A stretch of DNA of 64,000 nt from Microbacterium sp. Lineage in GTDB: Bacteria > Actinomycetota > Actinomycetes > Actinomycetales > Microbacteriaceae. Positions 1 to 64,000 of the stretch are shown one piece after another (position 1 is the first letter of the stretch; each line of letters opens with the position of its first letter). Under the pieces are notes generated by a model. The model had not been told where the DNA came from. It saw only the letters and a program-made list of their open reading frames with translations, and did no database searches. Position numbers and translations under genes: made by a program. Where the stretch lies: NCBI GenBank assembly GCA_031177765.1, contig JAPSKH010000003.1:1-64000 (forward strand). The letters are read 5' to 3'.

Positions 1-33
1 CTGCGCGCCGAGGCCGAAGCAGCCGAGGCGCAG

Positions 34-1899
34 TTGCGGGCCGCGCAGGCCAGAGCGGCGCTGGCCGCAGCGGAGGCGCAGGCCGCGAAGGCGAGAGCCT
101 CCACCGCGGTGGATGCCGCGGCGACCGCGCCGCCGGCAGCCGCGAAGGAGGGCCCCGCCGCCGCGGCTGCGGCCGCGCCGCCGGCAGCCCCGGACGAGAT
201 CGCATCCCGGGACGAAGCATCCGCTCCCGCGGATCCGCCCGCGGCGCGAAGCGCTTCGGAAGCGCAGAGCCCCCTCGACGCGGACCAGGTCGCCGCCATC
301 GTGCAGGGGTACACCTTCGACACGGAGACGCTCGACCTCGGTGCGCTCGTCAACGGCGAGGCGGTGCCCGCTGCGCAGATCCGGATCCCGCTGGCGATGA
401 TGAACCGGCACGGCCTCGTGGCCGGCGCGACGGGCACCGGCAAGACGCGGACGCTGCAAGGCCTTGCCGAGCAGCTCGCGGCGAAAGGCGTTCCGGTGTT
501 CGCCGCCGACATCAAAGGCGACCTGTCCGGCGTCGCGACGCCCGGAGAGCCGAGCCCCCGACTGCTCGAGCGCACGGCGGGCATCGGGCAGTCCTGGACG
601 CCGCAGGCGTCGGCGACCGAGTACTTCGCGCTCGGCGGCGTCGGCAGGGGCGTCCCGGTCCGCGCGACGGTGTCCGGGTTCGGGCCGCTGCTGCTGAGCA
701 AGGTGCTGGGCCTGAACGCCACGCAGGAGTCGAGCCTCGGCCTGGTGTTCCACTACGCCGACCAGCAGGGACTGGCGCTGGTCGACCTGGCCGACCTGCG
801 CGCGGTCCTGACGTATCTCACCAGCGACGAGGGCAAGCCCGAGCTGAAGGAGCTGGGCGGGCTCTCGGCATCGACCGCCGGGGTCATCCTGCGTGAACTC
901 ATCGCGTTCGCCGATGACGGCGCGGACGTGTTCTTCGGCGAGCCGGAGTTCGACGTGCGCGACTTCCTGCGGACCGCCTCGGACGGCCGGGGCGTCATCA
1001 GCCTGCTCGAAGTCCCGGGTGTGGTGGACAAGCCCGCGCTGTTCTCGACGTTCCTGATGTATCTGCTCGCGGAGCTGTTCGAGATCCTTCCCGAGGTCGG
1101 AGACGTCGACAAGCCGAAGCTGGTGTTCTTCCTCGACGAGGCGCACCTGCTGTTCCGGGATGCCTCGAAGGACTTCCTCGCCGCCATCGTGCAGACCGTG
1201 CGGCTCATCCGCTCCAAGGGCGTGGGTGTGTTCTTCGTGACGCAGACGCCCAAGGACGTGCCCGGCGACGTGCTCGCCCAGCTCGGCTCGCGGGTGCAGC
1301 ACGCGCTGCGCGCTTTCACCCCCGACGACGCCAAGGCGCTGCGCGCGACGGTGGGCACGTACCCGCGATCCGGGTACGACCTGGAGCGCGTGCTGCAGGA
1401 GCTGGGCACCGGCGAGGCGATCGTGACGGTCCTGAGCGAGAAGGGGGCGCCGACGCCCGTCGCCTGGACCCGCATGCGTGCGCCGCAGGGGTCGATGTCC
1501 CCGACACCCGATGCCGACATCGACGCCGCGGTGCAGGCATCCCCGCTCCTGGCCGGGTACGGCACGCCGATCGACCGAGAGTCGGCGCGGGAGGTGCTGA
1601 CAGCCAAGATGAAGGCGGCCGAGGAACGGGCGGCCGCGGAGGAGGCGGCCCTCGAGAAGGCGAAGGCCGACGCCGAGCTCGCCAAGCAGCGGGCCGCGAT
1701 CGACCGCGCGGACGCGGCCGCCGAGAAGAAGGCGCAGCAGGAGTACGAGCGCCTGCTCAAGAAGACCGCGGGCACCACGCGCACCCGGCGCACGACCCGG
1801 AGCCGGCGCTCGCCGATCGAGCAGATCCTCGCATCGCCGTCGACGCAGGACGTCATCGGCACCGTGATCCGCGGCATCTTCGGCACGGGCCGGCGCTGA
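34..1899 (+). CDS. HerA-like helicase / DUF853-type ATPase, coiled-coil termini; probably 5'-partial
   Basis: Walker A GATGTGKTRTLQ, Walker B KLVFFLDEAHLLF, VTQTPKDVPGDVLAQLGSRVQHALRAF typical of the DUF853 HerA family; ORF opens at TTG near the window edge, so the true start may lie upstream. Confidence 0.9.
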   Translation: MRAAQARAALAAAEAQAAKARASTAVDAAATAPPAAAKEGPAAAAAAAPPAAPDEIASRDEASAPADPPAARSASEAQSPLDADQVAAIVQGYTFDTETLDLGALVNGEAVPAAQIRIPLAMMNRHGLVAGATGTGKTRTLQGLAEQLAAKGVPVFAADIKGDLSGVATPGEPSPRLLERTAGIGQSWTPQASATEYFALGGVGRGVPVRATVSGFGPLLLSKVLGLNATQESSLGLVFHYADQQGLALVDLADLRAVLTYLTSDEGKPELKELGGLSASTAGVILRELIAFADDGADVFFGEPEFDVRDFLRTASDGRGVISLLEVPGVVDKPALFSTFLMYLLAELFEILPEVGDVDKPKLVFFLDEAHLLFRDASKDFLAAIVQTVRLIRSKGVGVFFVTQTPKDVPGDVLAQLGSRVQHALRAFTPDDAKALRATVGTYPRSGYDLERVLQELGTGEAIVTVLSEKGAPTPVAWTRMRAPQGSMSPTPDADIDAAVQASPLLAGYGTPIDRESAREVLTAKMKAAEERAAAEEAALEKAKADAELAKQRAAIDRADAAAEKKAQQEYERLLKKTAGTTRTRRTTRSRRSPIEQILASPSTQDVIGTVIRGIFGTGRR

Positions 1900-2084
1900 G
1901 CCCCGGCGGCGTGAGCCGGCCCCGGATCGAGCGGATCAGCGGACTTCCGTACGCCGCCGAGAAGCCGGGGTCTGCGGCAGGCGTGGGATCCGGCATGCCC
2001 GCCGTGCTGTCGGTGCCCGCCATGTGCTCGACCAGCTCGGAGGCATCGGCCACTGATGCCGGTCGTGCGGGTCGCCGCGATCGC

Positions 2085-2750
2085 TCACGGCGCGTCGTTG
2101 CGGCGGACGTCGCCGCGCGCGTGCGCCTCTTCCACGACGCCCTCCGTGTCCACGCCGCGGGTGAGTCCGTCCGCCACGACGACGGTGATCGCGAGGTCGT
2201 CCATCAGCGCCTGAACCGAGGCGCTTCGCCCGCCGTCGGGAAGCGCGGATGCCGCGGCGCGCAGCGCCGCCGTGCGGTAGACGCCGATGAGCCACCGTGG
2301 CCGGCTCGAGGCATCCGCGAGACACATGCCGTCGCTGTCGGAGGGGAGGAGCACGAGATCGGACAGAAGCCGCGCGACGATGGCGCCGGCGCCGGGGAGG
2401 TCGCAGGCCAGCAGCAGAGTCCATGCCGGGTCGCGAGCCGCCGACAACGGCGAGGAGTGCAGCGCCGCCGGTGAACGCCACGACTCCAGCGCCGCGACGA
2501 TCGCGGCGGCGCTGCCGGCCTGCGCGGGCTCCCCGCGCACCCGATCGACGGGCAGCGTCGCATCCAGCACAGGCCCGACCACCGTGACGGGTCGCGCGCC
2601 TGCCGCAGTCGCGGCGCCCACTGCGGCTGCGAGCGGTGCTCGATCGGCGGGCTCGACAAGCGGCGGCGCCGCACCGTCGACGCCGGTGGCGCTCGCAGAG
2701 GCGAGGACGATCGCACCGAGCCCGCCCGGAACCTCCATCGTCGCCATCAT
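2085..2750 (-). CDS. MobA-like NTP transferase (molybdenum cofactor guanylyltransferase-like)
   Basis: GLGAIVLASASATG start, LLLACDLPGAGAIVARLL and RWLIGVYRTAALR match the MobA-like fold; first motif degenerate. Confidence 0.65.
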   Translation of the reverse strand: MMATMEVPGGLGAIVLASASATGVDGAAPPLVEPADRAPLAAAVGAATAAGARPVTVVGPVLDATLPVDRVRGEPAQAGSAAAIVAALESWRSPAALHSSPLSAARDPAWTLLLACDLPGAGAIVARLLSDLVLLPSDSDGMCLADASSRPRWLIGVYRTAALRAAASALPDGGRSASVQALMDDLAITVVVADGLTRGVDTEGVVEEAHARGDVRRNDAP

Positions 2751-2866
2751 CGCCCGCCGGGGCGGTGCTGGTCGACGCTCCTGCCTCCGGTCCTGGCCCG
2801 GACGCGGCTCTCGTCGATGCGCGTGCTCTCGCCGCGGCCCGCCTCGTCGAGTTGCGTGAAGCTCAT
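2748..2866 (-). pseudogene. Internally deleted moaC relic (about 39 aa)
   Basis: Hand translation MSFTQLDEAGRGESTRIDESRVRARTGGRSVDQHRPGGR; MoaC-like N-terminus (xFTHLDxxGxA) followed by MoaC-like C-terminus (xVRLxRKTGGKSGDW); stop overlaps the start of the mobA-like gene. Confidence 0.45.
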
Positions 2867-2945
2867 GGAATCAGGATGACATCGACGAGATCGCCGGCGG
2901 CCGTCGCGGCGACGTGGCCGGACGGCGCCGTCCTAGAATCGCCCG

Positions 2946-3545
2946 GTGGCACACATCCGACCGTTCCGCGCCGGTGACGAGCCGGCTCTCGCCGACATCT
3001 GCCTGCGGACCGCCGACTCGGGAGCCGACGCGACCGGCCTCCTCGACGACGACGATCTGTGGGCCGAGATCTTCGTGCTGCCGTATGTCGCGCGGCATCC
3101 CGATCTCGCGTTCGTCGTCGAGTCCGACGACGGGCGTGTCGTGGGGTACATCGTGTCTGCCCCCGACACCGCGGCGTTCGAGGAGTGGTTCCGTGCCGAG
3201 TGGTGGCCGCGGCACAGTGCTCGCTGGCCACGTCCCCCCGCGGAGCGGTCCCGTCAGGACGGCATCCTCCAGTACGCCTACGGCCGGGGACGGGCGGATG
3301 TGCCGTACAGCGCGCAGTACCCCGCGCATCTGCACATCGACCTGCTCCCCGAGGCGCAGGGGCAGGGGTGGGGGCGCCGGCTCATCGACATGCTCGTGGC
3401 GGAGCTGCAGGGGCGTGGCGTGCCGGGGCTCCATCTCGTCGCGACCGCCGACAACGCCGGTGCGCTGTCGTTCTACCCGCGCGTCGGCTTCACGCCGCTG
3501 CCGTCGAGCGCCGGAGTGCAGGCGTTCGGACGCGCGCTCGCCTGA
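2946..3545 (+). CDS. GNAT family N-acetyltransferase
   Basis: HIDLLPEAQGQGWGRRLIDMLVAELQGRGVPGLHLVATADNAGALSFYPRVGF acetyl-CoA binding motif. Confidence 0.93.
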   Translation: MAHIRPFRAGDEPALADICLRTADSGADATGLLDDDDLWAEIFVLPYVARHPDLAFVVESDDGRVVGYIVSAPDTAAFEEWFRAEWWPRHSARWPRPPAERSRQDGILQYAYGRGRADVPYSAQYPAHLHIDLLPEAQGQGWGRRLIDMLVAELQGRGVPGLHLVATADNAGALSFYPRVGFTPLPSSAGVQAFGRALA

Positions 3546-3618
3546 CACGCGACGCACAGCGGTCGGCTCCGACGTCAAGGCCCCGGAGTGCGCCCCTGCG
3601 CGCACGTACTCTGCCGTC

Positions 3619-5160
3619 ATGGAGGACCTCTCGGCGCCCACCGGCCGCGAACCCGGTCTGACCGCCGTGCCGAGGCCCGACGGCCGGTCGCCGCGCGCGC
3701 TGGTCGTCGGTGCGACCGGGTACATCGGCGGGCGCCTCGTACCGCGGCTGCTCACCGCCGGCTACACGGTGCGCGTGCTCGCCCGGGACCCGGCGCGCGT
3801 GACCGCGTTCTCGTGGGGCGACCGCGTCGAGGTGGTGACCGGGAATGCGACGGATGCCGACGCCGTCGCCCGCGCCGTGGACGACGTCGATGTGCTCTAC
3901 TACCTCGTCCACGGCATGGCAGCGGGCAAGGGCTTCGCCGACGCCGATCGCCGCGCCGCCCGAACGGTGGCGGACGCCGCCGAGAGCGCGCGCGTCGGCC
4001 GCATCGTGTACCTCGGCGGGCTGCATCCGGAAGGCGCCGCACTCTCGGCCCATCTGCGCTCGCGCGTCGAGGTCGGTGACATCTTCCTCGCCGGCGGGGT
4101 GCCCGCGCTGGTGCTGCAGGCGGGGGTGGTCATCGGGTCCGGCTCGGCGTCGTTCGAGATGGTGCGCCACCTCACCGAGGTGCTGCCCTACATGCCGGCA
4201 CCGAAGTGGGTGCGCAACCGCATCCAGCCCATCGCCGTGCGTGACGTCCTCCACTACCTGCTGGGGGCCGCCCGTGTCGCGCCCGGTGTCAGCCGCGCCG
4301 TGGATATCGGCGGCCCCGACGTGCTGCGCTACGGGCAGATGATGAACGGCTATGCCAAGGAGGCGGGGCTCCGCCAGCGTCCGATCGCGGCGCTTCCGGT
4401 GCTCACGCCGCGACTGGCTTCCCTCTGGGTGGCACTGGTGACGCCGATCCCGGCGGTGATCGCGCGGCCGCTCGTGGAGTCCCTGCAGAACGAGTGCGTC
4501 GTCAAGGACCACGACATCGACACCCTCCTCCCGCCGCCCGACAGAGGCCTCACGAGCTACCGCGACGCCGTCCGCCTGGCCCTCGCTCGCGTCGAGACCG
4601 ACACGGTCGAGACGAGCTGGGCCGATGCCCAGGTGCTGGCCGTCCCGAGCGACCCGCTGCCGAACGACCCCGAGTGGGCGCGGCGGGCCGTGTTCACCGA
4701 CGCCCGCACGGCGCACACGTCCGCGTCGGCGGACGCGCTGTGGCGCGTGATCGAAGGCATCGGCGGCGACAACGGGTGGTATTCGTCGCCGCTGCTGTGG
4801 ACGATCCGCGGCTGGATGGACCGGCTCGTCGGAGGAATCGGCCTGGCGCGCGGACGCCGCTCCCGCACGAGGCTCGGTGTGGGCGATGCCCTCGACTTCT
4901 GGCGCGTCGAAGCGATCGAGCCCGGGCGGATGCTGCGGCTGCGCGCCGAGATGAAGGTGCCCGGCCTCGCCTGGCTCGAGCTTCGGGCATCGCCCGAGGA
5001 CGAGGGCGCACGCTACGACCAGCGTGCGGTGTTCTTCCCCCGTGGCCTCGCCGGACGCCTCTACTGGTTCGCCGTGCTGCCCTTCCACGGCTTCGTCTTC
5101 GCCGGGATGGCGCGGCGCATCGCCGCTGCCGCTGTCGGCGCGCCGGCGCCGGCGCGGTGA
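3619..5160 (+). CDS. NAD(P)-binding SDR-type protein with C-terminal DUF2867
   Basis: RALVVGATGYIGGRLVPRLLTAGYTVRVLARDP; C-terminal RLRAEMKVPGLAWLELRASP...QRAVFFPRGLAGRLYWFAVLPFHGFVF; ATG at 3619 chosen within the longer ORF. Confidence 0.88.
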   Translation: MEDLSAPTGREPGLTAVPRPDGRSPRALVVGATGYIGGRLVPRLLTAGYTVRVLARDPARVTAFSWGDRVEVVTGNATDADAVARAVDDVDVLYYLVHGMAAGKGFADADRRAARTVADAAESARVGRIVYLGGLHPEGAALSAHLRSRVEVGDIFLAGGVPALVLQAGVVIGSGSASFEMVRHLTEVLPYMPAPKWVRNRIQPIAVRDVLHYLLGAARVAPGVSRAVDIGGPDVLRYGQMMNGYAKEAGLRQRPIAALPVLTPRLASLWVALVTPIPAVIARPLVESLQNECVVKDHDIDTLLPPPDRGLTSYRDAVRLALARVETDTVETSWADAQVLAVPSDPLPNDPEWARRAVFTDARTAHTSASADALWRVIEGIGGDNGWYSSPLLWTIRGWMDRLVGGIGLARGRRSRTRLGVGDALDFWRVEAIEPGRMLRLRAEMKVPGLAWLELRASPEDEGARYDQRAVFFPRGLAGRLYWFAVLPFHGFVFAGMARRIAAAAVGAPAPAR

Positions 5161-5284
5161 GGTCTCGCACGCGGCGCCGCTGCACTTCCCGTCCGACGAG
5201 CCCGGCGCAGGCTGCGCGCCCTGTGTCGGCGCGGATCCGCGCGATCGTGGCGGCATCGTCCCTGGACGCGGTGATCGGTCAGCG

Positions 5285-6988
5285 TCATGGACCCACGCTT
5301 TCGAGGAGACGACCGTCCTCGACGCGCACCACCCGATCCACCAGGCGGCCGGGCACCGAGACGTGCGAGATCAGCACGACCGCCTGGTCCTCTCGCACCG
5401 CGCCGAGGAGATCCTGCAGCAGCTCCTCGGATGCCTCGGGATCGACCCCGGCCGTCGGCTCGTCGAGCACCAGGACCGGGAACCCGCGCAGCAGGGCGCG
5501 AGCGAGCGCGAGGCGCTGCGCCTGGCCGCCGGACACGAGCGCGCCGCGCTCGCCGACCGGTGCATCCAGTCCGCCGCGCGCACGCAGCCACGACGCGAGG
5601 CCCACGCGCGCCAGCGCATCCTCGAGGTCGGCATCCGTGGCGGTCTCGCGCGCGAACAGCAGGTTCTGGCGGATGTCCTCGTCGAAGAGCATCGGATGCT
5701 GCTCGCAGAGGCCGACCGTCCGCCGGACGTCGTCGGCGGCCAGGTCGTGCACGGAGCGTCCGCCGATCTCGTAGACGCCGTCGGTGTCGAGGAAGCGCAC
5801 CAGCGCGTGGGCGAGCGTCGTCTTGCCGGAGCCGCTGGACCCCACCACGAGCACGCGCTCGCCGGGGCGGAGATCGAAGTCCACCTCGCGCAGCGTCGCC
5901 ACGGCCGCGCCGGGCCAGCGCACCGACGCGCCCCGAAGCCGCAGCCCGTCGCCGAGCGCCGGTGCCTCGCCGGTCGGAGCGACGGAGTCGTGGACGAGCT
6001 CGGGAGGCACGTCGGCGGGCACGGACGCGGCGATGCGCCCGGCGGCGGAGCGCACCTGCCGCCACGCCGAGGCTGCGAGCGGGACGGTTGCGAACACCTC
6101 GAAGACGGCGAGGGGGATCAGTGCCACCACCGCGAGGGACGGCGCGTCGAGGACGCCGGCCTGAGAGCCGGGCATCGCGGTGACGACGGCGGCGATCGTG
6201 GCGGCGCCGGCGGCGAGCGACACGAGGGCCGAGGTGCCCGCCTGGGCTCCGGTTCGCCGCACCGTCGCGCGCCGCAGCGCGGCGTCCGCCGCCACGATGC
6301 GGTCGCGGCTCTCGGCCTCGGCGCCGTAGGCGATCAGCACGTCCAGGTTCGTCAGGTGGTCCAGCACCGCGTCGGCCAGGCGCCCGCGCAGGGGAGCGAT
6401 GTCGCGTTCGGCGCGCGAGCCCGAGGCCCAGCCCCAGCCTGCCGCCGCGGCGGCTGCGATCAGGAGGCAGCCCGACAGCGTCAGCGCGGCGGGCCACCAC
6501 ACGAACGCCACGAGGACGACCGCGCCCGCGGCGACGAGCGCCGAGGAGGCGAGCGGCTGCACCACGCGCAGGGGCAGGTTCTGCAGCTCGTCGATGTCGT
6601 CCACGAGTGCGCCGAGGACCGATCCGCGTCGCGCGCGGAGAAGTCCGTCTGGCGCCAAAGGCACGAGCCGGCGGACCAGGTCCGCTCGCGTCGCGGCCAG
6701 CTGCCGCAGCGCCGCGTCGTGGCCCATCAGGCGCTCGCCGTAGCGGAAGACGGCCCGCGCGATCGCGAAGAACCGCACGCCGACCACAGCGGCCGTCAGG
6801 TACAGCACGGGCGGCTGCTCGCTCGCCCGCACGATGAGCCACGCGCTCACGGCCAGCAGCGCCACCGCGGAGGCCTCTGAGGCGAAGCCGGCAGCCAGGG
6901 TCCACCGGAGCCGGCGTGCCGGCGGCATCGCGTCCCGCAGCACGTCGCGCGCCGTGCGCGTCTCGGCGCGGCCCCGCGAGGCGGTCAT
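5285..6988 (-). CDS. cydC: Thiol reductant ABC exporter subunit CydC
   Basis: ABC membrane domain plus [13 protein letters not shown] and [17 protein letters not shown]; start overlaps the cydD stop (ATGA). Confidence 0.92.
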
Positions 6989-8682
6989 GCCAGGACCTCG
7001 CTGGCCTCGACGGGAACGACGCGGTCGGCGATCCCGCGGGCGGCCGTGCGATGCGAGACCAGCAGCACTGTCGCGCCCTCGTCGGCGAGGGACCGGATGC
7101 CGCGCCACAGGCGGGCTTCGGTCGGCGCATCGAGCGCGGCGCTCGGCTCGTCGAGCACGATGACGCGGGCGCGACCCCGCAGGTACCGGTGGAAAGCACG
7201 AGCCACGGCCACGCGCTGCGCCTGCCCGCCGGACAGGCCCGCACCCTGCACGCCGAGTTCGGACTCGGGATCGAGGCCGTCGGCACACGCGAGAGCGAGG
7301 GCACGCCGGAGCGCGGGCTCCGTGGGCGAAGGGTCGCCCAGCGTGACGTTGTCGCGGATCGTCCCCGCGAGAAGGCCGGGGTGCTGATCGGCCCACGCGA
7401 GCCACGACGCCGGCGGGAGTCCGCGCACATCCCGACCGCCGAACGTCGCCTCGCCCTCGAACGCCGCGGCGCCGCGGAGAGCCGAGAGGATGCTGGACTT
7501 GCCGGCGCCGCTCGGTCCCTCGATGAGCGTCACCGTGCCGGGTGCGGCCTCGAACGACACCGGTGGCAGCAAGAGGTCCCCGCGGCGCACCCGCAGCCCG
7601 TCGACGCGCAGGATCGCGTCATGCCAGGGGCCCGCATCCCGCCGGAGGAAGGGGACTGCCGGGGGCACGCCACGTGCGGCATCCAGGACGTCGAAGACGT
7701 CGTCGGTCGCCGCGACACCTTCCGCGGCGGCATGGAACTGGACGCCCACCTGGCGCAGCGGCAGGTACGCCTCCGGGGCGAGCAGCAGCACGAACAGCCC
7801 GACGCCGAGCCCCAACGAGCCGTCGATGAGCCGGAACCCGATCGAGACCGCGACGATGGCCACCGAGATGCTCGCGAAGAACTCCAGCGCGAATCCGGAG
7901 AGGAACGACACGCGCAGCACGCGCAGTGTCTCGCGGCGGTAGTCGTCGGTGACCCGCTCGATGGCGGCCGCCGCCCGGTGCTGGCGACCGAACACGGTGA
8001 GCGTCGCCAGACCCTCGACGGTGTCGGCGAAGCGTGCGGCAAGTCGCTGCAGGGTCCGCCACTGCCGCTGCTGCACCGTGCGGGTCGCGAGCCCGATGAG
8101 CACCATGAAGACGGGGATGAGGGGGAGGGTCAGCAGCACCGTGATCGCGGAGATCACGTCCTGCCACCACATCACGGCGACGAGGATCGGCGTTGCGACG
8201 GCGGTCTGCACCAGTGCAGGGAGATACCGGCCGAAGTACGCCTCGAGCGCCTGCAGGCCACGGCCTGCGGTCACCGCGAGCGCGGCGGAGTTCCGCGTCG
8301 CGAGCCATCCCGGGCCGAGCGTGCCGATCGCCGAGACGAGCGCTGTGCGAAGCTGCGTCTGCACGCGGGCTGCGGCGCGGATGGCGACGGCCTCCCGGAC
8401 CCACAGCAGCGCGCCACGCGCCGCCACGACGGCTGCGAGAGCCCCGAGGATCGCCGCCGCCTCGGGCAGCGGCATCCCGTCGATCAGCCCCGTGATCGCG
8501 CGGGTGAGCAGCCAGGCGAACGCGACGATCACAGCCGTCTGCGCTGCGGCGACCAGACCGATCGCGAGGAAGAACCCGCGTGATGCGGCGGCATACCGCA
8601 GGAGCCGCGGGTCCACCGGGCGGCTGGGGCGCGACCCGGCGTCCGCCCGTCCGGCGGCGGGCTCGGAGCTGCTTCCTGCCAT
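6985..8682 (-). CDS. cydD: Thiol reductant ABC exporter subunit CydD
   Basis: EGPSGAGKSSILSALRG, LSGGQAQRVAVARAFHR; real start MAGSSSEPAAG inside the longer ORF. Confidence 0.92.
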   Translation of the reverse strand: MAGSSSEPAAGRADAGSRPSRPVDPRLLRYAAASRGFFLAIGLVAAAQTAVIVAFAWLLTRAITGLIDGMPLPEAAAILGALAAVVAARGALLWVREAVAIRAAARVQTQLRTALVSAIGTLGPGWLATRNSAALAVTAGRGLQALEAYFGRYLPALVQTAVATPILVAVMWWQDVISAITVLLTLPLIPVFMVLIGLATRTVQQRQWRTLQRLAARFADTVEGLATLTVFGRQHRAAAAIERVTDDYRRETLRVLRVSFLSGFALEFFASISVAIVAVSIGFRLIDGSLGLGVGLFVLLLAPEAYLPLRQVGVQFHAAAEGVAATDDVFDVLDAARGVPPAVPFLRRDAGPWHDAILRVDGLRVRRGDLLLPPVSFEAAPGTVTLIEGPSGAGKSSILSALRGAAAFEGEATFGGRDVRGLPPASWLAWADQHPGLLAGTIRDNVTLGDPSPTEPALRRALALACADGLDPESELGVQGAGLSGGQAQRVAVARAFHRYLRGRARVIVLDEPSAALDAPTEARLWRGIRSLADEGATVLLVSHRTAARGIADRVVPVEASEVLA

Positions 8683-8690
8683 GGTTCCCC

Positions 8691-9722
8691 TCAATGCGCG
8701 ACCGCCGCCGCCTTCTCGATGTGGGAGCGCGTGACCCGCTGGCGGAACACCCAGTACGTCCACCCCTGGTACAGCAGCACCAGCGGAAGGAAGATCACCG
8801 CGGCCCACGTCATGATCGTCAGCGTGTAGTCGGTGCTCGAGGCGTTGTCGATGGTGAGGCTGTACGCCGGGTCGGTCGTCGAGGGCATCGCGAACGGGAA
8901 CAGCGCGAACCACAGCGAGAGCACCACCGCCAGCACCGTGACGGCGCCGAACGCGAACGCCCACCCCTCGCGACCGCGCGCGTTCGCCACCGAGGCTCCG
9001 ACGAGGTGCAGTCCGGCAGTCACCGTGCACGCGACGGTCAGCCACGCCAGGTCACGGCCCTCGGAGAACGCCAGAAGGCTCGTCCACACCAGGAACGCCG
9101 CGGCGAGGAGGATCGCCACCAGGCCCGCCCGACCCGCGAGCCGGCGGGCGTCCGCGCGCACCCGGCCGTCGGTCTTCAGCGCGACGAAGAGGACGCCGTG
9201 CGTGAAGAACAGCAGCAGCGTGGTCAGACCGCCCAGCAGCGCGTACGGGTTCAGCAGCGTCAGCAGCGACCCGGTGACGTTCATCTCGGCATCGATGGGC
9301 ACGCCCTGCACGATGTTCGCCAGGGCGATGCCCCACAGCAGCGCGGGCACGGCGGACCCCACCACGATCAGCGTGTCGAAGCGCTTGCGCCAGCGGGCGC
9401 TGTCGCGCTGGTGGCGGTACTCGAACGACACCCCGCGGGCGATGAGGGCGAGCAGGATCAGCAGCAGCGGGAGGTAGAACCCGCTGAACAGCGTCGCGTA
9501 CCAGTGGGGGAACGCCGCGAACAGGCTCGCGCCGGCGACGATCACCCACGTCTCGTTGAGGTCCCACACCGGGCCGATGGTGTTGATCACCTGGCGGCGG
9601 CTGATGTCGTCCCGTCCCAGGAACGGCAGCGACATGCCGACGCCGAAGTCGAACCCGTCGAGGACGAAGTACCCGACGAAGAGGAATCCGACGATCCAGA
9701 ACCAGAGGTGGGCGAGATCCAT
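8691..9722 (-). CDS. cydB: Cytochrome bd ubiquinol oxidase subunit II
   Basis: WFWIVGFLFVGYFVLDGFDFGVGM, GPVWDLNETWVIVAG, typical CydB. Confidence 0.97.
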   Translation of the reverse strand: MDLAHLWFWIVGFLFVGYFVLDGFDFGVGMSLPFLGRDDISRRQVINTIGPVWDLNETWVIVAGASLFAAFPHWYATLFSGFYLPLLLILLALIARGVSFEYRHQRDSARWRKRFDTLIVVGSAVPALLWGIALANIVQGVPIDAEMNVTGSLLTLLNPYALLGGLTTLLLFFTHGVLFVALKTDGRVRADARRLAGRAGLVAILLAAAFLVWTSLLAFSEGRDLAWLTVACTVTAGLHLVGASVANARGREGWAFAFGAVTVLAVVLSLWFALFPFAMPSTTDPAYSLTIDNASSTDYTLTIMTWAAVIFLPLVLLYQGWTYWVFRQRVTRSHIEKAAAVAH

Positions 9723-9750
9723 GGCGTGCTCCGTGTGCGCTCGGGTGTGG

Positions 9751-11169
9751 TCAGTAGACCGTCGTGGGGGTGTGTGCGTCGGCGTCGGCGCGGGCGTCGC
9801 CGTCAGAGAGGGGGTCCGGCCCCGTCCGGGCGGCCTTGAGGATGAGACCGAGCTCGACGACGGCCAGGGTCGCGTAGATGAGCGTGAAGGCGACGAGCGA
9901 GATCAGCACGGTCCACCCGGGCACGTTGGGCGAGACGCCGTCCTCGGTGAGCATGAGGCTGAACACGATCCAGGGCTGACGGCCCATCTCGGTGAAGACC
10001 CAGCCCACGAGGCTGCCCAGCAGCGGCAGCGGGGCCGCCCAGATCGCGACCCGCCACATCCACGGGGCCACGGGGCGCGGCGCGTTCCTCCGCGTGAACC
10101 ACAGCCCCGCGAGCGCGACCAGCGCCGCGGCACCGCCCAGCGCGATCATCCAGCGGAAGGACCAGTACGTCACCCACACGATGGGGCGGTAGTCCACGCC
10201 CGCGCCGAACTGCTCGCTGTACTGCGCCTGCAGATCGTTCAGGCCCTCGACGCAGCCGTCGAGACTGTGGGTCGACAGCAGCGACAGCAGGTACGGCACA
10301 CGCAGCGACCACACCTCCTCCGTGCCGTCGGGGGTGCCGATCGACAGCAGCGAGAACGAGGCATCCGCTCCGCAGGCGGAGTTCCAGATCGCCTCGGCCG
10401 CGGCCATCTTCATCGGCTGGGTCGCCACCATGACCAGACTCAGCTGGTCCCCGCTGACGGCCACGCCCGCGAAGGAGACGATCACGGCCCACAGTCCGAA
10501 CCGCAGCGATGACCGCATGGTCTCGAGGTGCTGCCCGCGGGCGAGGTGCCAGGCGGAGACCGCGACGACCACCGTGGCCGAGAACATCCACGCCGCGAAG
10601 ATCGTATGGGGGAAGGCGGCCAGAACCACGGGGTTGGTGAGCACGGCGCCGATGTCGATCAGCTCCGCCCGCGATCCGTCGGCGGCCATCCGGAAGCCCA
10701 CCGGGTTCTGCATGAACGCGTTGGCGGCGAGGATGAAGTACGCCGACGCGGTGGAGCCGAGCACCACCATCCACATCGACAGCAGGTGGAGGATGCGGGG
10801 GAGCCGGTCCCATCCGAAGATCCACAGGCCGATGAAGGTGGCCTCGAAGAAGAACGCCATGAGGCCCTCGAAGGCCAGCGGCGCGCCGAACACGTCGCCG
10901 ACGAAGCGCGAGTAGGCCGACCAGTTCATGCCGAACTGGAACTCCTGGACGATGCCGGTGACCACGCCCATGGCGAAGTTGATCAGGAAGATCTTCCCGA
11001 ACAGCCGGGTGAGGTGCAGCCACTTCACATCGCCGGTGCGGTGCCACACCGTCTGGAAGATCGCGACCACCAGCGCCATGCCGAGGGTGAGCGGCACGAA
11101 CAGGTAGTGGTAGAGCGTCGTGAGCCCGAACTGCCAGCGGGCAAGGAGCAGGGGGTCCAGCAGATCCAC
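9751..11169 (-). CDS. cydA: Cytochrome bd ubiquinol oxidase subunit I
   Basis: LLARWQFGLTTLYHYLFVPLTLGMALVVAIFQT, GRQPWIVFSLMLTEDGVSP; GTG start at 11169 preferred to the 11217 ORF start. Confidence 0.97.
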   Translation of the reverse strand: MDLLDPLLLARWQFGLTTLYHYLFVPLTLGMALVVAIFQTVWHRTGDVKWLHLTRLFGKIFLINFAMGVVTGIVQEFQFGMNWSAYSRFVGDVFGAPLAFEGLMAFFFEATFIGLWIFGWDRLPRILHLLSMWMVVLGSTASAYFILAANAFMQNPVGFRMAADGSRAELIDIGAVLTNPVVLAAFPHTIFAAWMFSATVVVAVSAWHLARGQHLETMRSSLRFGLWAVIVSFAGVAVSGDQLSLVMVATQPMKMAAAEAIWNSACGADASFSLLSIGTPDGTEEVWSLRVPYLLSLLSTHSLDGCVEGLNDLQAQYSEQFGAGVDYRPIVWVTYWSFRWMIALGGAAALVALAGLWFTRRNAPRPVAPWMWRVAIWAAPLPLLGSLVGWVFTEMGRQPWIVFSLMLTEDGVSPNVPGWTVLISLVAFTLIYATLAVVELGLILKAARTGPDPLSDGDARADADAHTPTTVY

Positions 11170-11203
11170 GATGTGTCTCCGATCGCTGCGAGGGCGGACC
11201 GTG

Positions 11204-11239
11204 TGTGGTCTGACCACAATACCATGTGGTCAGACCACA
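11204..11239. promoter_or_regulatory. Double palindromic operator upstream of cydA (FadR/GntR-type)
   Basis: TGTGGTCTGACCACA (11204-11218) and TGTGGTCAGACCACA (11225-11239): two near-perfect dyads, each the reverse complement of the other, centres 21 bp apart. Confidence 0.85.
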
Positions 11240-11349
11240 GGTATCGTCACGCGCGACTCAGCGTGATCCCGCCGCACCGGGACGGACGCCAGACACGCCA
11301 CTGCCCACCGATCCACGGGGGAGGGTGGGCAGCGTGAGGGCGCCTGGGG

Positions 11350-11940
11350 TCACCGCGTCGGCGTGCGGTTCTCCGCGCTCACCATCCACGAGAGCTGCTC
11401 CATCCGCTCGAGGATGGCATGCAGGATGTCGGCGCTCGTGGGGTCTTCCTCGTCGACGTCGTCGTGCACCTCGCGGCACGTCGTCGCGACGGCGTCCAGT
11501 CGCTCGGTCATGAGGTCGATGACCTCGGTCGTCTCGATCTCGCCCTGGGGGAACTCCGGCAGGGTCGTGGTCTGGGCCACCTCGTCGCTGCGCCCATCGG
11601 GCAGCGCGTGCAGCGAGCGCATGCGCTCGGCGATGGTGTCGGAGAACTCACGCGCGGACTCGATGATCTCGTCCAGCTGCAGGTGGGTGTCGCGGAAGTT
11701 GCGCCCGACGACGTTCCAGTGCGCCTGCTTGCCCTGCAGCGACAGCTCGATCAGGTCGACGAGCACCTTCTGCAGGTTCTCGCTGAGGGCCTCGGAGGCG
11801 GTGAAGCCGCGCTCGGCGTTCTGCTCCGATGTCAGCTCGGCGCCCCCGCCGCCGCGAGCCGGCCGGCGCTTGTTACCCGCCGTCGATGCGCCCGCGCTCT
11901 TGTCGCCGCTGCTCTTGCTGGTGGTCGTGCTGGGGGTCAC
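11350..11940 (-). CDS. dps: Dps family DNA-protection protein with basic N-terminal tail
   Basis: ELSLQGKQAHWNVVGRNFRDTHLQLDEIIESAREFSDTIAERMRSL ferroxidase region; N-terminal KRRPARGGGG tail. Confidence 0.95.
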   Translation of the reverse strand: MTPSTTTSKSSGDKSAGASTAGNKRRPARGGGGAELTSEQNAERGFTASEALSENLQKVLVDLIELSLQGKQAHWNVVGRNFRDTHLQLDEIIESAREFSDTIAERMRSLHALPDGRSDEVAQTTTLPEFPQGEIETTEVIDLMTERLDAVATTCREVHDDVDEEDPTSADILHAILERMEQLSWMVSAENRTPTR

Positions 11941-12063
11941 GATCTCTCCGTTCTGATGCCTGCCCCGAGGTTAGCCAGGCACAGGGTGGGGAGGCAGGGG
12001 TATTGCCGGAACGGTGGCGGCGTGCTACCCGCCCGCCCGGTCGTGCGTGGTGGGATGGAAAGG

Positions 12064-13473
12064 ATGACCACCTCTTCCGATCTGCCTCCCGACGCCCGTG
12101 CGATCGGCTCCGCCGTGCGGCGCGGCCAGATCTCCGCGGTCGAGGTGACCCGGGCGCACCTGGAGCGCATCGCCGCCGTGAATCCTCACGTGAACGCCCT
12201 GACCGTCGTCTTCGAGGAGCGCGCTCTCGCGCTCGCGGCCCACCTCGACGCAGCGCGTGCCGCCGGGGAGGACCCGGGGCCGCTGGCCGGTGTGCCGATC
12301 TCGGTCAAGGAGAACATCGACCTCACCTGGTCGGCGACGACCAACGGCTGGCGGGGCCTGGCAGACGCCGTCCCGGCCGTCGACGCCGCCATCGTCCGGC
12401 GGATGCGGAAGGCCGGCGCCGTGCCGGTCGGGCGCGGCAACATGCCGGACTTCGGCATGCGGTGGGACACCGACAACGACCTCTTCGGTCGCACGCTCAA
12501 TCCGTGGGATGCCGGCCGCAGCGCCGGGGGATCGAGTGCGGGCGACGCCGTCGCGGTCGCGACGCGCATGAGCGCGATCGGGCTCGGCAACGACTTCGGT
12601 GGCTCGCTGCGGCTCCCGGCGTACGCGGCAGGTGTCTGCGGGCTGCGTCCCTCGCGGGGGCTGGTCCCTCGCGCGGCTGTCCGTGAGAGCGGCGTCGCAC
12701 TGACGCTGCAGAGCTTCTCGGTGAACGGGCCGCTCGCCCGCCGCGTCGACGACCTCGAACTCGCCCTCGACGTCGTGCGGGGGTGGGATGCCGACGACCC
12801 GGTGTCGCTCGAGGCTCCCCGCGTACGGCCCGACGCGCGGCCCCGACGGGTCGGCGTCGTGCGGGATCCGCTGGGCTGGGGCGCCGACGAGCAGGTGCTC
12901 GCCGCAGTCGACCGGGCGGCGGCATCCCTCTCTGGTGCCGGTTGGGAGATCGTCGAGATCGAGCCGCCCCTGCTCGAGGAGGCGGCGGTGCTGTGGCGCC
13001 GCCTGTCGTGCACCGACATGCTGACCTCGCTCGCCCCCGAGGTCCTCGGCGCGCCGCTCGGACGCTCGGCGACCCGGTTCCTCCGGGACAGCACGGCGGC
13101 TGCGCGTCCGTACGAGACCGCGGCCGAGTACGCGCAGGCGTGGGCGCGCTCGGCCGTCGTCGCGGCTCGGTGGCGGCGGCTGCTCCTCGAGGTGCCGCTG
13201 ATCCTCGGACCGGTGTCGACCTCCCGCATGCGCGAGCCCGATCACGACCTGGGCGGAACGGATGCCGCCGACCGGGCCTGGCGCGACCTCCGGCTCACGG
13301 TCGCGGCCAACTTCCTCGGCCTGCCGGCGCTCGCGCTGCCCACCGGGCTCGACGACGGCGGACTGCCCACCGGCGTGCAGGTGATCGGCCCGATGTTCGG
13401 CGAGGACCTGGTCTTCGCCGCGGCGCGGGACATCGAGGCGGCCGTCCCGCCGCTGCCCGCCCCACCGGTGTGA
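12064..13473 (+). CDS. Amidase family protein (amidase signature)
   Basis: ISVKENIDLTWSATTNG, SAGGSSAGDAVAVATRMSAIGLGNDFGGSLRLPA Ser-cisSer-Lys signature; ATG 12055 or 12064. Confidence 0.93.
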   Translation: MTTSSDLPPDARAIGSAVRRGQISAVEVTRAHLERIAAVNPHVNALTVVFEERALALAAHLDAARAAGEDPGPLAGVPISVKENIDLTWSATTNGWRGLADAVPAVDAAIVRRMRKAGAVPVGRGNMPDFGMRWDTDNDLFGRTLNPWDAGRSAGGSSAGDAVAVATRMSAIGLGNDFGGSLRLPAYAAGVCGLRPSRGLVPRAAVRESGVALTLQSFSVNGPLARRVDDLELALDVVRGWDADDPVSLEAPRVRPDARPRRVGVVRDPLGWGADEQVLAAVDRAAASLSGAGWEIVEIEPPLLEEAAVLWRRLSCTDMLTSLAPEVLGAPLGRSATRFLRDSTAAARPYETAAEYAQAWARSAVVAARWRRLLLEVPLILGPVSTSRMREPDHDLGGTDAADRAWRDLRLTVAANFLGLPALALPTGLDDGGLPTGVQVIGPMFGEDLVFAAARDIEAAVPPLPAPPV

Positions 13474-13486
13474 CCCCGGGAACGAG

Positions 13487-13524
13487 CGAACACGCGGCGC
13501 CGCCGAAGCGACGCCGCGTGTTCG
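13487..13524. terminator. Bidirectional terminator hairpin between convergent genes
   Basis: CGAACACGCGGCG / CGCCGCGTGTTCG, 13-bp perfect stem, 12-nt loop. Confidence 0.75.
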
Positions 13525-13530
13525 CGGTGA

Positions 13531-16500
13531 TCAGGCCGTCCGGCGGCGCCGGAACACGGCCAGCGCCCCGAGAAGGAGCAGCATTCCGCCCAGGAGGGCC
13601 AGGAAGGTGGCATCCGCGCCCGACCCGGTCTGCGCGAGCGACCCGCCGGCTGCGGCCCCGGCGACGTACCGGAAGCCGTCCTCCAGCACGCCCGTCCCGC
13701 ATGTGCCTGCGCCGACGACGGTGACATCGACCGTCCCGGCGGTCGCCGCCTTCGGCGTCAGGGCGCGGATCGTGGTGTCGTTCACCACTTGGAACTCCGT
13801 GGCCGGGATGCCGCCGAACAGCACGGCGGTGGCGCCGGTGAAGCACTGCCCCGTGATGGTCACGATGGTGCCGCCACCGGTCGGTCCCGTGCCGGGTCGG
13901 GTGCCGTCGACATCGGTGACCGGGTAGTACACGAACGAGCCGGGGTCGCTGATGCCGTCCGGGCCGGTCACGAGAACCAGCGCCGGACCCGGGGTGCCCG
14001 GAGGCGTCGTCACCCGGATCTCGGTGTCGCTGACCACCGTGAGGTCGGTGCCCGGCACGCCGTCGAAGGTCACGGAGGTCACGCCGGTGAAGTTCCACCC
14101 CGTGATGGTGACGGCGGTTCCGCCTGTCTCGGGGCCCGAGGCGGGCTCGAGCGAGGTGATGACCGGCTCGTCCAGGTACTCGTACCCGTCGGGCAGCGTG
14201 TCCTCGCCGCACGCGGCGGAGCCCACGACCGTGATGTCGACGATCCCCACGCCGGCAGGGGCGACCGCGGTGATCTGCGTGTCGCTGACGACGGTGAAGC
14301 TCATGGCCGGCCTGTCGCCGAAGAGCACCTCGGTCGCCCCTGTGAAGCACGAGCCGGTGATGGTGACCGTGTTCCCGCCTGCCTCCGGTCCGATCTCGGG
14401 CTCCACGCCGTCGATCTCGGTGCCCGGAACGAAGGTGAACCGGCCCGCGTCGGCATCCGCCACGGGGTGCTGCACGACGACCGGCACGGTGGCGGGGGCG
14501 TGCGCCGGGGTCGTCACCCGGATCTCGGTGTCGCTGACGACGGTGAAGCCGGTGCCGGGGATGCCGTCGAAGGTCACGCCGGTCGCCCCGGTGAATCCTT
14601 CGCCGGTGATCGTGGCGACGGTGCCGCCGTCCTCCGGTCCGGAGGTCGGGCTCAGGTCGGCGACCGTCGGCACGTCGAGGTAGTCGAAGTCACCGGCGCC
14701 GACGTCGCCGCCCGGGTGCTGCACGCTCACGGGCGCGAGGCCGGGGACGTGCGCCGGAGTCGTCACCCGGATCTCGGTGTCGCTGACGACGGTGAAGCCG
14801 GTGCCCGGGATGCCGTCGAAGGTCACGCCGGTCGCGCCGGTGAAGCCCTCGCCGGTGATCGTCACGACGGTGCCGCCGGTCTCCGGACCTGAGGTGGGCT
14901 CGAGGTCGGCGACGACGGGGGGTGCGATGTACTCGTAGGCATCCTCCACCACGGCAGTGCCGCAGTCACCGGCGCCGACGACGCTCACGTCGACGATGCC
15001 GGTGCCGGCGGGCACGATGGCGGTGATTCGCGTGTCGCTGTTCACGACGAAGCCGGTCGCGGCGGTGCCGCCGAACAGCACCGCCGTCGCGCCGGTGAAG
15101 CAGTCGCCGGTGATGACGACCTCGTCGCCTCCTGCCTCGGGGCCGGAGCCCGGCTCGACGCCGTCGATCTCCGCCACGTCGAAGTACTCGAACTCCATCG
15201 GCTCGGACGGTCCCACCTCGTTGGTCACGACCACGTCGACGACGCCCGGGGCGTGCGGCGGGGTGACCACCGTGATCTCGGTGTCGTTCACGACGGTGAA
15301 GGGCACCTCAACGCCGTCGACGGTCACGGAGGTGGTGCGGGTGAAGTCGTCACCGGTGATGGTCACGGAGGTGCCCCCGGTCTCGGGGCCGCGACCCGGC
15401 ACGATCGACGTCAGCACCGGCGCATCCGGCTCGACGTAGGTGAAGGCATCCTCCTGTGTCGCGTCGCCGCACTCGGTGGGGTTCACCACGGTCACGTCCA
15501 CGGGGCCGACGGCGCCCGCGGGCGCGAGCACCCGGATCTCGGTGTCGCTGACGACCGTCAGGTCCGTCCCGGGCTGGTCGCCGAAGAGCACCTGCGTCGC
15601 ACCGGTGAAGCACGTGCCGGTGATCGTGACCGGGTCGCCACCGGCGGTCGAGCCGCTGTCAGGCGCGATCCCGTCGATGCGGGTGACGTTGTAGTAGGTG
15701 AAGGTGAGGGTGGACGTCGAACCCTCGGAGTTCGTGACCGTCACGGGAACGGCGCCGGGCGCGGCCTGCGACGGCGCGGTCGTGCGGATGTCGCCGTCCG
15801 GGTCGATCGTGAAGGACTCCACCGGCACGGTGCCGAAGAGGATCTCGGTGACATCGCCGAGATTGTCGCCCGTGATCGTCACATCGGTGCCGCCGGTGAG
15901 CGGTCCGCGCACGGGCGTCATGGCGAGGTTCGCGGGGACGACGAGCGGGATGGCGCGCACGGTCGCCGAGGCCAGATCCAGGGCGATCGCGCCGCCCGTG
16001 ATGCCCGGGGCGACTGTCAGGGCGACGGCGCGCTGGGTGAAGGAGCCTGCGTCCAGGCCGTTGGGATCGCGGAACTCTCCCTGCTCCTCCTGCACGTTCA
16101 CGACGATCGTCACGACCCGGTTCAGGGCGGCCAGCACCGGCTGCAGGGCGCTCACCGCGCTCGTGAGCGTGGCGGTGAGGGATCCTTCCAGCGCCTCCAC
16201 GTTCGAAGTCGTGCCGACGACGGCGCCGACGGCCGGCACGATGGTGCCCAGCACGTAGCCCGTGATCGGCGTGAGAAGCGACCCCACGGGTAGGCCGGCG
16301 ATGTCGGTGCCCTCGAGCGACACGGCGGGGGGCGCGGAGCCCGGGGTGCCGAGGAAGCCGCCGAGCGTTCCGTCGATCGTGATGGCGAGGTTCCCGATCG
16401 GAAGGACCGTGCGGACCCCCGCGGCGATCGAGATGTCGAGGCTCGTGGTGTTCAGCACGGTGTCGAGGGCCGAGGACAGCGCCGTCGGCAGCTGGTCGGT

Positions 16501-17532
16501 GAGGATGTCGCTCAGCGCCTCGGCGATCGTGGGGTTCAGTCCGGCATCCGAGAGCAGCGTCGTGTTCGCGGGAAGGTCGTTGAGCGCGTACAGCTCGTCG
16601 AGGTCGATGACGATCTCGCCGCTGCCCAGCGTCAGGGAGAGCGGTCCGGAGACGAAGCGGTCGTCCGAGACGGCGTCGAGGGCCGCGCCCAGGTCGGCCG
16701 AGAGCGTCGCGGTGACGGAAGGATCGTCGAGGTCGACCAGACCCAGGAGCAGGCCCTCCAGGATGGCGTCGATCCCGCCCAGCAGTCCGCCGACGGTCGT
16801 GTCGATGGGGCCGCCGTCGCCGGCGAGCGCGTTGACGCTGGTGCTCGTCGACGCGAGAGTCGCGTCGAGGCTCTGCGCGACCTCGCCCAGGACCGGCGAG
16901 GTGAGGGTGAGCTCGCCGCTGGCGATCTGGTAGTCGCTCGACACAGTCACCGCACCGGGAGCGCGGGTGGCCTGAGCGGATGCCGACACGGCGCCGAGCT
17001 CCAGGGACAGCGTGTCGATCAGCGCGTCGACGCCGACGGCCTCGAGCACCGGGCCGAGGTTGAGGGTGGTGTTCTCACCGGGCGCTCCCGTGCCCGCCTG
17101 GATGGCGCCGTCGGAGCCGATGAGGCCCGATGAGGCGAACGCGTTCCCGACGACCGCGCGGCCATACTGACCGGTTGCGCCGAGAGTGAGGACGTCGTTG
17201 CCGCCGAACAGCTGCATGCCCAGACCCAGGTCGATCAGGCTGAGCGCCGTCGAGTCGATGGCGGCGTCGGCCACGCCTCCGGGCGGAAGGTCCCGGTAGG
17301 CACCGGCGAGAGCGGCGACGGCATCGAGGTCGACCAGGCCGCCGCCGGAGAGGAACAGGCCCTCGGCTTCGGCCCGGTCGTCCGCCGCGGCGAGGGCCGC
17401 GCCACCGCCGAGGGTGGTGAGGACGATGCCCGTCACGACGCCTGCCGCCGCGGCGGCTGTCACCCGTCGCGGGCTGCGCTTGTCACCCCCTCTCGATCTC
17501 GACGACGTCCAAAGCGATCGCGGTTCGAGCAT
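13531..17532 (-). CDS. Large IPT/TIG-repeat surface protein with LAxTG sortase anchor
   Basis: Signal peptide region, choice-of-anchor-G-like N-terminal region, nine TIG units (xPxxGPETGGTxVTITGxxFTGATxVxFDG), SLAQTG + hydrophobic helix + RRRRTA tail. Confidence 0.92.
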   Translation of the reverse strand: MLEPRSLWTSSRSRGGDKRSPRRVTAAAAAGVVTGIVLTTLGGGAALAAADDRAEAEGLFLSGGGLVDLDAVAALAGAYRDLPPGGVADAAIDSTALSLIDLGLGMQLFGGNDVLTLGATGQYGRAVVGNAFASSGLIGSDGAIQAGTGAPGENTTLNLGPVLEAVGVDALIDTLSLELGAVSASAQATRAPGAVTVSSDYQIASGELTLTSPVLGEVAQSLDATLASTSTSVNALAGDGGPIDTTVGGLLGGIDAILEGLLLGLVDLDDPSVTATLSADLGAALDAVSDDRFVSGPLSLTLGSGEIVIDLDELYALNDLPANTTLLSDAGLNPTIAEALSDILTDQLPTALSSALDTVLNTTSLDISIAAGVRTVLPIGNLAITIDGTLGGFLGTPGSAPPAVSLEGTDIAGLPVGSLLTPITGYVLGTIVPAVGAVVGTTSNVEALEGSLTATLTSAVSALQPVLAALNRVVTIVVNVQEEQGEFRDPNGLDAGSFTQRAVALTVAPGITGGAIALDLASATVRAIPLVVPANLAMTPVRGPLTGGTDVTITGDNLGDVTEILFGTVPVESFTIDPDGDIRTTAPSQAAPGAVPVTVTNSEGSTSTLTFTYYNVTRIDGIAPDSGSTAGGDPVTITGTCFTGATQVLFGDQPGTDLTVVSDTEIRVLAPAGAVGPVDVTVVNPTECGDATQEDAFTYVEPDAPVLTSIVPGRGPETGGTSVTITGDDFTRTTSVTVDGVEVPFTVVNDTEITVVTPPHAPGVVDVVVTNEVGPSEPMEFEYFDVAEIDGVEPGSGPEAGGDEVVITGDCFTGATAVLFGGTAATGFVVNSDTRITAIVPAGTGIVDVSVVGAGDCGTAVVEDAYEYIAPPVVADLEPTSGPETGGTVVTITGEGFTGATGVTFDGIPGTGFTVVSDTEIRVTTPAHVPGLAPVSVQHPGGDVGAGDFDYLDVPTVADLSPTSGPEDGGTVATITGEGFTGATGVTFDGIPGTGFTVVSDTEIRVTTPAHAPATVPVVVQHPVADADAGRFTFVPGTEIDGVEPEIGPEAGGNTVTITGSCFTGATEVLFGDRPAMSFTVVSDTQITAVAPAGVGIVDITVVGSAACGEDTLPDGYEYLDEPVITSLEPASGPETGGTAVTITGWNFTGVTSVTFDGVPGTDLTVVSDTEIRVTTPPGTPGPALVLVTGPDGISDPGSFVYYPVTDVDGTRPGTGPTGGGTIVTITGQCFTGATAVLFGGIPATEFQVVNDTTIRALTPKAATAGTVDVTVVGAGTCGTGVLEDGFRYVAGAAAGGSLAQTGSGADATFLALLGGMLLLLGALAVFRRRRTA
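13680..15945 (-). repeat. Nine tandem IPT/TIG coding repeats of about 250 bp
   Basis: Aligned by eye in the translation; two classes, with and without a Cys pair. Confidence 0.85.
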
Positions 17533-17841
17533 GTCGACTCCAAGTCAGGGCGTCCTCGCGGACTGGGGACCCGCAAGGTGGCTGCGCGCGCGTCGCGAAC
17601 TGGGACTCGCAGGAGGGCTGCGCACGGCCGCGCCTCGAACCTAGGGTTCCGACGCGCGCCTTCCGGGGCCGTTTCGCGGACTTCAGTCGATCCTGAGGCG
17701 CTGTTTGCCGACTGTTAGGGGTATCCCTGGGTTCCCACTGGCCATCTCACGCCGGCCTCCCGTGGGGAGCCGGGCTGTCAAGCCCCGCGTGAGAGCCCGT
17801 GCGGACCGGGATCCTGGTAGCGATCCGAGGAGGACTTCTTC

Positions 17842-18222
17842 ATGACCGACCCCGCGTCCGAACCCCACGGCCCCGAGAAGCTGCCCGATCAGCAGCCGGC
17901 CGACCCGACAGACCTCACCAACCAGCCGGCGCTGCAGTCCGGCGCGACGTCTCGCTGGCTCGTGCCGGCCGCAGTGCTGACCCTGATCGCGCTCGTGCTG
18001 TATGCCTGGGCGTTCTCGCTGCAGCTGATCCTGCCGATCATCGGCATCGTCTACGTGCTCGTGATGCTCGCGCTGATGATCCTCGTGTCGCGCCGGCGGG
18101 GAGACGCTCGGCGCAAGAACGTGCGTCTGGCGTGGTACATGGGTGCGCTCGCGGCCGGGGCCCTCATCGTCTTCCTCGGCATCTACGCTGTCGAGATCCT
18201 TCGGGTCGCGCCGAACGGCTGA
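17842..18222 (+). CDS. Small membrane protein
   Basis: Three predicted TM segments; plausible RBS (gatccgaggaggac). Confidence 0.75.
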   Translation: MTDPASEPHGPEKLPDQQPADPTDLTNQPALQSGATSRWLVPAAVLTLIALVLYAWAFSLQLILPIIGIVYVLVMLALMILVSRRRGDARRKNVRLAWYMGALAAGALIVFLGIYAVEILRVAPNG

Positions 18223-18236
18223 GGCCACCCTTGTCT

Positions 18237-18280
18237 TTTCTATCGAAGAACGATAGCTTGAAGCCGTTCTTCGATAGAAA
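18237..18280. promoter_or_regulatory. Perfect 16-bp inverted repeat upstream of DUF2975/HTH operon
   Basis: TTTCTATCGAAGAACG - ATAGCTTGAAGC - CGTTCTTCGATAGAAA; nested dyad CTATCG-AAGAA-CGATAG. Confidence 0.88.
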
Positions 18281-18289
18281 GGTACGCCG

Positions 18290-18775
18290 GTGGGAAGAAA
18301 AACCATCCTGGCGCTGCGCGTCGTGATCGCGCTGTCGCTGCTGGGCTCGCTGTTCGTGCAGACGGTCCTCCTGCCGCTGATCTGGATCGACCTCGAGGGC
18401 GCGGAGCTGTGGGCTCGCATCGCGTTCGTGACGATCGCGGCGCTGTGGATCGTGACGCTGCAGGTCACCGCCATCTGCATCTGGCAGCTGCTGACCCTGG
18501 TCCGCCGCGGCGCGGTGTTCTCGTCGGCATCCTTCCGTTATGTCGACGTCATCATCGGTGCCATCGCCGCCGCCGCCGTCCTCACCTTCGCCCTCGCCGT
18601 CCTGCTCGCGCCCGGGCCGACCGCGCCCGGCGTCGTCGGGCTGGTGTGCGGGGCGGCGCTGGTGACGGCGGGCGTCGCCCTGGTCATCGTCGTGATGCGG
18701 ATGCTGCTGGCCCAAGCGGTCGACCGCGAGTCCGAAGCGCGCCGCCTGCGCTCCGAGCTGGACGAGGTGATCTGA
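18290..18775 (+). CDS. DUF2975 family membrane protein
   Basis: Four predicted TM segments, GTG start, coupled to a downstream HTH gene as typical for DUF2975. Confidence 0.85.
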   Translation: MGRKTILALRVVIALSLLGSLFVQTVLLPLIWIDLEGAELWARIAFVTIAALWIVTLQVTAICIWQLLTLVRRGAVFSSASFRYVDVIIGAIAAAAVLTFALAVLLAPGPTAPGVVGLVCGAALVTAGVALVIVVMRMLLAQAVDRESEARRLRSELDEVI

Positions 18776-19032
18776 TGCCCATCATCGTCGACATCGACGT
18801 CATGCTGGCCCGACGCAAGATGGCCGTCGGGACCCTCGCCGAGCGCGTCGGCATCACGCCGGCCAATCTCGCAGTGCTCAAGAACGGTCGTGCCAAGGCT
18901 GTGCGGTTCACGACGCTCGATGCTCTGTGCGAGGTGCTGCAATGTCAGCCCGGCGACCTGCTGCGCTGGGAACCCGACCAGGCCGCGACGGCGGAACCGG
19001 AAGAGCGCGGTCTGGCCGAGTCGTCGGCCTGA
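18775..19032 (+). CDS. HTH (Cro/C1, YozG-like) transcriptional regulator
   Basis: MPIIVDIDVMLARRKMAVGTLAERVGITPANLAVLKNGRAKAVRFTTLDALCEVLQCQPGDLLRW; TGATG overlap with the DUF2975 gene. Confidence 0.93.
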   Translation: MPIIVDIDVMLARRKMAVGTLAERVGITPANLAVLKNGRAKAVRFTTLDALCEVLQCQPGDLLRWEPDQAATAEPEERGLAESSA

Positions 19033-19047
19033 TCGGGGGCCGACGCC

Positions 19048-19989
19048 TCAGACGCGTTGGAGTGTGTCGCGGGGGTGCACGCCGTATTCGGCGCGATAGT
19101 ACGTGGCGAAGCGCGACACGTGAAGGAAGCCCCAGCGGCGCGCGATCTGCGCCACCGATCCGACGCCGCGCACGAGGTCGTCGTGGGCTCCGGCGATGCG
19201 CGCACGGCGAAGGTACTCGCGGGGCGAGACGCCGAACTCGCGCTTGAACGCGTACTGGAGGCCTCGGGTGGAGATGTGCACCGACTGCGCCACGTCGTCG
19301 ATGGTGATCGGCAGACGCGCGTGCTCATCCATGAAGGCCGCGGCCCGTCGCGCCGTCGTCGGCGCCGGCGACCGCTGCGCCGGGCTCTCGAGGGCGCGCA
19401 GGAAGGTCGTGGGGAACGTGGTGAGCGTCGTGACGAGCGCGTGGCGGGTCAGCTCGGCTTCGAGCAGCGCGTGGGTCTCGCCGGGGGCCGCGAGCGTCGC
19501 GAGAGACGTGTGGACATGCCGGTGCACGTTCTCCCACAGGGCTCCAGCGGTGGAACTGATCGGCGACGAATCGGTGACCCGGAGCTCGAGGCGATCGTCT
19601 CCCGTGAGCCGACGGGCGAGCTGCTGCGCGGCCGCGCGGTGGAAGACGAAGGCGCGCACCTCCGCCATGTCTTCCCAGCCCACGAGCACCGGCGCGTCCG
19701 AGCAGGCCCACGGCGACCGTGGATCCAGGTCGCGCCGAGCTTCGTTCACCCAGCCGTCCTCGACGACCACTCGGCATGCGAGGAGCTGATCCTCAGGCTG
19801 CACGGTCGACCGGACACCGGCTGAGAGCTCGTAGCGGATGACGCTGAAGTCGGCCACCTGTGCCGACGCCCAGGCGAATCGGCAGCGCTGGGGATCGAGC
19901 GCCTGAACACGCGCCGAAGGGACGAACTCCGACCACGTCTCCTGCACCGTCTCCACATCGCTGCTGGAGCGTCGGAGTACGTGCGGCAT
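19048..19989 (-). CDS. AraC family transcriptional regulator
   Basis: C-terminal double HTH: ITIDDVAQSVHISTRGLQYAFKREFGVSPREYLRRARIAGAHDDL...WGFLHVSRFATYYRAEYGVHP. Confidence 0.95.
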   Translation of the reverse strand: MPHVLRRSSSDVETVQETWSEFVPSARVQALDPQRCRFAWASAQVADFSVIRYELSAGVRSTVQPEDQLLACRVVVEDGWVNEARRDLDPRSPWACSDAPVLVGWEDMAEVRAFVFHRAAAQQLARRLTGDDRLELRVTDSSPISSTAGALWENVHRHVHTSLATLAAPGETHALLEAELTRHALVTTLTTFPTTFLRALESPAQRSPAPTTARRAAAFMDEHARLPITIDDVAQSVHISTRGLQYAFKREFGVSPREYLRRARIAGAHDDLVRGVGSVAQIARRWGFLHVSRFATYYRAEYGVHPRDTLQRV

Positions 19990-20147
19990 CGGGTCCGAGG
20001 TTATCGCAGGCGGGGCGTACGGCAGCGGTCCGGAACACCTCGGCAGGCGCGTGACCGCGTCTCTTTGCCATCCGCGGTCGCCTCGCGCAACCCCCTCTGC
20101 ACCGGGAGGGATCCGGGTGAGAGTCGAAGGAGACCGAGGAGGACCGA

Positions 20148-21293
20148 ATGAAAGCCATGACGTATCGCGGGCCCTACAAACTCCGCGTCGAGGAGAAGCC
20201 CGATCCCGTGATCGAACACCCGAACGACGCCATCGTCCGCGTCGAGCTGGCGGCCATCTGCGGATCGGACCTGCACCTGTACCACGGCATGATGCCCGAC
20301 ACCCGGATCGGCCACACGTTCGGCCACGAGTTCATCGGGACGGTCGAGGAGATCGGCCCGTCCGTGCAGAACCTCGCAGTCGGCGATCGCGTGCTGGTGC
20401 CGTTCAACGTCTACTGCGGCAGCTGCTTCTTCTGCGCGCGCGGCCTGTACTCCAACTGTCACAACGTGAACCCGAACGCCACGGCGGTCGGCGGGATCTA
20501 CGGGTACTCGCACACCACGGGCGGGTACGACGGCGGTCAGGCGGAGCTCGTGCGTGTGCCTCTCGCGGACGTCGGGCCGTCGGTGATCCCCGACGACATC
20601 CATCCCGAGGACGCTCTTCTGCTGACGGATGCCTTCTCCACGGGCTACTTCGGCGCTCAGCTCGCCGACATCGAGGAAGGCGACACCGCGGTCGTGTTCG
20701 GTGCGGGCCCGGTGGGGCTGGCGGCCGCACGATCGTGCTGGCTCATGGGCGCGGGACGAGTCATCGTCGTCGATCACCTCGACTACCGGCTGCGCAAGGC
20801 CGAGGAGTTCGCGTTCGCCGAGACGATCAACTTCGGCAAGGTCGGCGACATCGTGCGCGAGCTCAAGTACGCCACGGGCGGGCTGGGCGCGGACGTCGCG
20901 GTCGAGGCGGTGGGCGCCGAAGCCGACGGTCACGTGCTGCAGCACGTGACCTCCGCCAAGCTGAAGCTGCAGGGCGGCTCGCCGGTGGCGCTGAACTGGG
21001 CCATCGACTCCGTCCGCAAAGGCGGCACGGTCTCTGTCATGGGAGCCTTCGGGCCCATCTTCAGCGCGGTCAAGTTCGGCGATGCCGTGAACAAGGGGCT
21101 GACGATCCGGACCAACCAGGCACCGGTGAAGCGCCAGTGGCCGCGCCTGTTCGAGCACATCCGCGCCGGCCACATCTCGCCGCGCGACATGATCACGCAC
21201 CGGTTCCCCCTCGACGACATCGCCGAGGCGTACCACGTGTTCTCATCCAAGCTCGACGACATCATCAAGCCGATCGTCGTTCCGGCCCCCTGA
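20148..21293 (+). CDS. Zinc-dependent alcohol dehydrogenase (formaldehyde dehydrogenase-like MDR)
   Basis: ELAAICGSDLHLYHG, GHEFIGTVEEIG, CGSCFFCARGLYSNC structural zinc, VFGAGPVGL. Confidence 0.95.
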   Translation: MKAMTYRGPYKLRVEEKPDPVIEHPNDAIVRVELAAICGSDLHLYHGMMPDTRIGHTFGHEFIGTVEEIGPSVQNLAVGDRVLVPFNVYCGSCFFCARGLYSNCHNVNPNATAVGGIYGYSHTTGGYDGGQAELVRVPLADVGPSVIPDDIHPEDALLLTDAFSTGYFGAQLADIEEGDTAVVFGAGPVGLAAARSCWLMGAGRVIVVDHLDYRLRKAEEFAFAETINFGKVGDIVRELKYATGGLGADVAVEAVGAEADGHVLQHVTSAKLKLQGGSPVALNWAIDSVRKGGTVSVMGAFGPIFSAVKFGDAVNKGLTIRTNQAPVKRQWPRLFEHIRAGHISPRDMITHRFPLDDIAEAYHVFSSKLDDIIKPIVVPAP

Positions 21294-21341
21294 CCGCCGG
21301 CGCCGCACACATCACGCCCTGACGACTCACTCGGAGGAATC

Positions 21342-21923
21342 ATGCCGTACACCGCAGACAAGCCCATCCCGCCGCCGGACAGCTCCTCGCTGCGCGAGCG
21401 CATCCCCGGCTGGGGCGCCGACCTCGATCCGGCCAACCGGCCGGCGTTCCCTCACGAGCAGCCGGGCATCCCGACCGGCGCCCACTGGGAGCTCCCGGAG
21501 CAGCAGCCCGAGAAGCAGCCGCGCGAACGGTCCGTCGAGCACACGCGACTGACGCCGGTCTTCGGCACGGCGCAGCCGCTGCACGGGCTCTCGGGAAGGA
21601 TCCGCCGCTTCGCGTACGACACCTACAGCGAGGGTCAGGCAGCGCACTGGCTGCTGCTCATCGTGGGCGACCGCGTGGACGCCATCACGTCGCATCTGCG
21701 ATCGTTCGTCTCCGCTCGCCCGGATGAGCCCATCTCGCAGTCGGGCATCCTGGGTGAGCGCGGTCGCCGTCCGGTCGCGTCCCGGGTGGCGCCGGGACGC
21801 ATCGACCTCAAGCACACCTGGCTCGACCCGATCCTCGTGGTGGGCCCATGGCTCCTCGTCGCCTACGGGGTGTTCAAGGTCGGCAAGGCGATCGTGAGGC
21901 CGGGCTCGCGGCGATCGTCGTGA
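21342..21923 (+). CDS. Conserved hypothetical protein, C-terminal TM helix, paired with the Zn-ADH
   Basis: Coherent 193-aa ORF directly downstream of the ADH with RBS cggaggaatc. Confidence 0.8.
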   Translation: MPYTADKPIPPPDSSSLRERIPGWGADLDPANRPAFPHEQPGIPTGAHWELPEQQPEKQPRERSVEHTRLTPVFGTAQPLHGLSGRIRRFAYDTYSEGQAAHWLLLIVGDRVDAITSHLRSFVSARPDEPISQSGILGERGRRPVASRVAPGRIDLKHTWLDPILVVGPWLLVAYGVFKVGKAIVRPGSRRSS

Positions 21924-21977
21924 TCCGTTCCGGCGGGTCGCCGGCGGCTGAGGCCGCTCGAGCGACGCGCTGACGCG

Positions 21978-22020
21978 ATCGCGCCGGCATCCTCCTGTCG
22001 TCAGGGGATGCCGGCGCGAT
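21978..22020. terminator. Bidirectional terminator hairpin
   Basis: ATCGCGCCGGCATCC / GGATGCCGGCGCGAT 15-bp perfect stem, extended by CCTG/CAGG; between convergent genes. Confidence 0.85.
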
Positions 22021-22048
22021 GCTGTGATGCTGTTCGCCGTCGCGGCTG

Positions 22049-22258
22049 TCAGTCCTTACGAAGGGCGTCGCCCTTGTGCGCAGCGCGCTTGCCGCTCTTG
22101 TCCGACTCGACGATGTAAGACGGCTCGTCCTCCGAGGCGGTGAAGTGCTGTCCGTCGAAGGTGAAGTCCTTCGTGCGGCGCTCGACGATATGGCCGTGTG
22201 TGCGGCCCTGCGAGGTCTTCCAGCTCACCCGGTCGCCCTTGGACAGATTCTTCGTCAT
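22049..22258 (-). CDS. DUF2945 (hypervirulence-associated Tudor-like) protein
   Basis: LSKGDRVSWKTSQGRTHGHIVERRTKDFTFDGQHFTASEDEPSYIVESDKSGKRAAHKGDAL. Confidence 0.93.
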   Translation of the reverse strand: MTKNLSKGDRVSWKTSQGRTHGHIVERRTKDFTFDGQHFTASEDEPSYIVESDKSGKRAAHKGDALRKD

Positions 22259-22268
22259 GGCCGTCTGG

Positions 22269-22724
22269 TCACCGCGGCACGTCGCCGCGCCAAGCGCCGG
22301 TCTCGTGGCCGGTCTTCTCGATGAACTTCTTGAAGTTCTCGAGGTCCTTCTTCACAGCGTGCTTCCCAGCGCCCACGAGCGAACCGAGCTTCTCGATCGC
22401 GTCCGTCGGCTCCCAGTCGATCTGCACGGTGACGCGCGAGGAGTCGTCGTCGAGCTTGTGGAACGTCACGACGCCGGCGTGCGCGGTGTCGCCGCTGGTG
22501 CTGCGCCACGCGACCCGCTCATCCGGGTGCTGCTCGGTGATCTCGGCGTCGAACTCGCGCTCGAACATGCCGACCTTCACCTTCCAGCGCAGATGCGTGT
22601 CGTCGTACTGCGTGATGGACTCGACCTCGTCGAGGAAGTGGGGGAAGCTCTCGAACTGCGTCCACTGGTTGTAGGCGGTCGTGACGGGAACGTTGACGTC
22701 GATGCTTTCGATGATCTGGCTCAT
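22269..22724 (-). CDS. SRPBCC family protein (polyketide cyclase/dehydrase-like)
   Basis: ESIDVNVPVTTAYNQWTQFESFPHFLDEVESITQYDDTHLRWKVKVG...RVAWRSTSG. Confidence 0.94.
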   Translation of the reverse strand: MSQIIESIDVNVPVTTAYNQWTQFESFPHFLDEVESITQYDDTHLRWKVKVGMFEREFDAEITEQHPDERVAWRSTSGDTAHAGVVTFHKLDDDSSRVTVQIDWEPTDAIEKLGSLVGAGKHAVKKDLENFKKFIEKTGHETGAWRGDVPR

Positions 22725-22763
22725 GGCTTCTCCTGAGTGGGGTCGGTGCCGGTCGGTCGAATG

Positions 22764-22985
22764 TCAGGATTCGGGTGGGACCGGGAAGGTCGGCTCTTGC
22801 GGATTCGGCGCCGGCGGCTCCTCCGGCGTCGGCGCCAGGGGCTCGCTCGGATAGGGGCGTTCCGGTTCAGGCACCGACGGCTCGCTCGGCATCGGCGCGC
22901 CAGGTGTCGGCGCCCCGGGCGCCGTCGGGTCCGGGGGCATCTGGCCCGGCAGGGGCTCGGGCGATGTCGGATCGGTGGTGCTCAC
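22764..22985 (-). CDS. Small Pro-rich hypothetical protein
   Basis: 73 aa, strongly Pro/Glu biased, RBS ggaggaaccgtg; low complexity. Confidence 0.5.
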   Translation of the reverse strand: MSTTDPTSPEPLPGQMPPDPTAPGAPTPGAPMPSEPSVPEPERPYPSEPLAPTPEEPPAPNPQEPTFPVPPES

Positions 22986-23153
22986 GGTTCCTCCTCGGGG
23001 CCGTACGGCCGACCGCCACGCTGGACGGGCGACGGCTCATGCTCCAGCATCCGCGGGCGGGGAGAGCGATCGCACCCCCTTGACCACGGCAGTCCTGCCG
23101 CGCTATCGCGCACGGACGGCTACGGTGGCTCCAAGCGGGGAGGAGGGGCGGAT

Positions 23154-23801
23154 GTGGTCGCTGCAGTGATCATCCGCGTGGCGGACCTGATCATCCACGT
23201 CGCGCTGATCGTCCTGGGGTTCCTCATCGTCGACGCGGAGAACGCCAAGCTGACGATGGACCTGCTGGCCGTGTGGTCCGTACTGGGAACGCTCTACTGG
23301 CTCGCCGCGGTGATCGCGGTGGGATCGAGCGTGCGGCGCTCCCGCCCAGGTCTGCCGGGGTGGCTCTCGCGGTTCGAGCTGCACCCCGTGATCAGCATCA
23401 TCGTGACCATCTCGACCTTCACCACGAGCGCCGTGGGCATCATCGCGGCGGTCGAGATCCTCGTGCTGAGGGATGACCCCGAATGGGCGGGGTGGGTGGA
23501 ACCGGTGGCGGTGTGGGCGATGCTGCTCTCGTGGGCGCTGTTCCAATGGGGCTTCGCGCGGATCTACGAGCGCCGGTGCCGGCAGGACCCCACCCCTCAG
23601 CTGCACTTCCCTCGGACACCGGAGCCTCGCCTCGGGGACTTCGTGTACTTCTCCTACACGAACGCCACGACATTCTCGGTCTCGGATGTGCAGGTGCTCA
23701 CGACGCGCATGCGCTGGACCGTGGTGTGGCACACCACCCTGAGCTTCTTCCTCAACGCCCTCATCATCGTGCTGGCGTTCAGCACGATCATCAGCGGGTG
23801 A
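23154..23801 (+). CDS. DUF1345 membrane protein
   Basis: YFSYTNATTFSVSDVQVLTTRMRWTVVWHTTLSFFLNALIIVLAFSTI; GTG start after aggagg. Confidence 0.88.
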   Translation: MVAAVIIRVADLIIHVALIVLGFLIVDAENAKLTMDLLAVWSVLGTLYWLAAVIAVGSSVRRSRPGLPGWLSRFELHPVISIIVTISTFTTSAVGIIAAVEILVLRDDPEWAGWVEPVAVWAMLLSWALFQWGFARIYERRCRQDPTPQLHFPRTPEPRLGDFVYFSYTNATTFSVSDVQVLTTRMRWTVVWHTTLSFFLNALIIVLAFSTIISG

Positions 23802-23858
23802 CAGGCGACGACGCCACCCGCGGAACGGGCGGCGTCGTCGACACCCTGCGTGAGCCGC

Positions 23859-24770
23859 TCAGCTCAGGCCGTTCTCCGCGAGCCAGTCCGTGGCGATGTC
23901 CTCCGACGAACGCTGCTCCTGCGTCGACTGCACGTTGAGGGCTACGAGACCTTCCGGAGTGAGAGCCGCGCTCACCTCGTTGATGACGTCCGCGATCTCG
24001 TCGGCGACGTCCTCGTTGACGAGCGGGACCACGTTCGAGGCGAGGAACAGGCCTTCGGGGTCCTCCAGCGTCACGAGGTCGTCCGTCTCGATGCGCGGGT
24101 CGGCGCTGTAGACGTTCGCAATCTGGATGTTCCCCGCCACAAGCTCGTCCACGGTGGTGTCGGCCGTCGCCTGGAACGTCACCGTGACTCCGTAGACCTC
24201 CTGCAGACCCTTCGGCCCGTACGGGCGCTCCTCGAGCTCGGGCGCGCCGCCGAGCACCAGGCCGTCGATCCCCGCGAGGTCGGCGATCGAGCTGACGTCG
24301 TTCTCCTCCGCGAACGCGGCTGTGACGTTGTAGGAGTCCTGGTCGGTCGCGGAGGACTGATCGAGCACCGTCAGGCCCTCGGGCAGCGCCTCCTGCAGCG
24401 CGGCGTAGACGTCGTCGCTGGTCGTCGCGGTGGTCTCGGGATCGAAGTACTGCAGCAGGTTGCCGGTGTACTCCGGGAAGAGGTGGATCGAGCCGTCCTC
24501 GATCGAGGGCATGTAGGCATCGCGCTGACCGATGTTGAACTGGCGTTCGACCTCGAACCCGGCGCCCTCGAGAGCCTGGGCGTAGATCTCGGCGATGATC
24601 TCGTTGGAGTAGTACGCCTGCGAGCCGACGACGATGGTCGACGTGTCGGCGGCCGCGCCGCCTGAACCGCCCTGCAGCGGGTCGGATGCCGCGCATCCGG
24701 CGAGGACGAGCGAGGCGAGAGCCGTGGCGCCGAGTGCAAGCGTCAGGCGGCGGGTGCGTGTGGTGGGCAT
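23859..24770 (-). CDS. Glycine betaine/osmoprotectant ABC transporter substrate-binding lipoprotein
   Basis: Lipobox LVLAGCAA; IVVGSQAYYSNEIIAEIYAQALEGAGFEVERQFNIGQRDAYMPSIEDGSIHLFPEYTGNLLQYF. Confidence 0.95.
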   Translation of the reverse strand: MPTTRTRRLTLALGATALASLVLAGCAASDPLQGGSGGAAADTSTIVVGSQAYYSNEIIAEIYAQALEGAGFEVERQFNIGQRDAYMPSIEDGSIHLFPEYTGNLLQYFDPETTATTSDDVYAALQEALPEGLTVLDQSSATDQDSYNVTAAFAEENDVSSIADLAGIDGLVLGGAPELEERPYGPKGLQEVYGVTVTFQATADTTVDELVAGNIQIANVYSADPRIETDDLVTLEDPEGLFLASNVVPLVNEDVADEIADVINEVSAALTPEGLVALNVQSTQEQRSSEDIATDWLAENGLS

Positions 24771-24796
24771 TGTGGAACCTCCGGGGTGGGTGGGGG

Positions 24797-25522
24797 TCAG
24801 GCGGAAGAGTCGGCGAGCAGAGTGGGGGCCTGCGAGCGGGCGGTCGAGGGCGCGCGGCGCTCGGCGGCGCGGATGGCTGTGAACCGCGAGAGCAGCGCGA
24901 AGACGCCGTCCAGAACGAGGGCCAGGAGGATCACGACGATCGACGCGCCGAGGATCTGATCGAAGCGGCGGATGTTGATGCCCTGGATCAGGTAGAACCC
25001 GAGCCCGCCGAGGCCGACGTACGCCGCGATGGTCACGGTTGCGACCACCTGCAGCGTGGCGGAGCGCAGACCGCCGATGAGAAGAGACAGTCCGAGAGGC
25101 ATCTCGATCCGGAACAGGATCTGCCACTGCGTCATTCCCATCGCCCGGCCGGCGTCGATCACCGATCGGTCGATGGCCTCGATGCCGGCGTAAGCGCCGG
25201 CGAGGATCGAGGGGATCGCCAGCAGCACGAACGCCGCCACCGCCGCTTCGGTCTTCTGTGTGACGCCCAGAACCATGACCAGGAGCGTGACCACGCCCAG
25301 GGCGGGCAGAGCGCGGGCGGCGCCGGACAGGAACACCGCGATCTCGCGTCCGCGGCCGGTGTGGCCGATCAGCCAGCCGAGCGGGATCGCGATCACGGCG
25401 GCGATCAGGACCGAGACGAAGGTGAACGCCAGGTGCTGCAGGATCGCGACAGGCAGGGGAAGGGCTCCGCCGAGGCGGTCGGGAGAGAGGATCCACACGA
25501 ACGCGTCGATGAAGGAATTCAT
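24797..25522 (-). CDS. Osmoprotectant ABC transporter permease
   Basis: IPLGWLIGHTGRGREIAVFLSGAARALPALGVVTLLVMVLG...EMPLGLSLLIGGLRSATLQVVATVTIAAYVGLGGLG. Confidence 0.94.
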   Translation of the reverse strand: MNSFIDAFVWILSPDRLGGALPLPVAILQHLAFTFVSVLIAAVIAIPLGWLIGHTGRGREIAVFLSGAARALPALGVVTLLVMVLGVTQKTEAAVAAFVLLAIPSILAGAYAGIEAIDRSVIDAGRAMGMTQWQILFRIEMPLGLSLLIGGLRSATLQVVATVTIAAYVGLGGLGFYLIQGINIRRFDQILGASIVVILLALVLDGVFALLSRFTAIRAAERRAPSTARSQAPTLLADSSA

Positions 25523-26190
25523 GCTGTCACCGCCCTCGCTCGAGGTGGTCGCGGCCGCGCCGCACGGGTCCACGGCATGAGGGCGCGTCCGAGCAGCACG
25601 AGCAGCAGATCGATGATCAGCGCCACGACGACGACCGCCACGACGCCGGCGAACACCTCCTCGACGATGCGCCGCTGGTAGCCGTTCGTGAACAGGTACC
25701 CCAGGTTCTGAACGCCGACCAGGATTCCCACGGTGGCGAGCGAGATCGTCGAGACCGCCGTCACGCGCAGCCCGGCGAGGATCACCGGCCCCGCGAGCGG
25801 GAGGTCCACGGTCCAGAAGCGTCGCCACGGGCCGAAGCCCACCGCGACCGCGGCGCCGCGCGCATCGGCATCGACCGAGCCCAGTCCGTCCGACACCGAG
25901 CGGGTCATGATCGCGACCGCATAGATCGTCAGTGCGACGACGAGGTTCGACTCGGACAGCATCGGGATGCCGAGGGCCGCGGAGATCAGCGCAAACAGGC
26001 CGAAAGACGGCACCGTGTACAGCAGGCTCACCCCGGTCAGCACTCCGCCGCGCAGCCGGGTGTAGCGGAACGCCGCCCACCCGATCGGCAGCGAGATGAG
26101 GAATCCCACGGCGATCGCGATGGCGCTCTGACGCAGGTGGTCCACCGTCAGCCGCCCGATGAGATCCAGGTTGTCGAGCACCCAGTTCAC
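25519..26190 (-). CDS. Osmoprotectant ABC transporter permease
   Basis: Second OpuCB/D-type permease; ATGA overlaps with both neighbours. Confidence 0.94.
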   Translation of the reverse strand: MNWVLDNLDLIGRLTVDHLRQSAIAIAVGFLISLPIGWAAFRYTRLRGGVLTGVSLLYTVPSFGLFALISAALGIPMLSESNLVVALTIYAVAIMTRSVSDGLGSVDADARGAAVAVGFGPWRRFWTVDLPLAGPVILAGLRVTAVSTISLATVGILVGVQNLGYLFTNGYQRRIVEEVFAGVVAVVVVALIIDLLLVLLGRALMPWTRAARPRPPRARAVTA

Positions 26191-27011
26191 GGGGCGTCCT
26201 CGACGAGCACGCCCTGGGTCCGTCCCGCCTCGTCGACCAGGACGGTGCCGCGCGGCGTCTGCTTGCGGCGCAGGGCGCGGGCGCCGCGCTCCGCGCCGAT
26301 GAACTCGGCGACGAAGGCGCTGGCCGGATTCTCGATGATCTCGCTCGGGCTGCCGACCTGCGCGATCCGCGCGCCCTTCTGGAGGATCACCACCTGGTCG
26401 CCGAGGAGGAACGCCTCGTCGATGTCGTGGGTGACGAAGACGATCGTCTTGTCGAGCTCCTCCTGCAGCCTCAGCGTCTCGGCCTGCAGCTCCTTGCGCA
26501 CGATCGGATCGACCGCGCCGAACGGCTCGTCCATCAGCAGGATGTTCGGGTCGACCGCCAGCGCGCGCGCGACGCCGACCCGCTGCTGCTGTCCTCCGGA
26601 CAGCTGACCGGGGTAGCGGTCGGCGAGGGACCGGTCCAGCCCGACGACGTCCATCAGCTCCCGGGCACGCTCCCGCGCCTGGCGTCTCGGCACGCCGTTG
26701 AGGACCGGAACGGTGGCGATGTTGTCGACGACGGAGTAGTGCGGCAGCAGGCCTGCGTTCTGCAGCACGTATCCGATGCCGCGCCGCAGCTTGACCGGGT
26801 CGCGCCGCGAGATCGGCTCGTCGTCGATGAGGATCTCCCCGGTCGTCGGCTCGACGAGGCGGTTGATCATCCGCAGCAGCGTCGTCTTGCCCGATCCGGA
26901 CGAGCCCACGAGCACGGTGGTCTTGTGCGCAGGGAGGAACAGGCTGAAATCCTCGACAGCGGCAGGGCCGTCGCCGAAGCGCTTCGATACCGCGCGGAAC
27001 TCGATCGCCAT
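26187..27011 (-). CDS. Osmoprotectant ABC transporter ATP-binding protein
   Basis: [55 protein letters not shown]. Confidence 0.95.
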   Translation of the reverse strand: MAIEFRAVSKRFGDGPAAVEDFSLFLPAHKTTVLVGSSGSGKTTLLRMINRLVEPTTGEILIDDEPISRRDPVKLRRGIGYVLQNAGLLPHYSVVDNIATVPVLNGVPRRQARERARELMDVVGLDRSLADRYPGQLSGGQQQRVGVARALAVDPNILLMDEPFGAVDPIVRKELQAETLRLQEELDKTIVFVTHDIDEAFLLGDQVVILQKGARIAQVGSPSEIIENPASAFVAEFIGAERGARALRRKQTPRGTVLVDEAGRTQGVLVEDAP

Positions 27012-27109
27012 GCTGTCCTTTCGGCGGGATTCAAGGAAACCACAGGCGTCGGACATGGGCGCCGAACCTTTCGCGCCCCGACGTCGGCCGGCGCCGCTAC
27101 GTTGGGCGG

Positions 27110-28525
27110 ATGAGCACACGCGAGTACGACCTCGTCGTCGTGGGAGCGGGGCCGGTCGGCGAGAACGTGGCCGATCGTGCCGTTCGGGGCGGATTGTCGG
27201 TGGCGGTCGTCGAGGGGGAGCTGGTCGGCGGCGAGTGCTCGTACTGGGCGTGCATCCCCTCCAAGGCGCTGCTCCGACCGCAGGCGGCGCTGCGAGCGGC
27301 GCGCGATGTCGAGGGTGCGAAGCAGGCGGTGACCGGATCGCCGGATGTCGCGGCGACGCTCGCCCGGCGCGATGCGATCGTCCACCACTGGGACGATGCG
27401 TCCCAGGTGAGGTGGCTGGAGGGCGCGGGAGTCCAGCTCGTGCGCGGGCGGGGGAGGCTCAGCGGTGAACGCCGGGTGACCGTGACGGAGGCCGACGGGC
27501 ATGAGACGGTCCTGATCGCCCGCCACGCCGTCGCCGTGTGCACGGGGTCGGATCCGCTCGTGCCCGACATCCCGGGTCTGCGTGAGGCCCGGCCATGGAC
27601 GAGCCGGGACGCCACCGGCGTGCGCGAGGTCCCGGCATCCCTCGCGATCATCGGCGGCGGCGTCGTGGGCAGCGAGATGGCCACGCTCTTCGCGTCGCTG
27701 GGTACCGCGGTCACGGTCATCGCTCGGTCGGGACTGCTTCCCGCCGTCGAGCCGTTCGCCGGCGAGGCGGTCGCCGCGGCGCTGCGGGATGCCGGCGTCG
27801 AGGTCCGCACCGGTGCGGGCGTGGACCGCGTGCGTCGGAGCGAAGGCGGCGTCGTCCTGTCGCTCTCGGACGGCTCGCAGGTCCATGCCGATGACGTTCT
27901 CGTCGCCACCGGACGGGAGCCGCGCACGAAGGATCTCGGACTCGACGCCATCGGCCTGCAGCCCGGGGACTGGCTCGACGTGGACGACACGATGCGCGTG
28001 CGGGGGTACGACTGGCTCTACGCCGTGGGCGACGTCAATCACCGTGCGCTTCTGACCCACCAGGGCAAGTACCAGGCGCGCGCGGCCGGCGACATCATCG
28101 CCGCACGCGCACGGGGAGACGCGGTCGACGACGGCCCGTGGGGGAGGCATGTCGCGACGGCGGATCACGGGGTCGTGCCGCAGGTGGTCTTCACCGATCC
28201 CGAGGTCGCCGCGGTAGGGCATACCGAAGCGTCCGCGATCGCCGCGGGCATCGGCATCCGGGTGCTCGACTACGACCTGTCGTGGCTCTCCGGAGCCAGC
28301 ACGCGCGCCGACCACTATCGCGGCCGCGCACGGGCGATCGTCGACGAGGCGCGGCGCGTGATCGTCGGCGCCACCTTCGTCGGACCCGACGTCGCCGAAC
28401 TCCTGCATGCAGCCACGATCGCCATCGTGGGGGAGGTGCCGCTCGACCGGCTGTGGCACGCGGTGCCGTCGTTCCCCACTGTCAGCGAGGTGTGGCTCCG
28501 ATGGCTCGAGGCGTACGGGCGCTGA
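27110..28525 (+). CDS. FAD-dependent pyridine nucleotide-disulfide oxidoreductase (Lpd/MerA-like)
   Basis: DLVVVGAGPVGENVAD, GGECSYWACIPSKALLRP, VATGREPRTKDLGL. Confidence 0.92.
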   Translation: MSTREYDLVVVGAGPVGENVADRAVRGGLSVAVVEGELVGGECSYWACIPSKALLRPQAALRAARDVEGAKQAVTGSPDVAATLARRDAIVHHWDDASQVRWLEGAGVQLVRGRGRLSGERRVTVTEADGHETVLIARHAVAVCTGSDPLVPDIPGLREARPWTSRDATGVREVPASLAIIGGGVVGSEMATLFASLGTAVTVIARSGLLPAVEPFAGEAVAAALRDAGVEVRTGAGVDRVRRSEGGVVLSLSDGSQVHADDVLVATGREPRTKDLGLDAIGLQPGDWLDVDDTMRVRGYDWLYAVGDVNHRALLTHQGKYQARAAGDIIAARARGDAVDDGPWGRHVATADHGVVPQVVFTDPEVAAVGHTEASAIAAGIGIRVLDYDLSWLSGASTRADHYRGRARAIVDEARRVIVGATFVGPDVAELLHAATIAIVGEVPLDRLWHAVPSFPTVSEVWLRWLEAYGR

Positions 28526-28541
28526 CCCTGCTCGTCGTCGC

Positions 28542-29144
28542 TCAGGGGCCGGGGTAGGGGCGCTCCTTGAGGAGCGTCGCCAGGTGCGCCGCGTGTCGCG
28601 CGAGTGTCGCCGTGGTCGAGGCGACCTTCTCCGGTGTATCGAGGAGGTCTTTGTAGTCGGTCGTGTGCATGGCCTCGCCGTTCCAGTAGACCCCGCCCTG
28701 CGAGGGGACGTTGAATCCGACATCGACGAGGCCCTGATAGAGCGCCGCCGTGACCGCATGGGCGCCGTCCTCGTTGCCCACCACGACGGTCACCGCGACC
28801 TTGCTCGACAGGATCGGCCGTCCGTCGTCGTCGGTCTCGGAGATCTCCGCGTCCAGCCGCTCGAGCACGCGCTGGGCGACGCTGGACATGTGGCCCACCC
28901 ACGTGGGGGTCGCCATGACGAGGATGTCGCTCTGCATCAGCTTCTCGCGGATCTGCGGCCATTGGTCGCCATCGCCCATGTCGGCGAGGACACCGGGCCT
29001 GATGTCGTGGTCCACGACACGCAGCTGCTCGCCATCGACGCCATGCTGATCCAGCGCGTCCAGCACCTGCTGGGCGAGCAACTGGCTGCTCGACGGCTCC
29101 GGCGACGGCTTGAGGGTGCAGTTCAGAGCGAGTGCGCGAAGCAT
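28542..29144 (-). CDS. Flavodoxin-like NADPH-dependent FMN reductase family protein
   Basis: SDILVMATPTWVGHMSSVAQRVLERLDAE; VTVVVGNEDGAHAVTAALYQGLVDVGF. Confidence 0.9.
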   Translation of the reverse strand: MLRALALNCTLKPSPEPSSSQLLAQQVLDALDQHGVDGEQLRVVDHDIRPGVLADMGDGDQWPQIREKLMQSDILVMATPTWVGHMSSVAQRVLERLDAEISETDDDGRPILSSKVAVTVVVGNEDGAHAVTAALYQGLVDVGFNVPSQGGVYWNGEAMHTTDYKDLLDTPEKVASTTATLARHAAHLATLLKERPYPGP

Positions 29145-29275
29145 CGGTGATCCCTTCTCGTCCACCGGCACGCTAGCCACGGCAGCGACGATCAACGCAG
29201 GGTCTTGACACGCCGTGACCCGATCGGACGCCGACCACGGCGCCGCGAGCGTTATTCCAGTACTAGAGTATCGCC

Positions 29276-29794
29276 ATGACGCTCACGCCCTCCGAGCTGG
29301 TGGTGCTCGGGCTCCTCGTCGAGAAGCCCCGGCACGGCTACGAGCTGGAGCAGACCATCGAGCAGCGCGGCATCCGGCAGTGGGCGCCATTGGCGTTCTC
29401 GTCCATCTACTACGTGCTCACCAAGCTCGAGAAGCGCGGCCTGGTCGCGGCGCACTCGTCGTCGAGCGCCAGAACGCGGCGGGTCTTCACCGCGACGGAT
29501 GCCGGGCGCGCGGAGGCCTCCGCGGCCGTGATCCGGGTCATCGCTCATCCGGCATCGCTCGCCTCGCCGCTCGCGGTCGGTCTGGCGAATGCTCCGCTGG
29601 CGGATGCGGAGGACTTCGCGGGCGCCATCCGGACGCGCATGGCGGCGCTGGACGCGCAACGCCGTGCCGTGGAGGCGGCGCGGTCGGCTCAGCACCCGGT
29701 GCCCGAGCCCGCGGAGTGGGTGTTCTCGTACTCGCTCGCCATGCTGATCGCCGAACACGACTGGCTGGCCGCAAGACTGGAGGACATGCGATGA
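29276..29794 (+). CDS. PadR family transcriptional regulator
   Basis: LTPSELVVLGLLVEKPRHGYELEQTIEQRGIRQWAPLAFSSIYYVLTKLEKRGLV. Confidence 0.95.
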   Translation: MTLTPSELVVLGLLVEKPRHGYELEQTIEQRGIRQWAPLAFSSIYYVLTKLEKRGLVAAHSSSSARTRRVFTATDAGRAEASAAVIRVIAHPASLASPLAVGLANAPLADAEDFAGAIRTRMAALDAQRRAVEAARSAQHPVPEPAEWVFSYSLAMLIAEHDWLAARLEDMR

Positions 29795-30426
29795 AGATCG
29801 ACTTCAAGAAGGAGATCCCCTCGTACCGCGCGCGGCGGGGCGTCTTCGAGGCCGTCGATGTGCCGCCGCTGCAGTACCTGATGGCCGACGGGCACGGGGA
29901 TCCCAACGTCGTGGCCGACTACGGCGAGGTCGTCTCGGCGATCTACGCGGTGGCCTACCGCCTGAAGTTCTTCAGCAAGCGGGAGCTCGACCGCGACTAC
30001 GCGGTGATGCCCCTGGAAGGCCTGTGGTGGGCGGACGACATGGAGTCGTTCACCGGCGCGCGCGACAAGTCCCGCTGGGACTGGACGATGCTCAACATGG
30101 TGCCCGACTGGATCACCGACGACTACTTCGAGCGCGCCCTCGAGGCGGCCGCGGCCACGGACGAGCCCGCCCCGGGGCTGAGCCGGCTGCGGCTGGAGAC
30201 CTACGCCGAGGGCCTGTCGGTGCAGACGCTGCATGTCGGCTCCTTCGACGACGAGGCGCCCGTGCTGGCGCAGCTGCACGACGAGGTCATCCCCGCACGT
30301 GGCCTGCGCATGACGGGCAGGCACCATGAGGTCTATCTGAGCGACCCTCGCCGCACGGAGCCGGCCAGGCTGCGCACGATCCTCCGCCAGCCGGTCGCCG
30401 CGGAAGACGCCGACAGCGGCGACTGA
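29791..30426 (+). CDS. GyrI-like small-molecule-binding domain protein
   Basis: MKIDFKKEIPSYRARRGVFEAVDVPPLQYLMADGHGDPNV; ATGA overlap with the PadR gene. Confidence 0.9.
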   Translation: MKIDFKKEIPSYRARRGVFEAVDVPPLQYLMADGHGDPNVVADYGEVVSAIYAVAYRLKFFSKRELDRDYAVMPLEGLWWADDMESFTGARDKSRWDWTMLNMVPDWITDDYFERALEAAAATDEPAPGLSRLRLETYAEGLSVQTLHVGSFDDEAPVLAQLHDEVIPARGLRMTGRHHEVYLSDPRRTEPARLRTILRQPVAAEDADSGD

Positions 30427-30460
30427 CGCACAGCTGATTCGCACTCCGCCCTCTTGTTGA

Positions 30461-30472
30461 CCGATATATCGG
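30461..30472. promoter_or_regulatory. PadR-type operator palindrome
   Basis: Perfect dyad CCGATATATCGG overlapping TTGACC upstream of the second padR gene. Confidence 0.75.
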
Positions 30473-30518
30473 TATGTATCGTCAGAGCATCCGCAGCATC
30501 GAGGCGAGGAGGTTCATC

Positions 30519-31091
30519 ATGAACGGTTCGTTCGGGGAAGAGCGGTTCGGCTCGCGCCACCGTGGGCCCGACATCACAGGGCTGGGCGCCGGCCTGTGGG
30601 AGGCGATGGACCAGTTGCGCGGCATGTTCGAGACGCGACCGAGCGGCACCCGGATGGGCAAAGGCGACGTCCGCGCTGCGGTCCTCGCGCTCTTGGCGGA
30701 GCGGCCGATGCACGGCTACCAGATCATCCACGAGATCGAGGAGCGCAGCGACGGGTCGTGGAAGCCGAGCCCGGGATCGGTCTATCCGACGCTGCAGCTG
30801 CTCGCCGACGAGGGCCTGATCAGGGCCGAGGAGTCCGGCGGTCGGAAGACCTACTCGCTCACCGAGGCCGGGCGCGCCGAGGCGGAAGGGGCCGAGGGAC
30901 GGTCGGCGCCGTGGGAGTCCTCGGGAGCGCGCGAGTCCGGCCGAGCAACGGCGCTCCCCAAGGCCGGGGCCCGGCTGGCGCAGGCGGCGGCGCAGGTCGG
31001 AAGCAACGGCACAGCGGAACAGGTCCAGCAGGCGGTCGATGTGCTCGACGAGGCTCGCCGCAAGATCTACGCCATCCTCGCGCAGGACTGA
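30519..31091 (+). CDS. PadR family transcriptional regulator
   Basis: DVRAAVLALLAERPMHGYQIIHEIEERSDGSWKPSPGSVYPTLQLLADEGLI. Confidence 0.96.
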   Translation: MNGSFGEERFGSRHRGPDITGLGAGLWEAMDQLRGMFETRPSGTRMGKGDVRAAVLALLAERPMHGYQIIHEIEERSDGSWKPSPGSVYPTLQLLADEGLIRAEESGGRKTYSLTEAGRAEAEGAEGRSAPWESSGARESGRATALPKAGARLAQAAAQVGSNGTAEQVQQAVDVLDEARRKIYAILAQD

Positions 31092-31145
31092 CCGGATGCC
31101 GCCGGAATGCCGGCAGCGGACCATCGGCTCCTGAAGGTGAGGTCG

Positions 31146-32834
31146 ATGGCCGACGCCGATCATCTGCGCGCCCGCTATCGCCGCATCCTGCGCTTCGCGG
31201 CAAGGTACATGGTTCAGGCGTGGTGGTTCGAGCTGTTCCTGCCGCGCATCGGTCTGAGCGCACTCGCAGCCCGCGGTCGCGCGGGGCGTCTGCGCGGCAT
31301 CGCCCGAAGCTTCCACGGACTGGCGGTCTCGCTCGGCGGACTCATGATCAAGGTCGGGCAGTTCATGTCATCGCGGCTCGACGTGCTGCCGCCCGAGATC
31401 ACCAAGGAGCTGGAAGGCCTTCAGGACGAAGTGCCGCCGGTGCCGTTCGCCGCCATCCGCGCCTCGGCCGAGGCCGAACTCGGGATGCCGCTGGAACGGG
31501 CGTTCGCGTACGTGGATCCCGTGCCGCTGGCCGCGGCTTCGCTCGGTCAGGCGCACCGGGCGCGACTGACCGAGGCTGACGCCGATGACGCGGGATTCGC
31601 TGACGTCGTCGTGAAGATCCAGCGGCCGCACATCGACGAGATCGTCGATGTGGATCTCGCGGCGCTGCGGCGGGTGGCGCGCTGGCTGATGCGGGTGCGG
31701 GTGATCTCCGAGCACGTCGACCTGCCGCATCTGGTCGAGGAGTTCGCCCACACCAGCCGGGAGGAGATCGACTACCTCCACGAGGCGCGCAACGCCGAGC
31801 GGTTCGCGGAGAACTTCGCCGATGACCCGCGCGTGTCCGTCCCGGAGGTGGCGTGGGAGCGAACGACGCGGCGGGTGCTGACTCTCTCTGACGTCAGCGC
31901 GATCAAGATCAACGACGTCGATGAGCTGCGTGCCGCAGGCATCGACCCGGCGCAGGTCGCGGCGGAGTTCGCCACGGTGATGTTCGACCAGCTGTTCGTC
32001 GACGGCTATTTCCACGCCGACCCCCATCCCGGGAACATCTTCGTCACTCCCACCGCTGCCGGTGAGGACCGGGGGTGGCGGTTCACGTTCATCGATTTCG
32101 GCATGATGGGCCACGTTCCGGACCGCCTCCGCCGCAGCCTGCAGCGGCTGATCATCGCCGTCGCAGCGCGCAACGGCCGTCAGATGGTCGAGAGCATCCG
32201 CGATGTCGGCGTGCTGCTTCCATCGGCCGACACGGTGCAGCTCGAGCGAGCCATGACGGAGTTGTTCGCGCGGTTCGGCGGCATGGGATTCGCCGAGCTG
32301 CAGAAGGTCGATCCGCGCGAGTTCCGCGACTTCGCGACCGAGTTCGGCGATGTCGTGCGCGCCATGCCCTTCCAGCTGCCGGAGAACTTCCTGCTCATCG
32401 TGCGGGCGGTCTCGCTCACCTCCGGCATGTGCAGCTCGCTCGACCCGGCGTTCAACATCTGGGATGCCGTCGAGCCGTATGCCGACCAGCTGATCCGCGA
32501 CGAGCGCGGCACCTTCGTGCAGGAGCTCGGTAACGAGGCCACAGCGGTGGGCGGCATCCTGGCACGCCTGCCCCGCCGCCTCGATGACGCCCTCACGCGC
32601 CTGGACGACGGCCGGACCATCGTCGACACGCCACGCCTCGATCAGCGCATCCGCGGTCTGGAGCGCATGGGTCGTCGCCTGCTGTCGGCCGTGCTCTTCG
32701 CGGGGCTGCTGATCGGGGGAAGCGTGCTTCTTGCCACGGCGCGGATCTTCGGCGGTGTCCTGATGTCGCTGTCGACGGTCCCGCTGCTGCACGCCCTCCT
32801 CGCGGGCATCGTGGGCCGTCGCAGCCCGCGCTGA
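31146..32834 (+). CDS. ABC1/AarF/UbiB-like atypical kinase
   Basis: KVGQFMSSRLDVLPPEITKELEGLQDEVPP, AAASLGQAHRA, GYFHADPHPGNIF, FIDFGMMG. Confidence 0.95.
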   Translation: MADADHLRARYRRILRFAARYMVQAWWFELFLPRIGLSALAARGRAGRLRGIARSFHGLAVSLGGLMIKVGQFMSSRLDVLPPEITKELEGLQDEVPPVPFAAIRASAEAELGMPLERAFAYVDPVPLAAASLGQAHRARLTEADADDAGFADVVVKIQRPHIDEIVDVDLAALRRVARWLMRVRVISEHVDLPHLVEEFAHTSREEIDYLHEARNAERFAENFADDPRVSVPEVAWERTTRRVLTLSDVSAIKINDVDELRAAGIDPAQVAAEFATVMFDQLFVDGYFHADPHPGNIFVTPTAAGEDRGWRFTFIDFGMMGHVPDRLRRSLQRLIIAVAARNGRQMVESIRDVGVLLPSADTVQLERAMTELFARFGGMGFAELQKVDPREFRDFATEFGDVVRAMPFQLPENFLLIVRAVSLTSGMCSSLDPAFNIWDAVEPYADQLIRDERGTFVQELGNEATAVGGILARLPRRLDDALTRLDDGRTIVDTPRLDQRIRGLERMGRRLLSAVLFAGLLIGGSVLLATARIFGGVLMSLSTVPLLHALLAGIVGRRSPR

Positions 32835-32889
32835 CCCGGTGGTCGACGGATGCCGTCGCGCCTGGGTTGGCCCCGGGACCCGCCGGCCG

Positions 32890-33900
32890 TCAGACGCGGC
32901 GGTACGTCGCAGCCATGGGGCAGTCGAACGGGTCGCGCGCGGCGAGCCCGACGCGGTTGAGGTACGCGATGACGATGCCGTACGAGCGCCACAGGGTGGT
33001 CTCGGTGTAGGGCACGTCGAGCGTGCGGCACTGCTCGATGACGATCTGACGGGCGCGCGCGAGATGCGGGCGCGGCATGTTGGGAAAGAGGTGGTGCTCG
33101 ATCTGGTAATTGAGCCCGCCCATCAGCCAGGTCGCCCACCAGCCGCCCCCGACGTTGCGCGAGGTGCGGACCTGCTTGCTGAAGAAGTCGAGCTTGGCGT
33201 CCTTCGCGATGACGGGCATGCCCTTGTGATTCGGGGCGAACGACGCGCCCATGTAGACGCCGAAGACCGCGAGCTGCACGCCGAGGAAGGCGAAAGCCAT
33301 GCCGAGGGGGAGGAACACGAAGACCGGGGTCCAGATGATGCCGAACCTGATGGCCAGCATGCCGAGCTCGATCCAGCGTCCCTTGACCGGCTCGCGGCTG
33401 AACAGGTGCTTGAACGCGATGAAGTGCAGGTTGAGGCCCTCGAGCGTGAGGAGCGGGAAGAAGAGCCATCCCTGACGGCGAGTGATGAAGCGGCGCACGC
33501 CGCGGGCGGTGGCGGCATCCTCGTCGAGGAACGAGATCGTGTCGATCTCGATGTCGGGGTCCTTGCCGACGCGGTTGGGGTTCGCGTGGTGGCGCGTGTG
33601 CTTGGTCGCCCACCACGAGTAGCTCATGCCCACGACGCCGTTCCCCAGGATGCGGGCCAGCCGATCGTTGGCGGGACCCGACGTGAGGATCTGGCGGTGC
33701 GCGGCCTCGTGGGAGAGGAAGGCGACCTGGGTGAACAGAATGCCGAGCGCGGCTGCGATGAGCAGCTGGAACCAGCTGTCGCCGAGGAGGATGAACCCGG
33801 CGACGCAGCCCGCGAAGGCGAGGGCGATGAGCATGCCGACCATGGCATAGAACCACGGGGTGCGGCGGAGCAGGCCGCTCTCACGGACCACCTGCGACAC
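32890..33900 (-). CDS. Fatty acid desaturase (acyl-CoA desaturase type)
   Basis: Histidine boxes HEAAH, HTRHH, QIEHH; 5' end uncertain (see findings). Confidence 0.93.
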   Translation of the reverse strand: MSQVVRESGLLRRTPWFYAMVGMLIALAFAGCVAGFILLGDSWFQLLIAAALGILFTQVAFLSHEAAHRQILTSGPANDRLARILGNGVVGMSYSWWATKHTRHHANPNRVGKDPDIEIDTISFLDEDAATARGVRRFITRRQGWLFFPLLTLEGLNLHFIAFKHLFSREPVKGRWIELGMLAIRFGIIWTPVFVFLPLGMAFAFLGVQLAVFGVYMGASFAPNHKGMPVIAKDAKLDFFSKQVRTSRNVGGGWWATWLMGGLNYQIEHHLFPNMPRPHLARARQIVIEQCRTLDVPYTETTLWRSYGIVIAYLNRVGLAARDPFDCPMAATYRRV

Positions 33901-34167
33901 GTCGGTGTAGGCACGTGCGATCGGCGGGAAGTCGGAAGTGCTGGCGTAGGTCTGTCGAACGGGTCCGAGTCGCGGCTCGAGCGTAGTGGAAGAGATGTGA
34001 GCACCGGGTTTCGGTCGGGACCTTCTTCGGCCCGTCTGAGCAACGGCAATTGCCTATCGCTGTCCTCAGGTTACGCCGCCTTGTATAGACGGACCGGAAT
34101 ACGGGGCGACTCCCAGGTATCCGACAGGCAACCTCGATGTTCGGGCCGCCGTGGCGGGTGACGGCAA

Positions 34168-34199
34168 AGCGCCCGCCCCGTGACCGGGACGGGCGCTTG
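34168..34199 (-). terminator. Terminator hairpin downstream of cold-shock gene
   Basis: AAGCGCCCGCCCCG / CGGGACGGGCGCTT stem with one mismatch. Confidence 0.75.
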
Positions 34200-34249
34200 T
34201 GACCCGAGTCGGCATCGGCGCTGTCGCAGCGCCCGCCGGCCGAGTCGGA

Positions 34250-34453
34250 TCAGAGTGCGCGGATGTTCGCAGCCTGCATGCCCTTGGGGCCGCGCTCGGC
34301 GTCGAATTCGACCTTCTGGTCTTCGCGGAGCTCCTTGAAGCCGTTGCCGGCGATCGCGCTGAAGTGCGCGAAGAGATCCGCCGAGCCGTCGTCGGGTGCG
34401 ATGAACCCGTAGCCCTTCTCGGAGTTGAACCATTTCACGGTGCCAGTGGCCAT
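34250..34453 (-). CDS. cspA: Cold-shock protein
   Basis: [67 protein letters not shown]1/RNP2 present. Confidence 0.97.
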
Positions 34454-34780
34454 CGTGTCTTTCCTTTTACTATTCGGGCCGCCGGAGCGACCGGGGGTGC
34501 CGCGCCGACGTATGCGGAGCGGACGTGTGAGAAGCATCGCACGCCGAGGCGCCGGTGCGGGTCGTGTGACGGATGCCGCCACCGCAGCGCGGGCGGCGTC
34601 GTGCGTGTCGTACGCGCCGAGGTCTTCTCCGAGCGCGCTGTGGGCGTGGATGCCGCGCAGAGTGACGTCGACGAAGCCGGCGTACTCGCCGGCGTGCGTA
34701 GCGACGAACACATCGTCGTCGGCCTGGCGCCAGTCGAGCACGGCGCGCGTGAGCACCGGCGAGGAGGTGAGAGTAGTCAA
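34454..34780 (-). other. Possible hypothetical ORF in frame with and upstream of the cold-shock gene
   Basis: [71 protein letters not shown]; no stop before the csp ATG. Confidence 0.4.
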
Positions 34781-35042
34781 GAAAGCCTTGGGTCTGCGCG
34801 AATGTTCGTGGATGTCGCGCGAAAGAGATGGAGATGGAAGGGCCGCCGGTGGCGGTGTGGGCGTCTGCGCTCTGCTTCTCCACAATGAGGCAGAGGACTC
34901 GGACGCGCATGCCGAAAGGCAACCAACAGCCTAGCACGGATACGGCGTTCGCAATGACCACCACGGCGGGGAGGTCGGCGAGGCGCCGAGCGAGTCGGAC
35001 GAGACCCTTGCCCGCGGCCGGCTGCGCGAGGATCGTGGAGGC

Positions 35043-35444
35043 ATGGGCAGCGGTGCGGCTGCGTCGGCGTCTGGTGATGCGCGCGAGCGGGTGGTGGAGG
35101 CATCCCGGGCCCTCGCCGACGCCATCGTCGCGAACGACGCCGACCGGATCGCGCAGTGGTTGGCGGAAGAGTGGCGCCTCATCGATGAGGACGGCGAGAC
35201 CTCGCGGATGCGGTTCCTCGAGGTGGTGCGCAGCGGCGAGCTGCGCCACTCGGAGATGCGGTCTGTCGGCGAGATCGAGGTGAGGGTCTACGGGAACGTG
35301 GCCATCGTCTTCGCGCGTGTGGTCAACACCGCGCACGTCGGGAGCCGCACGTTCGACGCGGACGAATGGACGACCGACGTGTTCGCGCTTCGCGACGATC
35401 GGTGGCGCTGCGTCCACAGCCACGTCACGTCCGTCCGGACCTGA
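35043..35444 (+). CDS. NTF2-like / DUF4440 protein
   Basis: ADAIVANDADRIAQWLAEEWRLIDEDGETSRMRFLEVVRSGELRHSEMRS...VFALRDDRWRCVHSHVTSV. Confidence 0.9.
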   Translation: MGSGAAASASGDARERVVEASRALADAIVANDADRIAQWLAEEWRLIDEDGETSRMRFLEVVRSGELRHSEMRSVGEIEVRVYGNVAIVFARVVNTAHVGSRTFDADEWTTDVFALRDDRWRCVHSHVTSVRT

Positions 35445-36231
35445 CGCACCTCGCCTTCGCGCCGCGCAGCATCCGCCGCAGCAGCAGTCGGGTCCAACGC
35501 ACGGGAGGGAAGTCCCGCGGCCAGTGCACCACGACCGACCGCACCCCGCGCCACACGCGCCGCGCGAAGGCCCGCCCATCGGTGAAGGGTCGCATCGAGA
35601 TCCCCATGGCGGCATCCCGCGCGTAGCCGATGCGGCAGCGCTCGCCGAGGTGGAACGCGAGGTCGAAGTCGTCGTGCACTTCGGGGTCGCCGCGATGCAC
35701 ACTCCATCGGATGCGCTCCCACGCCTCGCGTCGCATTCCGAGATTCGAGCCGAACAACGGCAGGTGCCCGAGCGACAGAAGGGCGACGATCGCGTACGCA
35801 CCGAGGTACGTCGCGGCGAGCGTGACACGCAGCGCACGCGGCCCGTCCACGAAGCGGGCGCCCCCGCTGAGCGCCGCCACGCCCGGCCGTCGATCGAACG
35901 CGCCCATCATCGCGCCGATCCATGACGCCGCCGGAATGCAGTCGGCGTCGAGCCTCAGGATCACATCGCCGAGCGCGGCGTCGTAGCCCGCCGCGCTCGC
36001 GGCGGGGATCCCCGGGGTCTCGCACCGGATCACGCGGGCACCGTACTCTCGGGCGACGGCAGCCGAGGCATCCGTCGAGCCGTTGTCGACGACGACGACC
36101 TCGTCGGGCCGCCGTGTCTGCAGCTCGAGCGCGCGAAGGCAGCGGGCCAGCTCCCTCTCGTCGTCCTTGACCGGGATCACGACCGACACGGTGACAGCCT
36201 GCGCGCCGCGTGCACGCGCGGGATCCGTCAC
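35425..36231 (-). CDS. Family 2 glycosyltransferase
   Basis: VSVVIPVKDDERELARCLRALELQTRRPDEVVVVDNGSTDASAAVAREYGARVI...LRLDADCIP. Confidence 0.95.
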   Translation of the reverse strand: MTDPARARGAQAVTVSVVIPVKDDERELARCLRALELQTRRPDEVVVVDNGSTDASAAVAREYGARVIRCETPGIPAASAAGYDAALGDVILRLDADCIPAASWIGAMMGAFDRRPGVAALSGGARFVDGPRALRVTLAATYLGAYAIVALLSLGHLPLFGSNLGMRREAWERIRWSVHRGDPEVHDDFDLAFHLGERCRIGYARDAAMGISMRPFTDGRAFARRVWRGVRSVVVHWPRDFPPVRWTRLLLRRMLRGAKARCVRSGRT

Positions 36232-37022
36232 GACGGCATCCCGCCCGCCGCCCGTCGGCGTTGCACTCCTGCTGCGCGATACCACTGGGCGCAGAAGACG
36301 ACGATGATCACCGCCTCCACCCAGGTCCCCGCGTAGTACATCACCTGTGCGCCGGCGCGGACATCGGCCGCCGCGAAGGCCGCAGGCGGATGAGCGTAGA
36401 GGTACTTGGCCAGGACGCCGTGCGCCGCGAGCGCGAGCACGAGCACGGCCGCAGCGATGGGACGCGCGACTGGATGCGGGCGGGGGTCGGGGGAGATCAT
36501 CGCCGCGGTGAAGAGGTACCCCGCAAGCAGGAGGTGTCCGTGCACGGCGACGTGCACGAGCGGGGAGGCCCGCATCGCGTCGAGGATCGGCGTGAGGTAG
36601 ATGAGCCAGAGCCCTCCCGCGCTCAGCACGGCGGCGGTCACCGGGTGGGTGAGCACCCTCGCCGGCGCGCTGCGCAGCAGTCGCGACAGTCGGCGCGCGG
36701 GCGTCGGCGCCAGAGACCGCAGTGCGAGCGTGACGGGCGCGGCGAGCACGAGCAGCAGGGGAGCGATCATCCCGGCCAGCAGATGAGCGGTCATGTGGGC
36801 GACGAAGCCCTCGTGTGCCGCCGCGGCGAGTGGTCCGATGACGGATGCCGCAGCCAGCACGATGCCCGCGCACCAGCACAGCGCGCGACGCAGTGGCCAC
36901 GTCCGGCCGCGGCGGCGGGAGATCGTCATCCCGGCGAGGTACGCAGCGATCGTGGTGGCCGCAAGGCCGACGACCAGCAGCTCGACGACGGGGAGGGGGC
37001 TCGCGGGGTGCATCGTGTGCAT
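36228..37022 (-). CDS. Cytochrome c oxidase assembly (CtaG-like) membrane protein
   Basis: HMTAHLLAGMIAPLLLVLAAPVTLALR, VHVAVHGHLLLAGYLFTAAM, AQVMYYAGTWVEAVIIVVFCAQWYR. Confidence 0.9.
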   Translation of the reverse strand: MHTMHPASPLPVVELLVVGLAATTIAAYLAGMTISRRRGRTWPLRRALCWCAGIVLAAASVIGPLAAAAHEGFVAHMTAHLLAGMIAPLLLVLAAPVTLALRSLAPTPARRLSRLLRSAPARVLTHPVTAAVLSAGGLWLIYLTPILDAMRASPLVHVAVHGHLLLAGYLFTAAMISPDPRPHPVARPIAAAVLVLALAAHGVLAKYLYAHPPAAFAAADVRAGAQVMYYAGTWVEAVIIVVFCAQWYRAAGVQRRRAAGGMPS

Positions 37023-37031
37023 CGGAGAGCC

Positions 37032-37517
37032 TCACCGGAGGCGCGACGCCGCCGCACCCGCGCTGCGCGTCCTGTACAGGATCACCGCTCCGGCGACGAT
37101 CATCGCAAGGGCGACCACGTTCCAGACGAGGTCGTAAGGGAGGACGTTCTCGACGTATCGGATCTGGTGGATGCGCAGCAGGATGTGGTGCACCGTGCCG
37201 TCGTAGAGCTGGAAGATCCCCGCTCCGACCAGGACGCCGCCGATCCAGCGCGGCCAGTGCAGAACGCGGCGACGCCGCAGATCGGCCAGGAGGAACAAGC
37301 CGGCGATGGTTGCGAACCAGCTGAACGCGTGGAAGAGCCCGTCCGAGACCAGCCCCACCTCCGTGGTGGCGAGGTCGTAGAAGTGGTGCCAGTGCAGCAG
37401 CTGGTGGAACACCGCCTCGTCGATGAAGGCGATCGCTCCGATGCCGAACAGCACGCCCGACCAGACGTTGCCGATCGTGCGCGGCCGGGTCGCGGCATCC
37501 GTCGATGCTCTGTCCAT
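37032..37517 (-). CDS. DUF2243 membrane protein
   Basis: GIGAIAFIDEAVFHQLLHWHHFYDLATTEVGLVSDGLFHAFSWFATIAGLFLLAD. Confidence 0.92.
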   Translation of the reverse strand: MDRASTDAATRPRTIGNVWSGVLFGIGAIAFIDEAVFHQLLHWHHFYDLATTEVGLVSDGLFHAFSWFATIAGLFLLADLRRRRVLHWPRWIGGVLVGAGIFQLYDGTVHHILLRIHQIRYVENVLPYDLVWNVVALAMIVAGAVILYRTRSAGAAASRLR

Positions 37518-37754
37518 GGAAGTCTCCTGTCGCCACACGTGCGACGTCAGTACAGCAGGGCCGGCTCCGGCGACACACGGGCCTTGCGTTCGTGTTGCCG
37601 CTGTGGGACGCGGCGGTCGCTGCCGTGCCGCTGACGGGCGCAGCGCACCGAGGCTGTGCGCACGGAAACGGTGGTGAAACAGGCAGGCAACACGCAGCTG
37701 ATCGGATGACGAAGGGATCGCTCGACGCGGTTCCTGCTCACCGAAAGGAACCCC

Positions 37755-39842
37755 TTGCGCGCGCGCCTGCCTTCCACACCACCACGAATCCTCACCCGCC
37801 TGACCGCCTGGGTCGCCGGCGCAGCGGTGATCGCGGCATCCGCCGTCGCCGCCCCCGCCGCGGCAGCCACCCCCGACCAAGCCTGGACCGTTCTCGAGGA
37901 CCGCCTCGCGGTCCTGATCGCAGAGGCCGAGGCCGACGGCGTCCGCATGGGGGTGAGCGTGCAGGACCTGAGCGGAACCTACGGCGACGCGACAGCGAGC
38001 GTGGGCAACCAGGAACGCTACAAGGCGGCAAGCGTGATCAAGCTCCCACTCCTGGCTCTGCTGATGAGCTATGCCGACGCCGGAACCCTCAGTCTGGATG
38101 AGACCATCACGATTCCGGCGAACGACAGCAACATCGTCGGCGGCTCGGGCACCCTCCGTGACCGCGAGTTCCCCCTGGACATCACGGTGCGCGAACTCAT
38201 GGAGCTGATGGTGCAGGTGAGCGACAACACCGCCACGAACGTCCTCATCGATCGTGCCGGCGGCTTCGACGCGGTGAACGAGTACATCTCCTCACTCGGG
38301 TTCTCGCAGATGTGGCTGGGACGCAAGATGATCCATCCCGCTTCCCCTCCCCTTCAGGAGAACTGGCTGAACGCCGACGAGGTGACCGAGCTCGTCTCGA
38401 TGCTCTATGGGCACGAGATCCTCACCGCCGCCTCGAGCGAGCACATCCTCGAGCTCATGCGCGGGCAGCTGGTCGACACCAAGTTCGGCGCGGTCATCCC
38501 GCGCGAGGTGCTCGGCAACAAGACGGGGGAGCTCGCCGATGTGTCGCACGACAGCGGAGTGATCTTCCTGCCCGGTCGCGAGGTCGCTCTCACGGCGACG
38601 ACGGCGTTCGCGGCATCGCGTCCGCGCACCGAGGCCGACCTGTACGTGCAGCGCGCCGCCACGATCGTGTACGAGTTCCTGCAGGAGCCGCTCGACGAAC
38701 CGGAGGAGCCGGTCGTCATCCCCGCGCCGACGATCCCCGCCTCCGACGCGTGGCCCGGGCTGTCCAGTGCGATCGAGCCGATCATCATCGAGGCGCGCGC
38801 TGCGGGTGTCGAGCTGGGGGTCGCCATCTCGGACCTCTCCGGCTACTACGACGACCGGGCACTGTATGCGGGCAAGCTCGACCGGTTCACGACCGCGAGC
38901 ACGATCAAGATGTCGCTCGCGGCGACCGTCATGCACCAGGTGCAGTCCGGCGTGCTGAGTCTGGATCAGCTCGTCACGATCACCGAAGAGGAGCGCTACG
39001 GGGGCTCGGGCGTGCTGCAGGACCGGGCCTTTCCGCTCGAGGTCTCCGTGGGTGAGATGCTCGAGCTGATGATCACGGTCAGCGACAACACCGCGACGAA
39101 CAAGCTCGTGGACGTCGTGGGGGGCTTCGACCCGATCAACGCGCTCACCCAGTCCGCCGGCATCTCGATGGGCGACCTGCATTTCGGCCGCAAGATGTTC
39201 GGCCCCATCGTGCCGCCCGCCGGAGACATCTGGCTCACTCCGTACGGCGTGAATCAGCTGATGACGCTGTTCTACGAGATCGCGGGGGGCGCCAGCACCG
39301 ACGACGACTTCCTGACAGCGGAATCGGCGCAGCTGATCGTCGACCTGATGCTGCAGCAGCAGGTGAAGACGAAGCTCGGCGCCGTCATCCCGGCGGAGGT
39401 GCTGGCACACAAGACCGGCGAGAACGCCGACGTCAGTCACGACATCGGGATGATCCTGCTGCCGGGGCAGGAGGTGACCCTGTCGGTGTTCTCCACGCGC
39501 GGCCTGGGCTTCGCCGGCGACATCCAAGCGGTGGCGAATCCGTACCTTCAGAGGATCGGCGGCGTCGTGTACGAATACCTTCTCGCCACCGCCCCGCAGG
39601 TCGTCGAGCCGCCCGCCGGCGAGCCCGGAGCCGCCGATGGGCAGGGCCAGGGTCCCGGAGGGGATGCCACCGGCCCAGCGCCGGCGGTTTCGCCCCGCGA
39701 GGGTGCCAGCGATCTGGCGTCGACGGGGTCCGGGTGGACACCGGAGGGTCTGTTCGCCATGACGGGGCTGGCCGCGCTGTTCGTGGTCGCGGGCGCCGCA
39801 GCCGTGCTCATCGCGCGGCGCCGATCCCTCACCGCGGACTGA
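37755..39842 (+). CDS. Secreted, LAxTG-anchored protein with two tandem class-A beta-lactamase-fold domains
   Basis: Two copies of SxxK (SVIK, STIK), SDN (VSDNTATN x2), KTG (NKTG, HKTG); signal peptide; C-terminal LASTG + TM + RRR; TTG start. Confidence 0.93.
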   Translation: MRARLPSTPPRILTRLTAWVAGAAVIAASAVAAPAAAATPDQAWTVLEDRLAVLIAEAEADGVRMGVSVQDLSGTYGDATASVGNQERYKAASVIKLPLLALLMSYADAGTLSLDETITIPANDSNIVGGSGTLRDREFPLDITVRELMELMVQVSDNTATNVLIDRAGGFDAVNEYISSLGFSQMWLGRKMIHPASPPLQENWLNADEVTELVSMLYGHEILTAASSEHILELMRGQLVDTKFGAVIPREVLGNKTGELADVSHDSGVIFLPGREVALTATTAFAASRPRTEADLYVQRAATIVYEFLQEPLDEPEEPVVIPAPTIPASDAWPGLSSAIEPIIIEARAAGVELGVAISDLSGYYDDRALYAGKLDRFTTASTIKMSLAATVMHQVQSGVLSLDQLVTITEEERYGGSGVLQDRAFPLEVSVGEMLELMITVSDNTATNKLVDVVGGFDPINALTQSAGISMGDLHFGRKMFGPIVPPAGDIWLTPYGVNQLMTLFYEIAGGASTDDDFLTAESAQLIVDLMLQQQVKTKLGAVIPAEVLAHKTGENADVSHDIGMILLPGQEVTLSVFSTRGLGFAGDIQAVANPYLQRIGGVVYEYLLATAPQVVEPPAGEPGAADGQGQGPGGDATGPAPAVSPREGASDLASTGSGWTPEGLFAMTGLAALFVVAGAAAVLIARRRSLTAD

Positions 39843-39852
39843 GCGAGACGAC

Positions 39853-39883
39853 GGATGCCGCGGCCCGACGGGCCGCGGCATCC
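39853..39883. terminator. Bidirectional terminator hairpin
   Basis: GGATGCCGCGGCCC gac GGGCCGCGGCATCC, 14-bp perfect stem between convergent genes. Confidence 0.85.
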
Positions 39884-39902
39884 GCTGTACGAGCGCTGAT
39901 CG

Positions 39903-40463
39903 CTACGCGGTCCGGGTGGCGTCCTCGCGCTTGGGCAGCACCCACCCCGCACGCGGGAAGTGGCAGGTATAGCCGTTGGGATACTTGATCAGGTAGTCCT
40001 GGTGCTCGGGCTCGGCCTCCCAGAACGGCCCGGCGGGCTCGATCGTCGTGACGGCCTTGCCCGGCCAGAGCCCCGACGCGTCGACGTCGGCGATGGTCTC
40101 GCGCGCGATGTGCTCCTGCTCGGGCGTGAGCGGGAAGATCGCGGAGCGGTAGCTCGTGCCGATGTCGTTGCCCTGGCGGTTCAGCGTCGACGGGTCGTGG
40201 ATCTGGAAGAAGAACGCCAGGATGTCGCGGTACGACGTCTGCGACGGGTCGAACACGATCTCCACAGCCTCGGCGTGACCGGGGTGGTTGCGGTAGGTCG
40301 CGTGGTCGTTGTGTCCTCCGGTGTAGCCGACGCGTGTGCTGAGCACTCCCGGCTGGCGGCGGATCAGATCCTCCATGCCCCAGAAGCAGCCCCCGGCGAG
40401 GACGGCCGTCTCGGTGCCGGGTGTGCGGGTGATCTCTCCGGTGTCGGTGGGTCCGCTGGTCAT
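39903..40463 (-). CDS. msrA: Peptide-methionine (S)-S-oxide reductase
   Basis: [53 protein letters not shown]. Confidence 0.98.
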
Positions 40464-40644
40464 GATGCGTCCTTCTGATTGTCGGTGTCGAAGAGGGTCG
40501 GGGAAGCGCCGTATCGCGCGGCGTCGAGGTCCGAAGCGGCGACGAAGCGCAGTGCGGCCGAGTTCATGCAGTATCTCAGGCCGCCGGCGGTCCGTGGGCC
40601 GTGCGGCTGAGCGCCTCGGGGGTCCTGCGGTACTGGTCGGTCAC
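40460..40644 (-). pseudogene. Internally deleted, frameshifted msrB
   Basis: GTG frame gives [22 protein letters not shown]-stop; the other frame gives [46 protein letters not shown]-stop (MsrB C-terminus incl. RYCMNS), whose stop overlaps the msrA ATG. Confidence 0.85.
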
Positions 40645-40743
40645 GATTCCTCCTGGAGCGACGCGGCTGGCTGCGGCGTCATCGGAGGACAACGGATGCC
40701 GGCGCACGTTTGGTCCCGCGAACCTGGGAGCGAGCTTCGAGTT

Positions 40744-41412
40744 CTACGCCGCCAGACTCTCCGGAGCAGGGGCGCCGGACCCGTCGGCCGGTGTCGACGG
40801 CGCGAAGGAGCGCAGGCCACGGGCGATCAGGTATATGGCGAACCAGATCTCGAACGCGAAGATCGGAGCGGCGCACAGGCCGGCGATGGTGCCGTTGAGG
40901 GGGATGAGGCCGAGCAGCTGCGCGGTGTTGCTGAGAAGCACGAGCACGCCACCGGCGAGGCCGAGCAGCGCGAGCGCTCGCGGCACCACGCGGGCATCGA
41001 GCAGCAGCCAGCCCAGCACGATCGTGTTGACGCTGATCACGAGGCCCTGCCCGACCAGGAATGCCGCGGTGTGCAGCTGGACCAGCGTGTCTCCGAGGAC
41101 CGACCCCAGCGTGTCCGTCCACACCAACGCGAGCATCGGCAGGGTCCCCGCACAGATGACGGCCGCCTCCACCGCGCGCAGTGCCGCGAAGGTTCCCGCC
41201 CGCACCAACCCGTGCGACCGAAGAAGTGCCAGGAGCAGGATCCCGGTGCCGAGGCATCCGAGCGCGAGCGCGAACTCGAGTGCGACGCCGACGCGGATGC
41301 CGAAGGCGTTCGACCCGTCGCCGTAGGCCACGACGGCGAGCACCGAGGTCGCGTGCGTCGTGAGGTAGAGGATCCCTGCGGCGCGGGCGTAGAGGCGGGG
41401 GTGTGGGGTCAT
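40744..41412 (-). CDS. DUF4386 membrane protein
   Basis: LYARAAGILYLTTHATSVLAVVAYG...LGCLGTGILLLALLRSHGLV; multiple TMs. Confidence 0.8.
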   Translation of the reverse strand: MTPHPRLYARAAGILYLTTHATSVLAVVAYGDGSNAFGIRVGVALEFALALGCLGTGILLLALLRSHGLVRAGTFAALRAVEAAVICAGTLPMLALVWTDTLGSVLGDTLVQLHTAAFLVGQGLVISVNTIVLGWLLLDARVVPRALALLGLAGGVLVLLSNTAQLLGLIPLNGTIAGLCAAPIFAFEIWFAIYLIARGLRSFAPSTPADGSGAPAPESLAA

Positions 41413-41449
41413 GGCGGTCTCGCGATCTCGAGGTCGGTCAGTACGACAG

Positions 41450-41498
41450 GTGTACGGCGTATACCTGCCCCGCATCAGCTTAGGTATACGCTGTATAC
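41450..41498. promoter_or_regulatory. Paired TetR operators in the divergent promoter
   Basis: GTGTACGGCGTATAC (41450-41464) and GTATACGCTGTATAC (41484-41498), directly abutting the GTG start of the regulator. Confidence 0.8.
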
Positions 41499-42182
41499 GT
41501 GTCAAGCTCGAGGACGGCGCGGCAGGCGCTGGATCGCCAGAAGGTGATCGATGCGGCGATCGCTCTGGCTGATGGCGTCGGGTTGGAAGCGACGAGCATG
41601 AGGCGACTCGCTGAGGAGCTGGGGGTCACCCCGATGGCGCTCTACAAGCACGTGGGCAGTCGCGAGGACCTGATCGACGGCATGGTCGATCAGATCGTTC
41701 GACGCATCTCGGCCGTCGGGACGGGCGGCCCGTGGAAAGCCGTGCTGCGCGAGCGCATCATGGCGGCCCGCTCGGTCGTGACGCAGCATCCGTGGGCGCA
41801 ATCGGCGATCGAGTCGCGCACCGCCGCGAGTCCGACGGTCATCGGGTACATGGACGGCCTGATGGCCGTGATGTTCGAGGGCGGATTCAGCGCCGACCTC
41901 GTGCATCATGCGATGCATGCGCTGAGCACACGGATGTGGGGGTTCACGCGCGACGTGATGCCGACGCCCAGCGTCCCCGAGGACCCCGTGGAGCGCGAGC
42001 GGGCGATGGCGGCATTCGCGCAGCGGTACCCATCGATCGTCCGCATGGCCACGACGGCTCCGCACGCCGGAGTCGGCTGTGACGACGATGCCGAGTTCGC
42101 GTTCGCGCTCGACATCCTTCTCGATGGGCTCGACAGACTGCACGCCGCGGGCTGGTCGTCGGCCACGCGAACGGGTCGCTGA
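41499..42182 (+). CDS. TetR/AcrR family regulator
   Basis: RQKVIDAAIALADGVGLEATSMRRLAEELGVTPMALYKHVGSREDLIDGMVDQI. Confidence 0.96.
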   Translation: MSSSRTARQALDRQKVIDAAIALADGVGLEATSMRRLAEELGVTPMALYKHVGSREDLIDGMVDQIVRRISAVGTGGPWKAVLRERIMAARSVVTQHPWAQSAIESRTAASPTVIGYMDGLMAVMFEGGFSADLVHHAMHALSTRMWGFTRDVMPTPSVPEDPVERERAMAAFAQRYPSIVRMATTAPHAGVGCDDDAEFAFALDILLDGLDRLHAAGWSSATRTGR

Positions 42183-42216
42183 GCACAGCGGAGTCTCGGC
42201 GGAAGGCGGAGGCGGC

Positions 42217-43155
42217 TCAGCTGTCGGTCGGATCGGGGCGATGGATCTCGATCGCCCAGCGGACCGCCGATCCGAGCGACGCCACGATGGCGGCGACGAG
42301 GACGAGCCGCGGCGCCACGGCGGGCGAGAAGAGTGCGGCTGCGAACACCTGAAGCGCGTACTCCGTCATGGCTGCCGGGTCCTCGGCGAGCACGCGGCTC
42401 CCGCCGGCTGCGGCGATGGCCGTCACTGCGGCCGGCACGATCCACAGCAGAGCGAGACTGGCAAGCGCGCCGCCGATGCGGCCGGCGGTCTCGATCCCCG
42501 CCCACGCGATGGCGATACCCGTCAGCAGCGAGGTCACCAGGGGAAGGAAGCTGAGGACGGGAAGCGACCACCCGTAGCCGTACAGCGCGGACGGGAGGAA
42601 GAGAGCGCTCAACCACGAGGGCGCCGCGATCGCAGCGAGCGTCAGGCCGATGACGGCCCCGGCGCGCGGCGACAATGCGATGAGCGCTCCCGCGAACCCG
42701 CCGATGAGCAGCGACAGCAGACTCGCGCCCACAAGCCCGGTCACGTAGCCGGCCGCCTCCGCATCTGCCGGCAGTCCCGCATTCGTCACGAGCGCCGCCT
42801 GCGCGATCGCGATCGCCTGCACCAGCGGGGCGGTGCCCAGCATCACGGCGAGTCCCCTGCGGCTGAGCCTGGTGCGCAGACCGCGAGCCACGACGCCCGT
42901 GACGGCCGTCCCGACGATGAGCAGCGCGAAGATCTGCGTCAGTGCATACCGGCTGAACGGCAGCAGCGCGATGGGCATGTCGCCGGCGGGGACAGGGCGC
43001 GTCCACAGCTCCTGCTCCGGCAGTCGAGCCCCGGTCACGAGCCACGGCAGCAGGCCGACGAGTGCGGCTGCGAGGGAGAGGAGGGCCGCAGCCCAGAGAG
43101 GGACTTCCCGCCGGGGAGCGTCGGCAGGTGCGGATCCGATGCGCCTTTCGGTCAT
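42217..43155 (-). CDS. Multi-pass membrane protein, unknown function
   Basis: Eight or so hydrophobic segments, Pro/Ala rich. Confidence 0.75.
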   Translation of the reverse strand: MTERRIGSAPADAPRREVPLWAAALLSLAAALVGLLPWLVTGARLPEQELWTRPVPAGDMPIALLPFSRYALTQIFALLIVGTAVTGVVARGLRTRLSRRGLAVMLGTAPLVQAIAIAQAALVTNAGLPADAEAAGYVTGLVGASLLSLLIGGFAGALIALSPRAGAVIGLTLAAIAAPSWLSALFLPSALYGYGWSLPVLSFLPLVTSLLTGIAIAWAGIETAGRIGGALASLALLWIVPAAVTAIAAAGGSRVLAEDPAAMTEYALQVFAAALFSPAVAPRLVLVAAIVASLGSAVRWAIEIHRPDPTDS

Positions 43156-43332
43156 CATCGCGGACTCCGTCCTGCCCTCCACGCGCGGGGCCTGGTGGGC
43201 GTCAGCCTATCCCGCGGGGACGCTCGGCCGGCCGTTCGGCGGAGGTTCGCCGAGCCGTCACCCTCGCGCGTGAAGCCGCGATGTCGCCGCCATCCCGGAT
43301 GATCGAGGGGTGCGAGACAGCGGAGCAGGGCG

Positions 43333-44088
43333 ATGACCACGACGAGGGGCAGGGGGAGACCACGACGGCGTGCACGTCGCTCGTGGCTGACGCGATCGGT
43401 CGTCGTCCTCGTCATGGCGCTGGTGGCCGCGGTCGGCATCCCTGTCTGGACCGCTCTTTCTCCCAGGCCCTCCGCGGCGGAGCCGGGCGCGACACCCGAG
43501 GTGTCGATCGACGCGACACCGGCCTATCCGTCGTCGCCCGCGGCGCTCGAGGCCCTCGCCGAGCTCGAGACGGTTCCGGGTCAGTCGATCGCGCGGTACT
43601 ACCGTGAGTCGTTCGGGCAGGCCTGGTACGACCTCGACCGGAACGGCTGCGACACCCGCAACGACATCCTGCGGCGCGACCTGGAGCAGGTGGTGCTCAA
43701 GGCCGACACGAACGGGTGCAAGGTTCTCGAAGGCGTGCTGCAGGACCCGTACACCGGCGAGACCCTGTCCTTCGTGTCGGGGGCCGACACCTCGGTGCTC
43801 GTGCAGATCGACCACCTGGTTCCGCTGTCGTGGGCCTGGCGGCACGGCGCCGAGTTCTGGACCGACGACCAGCGCGTCGCGTTCGCGAACGATCCCCGGA
43901 ATCTCCGGGCGACGTCGGGTTCGGTCAATCAGTCCAAGAGCGACTCGGGCCCTGCCGAGTGGATGCCGCCGTCGGCGGCCGCGCACTGCATCTACGCGAT
44001 GGACTACGTCGCCGTGCTGTCCGGATGGCATCTCGGCATCAACCGGGCCGATCGCGCGGCCCTCGAGCGCACCCTCCACGCCTGCTGA
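43333..44088 (+). CDS. Secreted HNH endonuclease (DUF1524/GmrSD C-terminal-like)
   Basis: QIDHLVPLSWAWRHGAEFWTDDQRVAFANDPRNLRATSGSVNQSKSDSGPAEWMPP HNH core; N-terminal signal/anchor. Confidence 0.93.
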   Translation: MTTTRGRGRPRRRARRSWLTRSVVVLVMALVAAVGIPVWTALSPRPSAAEPGATPEVSIDATPAYPSSPAALEALAELETVPGQSIARYYRESFGQAWYDLDRNGCDTRNDILRRDLEQVVLKADTNGCKVLEGVLQDPYTGETLSFVSGADTSVLVQIDHLVPLSWAWRHGAEFWTDDQRVAFANDPRNLRATSGSVNQSKSDSGPAEWMPPSAAAHCIYAMDYVAVLSGWHLGINRADRAALERTLHAC

Positions 44089-44132
44089 CCTGTCGGCCTG
44101 CGGCCTTCGCATCCCCGGTCTACCCTCGAAGG

Positions 44133-44543
44133 GTGACCACGAGAGGACCCAGGGCGGCCGTCGACGCGGCGCGGACGCCGGTGACGAAGCCGGTCGTCCT
44201 GTCGTTCCTCCTCGACGCGCTGCTCGTGGTCATCTTCGCGGCGGTCGGGCGCGCGAGTCACAGCGAGAACGTCCTCGCCGGACTGTGGAACACCTCCTGG
44301 ACGTTCCTCCTCGCCCTCGTCGCCGGCTGGGGCGTCGCCCGCGCATGGCGGGGCCCGGCCGCCCCGATCCGCGCCGGGCTCCCGGTCTGGGGTACGACCG
44401 TGGCGGGCGGGATGCTGCTGCGCGGGGTGAGCGGCCAGGGAGTGCAGATGGCCTTCGTCATCGTCGCGGCCATCGTGCTGCTGCTGATGCTCGTCGGCTG
44501 GCGGGTCATCGCAGCGCTCATCGGCCGGCGCGCTCGGCGCTGA
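44133..44543 (+). CDS. DUF3054 membrane protein
   Basis: LSFLLDALLVVIFAAVGRASHSENVLAGLWNTSWTFLLALVAGWGVARAWRGP. Confidence 0.92.
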   Translation: MTTRGPRAAVDAARTPVTKPVVLSFLLDALLVVIFAAVGRASHSENVLAGLWNTSWTFLLALVAGWGVARAWRGPAAPIRAGLPVWGTTVAGGMLLRGVSGQGVQMAFVIVAAIVLLLMLVGWRVIAALIGRRARR

Positions 44544-44555
44544 CGGGCCGCGCAG

Positions 44556-45140
44556 TCACGCCGAGCCGCTCCACGGCGCCGGCACGATGACCCAGACGAC
44601 CGTCGCCGGCCTGCCTCCCTCGACGTGCCACGTGTGCGGCTCCCGGCCGGGGAAGGTCAGCGCGTCGCCGGCGCCGAGCGTCACGGAGCGGTCGGCGAAG
44701 CGCACGGTGACGGCTCCGTCGATCACGTGCAGCACTTCGACGTCGCAGTTGATCGTGTACAGGTCCGACCCGCCGTGGGCGTCCGGCTCGAGCTCGGAAC
44801 GCAGCAGCTGCACCCGGTGCTCGCCGCGCGGCGACATCAGGCGCTCCTCGGCCTGCACCCCGCCGAGGTTGATCCGCGGCGCGTCCGCATACGACACGCG
44901 CTGGATCTCCGGCTCGGCGAAGAGCGCTCCGACCGGAAGGGACAGCACCTGACACAGCTGCACGAGCGTGGCGACGCTCGGGGAGGTCTCGTCCCGTTCG
45001 ACGCGGCTGAGGAACCCTTTCGACAGTCCCGTCGTGTCGGCGAGCTGGCCGAGCGACATCCCCTGGCCTGTCCGCGCCGCCCGCAGCTTCGCTCCGATCG
45101 GGGTCGCGGTCGTGTCGGCGTCGGGATGAATGGCGCGCAT
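44556..45140 (-). CDS. XRE-cupin regulator (PuuR-like)
   Basis: [51 protein letters not shown] plus cupin [34 protein letters not shown]. Confidence 0.95.
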
Positions 45141-45233
45141 CGCAGCCTCTCGTTTCGGACGCACTTGACGCCGTGGCGCCGCGGGCGTAGCTTTACCGCA
45201 GAGTTGCTTACAGAGTATCGAAAGTTGTCATAT

Positions 45234-46235
45234 ATGCAACCCATTCCTCCCGCCGACTCCAACGACGGCGCCCGCGGCACCGGCGCCGCCTCCGTCGGCG
45301 GAGCGCCGGTCGGACCGGTCGACGCCAGCGTCGTCCCGCGCTTCGCCGGCATCGCGACGTTCGCGCGCCTGCCGCGCCTCGACGAGGTGGGAAGAGCGGA
45401 TGTCGCCGTGGCCGGCGTGCCCTTCGACAGCGGTGTCAGCTACCGGCCGGGTGCCCGGTTCGGCCCGGCGCACGTGCGCGAGGCATCCCGTCTGCTGCGC
45501 CCGTACAACCCGGCGCAGGACGTCTTCCCGTTCGGCTCCCAGCAGGTCGCCGACGCGGGCGACATCATCGGCAACCCCTTCGACATCGCCGCCGCAGTCG
45601 ACGAGATCGAGGCCGGCGCCCGCGAGCTCCGCACCCGCGCCGACCGTCTCGTCGTCATCGGCGGCGACCACACCATCGCGCTGCCGCTGCTGCGTGCGGT
45701 GCACGCGGAGCATGGACCGGTCGCCGTCCTGCACTTCGACGCCCACCTGGACACGTGGGACACCTACTTCGGTGCTCCCACCACGCACGGCACGCCGTTC
45801 CGCCGTGCGTCGGAGGAGGGGCTCATCGACCTGACAGCGAGCATGCACGTCGGCATCCGCGGGCCGCTCTACGCCAAGAGCGACCTCGAAGACGACGAGC
45901 GCCTCGGGTTCGCGATCGTCTCGAGCGAGTTCGTCGAAGAGCACGGCGTGCCGGCGGCCATCGACCGCATCCGCGCGCGCATCGGCGACAAGCCGCTGTA
46001 CATCTCGATCGACATCGACGTGCTCGATCCGTCGCACGCGCCCGGCACAGGCACCCCCGAGGCGGGCGGCCTCACCAGCCGGGAGCTGCTCCGGATGCTG
46101 CGCGCCCTGGCGGACCTCCGCATCGTCGGCGCCGACGTGGTCGAGGTCGCGCCCGCCTACGACCACGCGCAGGTCACGGCCGTGGCCGCGAGCCATGTCG
46201 TGTACGAGCTGCTCAGCGCGATGGCGCCGCGCTGA
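45234..46235 (+). CDS. speB: Agmatinase / ureohydrolase family
   Basis: [53 protein letters not shown] Mn-binding motifs; substrate not proven. Confidence 0.9.
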
Positions 46236-46267
46236 TGGCATCCGGCCCGTCTTCGAAGGAGAAGCGC

Positions 46268-46657
46268 ATGACCACCCCTGATCCGGCGGCCGTCGAAGCG
46301 GCGGCGGCGGCCATCGTCGACGCGTTCGGCGCCAACGACGGCGACCGATACTTCGACGGGTTCGCTCCCGAGGCGACGTTCGTGTTCCACACCGAGCCGC
46401 GACGCCTCGAGAACCGGGCCGAGTACGAGCGCCTGTGGGACGAGTGGGTCGAGAGCGGATGGCGCGTGACGTCGTGCAGCTCCAGCGACCGGCGCGTGCA
46501 GGTGTTCGACGGCGGGGCGGTGTTCTCGCACACCGTCGACACGTCGGTCGAGACCGCGGACGGCCCGGAGTCGTACCGCGAGCGCGAGACCATCGTCTTC
46601 ACCGCTGACGGCGACCGCCTCCTCGCCGTCCACGAGCACCTCTCCCCGTTCGCCTGA
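46268..46657 (+). CDS. NTF2-like / SnoaL-DUF4440 protein
   Basis: AAAAAIVDAFGANDGDRYFDGFAPEATFVFHTEPRRLENRAEYERLW. Confidence 0.85.
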   Translation: MTTPDPAAVEAAAAAIVDAFGANDGDRYFDGFAPEATFVFHTEPRRLENRAEYERLWDEWVESGWRVTSCSSSDRRVQVFDGGAVFSHTVDTSVETADGPESYRERETIVFTADGDRLLAVHEHLSPFA

Positions 46658-46753
46658 CCGGTCGATGAACGCCATGCGATGCCCGCGCTGAGCGCCCGCC
46701 TCCGTTCCGGCACCTACACCCGAACCCGAAACCGAACCCGAAGGAGCACGACG

Positions 46754-48145
46754 ATGTCGCTCTACACTCGCCTCGAGCAGCGGCTCGAGGCTCAATCCGA
46801 CGACGCCGGTCCTGTCCGCGGCACGTATTCGACCGGCCGCCTGTTCATGATCTGGCTGGCCGCGAACCTCGTCGTCACGACGCTGCTCACCGGCACTCTC
46901 TTCATCCCGGACGTCCCCTACGGGCTGGTGCTGCTGCTCATCGTCGGGGGGACGGTCGCAGGCGCCGCCGTCCTCGTCGCGGTGGGCACCATCGGTCGTC
47001 GCACGGGCCTTCCGACGATGGCACTCACCCGCGGGCCGTTCGGCACGCGCGGCAGCCTGCTGCCGGTCGCCGCGAACGTCATCATCCTCATGGGGTGGAG
47101 CTGGGTGCAGGCGATGCTCGCCGGCATCGCGCTGGACTACATCGTCGCGAGCCTCACCGGTTTCTCGAGCCCGGTGATCTTCGCGGTGCTGTGCCAGACG
47201 ATCGTGGTGATCCTCGCGATCTTCGGCCACGCCGGGGTCGCGCGCGTGGAGCCCTGGTTCGCCGCGGTCATCCTCGCCATCGCCGCGTACATCTTCATCG
47301 TCGCATTCGCGTCCTTCACTCCCGGCGCCTTCGGAACGATCCAGAACACGCCCGAGCCGTTCTACTCGCCCGGTCTGGTGTTCGACGTCGTGCTGGCGAC
47401 CGCGATCTCGTGGACGGTGCTCGCGGCGGACTTCAACCGCTTCGCGGGCAGCACCCGGGCGAGCGTCGTCGGATCGGGGGTCGGCTACACGCTGTCGACC
47501 GTGATCTCGATGTCCCTCGGGGCGACGGCGATGGCCTACGTCATCCTGAGCGGCGGAGAGGCGATCCCGTTCGACCCGGTGACGATCATCGCGCCGTTCG
47601 GCTGGCTGTTCGGCGTCGCGATCTTCCTGTCCGTCATGGCGACGAACACGATGGTGGTCTACGGCATGGTCACGACCGTCGTGAACTCGCTGCCGGGCAA
47701 GCGCATCAAGTTCCTGCCGACGGCCCTCGTGCTCGGGGCGATCTCGATCATCGGGGCGACCTTCTTCGGCCTGCTCAACCAGTTCACGACGTTCCTCGTG
47801 ACGATCGGCGCCCTGTTCGCCCCGATCTTCGCGATCATGATCGTCGACTACTACGTGATCAAGCGCAGCTCGTACGACCGCGACATCCTGCGTCCGATCG
47901 GCGGCCGGTACTGGTACACCGCCGGCATCAACTGGCTGGCGATCGGGGCCTGGGTCGTCGGGGCCGTCCTGGCGTACGTGTGGGCGTACGTGTGGCCGCT
48001 GCCGTTCGGCTCGACGGCCCCCGCGTTCATCGTGACGTTCCTCCTGTACCTGCTGGTCTCGCTGCCGTCCCGCCCGAAGGGGCCGATCACTCCCGTCGGC
48101 AACCTCGCGGACCAGACGGACACAACGACGACCGTGAGGGCATGA
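46754..48145 (+). CDS. NCS1-type purine/cytosine permease family transporter
   Basis: 12-TM profile, TGLPTMALTRGPFGTRGSLLPVAANVIILMGWSWVQAMLAG, YYVIKRSSYD. Confidence 0.93.
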   Translation: MSLYTRLEQRLEAQSDDAGPVRGTYSTGRLFMIWLAANLVVTTLLTGTLFIPDVPYGLVLLLIVGGTVAGAAVLVAVGTIGRRTGLPTMALTRGPFGTRGSLLPVAANVIILMGWSWVQAMLAGIALDYIVASLTGFSSPVIFAVLCQTIVVILAIFGHAGVARVEPWFAAVILAIAAYIFIVAFASFTPGAFGTIQNTPEPFYSPGLVFDVVLATAISWTVLAADFNRFAGSTRASVVGSGVGYTLSTVISMSLGATAMAYVILSGGEAIPFDPVTIIAPFGWLFGVAIFLSVMATNTMVVYGMVTTVVNSLPGKRIKFLPTALVLGAISIIGATFFGLLNQFTTFLVTIGALFAPIFAIMIVDYYVIKRSSYDRDILRPIGGRYWYTAGINWLAIGAWVVGAVLAYVWAYVWPLPFGSTAPAFIVTFLLYLLVSLPSRPKGPITPVGNLADQTDTTTTVRA

Positions 48146-48152
48146 TCGGAGG

Positions 48153-48797
48153 ATGCTGCGCGACCTCAGCCATCCCGTCCGCGACGGCATGATGGTCTAC
48201 CCCGGTGATCCCGGGGTGACCATCGGTCCCGGGCTGACCCTCGATGCCGACGGCGTGGCCGTCGCGCGCATCGATATGGGGTCCCACACCGGCACGCACG
48301 TCGACGCGCCGGCGCACACGGTGCCCGGTGGGCGCACGATGGCGGACGTCGCACTCGACGAACTCGTGGGCGAGGCGATCGTGCTGCGCGTTCCCGGTGC
48401 GACGCAGGCACGGCCGTACGGCTGGCAGGACTTCGTCGTGGACGGCGGGATGCCCGCGTCCCTGCCGCCGATCGTGATCATCGACACCGGCTGGGCGCCC
48501 TGGTTCGGCGATGTGCTCGCGCTGCGGCATCCCTCGCTGGACGCCGCGGCCGCGCGGGAGCTGATGCGCCGCGGCATGCGGGTGCTCGCAGTCGACACGC
48601 TGAGCCCTGACCCGACGGACGCCGCCGCCAGCGGCTTCCCGGTGCACGAGGTCGTGCTCGGAGGAGACGGGCTGGTCGTCGAGAACGTGTGCGGGCTGGA
48701 GGGTCTCCCGTCGCGCGTGCGGGTCGGGTTCTTCCCCTTCAAGCTCGAGGGCGACGGCGCGCCGGTCAGGGGCGTGGCGTTCCTCGACGCGCTGTGA
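48153..48797 (+). CDS. Cyclase family protein (kynurenine formamidase-like)
   Basis: LRDLSHPVRDGMMVYPGDPGV, MGSHTGTHVDAPAHTVPGGRTM metal-binding motif. Confidence 0.94.
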   Translation: MLRDLSHPVRDGMMVYPGDPGVTIGPGLTLDADGVAVARIDMGSHTGTHVDAPAHTVPGGRTMADVALDELVGEAIVLRVPGATQARPYGWQDFVVDGGMPASLPPIVIIDTGWAPWFGDVLALRHPSLDAAAARELMRRGMRVLAVDTLSPDPTDAAASGFPVHEVVLGGDGLVVENVCGLEGLPSRVRVGFFPFKLEGDGAPVRGVAFLDAL

Positions 48798-48926
48798 GCG
48801 TCGCGTGGGAGCGGCCCGGGACGTGGAACGCCTCGGGCTCTCATACGGATTCGGCGCGCCCCTGTCCAGCCCTGATCAGGACCGGTCCGCTTCTGGCAGG
48901 CTCGGCACACGCGAGGAGGAGAGAAC

Positions 48927-49817
48927 GTGAAGCAGCGCACTCTGGCAGGACGACAGGTCTCGGCGATCGGGCTCGGCGCCATGCCGCTGTCGATGAACAA
49001 CGACAAGGAGTATCCGTCGTTCGAGGATGCCGTCGCGACGGTGCACGCGGCGCTCGACGCCGGTGTCACCCTGATCGACACCGCAGACATCTACGCTCCT
49101 GCGTGGGACCAGATGGGCCACAACGAGCGCATCGTCGCCGAGGCTCTGAGCACGTGGGACGGCGACGCGTCGACCATCTTCGTCGCGACGAAGGGCGGCA
49201 TCACCCGCAGTGAAGGCGAGGTGTTCGGCCGTGACGGATCGGAGGCGTACCTCCGCAAGGCGGTCGAGAAGTCACTCGAGATCCTCGGCGTCGACCAGAT
49301 CGAGCTGTACCAGTACCACCGTCCCGACCGCTGGCGCGTGTACGGCGACATCATGAAGACCCTGGCCGGGCTGCAGGAGGACGGGCTCGTGCGCGCCGTC
49401 GGCATCTCGAACGCCAGTGTCGAGGAGATTCAGATCGCGCTGGACGTGCTCGGCGAGGGCAACCTCGCGAGCGTTCAGAACGAGTTCTCGCCGAAGCATC
49501 CGGGCAGCATCGGCGAGCTGCGCTTCTGCGCCGAGCACGACATCGCCTTCCTGCCGTGGAGTCCGCTCGGCGGCACGGGCGGGGGAGCCCGCAGCGTCGG
49601 CGATCGGTTCTCGGCCTTCCGCGAGGTCGCCGAAGCTCACGGCGTCAGCCCGCAGCGGGTCGTGCTCGCCTGGGAGCTCGCCCTCGATCCGCACGTCATC
49701 CCGATCCCCGGAGCGCGGCGCGCGGCCTCCATCATCGACTCGGCTCAGGCGGCGGACCTCGAGCTCAGCGCCGATGAGGTGACCCGCCTGTCGGCGTCGG
49801 TCGGCATCTTCGACTGA
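48927..49817 (+). CDS. Aldo/keto reductase
   Basis: GLGAMPLSMNNDKEYPSFEDAVATVHAALDAGVTLIDTADIYAP, catalytic D/Y/K/H arrangement. Confidence 0.96.
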   Translation: MKQRTLAGRQVSAIGLGAMPLSMNNDKEYPSFEDAVATVHAALDAGVTLIDTADIYAPAWDQMGHNERIVAEALSTWDGDASTIFVATKGGITRSEGEVFGRDGSEAYLRKAVEKSLEILGVDQIELYQYHRPDRWRVYGDIMKTLAGLQEDGLVRAVGISNASVEEIQIALDVLGEGNLASVQNEFSPKHPGSIGELRFCAEHDIAFLPWSPLGGTGGGARSVGDRFSAFREVAEAHGVSPQRVVLAWELALDPHVIPIPGARRAASIIDSAQAADLELSADEVTRLSASVGIFD

Positions 49818-49914
49818 GTTCGCGCCGCCTGGGGCGACGCCACTCCGCTCCTGCGGGGTCAGTCCGTGGCTGAGCCGAGGGCGCATCCGAGCCGCGGCGC
49901 GTGTCGAGTAGGGC

Positions 49915-50565
49915 TCAAGGGCCCGCAGCAGCGGCATCCGCCGTCGTCGTGTGACGATCGCGCACGGCACCGATGACCGACACGGCGGCGTAAAGGAAAA
50001 GAGCACCGGCCGCGACGGCGACGACGACGGTGCGGTTGGAGCCGTTGAGGAGGGTGTTCACCCACCCGAGCAGCGGCAGGCTGTACCAGAGCTTGCCGCG
50101 GACCTGCACCTCGCGGACGGGCTCGGGGTCGACCGTGTCGTTGTTGTCGCCCTTCGTCACGAACGTGAGCTCGCCGTCGGCGTACGTCTTCGACATCACC
50201 CTGTGGCTGACGACCGCCGCTTCGCCCGATCGGATCTGATACGTGATCACGTCGCCGACGCGGATGTCGTCGACCGGTGTCGGCCGGACGACGACCAGTG
50301 TGCCCGGTGGCAGTCCCGGCTCCATCGACTGGGTCAGCACCGTCATCGCGCTGCCGCCCGTCAGAGCGGGCAGGCCGATCACGGCGACGGCGACACCGAG
50401 CAGCAGCACGAGGAGCGCCGCGCTCAGTGAGACCGCGAGGTAGTGCAGCAGGCTCTGACCCTCTTCGCGGCGGCGGATCTCGGCGCGGATGAGCCGGCGC
50501 GTTCCGGATGCCGCGCTGAGCGTGGGCACGGTGACGGTGGTCGTCATGGGCGTCGTGGTCGTCAT
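49915..50565 (-). CDS. sipW: SipW/archaeal-type signal peptidase I
   Basis: VLTQSMEPGLPPGTLVVVRP, SHRV (Ser/His rather than Ser/Lys), FVTKGDNN. Confidence 0.9.
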   Translation of the reverse strand: MTTTTPMTTTVTVPTLSAASGTRRLIRAEIRRREEGQSLLHYLAVSLSAALLVLLLGVAVAVIGLPALTGGSAMTVLTQSMEPGLPPGTLVVVRPTPVDDIRVGDVITYQIRSGEAAVVSHRVMSKTYADGELTFVTKGDNNDTVDPEPVREVQVRGKLWYSLPLLGWVNTLLNGSNRTVVVAVAAGALFLYAAVSVIGAVRDRHTTTADAAAAGP

Positions 50566-51482
50566 CAGCAGTGGTAGTTCGGGGACAGCTGCAGAAGGTC
50601 CAGGAGTGAGGTCGATCGGATGACGCGGACGGTCGCGCTGGCCGGTGCGGTCGTCGCGCCTCCCGTCGTCTCCTTCGCCTCGATGGCGAGCCGGTAGGTG
50701 CCGTTCGAGCCGATCATGTGGCCGGAGAAGACGATCGACACGTTGGCGTTGGCGCTCGCCACCGTCGCGAACGTCGTGCCGGACGCGCTGTCGTACACGC
50801 GGTAGGACACAGGAGCGGTGTCGGCCCGGTTGGTGGGAGCGGTCCAGGTGAGCCGGACGGTGCTCGCGGACTCGGCTGAGCACGTCGGGGTTCCGGCGGC
50901 AGCCAGGCGGTACACCGACTGCGTCACCGCGGCGGCGGTCGCCGAGGTCGTCCAGCTCGTGCCCACGGCGCCGGTGACGCGGAAGGTCGCGGTGGCGCTC
51001 TGACCCTGCAACGACGCGTTCGACGCTCCCTCGACCTGAGTCGAGACGCACACCGTGACCGAAGCGCCGGCGGCGAGGGAGCGCGCCGCCGCAGGCAGCG
51101 CGGGCGCGGTGTTGGCGAGCGACGTGGTCACCGCGTCGGCCGGCGCCGTCGCACCGCACGCGCCCGTCCACAGCCGCAGCGTGGTCTTCTGCGCGAGCGC
51201 GGCGCTGCCGCCGACCTGATTCGCGAGCGCGTACGACAGGGGCGCGCCGCCGGTGTTGGTGATCGTCAACTGCCCGGAAGCCGCCGTCGACGCGGTGCCG
51301 GAGTAGCGGTAGGTGGTGCTGAGCGCGCCGGTCTGCGCCAGGGTGGTCGCGATGGTGGTGGAGGAAGCGGATGCCGACACCGAAGCGCTCGCGATCCACG
51401 CGGCGGACGCTCCGCCGGCGCCGCCGAGCACCGCGAGGGTGACCAGCGCGGCGACGGGGCCGAGGAGGCGGCGACGGGTCAT
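50565..51482 (-). CDS. Exported protein with FnIII-like C-terminal region, SipW-cluster
   Basis: N-terminal GGAGGASAAWIASASVSAS; CSAESASTVRLTWTAPTNRADTAPVSYRVYD; overlaps sipW start. Confidence 0.8.
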   Translation of the reverse strand: MTRRRLLGPVAALVTLAVLGGAGGASAAWIASASVSASASSTTIATTLAQTGALSTTYRYSGTASTAASGQLTITNTGGAPLSYALANQVGGSAALAQKTTLRLWTGACGATAPADAVTTSLANTAPALPAAARSLAAGASVTVCVSTQVEGASNASLQGQSATATFRVTGAVGTSWTTSATAAAVTQSVYRLAAAGTPTCSAESASTVRLTWTAPTNRADTAPVSYRVYDSASGTTFATVASANANVSIVFSGHMIGSNGTYRLAIEAKETTGGATTAPASATVRVIRSTSLLDLLQLSPNYHC

Positions 51483-52078
51483 GAGCGGACCTGCGTTCCG
51501 GAGACGGTGATCGTGAGGGCGGATGCCGCCGCACCGGCGGCTGCGGCGGGCGCGGTCTGGGGCATCCCGATCCCGATGCAGAGGATGGTGGAGGCACCCG
51601 GGGCCAGCGTCAGCTGCAGGTCGGAACCGGCCGCGGCCCCCACGGGGGTGGTCACGGTCGGGGTGACGCGACCGGCGGTGCAATCGGCGCTCGAGACGGT
51701 CTTTCCGACCGACACCACGAGGGACGCGGTGAACGTGGTCGGCGTCGCGGGCCCCTTGACCGGATCGAGCGTGAGGGCGAGGGGCGCGGTGCCGGAGTTG
51801 GTCACGGTGGTGGACGCGTAGAGGGTGCGACCCGGATAGAGACCGGCGGCAGACAGGTTCAGGGCGCCGGCGGTGAGTCCGGCGGACCCGGCCCTGAGGG
51901 TCGTGGTGGCGGCGGCCGCGGGGGCGGCGACGGTCCAGACGGCGAAGGTCCCGCCGCCGGCCAGTACGCCCAGGACGATCGCGCCCGCCGTCCCGAGGGC
52001 ACCGAGGAGCAGACGCGCCGGCGCCGCGGCGCGACGCTGTGCGCGTCGGGCGGCGTGGCGACGGATGCGGCGGCTCAT
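51479..52078 (-). CDS. Exported SipW-cluster protein
   Basis: Signal region LGVLAGGGTFAVWTVAAPAAAATTT; TNSGTAPLALTL; ATGA overlap. Confidence 0.78.
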   Translation of the reverse strand: MSRRIRRHAARRAQRRAAAPARLLLGALGTAGAIVLGVLAGGGTFAVWTVAAPAAAATTTLRAGSAGLTAGALNLSAAGLYPGRTLYASTTVTNSGTAPLALTLDPVKGPATPTTFTASLVVSVGKTVSSADCTAGRVTPTVTTPVGAAAGSDLQLTLAPGASTILCIGIGMPQTAPAAAAGAAASALTITVSGTQVRS

Positions 52079-52142
52079 TCTCGGTCCTCGTCGGGAATCG
52101 GACGGTGCGGGGCTCGCCTGCGGCGAGGCGAGCCCCGTTCGG

Positions 52143-52715
52143 TCACTTCGTGTTCTGCGTGAGGCTGACGGTCAGCGCGTCGAGCGTGACGGCGCCGTTC
52201 ATGGCGTTGTTGTTGCCGCCCGCGGTGTCGCCGTAGGGGAAGGTGATCGTCACGGTGACGGTGACGTTCTGGTTCACCACGCCGGCGCCCGGCGTGACGG
52301 TGAAGGTGGGCCCTGTGCCGGTGATGCCCGAGCCGGACGCGGTCAGCACGGCGGAGTCGGTCAGGTAGCTCGCCAGCGCCACGTCGGCGGGCTTGGTGTT
52401 GTCGGCCGGAGCGATCGACGAATCGGTCAGTGACAGCGTCGCGCTGAGGCTGTCGCCCTCGGCACCGACCTTCATCGTCTTCGTGTACGTGAGGACATCG
52501 CCGGGGGCGACGCGGTAGTCGCCGATCGTGATCGCCGTGCCGTTGGCCGTCCATGCGCCCGGGGTGTCCGAATCCTCGACGACCAGGTTGCCGGCGACGA
52601 TCGAGCCGCCCGCGACGGAGGCCGAGGAGTTCCAGGTGGCGAACGTGCCGGCGCCGCCGAGCAGCAGGATGACGCCGGCGGTGGTGGCGATGGACGCCTT
52701 GACGATCTTCTTCAT
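52143..52715 (-). CDS. Alternate-type signal-peptide exported protein (SipW substrate, TasA/camelysin-like)
   Basis: MKKIVKASIATTAGVILLLGGAGTFATWNSSASVAGGSIVAGNLVV. Confidence 0.88.
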   Translation of the reverse strand: MKKIVKASIATTAGVILLLGGAGTFATWNSSASVAGGSIVAGNLVVEDSDTPGAWTANGTAITIGDYRVAPGDVLTYTKTMKVGAEGDSLSATLSLTDSSIAPADNTKPADVALASYLTDSAVLTASGSGITGTGPTFTVTPGAGVVNQNVTVTVTITFPYGDTAGGNNNAMNGAVTLDALTVSLTQNTK

Positions 52716-53270
52716 GGTGATGTCCTTCCGCGGTTTGCAGCCCGCTTCAGTAGGGGAGTGTCGGGGTGCCGCGGAGAGGCGAGCCGGTGCGGACCGCTGC
52801 TCCTCGAACACGTCCCTCAGTCTCGGGCGCTCGCCGCAAGGCGCTGCCGAGTCGTCGGCAGGGCTTCCGCAAGATCGCGACAAGATCCGGGGATGCCTCA
52901 GCGTGATCGGCGGCGAACCGCAAGAACAGCGCAAGACCGGGGCGCCGCGAGGCGTCGCGGCTGTCGTGTGCCGCTGCCTTGGCCGGTATCGGACCCGCGC
53001 GTAAGGGGTCGCGATCGTCGCCTATGAGATGCTCGCGGAATGGGCGTGGAATCGCCGGCGCCCGTGGCTGATGGCGAGCGCCGATCCGTGGGGATCACGG
53101 CGACGGGTTCGCGTCGGAAGCTCGGGTCTGCGAAGGACGACGAGATGGCCTGAAGGGGGATGCCGACCTCGTGGCATCCGCGGCCGCCGACAGCGCGGCA
53201 GGTCTCGCGGCGGGCGATGGCCGACCTCGGTGTCGGCCGCCCGGCATCCGGTGCGGCGGGCTGAAGCGTC

Positions 53271-53307
53271 GATCCGGTCGACCGCCGATGTGGCGGCCGA
53301 CCGGATC
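53271..53307 (-). terminator. Terminator hairpin
   Basis: GATCCGGTCGACCGCC gatgt GGCGGCCGACCGGATC, 16-bp stem with one mismatch, just after the stop at 53321. Confidence 0.8.
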
Positions 53308-53320
53308 TGATGGCCGGACG

Positions 53321-54550
53321 TTACAGGGAGGGGTACGCCTCGAACGTCGTGTCGGCGGGGAGCGGCTCGAAGAACACCGCTTCGAACTGGACCTTGCTGC
53401 CGTCGTTGGGCAGCCGCTCGATGTACGTGGCCTCGGCGCCGATGATGGCCCCGGCGGCGTCGCGAGCGATCACGACGACATTGACGAGCTCCTGCTCGCT
53501 CTCGAAGTCGGCGCTGACCGTTCCGTGCACGGTCGTGCTGTATTCGTCGGTGGTGGCCTGCACCCCCTCCACGGTGAACACGCCGGTCTCCTCGAGCGGT
53601 GCCTCCACCGCGGCGGTCGCCTCCGGACCCCGCACGTTGAGCGAGGCGATCTCGCCGTCGCCGACGGAGAAGAACGCGCCGGTGATGGCGGTGCGGCCCG
53701 ACAGCAGCGTGCGATAGTCCGTCGCGGTGTCGAGGATCGTCCCGGCGGCATCGAGCGCTTCGACGCTGATGTCGGCGAAGTCGAAGACGTAGTCCTCGTT
53801 CGGGTTGTCGAGGACGACGGTGTACCACCAGGTGCCCTCGTCGTAGGTCGTGCGGCCGAAGGCCGCCTCGACGACCGACAGATCCTCGGCGTCGCCGGCG
53901 ACAGGTGCCGGCTCGTCCTCGGCGGGCGCTGCGTCGGCGTCGTCGACGCTCGAGGAGGTGCCCTCCCGCAGCGCGTCGTCGATCGCTGCCTGACCCAGCA
54001 GGCCGATGGAGACGATCGTCATCACGATCGACACGATCCATCCGACGACCGACACGACGACCGCGGCGATGCTGAACGGCTTGCCGCCGTGCTTCTTCGC
54101 GATCAGGGCGACCAGGCCGACGATGAAGCCGGCGAGCAGGACCAGGCCCGAGAACCAGGTCACGAACGGGATGAACGCGAGGATGAGCCCGAGTGCGGCC
54201 AGGCCCAGCGCGACGAACGCGAGGGTCTTCGGTCGCGCGTCACGCGGGGGCTGGGTGGCGTAGCCGGCCGGCGGGGCGTACTGCGGCGGAACGCCCTGTG
54301 CGAACGTGTTGCCCGGCGCGACCGGCGCCACGGGGTGGCCGGGCGCGGCCTGGGGCGGCACGGGATGACCGGGACTCGGCGCCGGCGCGGGGTTCTCGGA
54401 TGTCGCCTGCGCCGTCGGCTGCCCCGCAGCCGTCTGCGGCATGGGCTCGCCCGGCGTGGTCGGCGTGGACGCGCCGGAAGCGGCGGGGGACGGGGGAACG
54501 GGCGACGACGACCCCGGTTCGGGTGTCGACGGCGAGGTGGGATCGGACAA
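53321..54550 (-). CDS. Pro-rich N-terminus, membrane-anchored DUF4190/FxLYD-like protein
   Basis: Long Pro/Ala N-terminus, two or three TMs, extracellular VVLDNPNEDYVFDFADISVEALDAAGTILDTA repeat-like region. Confidence 0.8.
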   Translation of the reverse strand: MSDPTSPSTPEPGSSSPVPPSPAASGASTPTTPGEPMPQTAAGQPTAQATSENPAPAPSPGHPVPPQAAPGHPVAPVAPGNTFAQGVPPQYAPPAGYATQPPRDARPKTLAFVALGLAALGLILAFIPFVTWFSGLVLLAGFIVGLVALIAKKHGGKPFSIAAVVVSVVGWIVSIVMTIVSIGLLGQAAIDDALREGTSSSVDDADAAPAEDEPAPVAGDAEDLSVVEAAFGRTTYDEGTWWYTVVLDNPNEDYVFDFADISVEALDAAGTILDTATDYRTLLSGRTAITGAFFSVGDGEIASLNVRGPEATAAVEAPLEETGVFTVEGVQATTDEYSTTVHGTVSADFESEQELVNVVVIARDAAGAIIGAEATYIERLPNDGSKVQFEAVFFEPLPADTTFEAYPSL

Positions 54551-54814
54551 ATGAACTCCTTCCAGGCGTTCTCATGCATGCATGTGCCGCACGGCGGATG
54601 CCGCGCAGCGACGGCGGGATGACCCGGGGCGTCCATGCGCACGAGACCACCGACGCGACCCTCGCTGCTGCGAGCTTCGCGCGTGGACGTCACTGGTGTC
54701 GCGGGCGTTCGTTCCCTCGACGCATCCCCCCAGCCGGTTCCCCCCGGCGAAGGGCACGTTACCGGATATCGGCGACATCCGTTCGTCGCGCCTGCGCGCG
54801 CCGGTGGAAGGCGC

Positions 54815-56062
54815 TCAACGGTCGGTCAGGGCGTTCGCCTTCTCACGCAGCACCCGCTGCTGCGCCGCGTTCGCGGTCAGTCCCGCTGCGGTCAGGAGCT
54901 CCGCCCGGGCTTCCTCGATGCGACCGAGCTGCGCGAGCAGCTCGCCGCGGACGCTCGGCACCAGGTGCGATCCGCGCAGGGAACCGGCCTCCTCGAGCGC
55001 GTCGACGATGCGCAGTGCCTCGGTGGGGCCGGAGGCCATGGACACCGCGGCCGCCCGGTTGAGTTCGACGATCGGGTTCGGTGCGATACGGCCGAGCACC
55101 TCGTAGAGCAGCACGATGCGGTGCCAGTCCGTCTCGGCGACGCTGGGTGCGATCGCATGGCACTGCGCGATCGCGGCCTGCAGCGCGTACGGCCCGCGTC
55201 CGACGCGGCGTGCCGCGGCGATGGCATCCGCTTTCGCGAGGAGCCCGACAGCGCGCGCGATCTGGCCGCGATCCCAGCGGGAGCGGTCCTGGTCGGCGAG
55301 CAGGACGGGCGCCCCCGAGCGCGACTCGCGGGCGGCGAAGCGCGAACGCTGGAACTCCATGAGCGCCACCAGTGCAAGCGGCTCGGGCTCGCGTGGCAGC
55401 AGGCCGGCGATGATGCGCCCCAGCCGCAGCGCCTCGTCGGCGAGGTCAGGACGCACCCACCGGTCGCCGCCGGTGGCGGCATAGCCCTCGGTGAAGACCA
55501 GGTACACCACGCCGAGCACAGCCGACAGGCGCACCGTCCACTCCGACGGATCCGGCGTCTCGAACGGCACGCGCGCCGCCGCCAGCGCCTTCTTGGCCCG
55601 CGTGATGCGCGCCTGCACCGTCGGAACCGTGGTGAGCAGCATCCGCGCGATCTCCTCCGTCGACAGGCCCGCGACCACCCGGAGGGTGAGCGCCACCTGC
55701 GACTCGCGCGAGAGCGCGGGGTGGCATGCCGTGAAGATCAGACGCAGGACGTCGTCGTCGATCGGCTCCCACGCGTCGTCGGTCGCCTCATCGAGCGTGT
55801 GTGCGATGGCGGCATAGCGCTCGTCGAGCCGCTCGCGGCGCCGCCACGCGTCGATCACACGGCGCTTCGCGACCGCGGTGAGCCATGCGCCCGGGTTGAC
55901 CGGAACGCCCTCGCGCGGCCAGGATCCGAGGGCTTCGACGAGCGCCTCCTGCGCGACATCCTCGGCGAGGCCGAGGTCGCCGGTCATCTTGGCCACGGAT
56001 GCCACGATCCGCAGACCCTCGATGCGCCAGACGGCCTCGACCGTGCGCCGGGTGTCGTTCAT
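54815..56062 (-). CDS. ECF-type RNA polymerase sigma factor (SigJ-like, DUF6596)
   Basis: VEAVWRIEGLRIVASVAKMTGDLGLAEDVAQEALVEAL, LTLRVVAGLSTEEIARMLLTTVPTVQARITRAKKAL. Confidence 0.94.
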   Translation of the reverse strand: MNDTRRTVEAVWRIEGLRIVASVAKMTGDLGLAEDVAQEALVEALGSWPREGVPVNPGAWLTAVAKRRVIDAWRRRERLDERYAAIAHTLDEATDDAWEPIDDDVLRLIFTACHPALSRESQVALTLRVVAGLSTEEIARMLLTTVPTVQARITRAKKALAAARVPFETPDPSEWTVRLSAVLGVVYLVFTEGYAATGGDRWVRPDLADEALRLGRIIAGLLPREPEPLALVALMEFQRSRFAARESRSGAPVLLADQDRSRWDRGQIARAVGLLAKADAIAAARRVGRGPYALQAAIAQCHAIAPSVAETDWHRIVLLYEVLGRIAPNPIVELNRAAAVSMASGPTEALRIVDALEEAGSLRGSHLVPSVRGELLAQLGRIEEARAELLTAAGLTANAAQQRVLREKANALTDR

Positions 56063-56087
56063 CCTCGTGCGTGCTCCCGGTGGCGGC

Positions 56088-56507
56088 TCATTCGGTGCCG
56101 AGCTCGGCGCGCCACTCCTTCTCCTTCTGGATGTACTCGTTCTCGGAGAAGTCCGCGAAGTCCGCCTCATCGGTCACACGGCGCACCTCGAGCTTGCTGC
56201 CGGGGCCCAGCGGGCACCGCTTGGCCCACTCCAGGGCCTCCTCGGCGGTGGCGGTCTGGATGATCCAGAAGCCGTTGAACAGCTCGTGCACCTCGCCGTA
56301 GGGGCCGTCGCTGACGATCGGCGTCTCGCCGGAGAAGTCGACGACGTAGCCCGGCTCGGGCGCGAGTCCCTCGCCGGCGACCATCACGCCGGCCTTCATC
56401 AGGGACTCGTTGTAGGCGCCCATCGCATTGATGACGGCCTCGAAGTCCATGTTCTCGTAGTTGTCCACGGCCTCCTGCGTCGCCCGCATGATCAGCATGT
56501 GCTTCAT
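56088..56507 (-). CDS. YciI family protein (DGPF domain)
   Basis: MKHMLIMRATQEAVDNYENMDFEAVINAMGAYNESLMKAGVMVAGEGL...SDGPYGEVHELFNGFWIIQ; usual partner of the sigma factor. Confidence 0.95.
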   Translation of the reverse strand: MKHMLIMRATQEAVDNYENMDFEAVINAMGAYNESLMKAGVMVAGEGLAPEPGYVVDFSGETPIVSDGPYGEVHELFNGFWIIQTATAEEALEWAKRCPLGPGSKLEVRRVTDEADFADFSENEYIQKEKEWRAELGTE

Positions 56508-56618
56508 TGTTCGCTCCCTCTGTGTCGGTTCTCTCGGAGGGAACCGTTCGCTCCCTCTCACTATCGCGTCGAATGGGCGCGAGAGAAATCGACATCGGCT
56601 CCGAATTCTTTTCGTGGC

Positions 56619-57146
56619 TTACAGGTGGTCGGCGAACCGATCCACGAGGCGCAGGAGCGTCGGCAGGCCGCGGGATGACGCGTGTCCGTCCGTCAGGCGC
56701 TCGATGACCGGCGTGGCATTGCCCTCGCCCTCGCGCTCGTTGCGCACCAGGGCCCAGCCGCGACCGGCGTCGACGACCACGCAGCGGCGCACGGCGGCTT
56801 GTTCGATGACATCCCGGCTGCGGCGGTCGATCACGTCGCCATGGTGCAGCGTGAGCTCGAAACGGCGGGCGGCGGCCGCCGCTCGGCGGGCGTCGACGAC
56901 CGCGACGAGCTCGTCGAACGCCATCGCGAAGGCATCGCGTTCGAGACCCGTCCGCGCCGCGATCGACGCGATGACCGTCTCGAGCACGAGGGCGGGATCT
57001 TCGGCTTCGAAGAGCACGGTGCCGTTGCTCTGGAACAGGACGGCGCCGGGGCATCCGGCATCCGCGAAGGCCCCCACGATGTCGGCGGTGGAGGGGTGAC
57101 CGCGCTGGCCCTGGTTGACGTTCCTCAGGAACGCGACGTACCTCAT
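56619..57146 (-). CDS. DUF1697 protein
   Basis: MRYVAFLRNVNQGQRGHPSTADIVGAFADAGCPGAVLFQSNGTVLFEA. Confidence 0.92.
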   Translation of the reverse strand: MRYVAFLRNVNQGQRGHPSTADIVGAFADAGCPGAVLFQSNGTVLFEAEDPALVLETVIASIAARTGLERDAFAMAFDELVAVVDARRAAAAARRFELTLHHGDVIDRRSRDVIEQAAVRRCVVVDAGRGWALVRNEREGEGNATPVIERLTDGHASSRGLPTLLRLVDRFADHL

Positions 57147-57223
57147 GGCATGACCGTAGCCCCGGCGTCCGACGCGACGGATGTCGGCCGGGCGCCGGCG
57201 CTAGCGCATCTGGTGCAACCTCA

Positions 57224-58411
57224 CTACGCGGCGGCTTCGCGCTCCTCCATGTGCGCGTCGAGCGCCCGCCCCATGCGCAGGACGGCTTCCCGCAGCAGCG
57301 GGCGAGGGAGAGCGAACACGAAGCGGGTGTGACCGATCGCGGCCTCTCCGCACGCGGCGCCGTCGGTCATCGCGACGCCGGCGTTCTCGCGGAACCACTC
57401 GCCCAGATCGCCTTCCAATCCGTAGTCGCGGAAGTCGATGAGTGCGATGTAGGTGCCCTCCGGAAGGGTCATGCGGGCGCGCGGCAGGTGCTCCGCGACC
57501 AGGTCGGCCAGCAGACGACGGTTGCCGTCGAGGTAGTCCACGACGTTGTCGAGCCACTGGGCGCCGGCGGAGTACGCCGCCGTGTTCGCCAGGACGCCGA
57601 GCGTCGAGGTGCCGTGTCCGGCCCACATGCCGAAGGATTCCCAGGCCTCGGCGTCGGCGTCGTTCGACAGGATCACCTGCGCACACTTCAGGCCCGCGAG
57701 GTTCCACGCCTTGGAGGCGGATGCCGCGGTGATGGTGTGAGACGCCGCCTGTTCCGACACGGATGCGTAGGGGATGTGCTGTGCGGGTCGATAGACGATC
57801 GGCGCGTGGATCTCGTCGGAGAACACGCGCCCTCCCTTCGCGGCGACGACATCGGCGAGGGCGAGGAGCTCGTCGCGGCGGAACACGGTGCCGAGCGGAT
57901 TGTGCGGGTTGCACAGGACGACCATCCCGGCGCCCTCGTCGAAGGCGCGGGCGATCGCCTCGAGGTTCATCGTCATGCGTCCGTCGACCTCGATGCTCGG
58001 CACCTCGATCACCTCGCGCCCGTGCAGCTGGGGGACGAAAAGGAACGGCATGTACGCCGGCGTGGGAACGATCACGGCGCTGCCCGGCGCGGTGAACTTC
58101 TCGAGCGCGAGCTCGAAGGCGGCGATGACGTCGGGAACGTGGTGCACCCGCTCCGCAGGCACCGCCCATCCGTAGCTGTCGGTGTACCAGGAGGCGGTCG
58201 CCTCCGACATGTCACGAGCGACCTGCTGAGGCAGATATCCGGTCAGTCCGCGGTCGAGCGTGTCCTTGAGCGCCTCGCTCACGGCGGGGGCCAGTCCGAA
58301 GTCCATCTCGGCGACCCAGGCGCCGATCGTGTCGGGGAACGTCGTCCACTTGACGCTTCCGGCGTCCCTGAGATCGGCGGCGGAGATGGCGTCGAAGTCC
58401 TGCTGCAGCAC
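57224..58411 (-). CDS. MalY/PatB-type PLP-dependent C-S lyase/aminotransferase
   Basis: KWTTFPDTIGAWVAEMDFGLAP, SDEIHAPIVYRPAQHIPYASVSEQAASHTITAASASKAWNLAGLKCAQ. Confidence 0.95.
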   Translation of the reverse strand: MLQQDFDAISAADLRDAGSVKWTTFPDTIGAWVAEMDFGLAPAVSEALKDTLDRGLTGYLPQQVARDMSEATASWYTDSYGWAVPAERVHHVPDVIAAFELALEKFTAPGSAVIVPTPAYMPFLFVPQLHGREVIEVPSIEVDGRMTMNLEAIARAFDEGAGMVVLCNPHNPLGTVFRRDELLALADVVAAKGGRVFSDEIHAPIVYRPAQHIPYASVSEQAASHTITAASASKAWNLAGLKCAQVILSNDADAEAWESFGMWAGHGTSTLGVLANTAAYSAGAQWLDNVVDYLDGNRRLLADLVAEHLPRARMTLPEGTYIALIDFRDYGLEGDLGEWFRENAGVAMTDGAACGEAAIGHTRFVFALPRPLLREAVLRMGRALDAHMEEREAAA

Positions 58412-58617
58412 GGGTTTTCCTTCCGTCGGAGGCGCGTCGGCATTGGAGGCAACGGCGGCCGACCCCGCCGCCATTCCCACGCCGACGCGTAGGGTCCTGA
58501 CACTACCGACGGCTCCCGACGCCGCATGCACGTCCGGTGGGCGACACGGCGCCGAGCCCGTGCGCCCGACGGAGCACGGCTTGGCGGCTGCGTGCGGGCG
58601 TGCATTACTCTGGTGCC

Positions 58618-58757
58618 GTGCTCACGCAGCGGCGATTTCGGAACCCCCGGCCGGGTTATGGCCGCGGGGTCGACGCGCGCTCGTAGCACGAGGTCTCCGC
58701 AGGTACGGCCGGGGGAAGTTCTCATCCTTCGCGAATTTGCCATCGACCTGGAGACCT
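58618..58757 (+). promoter_or_regulatory. Structured leader of the PheRS-like gene with small upstream ORF
   Basis: Small ORF MLTQRRFRNPRPGYGRGVDARS-stop (58618-58686); 8-bp inverted repeat AGGTCTCC (58691-58698)/GGAGACCT (58750-58757) covering the SD GGAG. Confidence 0.5.
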
Positions 58758-58761
58758 TCTC

Positions 58762-59880
58762 ATGTCGCATGCCGACTATCTGACTGTTGACCAACTCTGC
58801 CGTGCGCTGAAGCTGCGTGACCTCACCGATCCTGCTCAGGGTGCGCACGCCATTCAGGCCCTTCTCGATTCCGCCGTGCACGCGCTGCGGTCCGAATGGG
58901 GTAGCACCGTCCGCTCTGTGCGCAACGCTCCGCTCGTGCCGGTGCGCGAGAACTATGATCGGCTCGGCTACGACCCCGGTGATGTCACCCGTGCCCGTCG
59001 ATATACCCGCTACATCAGCCCGACGGTGATGCTTCGCAGCCACACGAGCGCCGACCTTCCGCGTGCCCTCGAGGACTACGCGGGACGGAACGAAGTCGAT
59101 GAGCTGATCGTGGCCCCCGGGCTCGTCTATCGGCGCGACGCCGTCGATCGCACCCACGTGGGGGAGCCGCACCAGGTAGATCTCTGGCGCATTCGCAGCA
59201 CTCCGGATACCAGCGACGACGACATGGTCACGATGATCGGCTGCCTGGTCGACGCGCTGCTTCCGGGCGCGCAGTGGAGGACGACCGATGTCACGCACCC
59301 CTACACGGTGCGCGGACGGCAGATCGACGTGCTCCACGCTGGCGAATGGCTCGAGCTCGCCGAGTGCGGGCGCATTCATCCTGATGTGCTGCGCGGGTCC
59401 GGCCTCGACCCCGAGCGGTGGTCCGGCCTCGCGCTCGGGATGGGATTGGAGCGCGCTCTGATGCTGCGCAAAGGCATCCCCGACATCCGATATCTACGGG
59501 CGAAGGACCCCCGCGCCGCCGCGCAGATGCTCACCCTGCAGCCGTGGCAACACGTATCGCCTCTGCCTGCAGCTCGGCGCGACATTTCGGTCGTCGTGGC
59601 GGCAGAAGAGGACGAGGAGACTCTCGGGGACCGCGTCCGCAACGCACTCGGCGACGATGCCGATGTCATCGAGCGCGTCGAAGTGCTCAGCTGCACCGCG
59701 CACGAGGAACTGCCCGAGGCGGCGCGCTCCCGGCTCGGCACACAACACGGTCAGGTCAACATCCTGTTGCGGATCGTGCTGCGCCCCATCGACCGCACAC
59801 TCACCTCGCACGAAGCGAACGCTATCCGCAACTCGATCTATCGAGCCGTGCACCAAGGACCGGTGCTGGAACTGATCTGA
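58762..59880 (+). CDS. Monomeric phenylalanyl-tRNA synthetase-like protein: PheS catalytic core fused to C-terminal FDX-ACB (PheT B8-like) domain
   Basis: LRSHTSADLPRAL, APGLVYRRDAVDRTHVGEPHQVD (motif 2), SGLALGMGLERALMLRKGIPDIRYL (motif 3), ARRDISVVVAAEED...RIVLRPIDRTLTSHEANAIRNSIYRAV (FDX-ACB). Confidence 0.92.
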   Translation: MSHADYLTVDQLCRALKLRDLTDPAQGAHAIQALLDSAVHALRSEWGSTVRSVRNAPLVPVRENYDRLGYDPGDVTRARRYTRYISPTVMLRSHTSADLPRALEDYAGRNEVDELIVAPGLVYRRDAVDRTHVGEPHQVDLWRIRSTPDTSDDDMVTMIGCLVDALLPGAQWRTTDVTHPYTVRGRQIDVLHAGEWLELAECGRIHPDVLRGSGLDPERWSGLALGMGLERALMLRKGIPDIRYLRAKDPRAAAQMLTLQPWQHVSPLPAARRDISVVVAAEEDEETLGDRVRNALGDDADVIERVEVLSCTAHEELPEAARSRLGTQHGQVNILLRIVLRPIDRTLTSHEANAIRNSIYRAVHQGPVLELI

Positions 59881-59919
59881 GGTTCCGCGGCGGTCGGAAT
59901 CTCGGCTCCGACCCTCCCG

Positions 59920-60687
59920 TTATGCGGCCGCGTGCGGGTCGTGCGCGTTGAGCGTCGCTACGACGGTCGCGTAGTCGCCGCGCGCCTCGCCGTATCGCAG
60001 GAACTTCACGCGTTCGACCTGCACCTCCGTCACGTCGGGATCGTCGCGCAGGATCCGCATGACCTCGTCGGCGAAGTCGTCCAGCGGCATCGCGAAGGCG
60101 CTGCCGCGCTGGCCGGGCAGCAGGTCGGTGGCGACCGACGGCGGCTCGAGTTCCACGACGCGCACCGATGTGCCGGCCAGTTGGAGGCGCAGCGACTCGC
60201 TCAGCATATGGATGGCGGCCTTGCTGGCGTTGTAGCTCGGCGTGACGCGCAGCGGTGCGAACGCGAGGCCGGACGAGACGGTCATGATGGTGGCATCCGG
60301 CTGCCGGCGCAGCTGCTCGATGAATGCCCCGATGAGGCGGATCGGGCCGAGGATATTGGTCGTCACGGTGTCCTCGGCGGACTCGAGGAAGCCGGCCGAA
60401 GTCGTCCAGTCCTCGAGGCGCATGATCCCGGCCATCGTCACGAGCACGTTGAGATGCGGGTGGCGCGCGATGACCTCGGATGCGGCGGCCCTGATGGAGG
60501 CGGCATCCGTCGTGTCGATCCGAACAGTGTCGATACCGGGATGCTGCGCCGCGATCTCGTCGAGCAGCTCCCGGCGGCGCCCGCCGACGATGACGGTGTT
60601 GCCGGCCTCGTGCAGGCGCTCGGCGAGGGCCAGGCCGATGCCGCTGGTGGCACCGGGGATGAAGATGGTGTTTCCGCTGATTCGCAT
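59920..60687 (-). CDS. SDR family oxidoreductase
   Basis: MRISGNTIFIPGATSGIGLALAERLHEAGNTVIVGGRR, YNASKAAIHMLSESLRLQL. Confidence 0.96.
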   Translation of the reverse strand: MRISGNTIFIPGATSGIGLALAERLHEAGNTVIVGGRRRELLDEIAAQHPGIDTVRIDTTDAASIRAAASEVIARHPHLNVLVTMAGIMRLEDWTTSAGFLESAEDTVTTNILGPIRLIGAFIEQLRRQPDATIMTVSSGLAFAPLRVTPSYNASKAAIHMLSESLRLQLAGTSVRVVELEPPSVATDLLPGQRGSAFAMPLDDFADEVMRILRDDPDVTEVQVERVKFLRYGEARGDYATVVATLNAHDPHAAA

Positions 60688-60787
60688 GCTCCGAGTCTTC
60701 GAGCCGCGCGAACGGCGCTCCAGAGAGCGCTGATCGGGGGAGTGGCGATCCCTGGATGCCGTGGCGCCGCGCGAGCAGGATGGGTGC

Positions 60788-61651
60788 ATGGATCGCGAAG
60801 CCCTCGCCGAGTTCCTCCGCACGCGCCGCGAGCGGCTGCAGCCGGCCGACGTCGGGCTGAGCTCCGGCGCGCGGCGGCGTGCGCCCGGACTGCGACGCGA
60901 GGAGGTCGCGCAACTCGCCCTCATGTCGGCGGACTACTACACCCGCCTCGAGCAGCAGCGGGGGCCTCAGCCCAGCACGCAGATCCTCGCATCACTCGCC
61001 CGGGCGCTGCGGCTCACCGCCGACGAGCGCGACTATCTCTACCGGATGGCGGGGCAGCCGGCTCCTGATCGCCTCCGTCCCGCGGGACACGTCGCACCCG
61101 CGCTGCAGCGGGTGTTCGATCGCCTCTCCGACACTCCGGCGCTCATCATCTCGAATCTGGGTGAGACGCTCGTGCAGAATCCGCTCGCAGCCGCGCTGCT
61201 CGGCGATCACGTGGGGGCGTCGGGCTGGGAGCGGTTCGAGCCGTGGCGCTGGTTCGTGAACCCGGATGCCGAACGCCGCCGCTACCCGGAGCACGACCGC
61301 CCGCGTCAGAGCCGGGCGCTGGTCGCGGGCCTTCGAGCGGCGTACGGGGCGATGGGGCCGTCGTCACTGGCCGGTGAGCTGGTGGCAGAGCTGTCGAAAC
61401 GAAGCGCGGAGTTCCGGCAGCTGTGGGACCGGCAGGAGGTCGCCCAGCGCTTCGCCGACCACAAGGTCCTGGTCCACCCCGAGATCGGACCGATCGAGGT
61501 CGACTGCCAGGTCCTGTTCACCGAGGACCGTTCCCAGGCGCTGCTCGTGCTGACACCGGAGCCGCGGAGCGAGGACGAGGAGAGGATCCGGCTGCTGGGA
61601 GTGCTCGGGGTGCAGCGATTCGCCACGGGCGAGAAGACTGCGGCGCCGTAG
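60788..61651 (+). CDS. XRE family regulator with MmyB-like ligand-binding domain
   Basis: EFLRTRRERLQPADVGLSSGARRRAPGLRREEVAQLALMSADYYTRLEQQRGPQPS. Confidence 0.96.
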   Translation: MDREALAEFLRTRRERLQPADVGLSSGARRRAPGLRREEVAQLALMSADYYTRLEQQRGPQPSTQILASLARALRLTADERDYLYRMAGQPAPDRLRPAGHVAPALQRVFDRLSDTPALIISNLGETLVQNPLAAALLGDHVGASGWERFEPWRWFVNPDAERRRYPEHDRPRQSRALVAGLRAAYGAMGPSSLAGELVAELSKRSAEFRQLWDRQEVAQRFADHKVLVHPEIGPIEVDCQVLFTEDRSQALLVLTPEPRSEDEERIRLLGVLGVQRFATGEKTAAP

Positions 61652-61735
61652 CCGCACCGATCGGTGAGACGGGAACCTGCTCGCACACCGAGTCAACCCG
61701 GGCCGAGCGTGAACCGTACGGGTTAGTGTCGGCGG

Positions 61736-62197
61736 ATGGCCGAGGCATCCGAGTTCTGGCGCGACGCGGGCATCATCCTGGGATGGAATCCGAATCTCTG
61801 GAATGAATGGCCGGGGTCGTACGCCGCCGTGGTCAGGGGCGTGTGCGGCGGGGAGCCCTACGTGACGCAGTGGTCGATCGGCTCGCGACGCTCCGTGGAC
61901 CTGGGCACCGACGCCTGGCTGCTGCGGCAGGGTGGGTCGTACGGGATCATCGGCCACGGCACGGTCGTCTCCGACCCCTATCAGGACGCTCACTTCGCCG
62001 ACCCGCGCAAGCCGGCGACCTTCGTCGACGTCGCGTTCGACGGGCTGGTCGTGGAAGATCACCGGATCCCGCGCGACCTGCTCGAGGTGGTCGTGCCCGA
62101 GGTCGCGTGGCGGTTCCAGTTCCGGTCCGGCAACCGGATCGCCCCGGAGCCCAACCGGCGGCTGCGAGACCTGTGGCAGGAGACGCTCGCCGACTGA
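61736..62197 (+). CDS. Standalone EVE/PUA-like domain protein
   Basis: IILGWNPNLWNEWPGSY...WSIGSRRSVDLGTDAWLLRQGGSYGIIGHGTVVSDPYQDAHFADPRKPATFVDVAFD; resembles N-terminal domains found before HNH in modified-DNA restriction proteins. Confidence 0.65.
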   Translation: MAEASEFWRDAGIILGWNPNLWNEWPGSYAAVVRGVCGGEPYVTQWSIGSRRSVDLGTDAWLLRQGGSYGIIGHGTVVSDPYQDAHFADPRKPATFVDVAFDGLVVEDHRIPRDLLEVVVPEVAWRFQFRSGNRIAPEPNRRLRDLWQETLAD

Positions 62198-62290
62198 GGG
62201 AGGGCGCCACGGCGGTCCCGCACACGACTCCTCCACCGGATGAACGCGGTGCTGCATTCCCACCGTCGCCGACCGCGCACGAGGAATGTC

Positions 62291-62308
62291 GTACATATGT
62301 TCTAAAGT
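62291..62308 (+). promoter_or_regulatory. Near-consensus actinobacterial SOS box overlapping the DUF222 promoter
   Basis: GTACATATGTTC (one mismatch to GAAC-N4-GTTC) followed by TAAAGT -10-like hexamer, 7 bp before ATG. Confidence 0.55.
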
Positions 62309-62314
62309 CGAATC

Positions 62315-63586
62315 ATGTTCGACGTACCGGCGCATCCGCACTCAGGGATGCTGGACGCGCTGGACGAAGTCGCCGAGGCGGACGTGATGATGACGTCCCT
62401 GGCAGCCCGCCGGCTGCACAAGATCGACGTCCTCCGCCGCGAGGCGCTCGCCGATGCCGCTCGTCATGGACGAGAACTCACCGAGGTGATCGAGCGGGGC
62501 GTCCGCTTGGAGCTGGCCGCACGCCTGCGGATCACCGAGCACGTGGCGGGTCGGCTCATCCGCTATGCGTCGGCGCTGACGCACGATTACCCGGCCGTCA
62601 TGGCCTCCTTCCGGCTGGCCCGGATGACTCAGCAGCATGCGGAGCTGCTCGTGGACGGGTTCGATCAACTCGAGCCAGACCTCCGCGACCGGCTGCTCCC
62701 CGAAGCGATCGACCTCGCCGAGGCGCATCCGGTCGGCAGCTTCCGTCGAGAGCTGAAGAAGATGATCGACGCGGCTCGCGCCGTCACGCTCGCCCAGCGC
62801 CATGAAGAGGCGCTCTCGGCACGTCGATTCGTCGTGGAGCCGGACGCCGACGGCATGTCATGGCTGCATGCCTACGTGCCATCGGTCGAGGCTCGCGCGA
62901 TCGAGACGCGGATCACCGCCGAGGCGAAGGCTCTTCTCAACGATGAGAGCGAGACCCGCACCCTCCACCAGGCGCGGGCGGACGTCCTGTGCGATCTTCT
63001 CATCGACGGCGAGACGTCGTATCGCACGCCCGAATCCCGCGGAATCAAAGCCACCGTGGTCGTCACCGTGCCCGCACTTGCGCTGTTGGCGACAGGGGAT
63101 GCGGAACGGGATGCCGCCGGCCTGGCGCCGGCCGTCGTGGAGGGGGTCGGGCCGATTCCGCTCGCTCGTGCCAAGGAACTGTGCGGCAGCGCAGACGGCT
63201 GGATGCGGGTCCTCACCCATCCTGAGACCGGTGCCGTCCTCTCGGTGGGCCGGGAGCAGTACCGGCCGCCCGCCGCGCTGGCGCGGATCGCGAAATGGCG
63301 TGCCGACAGGTGCATGGCACCCGGATGCGGCATCCCGGCCAGCCGATGCGAGATCGATCACACGATCGCATGGGAGGACGGCGGCCACACCTCGCTCGAC
63401 AATCTCGCGCCTCTCTGCAAAGGGCACCACACTGTCAAGCACCACGGCGGGTGGCGGGTGAGACAGGTGCCCGACAGCGGTGGCGCCTTGGAGTGGACCT
63501 CCCCGGCGGGGCGACAGTACGTGGTGCAGCCGGAACGACCAGTGCCGGTGTTCCGGCCATCCCACGCTGGTGACGCCCCCTTCTGA
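62315..63586 (+). CDS. DUF222 / 13E12-type HNH endonuclease
   Basis: C-terminal RCMAPGCGIPASRCEIDHTIAWEDGGHTSLDNLAPLCKGHHTVKHHGGW. Confidence 0.97.
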   Translation: MFDVPAHPHSGMLDALDEVAEADVMMTSLAARRLHKIDVLRREALADAARHGRELTEVIERGVRLELAARLRITEHVAGRLIRYASALTHDYPAVMASFRLARMTQQHAELLVDGFDQLEPDLRDRLLPEAIDLAEAHPVGSFRRELKKMIDAARAVTLAQRHEEALSARRFVVEPDADGMSWLHAYVPSVEARAIETRITAEAKALLNDESETRTLHQARADVLCDLLIDGETSYRTPESRGIKATVVVTVPALALLATGDAERDAAGLAPAVVEGVGPIPLARAKELCGSADGWMRVLTHPETGAVLSVGREQYRPPAALARIAKWRADRCMAPGCGIPASRCEIDHTIAWEDGGHTSLDNLAPLCKGHHTVKHHGGWRVRQVPDSGGALEWTSPAGRQYVVQPERPVPVFRPSHAGDAPF

Positions 63587-63713
63587 CGCGTCGCCCATCA
63601 CGACCGAGTCCTGACCAGCGCGGAAGGCAGCCGGCCGACGATGAAGCGTCGGGCCGGGGAGAGCATCTTCGGCGGGGGAGGCGGCGTCCGTAGCGCGGCG
63701 CTACGCTGACGGC

Positions 63714-64000
63714 GTGCACCGGATCTTCACCACGAGCTTCGCCTCGGTCTACCCGCACTACGTGACGAAGGCGGAGCGCAAGGGGCGCTCGCAGGCGGAG
63801 CTCGACCATGTGATCCAGTGGCTCACGGGCTTCGACGACGCCGAGCTGCGAAGACACATCGACGAGCACACGAGCTTCGAGGACTTCTTCGCCGCCGCAG
63901 ACCTCAACCCGAACGCGTCTCTCATCACCGGGGTCGTCTGTGGCATGCGCGTCGAGACCATCGAGGACCCCCTCATGCAGAAGATCCGCTACCTCGACAA
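63714..64000 (+). CDS. DUF2200 protein (3'-truncated by window end)
   Basis: Hand translation [96 protein letters not shown]; absent from ORF track because it runs off the window. Confidence 0.93.

What the first reader, a model, noticed from the sequence alone, without database searches (positions are those of the whole stretch)
58762..59880. Single-chain PheRS-like ligase with altered amino-acid pocket
Seen: one 372-aa ORF joins a PheS-type class II catalytic core (motifs 2 and 3 intact) to a C-terminal FDX-ACB domain that in bacteria belongs to PheT. Established: this architecture resembles mitochondrial monomeric PheRS, while bacteria normally use heterotetrameric PheST. By-eye alignment to the T. 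thermophilus PheS sequence as I remember it: FPFTEP becomes HPYTVR, the HTSxxQ glutamine becomes Leu, the VFRFE glutamate becomes Asp, the HQxEG glutamate becomes Asp, and GFAFG becomes GLALG. The ATP-binding scaffold is kept but the side-chain and amino-group pockets differ. Inference: it may activate a different amino acid, aminoacylate a non-tRNA target, or act as a self-resistance PheRS. No pheT or usual pheS neighbour is in the window.
Basis: partly seen in the sequence, partly recalled or inferred. Interest (0 to 1): 0.8.

Follow-up and report, generated by a model that had tools for sequence, protein, structure and literature searches.

The report
Phenylalanine-free PheRS with Phe-sensing leader
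This bacterial gene makes a compact enzyme that probably attaches phenylalanine to its tRNA, yet it contains no phenylalanine and sits behind a leader that appears to sense a shortage of phenylalanine-charged tRNA, so it looks like an emergency enzyme that can still be made when the normal one fails.

Summary
The ORF is real: 372 aa, a PheS-type core plus FDX-ACB domain, matching NCBIfam 'PheS-related mystery ligase SrmL' (529 bits, cut-off 300). Canonical pheS and pheT lie elsewhere in the genome.

Two features were missed. (1) The protein has no phenylalanine. Across 87 relatives Phe is 0.18% of residues against 6.3% in PheS; no other residue is depleted more than 1.5-fold. The 'altered pocket' (FPF to HPY, GFAFG to GLALG) is largely Phe removal. 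(2) Upstream (58606-58761) lies a conserved leader: -10 box, leaderless 22-codon leader ORF with an invariant Phe codon at codon 7, and mutually exclusive, covarying RNA helices, one hiding the Shine-Dalgarno site. Only leader plus gene travels, across actinobacterial genera and onto plasmids with resistance genes. In huge phages srmL lies among tRNA and synthetase genes, in two beside tRNA-Phe, and no pheT was found.

Best reading: a single-chain auxiliary PheRS, switched on by Phe-tRNA shortage and makeable without Phe-tRNA. Function is inferred; nothing was assayed.

Unexpected: one 508 kb phage carries 17 synthetases; in 16 the cognate residue is the most depleted (for example IleRS, 742 aa, no Ile).

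The parts
58606..58611 (+). -10 box TACTCT; the cross-genus DNA conservation begins about here
   Evidence: DNA conservation runs from about 58596-58632 to about 59881 in some 25 loci of many genera; TAnnnT ends 6-7 nt before the leader start codon in 70 of 78 loci
58618..58686 (+). Leaderless leader-peptide ORF, MLTQRRFRNPRPGYGRGVDARS, stop TAG
   Evidence: Leader ORF found in 78 of 83 loci tested; 55 of 58 indels inside it are multiples of 3, against 29 of 180 after its stop
58636..58638 (+). Sensor codon TTT (Phe), codon 7 of the leader, preceded by CGA
   Evidence: TTT in 76 and TTC in 2 of 78 leaders; invariant in an alignment made without requiring it; srmL ORFs use TTC 43 times and TTT once
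58643..58654 (+). Segment A (ACCCCCGGCCGG), codes for the P-R-P of the leader peptide
   Evidence: Pairs with B or with D; covariation
58660..58669 (+). Segment B (GGCCGCGGGG), inside the leader ORF
   Evidence: A:B 91% of cells paired, 15 double-change cells, 0 of 500 shuffles
58692..58698 (+). Segment C (GGTCTCC), anti-Shine-Dalgarno
   Evidence: Complement of E; own versus cross-clade duplex energy p=0.0017
58706..58715 (+). Segment D (CGGCCGGGGG), second partner of A
   Evidence: A:D 96% of cells paired, 23 double-change cells, 0 of 500 shuffles; p=1e-7
58750..58756 (+). Segment E (GGAGACC) with the Shine-Dalgarno GGAG of srmL
   Evidence: Sequence; sequestered by C in the predicted free fold
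58762..59880 (+). srmL, 372-aa single-chain PheRS-like protein without any phenylalanine
   Evidence: NF051887 529 bits; 0 Phe; model pLDDT 93.4

Best explanation
SrmL is most likely an auxiliary, compact, single-chain phenylalanyl-tRNA synthetase that backs up the housekeeping PheST when charged tRNA-Phe runs short, for example when PheST is inhibited. Its mRNA begins with a leaderless leader ORF whose one invariant codon outside the paired segments is Phe. When Phe-tRNA is plentiful, the ribosome runs through the leader and the anti-Shine-Dalgarno segment C pairs with E, hiding the srmL ribosome-binding site. When Phe-tRNA is scarce, the ribosome stalls at the Phe codon, covers segment A, frees B to hold C, and the site stays open. 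Because SrmL itself contains no Phe, it can then be made although Phe-tRNA is missing. Shown here: sequence, leader ORF, covariation of A:B, A:D and C:E, Phe depletion, predicted fold, phage context. Inferred: Phe-tRNA charging, the direction of the switch, and the trigger.
For: Phe depletion: 0 of 372 residues here; 55 of 30,686 core residues in 87 relatives (0.18%) against 6.3% in PheS, all other residues within 0.67-1.62-fold; own PheS has 21 Phe; none of 350 flanking ORFs of at least 300 aa lacks Phe. Leader with invariant Phe codon in 78 loci, in-frame indels. Mutually exclusive helices with covariation. In 36 of 75 loci the sensor codon is the only Phe codon of leader plus gene. Fold closest to mitochondrial PheRS over its full length. 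Residues R124, Q138, T182, A224, G228 and R231 are invariant and match Phe contacts listed for M. tuberculosis PheRS (PMC12447630). Phage copies lie in tRNA and synthetase arrays, two beside tRNA-Phe(GAA), with no pheT found on the contigs. The module spreads alone and occurs with cmx and tet(33), and truncated with erm(X) and tet(65), on plasmids.
Against: No biochemical or expression data. A folding test at equilibrium, with a ribosome placed at the Phe codon, did not raise Shine-Dalgarno accessibility (0.30 free, 0.30 stalled), and B:C pairing shows no clade-specific covariation (p=0.76), so the switch logic rests on the co-transcriptional view. Invariant D140 and E201 differ from PheS. No PheRS inhibitor or producer is linked. 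Some relatives have 1-6 Phe.
Confidence: 0.78

Rival explanations
1. SrmL activates an amino acid other than Phe, or transfers an amino acid to a non-tRNA acceptor.
For: Invariant H179, Y181, D140 and E201 replace invariant F, F, E and G of PheS; the FDX-ACB match is below its Pfam cut-off; NCBI calls it a mystery ligase.
Against: Human cytosolic PheRS charges Phe with N410/Y412 in place of FPF. Phe removal explains the F changes. The leader carries an invariant Phe codon. Two phage copies are beside tRNA-Phe genes. No biosynthetic neighbour is conserved.
Confidence: 0.1
2. The leader senses a ribosome-targeting antibiotic, not Phe-tRNA shortage, and SrmL is induced as in erm- or cat-type translational attenuation.
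For: srmL occurs next to cmx and near tet(33) on one plasmid, and a truncated copy lies between erm(X) and tet(65) on another; the leader hides the Shine-Dalgarno as in such systems.
Against: The single invariant codon outside the paired segments is Phe, upstream of a PheRS-like gene that avoids Phe; a drug-stalling peptide would not require this. Two leaders use TTC, so the residue rather than the triplet is kept.
Confidence: 0.1
3. SrmL is a PheRS as proposed, but its benefit is protection against Phe analogues, or against loss of tRNA-Phe charging caused by a rival or a phage, with no natural PheRS inhibitor involved. This overlaps with the best explanation and differs only in the trigger.
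For: Phage copies and mobility; Phe avoidance fits any cause of Phe-tRNA shortage.
Against: Nothing here separates this trigger from inhibition of PheST.
Confidence: 0.3

Closest known systems
NCBIfam NF051887, PheS-related mystery ligase SrmL
   Same: P0001 is a full-length member, 529 bits against a cut-off of 300, profile positions 1-349 of 349
   Different: The family is named without a function; its lack of Phe and its leader are not in the name, and no paper using the name was found
Mitochondrial monomeric PheRS (FARS2, TIGR00469)
   Same: Single chain, PheS core plus FDX-ACB; best structural match, TMq 0.74
   Different: 115 bits against a cut-off of 258; about 24% identity; FARS2 keeps FPF and is a housekeeping enzyme
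Auxiliary inhibitor-resistant synthetases (indolmycin TrpRS1, mupirocin IleRS2, albomycin SerRS2)
   Same: Second, divergent synthetase beside the housekeeping one, about 30% identical, expressed on demand, sometimes on plasmids (PMC9437257)
   Different: No PheRS example is mentioned in that review (0 hits for PheRS); avoidance of the cognate residue was not seen there
Attenuators before trpS and leuS of Streptomyces and pheST of gamma-proteobacteria
   Same: Leader peptide with cognate codon and alternative RNA helices before a synthetase gene (PMC1262725)
   Different: The leuS ones have terminators; this one appears to act on the ribosome-binding site. That survey found no conserved RNA regulatory structure for phenylalanine operons in Actinobacteria
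Cognate amino acid bias in biosynthetic enzymes
   Same: Enzymes needed under starvation for an amino acid use less of it (topic of PMC4209129, start of abstract only)
   Different: Here removal is nearly complete, and in a synthetase

Membership tests
SrmL (NF051887) | Score over the curated cut-off across the model | tested here: met
   529.4 bits, cut-off 300, positions 1-349 of 349
Phenylalanyl-tRNA synthetase | Class II PheS catalytic core with conserved arginines | tested here: met
   PF01409 110.6 bits; R124 and R231 invariant
Phenylalanyl-tRNA synthetase | Phe pocket of bacterial type (FPF loop, HQxE) | tested here: inconclusive
   FPF is HPY and E is D140; T182, A224, Q138, R124, G228, R231 kept; human cytosolic PheRS also lacks FPF
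Phenylalanyl-tRNA synthetase | FDX-ACB anticodon-binding domain | tested here: met
   Weak by sequence (27.2 of 31.1 bits); present in the model aligned to 3cmq over 376 columns
Phenylalanyl-tRNA synthetase | Charges tRNA-Phe with Phe | not testable with these tools
   Indirect only: two phage copies beside tRNA-Phe(GAA)
Mitochondrial PheRS (TIGR00469) | Curated score cut-off | tested here: not met
   115.1 bits, cut-off 258
Bacterial PheS (TIGR00468) | Curated score cut-off | tested here: not met
   94.3 bits, cut-off 237
PylRS (TIGR02367) | Curated score cut-off | tested here: not met
   18.2 bits, cut-off 178
Synthetase gene under ribosome-mediated attenuation | Short leader ORF with conserved cognate codon | tested here: met
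   78 loci, Phe codon invariant; in-frame indels
Synthetase gene under ribosome-mediated attenuation | Mutually exclusive RNA helices with covariation | tested here: met
   A:B, A:D and C:E; B:C complementary but not covarying
Synthetase gene under ribosome-mediated attenuation | Stall at the cognate codon changes expression | tested here: inconclusive
   Equilibrium folding test negative; co-transcriptional folding test agrees; no experiment
Inhibitor-resistance synthetase | Confers resistance to an inhibitor of the housekeeping enzyme | not testable with these tools
   Only co-location with resistance genes on two plasmids, one copy truncated

The most novel reading that the evidence does not exclude
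SrmL is one member of a wider, undescribed class of 'cognate-free' aminoacyl-tRNA synthetases, each purged of the amino acid it charges so that it can be made from zero charged tRNA. A 508 kb phage carries a near-complete set (16 of 17 with the cognate residue the most depleted of all twenty), other huge phages carry part of it (Phe, His, Val, Trp), and actinobacteria hold the Phe member under a Phe-sensing leader.
Probability: 0.7. Interest if true: 0.95.

Novelty: new variant of a known kind. Interest (0 to 1): 0.86.

Why it matters
It gives a testable function to a named mystery family, and it shows a design principle: a rescue enzyme that avoids the very residue whose supply it restores, controlled by a codon for that residue. 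It predicts a source of Phe-tRNA stress, possibly natural PheRS inhibitors, common enough among actinobacteria to spread one gene across many genera. A Phe-free, single-chain synthetase could also be of practical use in cell-free translation. The phage set suggests that some huge phages can restart charging of most amino acids on their own.

Tried and rejected
Conserved neighbours: none beyond close synteny in Arthrobacter, so no partner or pathway. Rfam: no match to the leader. PADLOC: no match. Equilibrium Shine-Dalgarno accessibility with a ribosome at each codon: no effect of the Phe stall, kept as evidence against. B:C covariation: not seen. Tree of SrmL with bacterial PheS: SrmL forms one group on a long stem (2.1), but support is low (0.31) and no archaeal or mitochondrial sequences were included. 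Foldseek against viral proteins: only distant synthetases. Paper searches for SrmL, PheRS self-resistance and cognate-depleted synthetases gave nothing direct. 'A different amino acid' was dropped as first choice once the lack of Phe was seen.

Full report
What is there. ORF 58762-59880 (+) encodes 372 aa. It is a full-length member of NCBIfam NF051887, 'PheS-related mystery ligase SrmL' (529 bits, cut-off 300), and scores below the cut-offs for PheS, mitochondrial PheRS and PylRS. Pfam finds the PheS core and a weak FDX-ACB domain. An AlphaFold model from 54 family members (pLDDT 93.4) matches human mitochondrial PheRS best, over both domains. The genome, a 73% complete assembly, has its own pheS and pheT on contig C21, so SrmL is an extra enzyme.

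Distribution. Members over the cut-off are rare: 2 of 397 genomes across the phylum and 3 of 150 in the family. Yet 75-85% identical copies occur in Microbacterium, Nocardia, Nesterenkonia, Labedella, Sanguibacter, Actinoplanes and others, on a Glutamicibacter plasmid beside cmx and near tet(33), truncated between erm(X) and tet(65) on a Corynebacterium diphtheriae plasmid, and more distantly on an Azotobacter plasmid and in huge phages. Neighbouring genes are not conserved. DNA similarity to other genera starts at about the -10 box and ends at about the stop codon of srmL. The unit that moves is leader plus gene.

The protein avoids phenylalanine. P0001 has none. In 87 relatives the core has 55 Phe in 30,686 residues (0.18%); 60 have none. 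PheS cores have 6.3%. All other residues differ by less than 1.65-fold either way. The host's own PheS has 21 Phe. Fourteen columns that are mostly Phe in PheS are mainly Tyr, Leu, His, Pro, Arg, Asp or Val in SrmL, six of them invariant Phe in the PheS sampled. Human cytosolic PheRS also lacks FPF (Asn410 and Tyr412; PMC12447630), so HPY does not imply another substrate. Two further invariant changes, E to D140 and G to E201, are not explained by Phe removal.

The leader. Upstream of srmL lies a -10 box, 6 nt later a GTG start, and a 22-codon ORF (58618-58686). An alignment of 29 upstream regions, made before the ORF was noticed, shows an invariant [A/G]TG start position and an invariant GCGATTT. 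In 78 loci the Phe codon is TTT 76 times and TTC twice, usually codon 7; srmL ORFs themselves use TTC 43 times and TTT once. Indels in the leader ORF are multiples of three in 55 of 58 cases, against 29 of 180 after its stop. Segment A can pair with B (91% of cells) or with D (96%), with double changes far above shuffles; own pairings beat cross-clade pairings for A:B, A:D and C:E but not for B:C or controls. C is the complement of the Shine-Dalgarno region E. So A:B with C:E hides the site, and A:D with B:C would free it. With a ribosome at the Phe codon and E not yet made, B:C forms; with the ribosome five or more codons further on, it is largely lost. An equilibrium test of site accessibility found no effect. 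The direction of the switch is therefore inferred. Rfam has no such family. A survey of actinobacterial RNA regulators found attenuators for trpS and leuS but none for phenylalanine (PMC1262725).

Phages. In two huge phage contigs srmL is adjacent to tRNA-Phe(GAA) genes in a tRNA array; in a third it lies among Lys, Trp, Ser, His, Gly, Ala and Tyr synthetase genes in a region with tRNA-Phe genes. Four of the five contigs carry a terminase, each has one clear PheS-type gene, and none has pheT beyond the FDX-ACB of SrmL itself. This is where a phage's own PheRS would be expected.

A wider pattern. In the 508 kb phage, 17 synthetases were named. Against the other synthetases of the same phage, the cognate residue is the most depleted of all twenty in 16: IleRS 0 of 742 (61 expected), ValRS 0 (32), AspRS 0 (30), ThrRS 0 (21), TyrRS 0 (17), ProRS 0 (14), AlaRS 0 (10), LysRS 1 (33), AsnRS 1 (22), GlyRS 1 (16). 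In three other phages only the Phe, His, Val and Trp enzymes show it consistently. I found no description of this (PMC7162821 reports huge-phage synthetases, and the passages found do not mention it).

Verdict. SrmL is best read as an auxiliary single-chain PheRS that can be made without Phe-tRNA and is induced by its shortage, comparable to inhibitor-resistant TrpRS1, IleRS2 and SerRS2 (PMC9437257). Substrate, trigger and switch direction are inferences that simple assays can test.

Noticed in passing
L132 and its record (IMGVR_UViG_3300049793_000366, 508 kb): 17 phage synthetases, 16 with the cognate residue the most depleted of twenty; IleRS, ValRS, AspRS, ThrRS, ProRS, TyrRS, AlaRS, HisRS, TrpRS and SrmL have none of it.
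   Followed up: partly
L133, L134, L136 (huge phage records): Partial version of the same pattern: SrmL, HisRS, ValRS and TrpRS are poor in their own residue, while SerRS, CysRS and mostly AspRS are not.
   Followed up: partly
L139, Corynebacterium diphtheriae plasmid FRC0402_p2: A srmL remnant (query residues 154-372) lies unannotated between erm(X) and tet(65).
   Followed up: no
L076, L085, L116, L005: Broken or frameshifted srmL copies in Zimmermannella, Nesterenkonia, Microbacterium and a phylum-level relative.
   Followed up: no
L138, Azotobacter chroococcum plasmid, 11992-13104: srmL relative in a gamma-proteobacterium (52%), with one Phe and no recognisable leader peptide.
   Followed up: no
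window 49915-52934 (-): ORFs that read like a signal peptidase I next to proteins with TasA- or camelysin-like starts; judged by eye only.
   Followed up: no
window 57224-58531 (-): Pyridoxal-phosphate aminotransferase-like ORF (judged by eye) divergent from srmL; not conserved beside srmL elsewhere.
   Followed up: no
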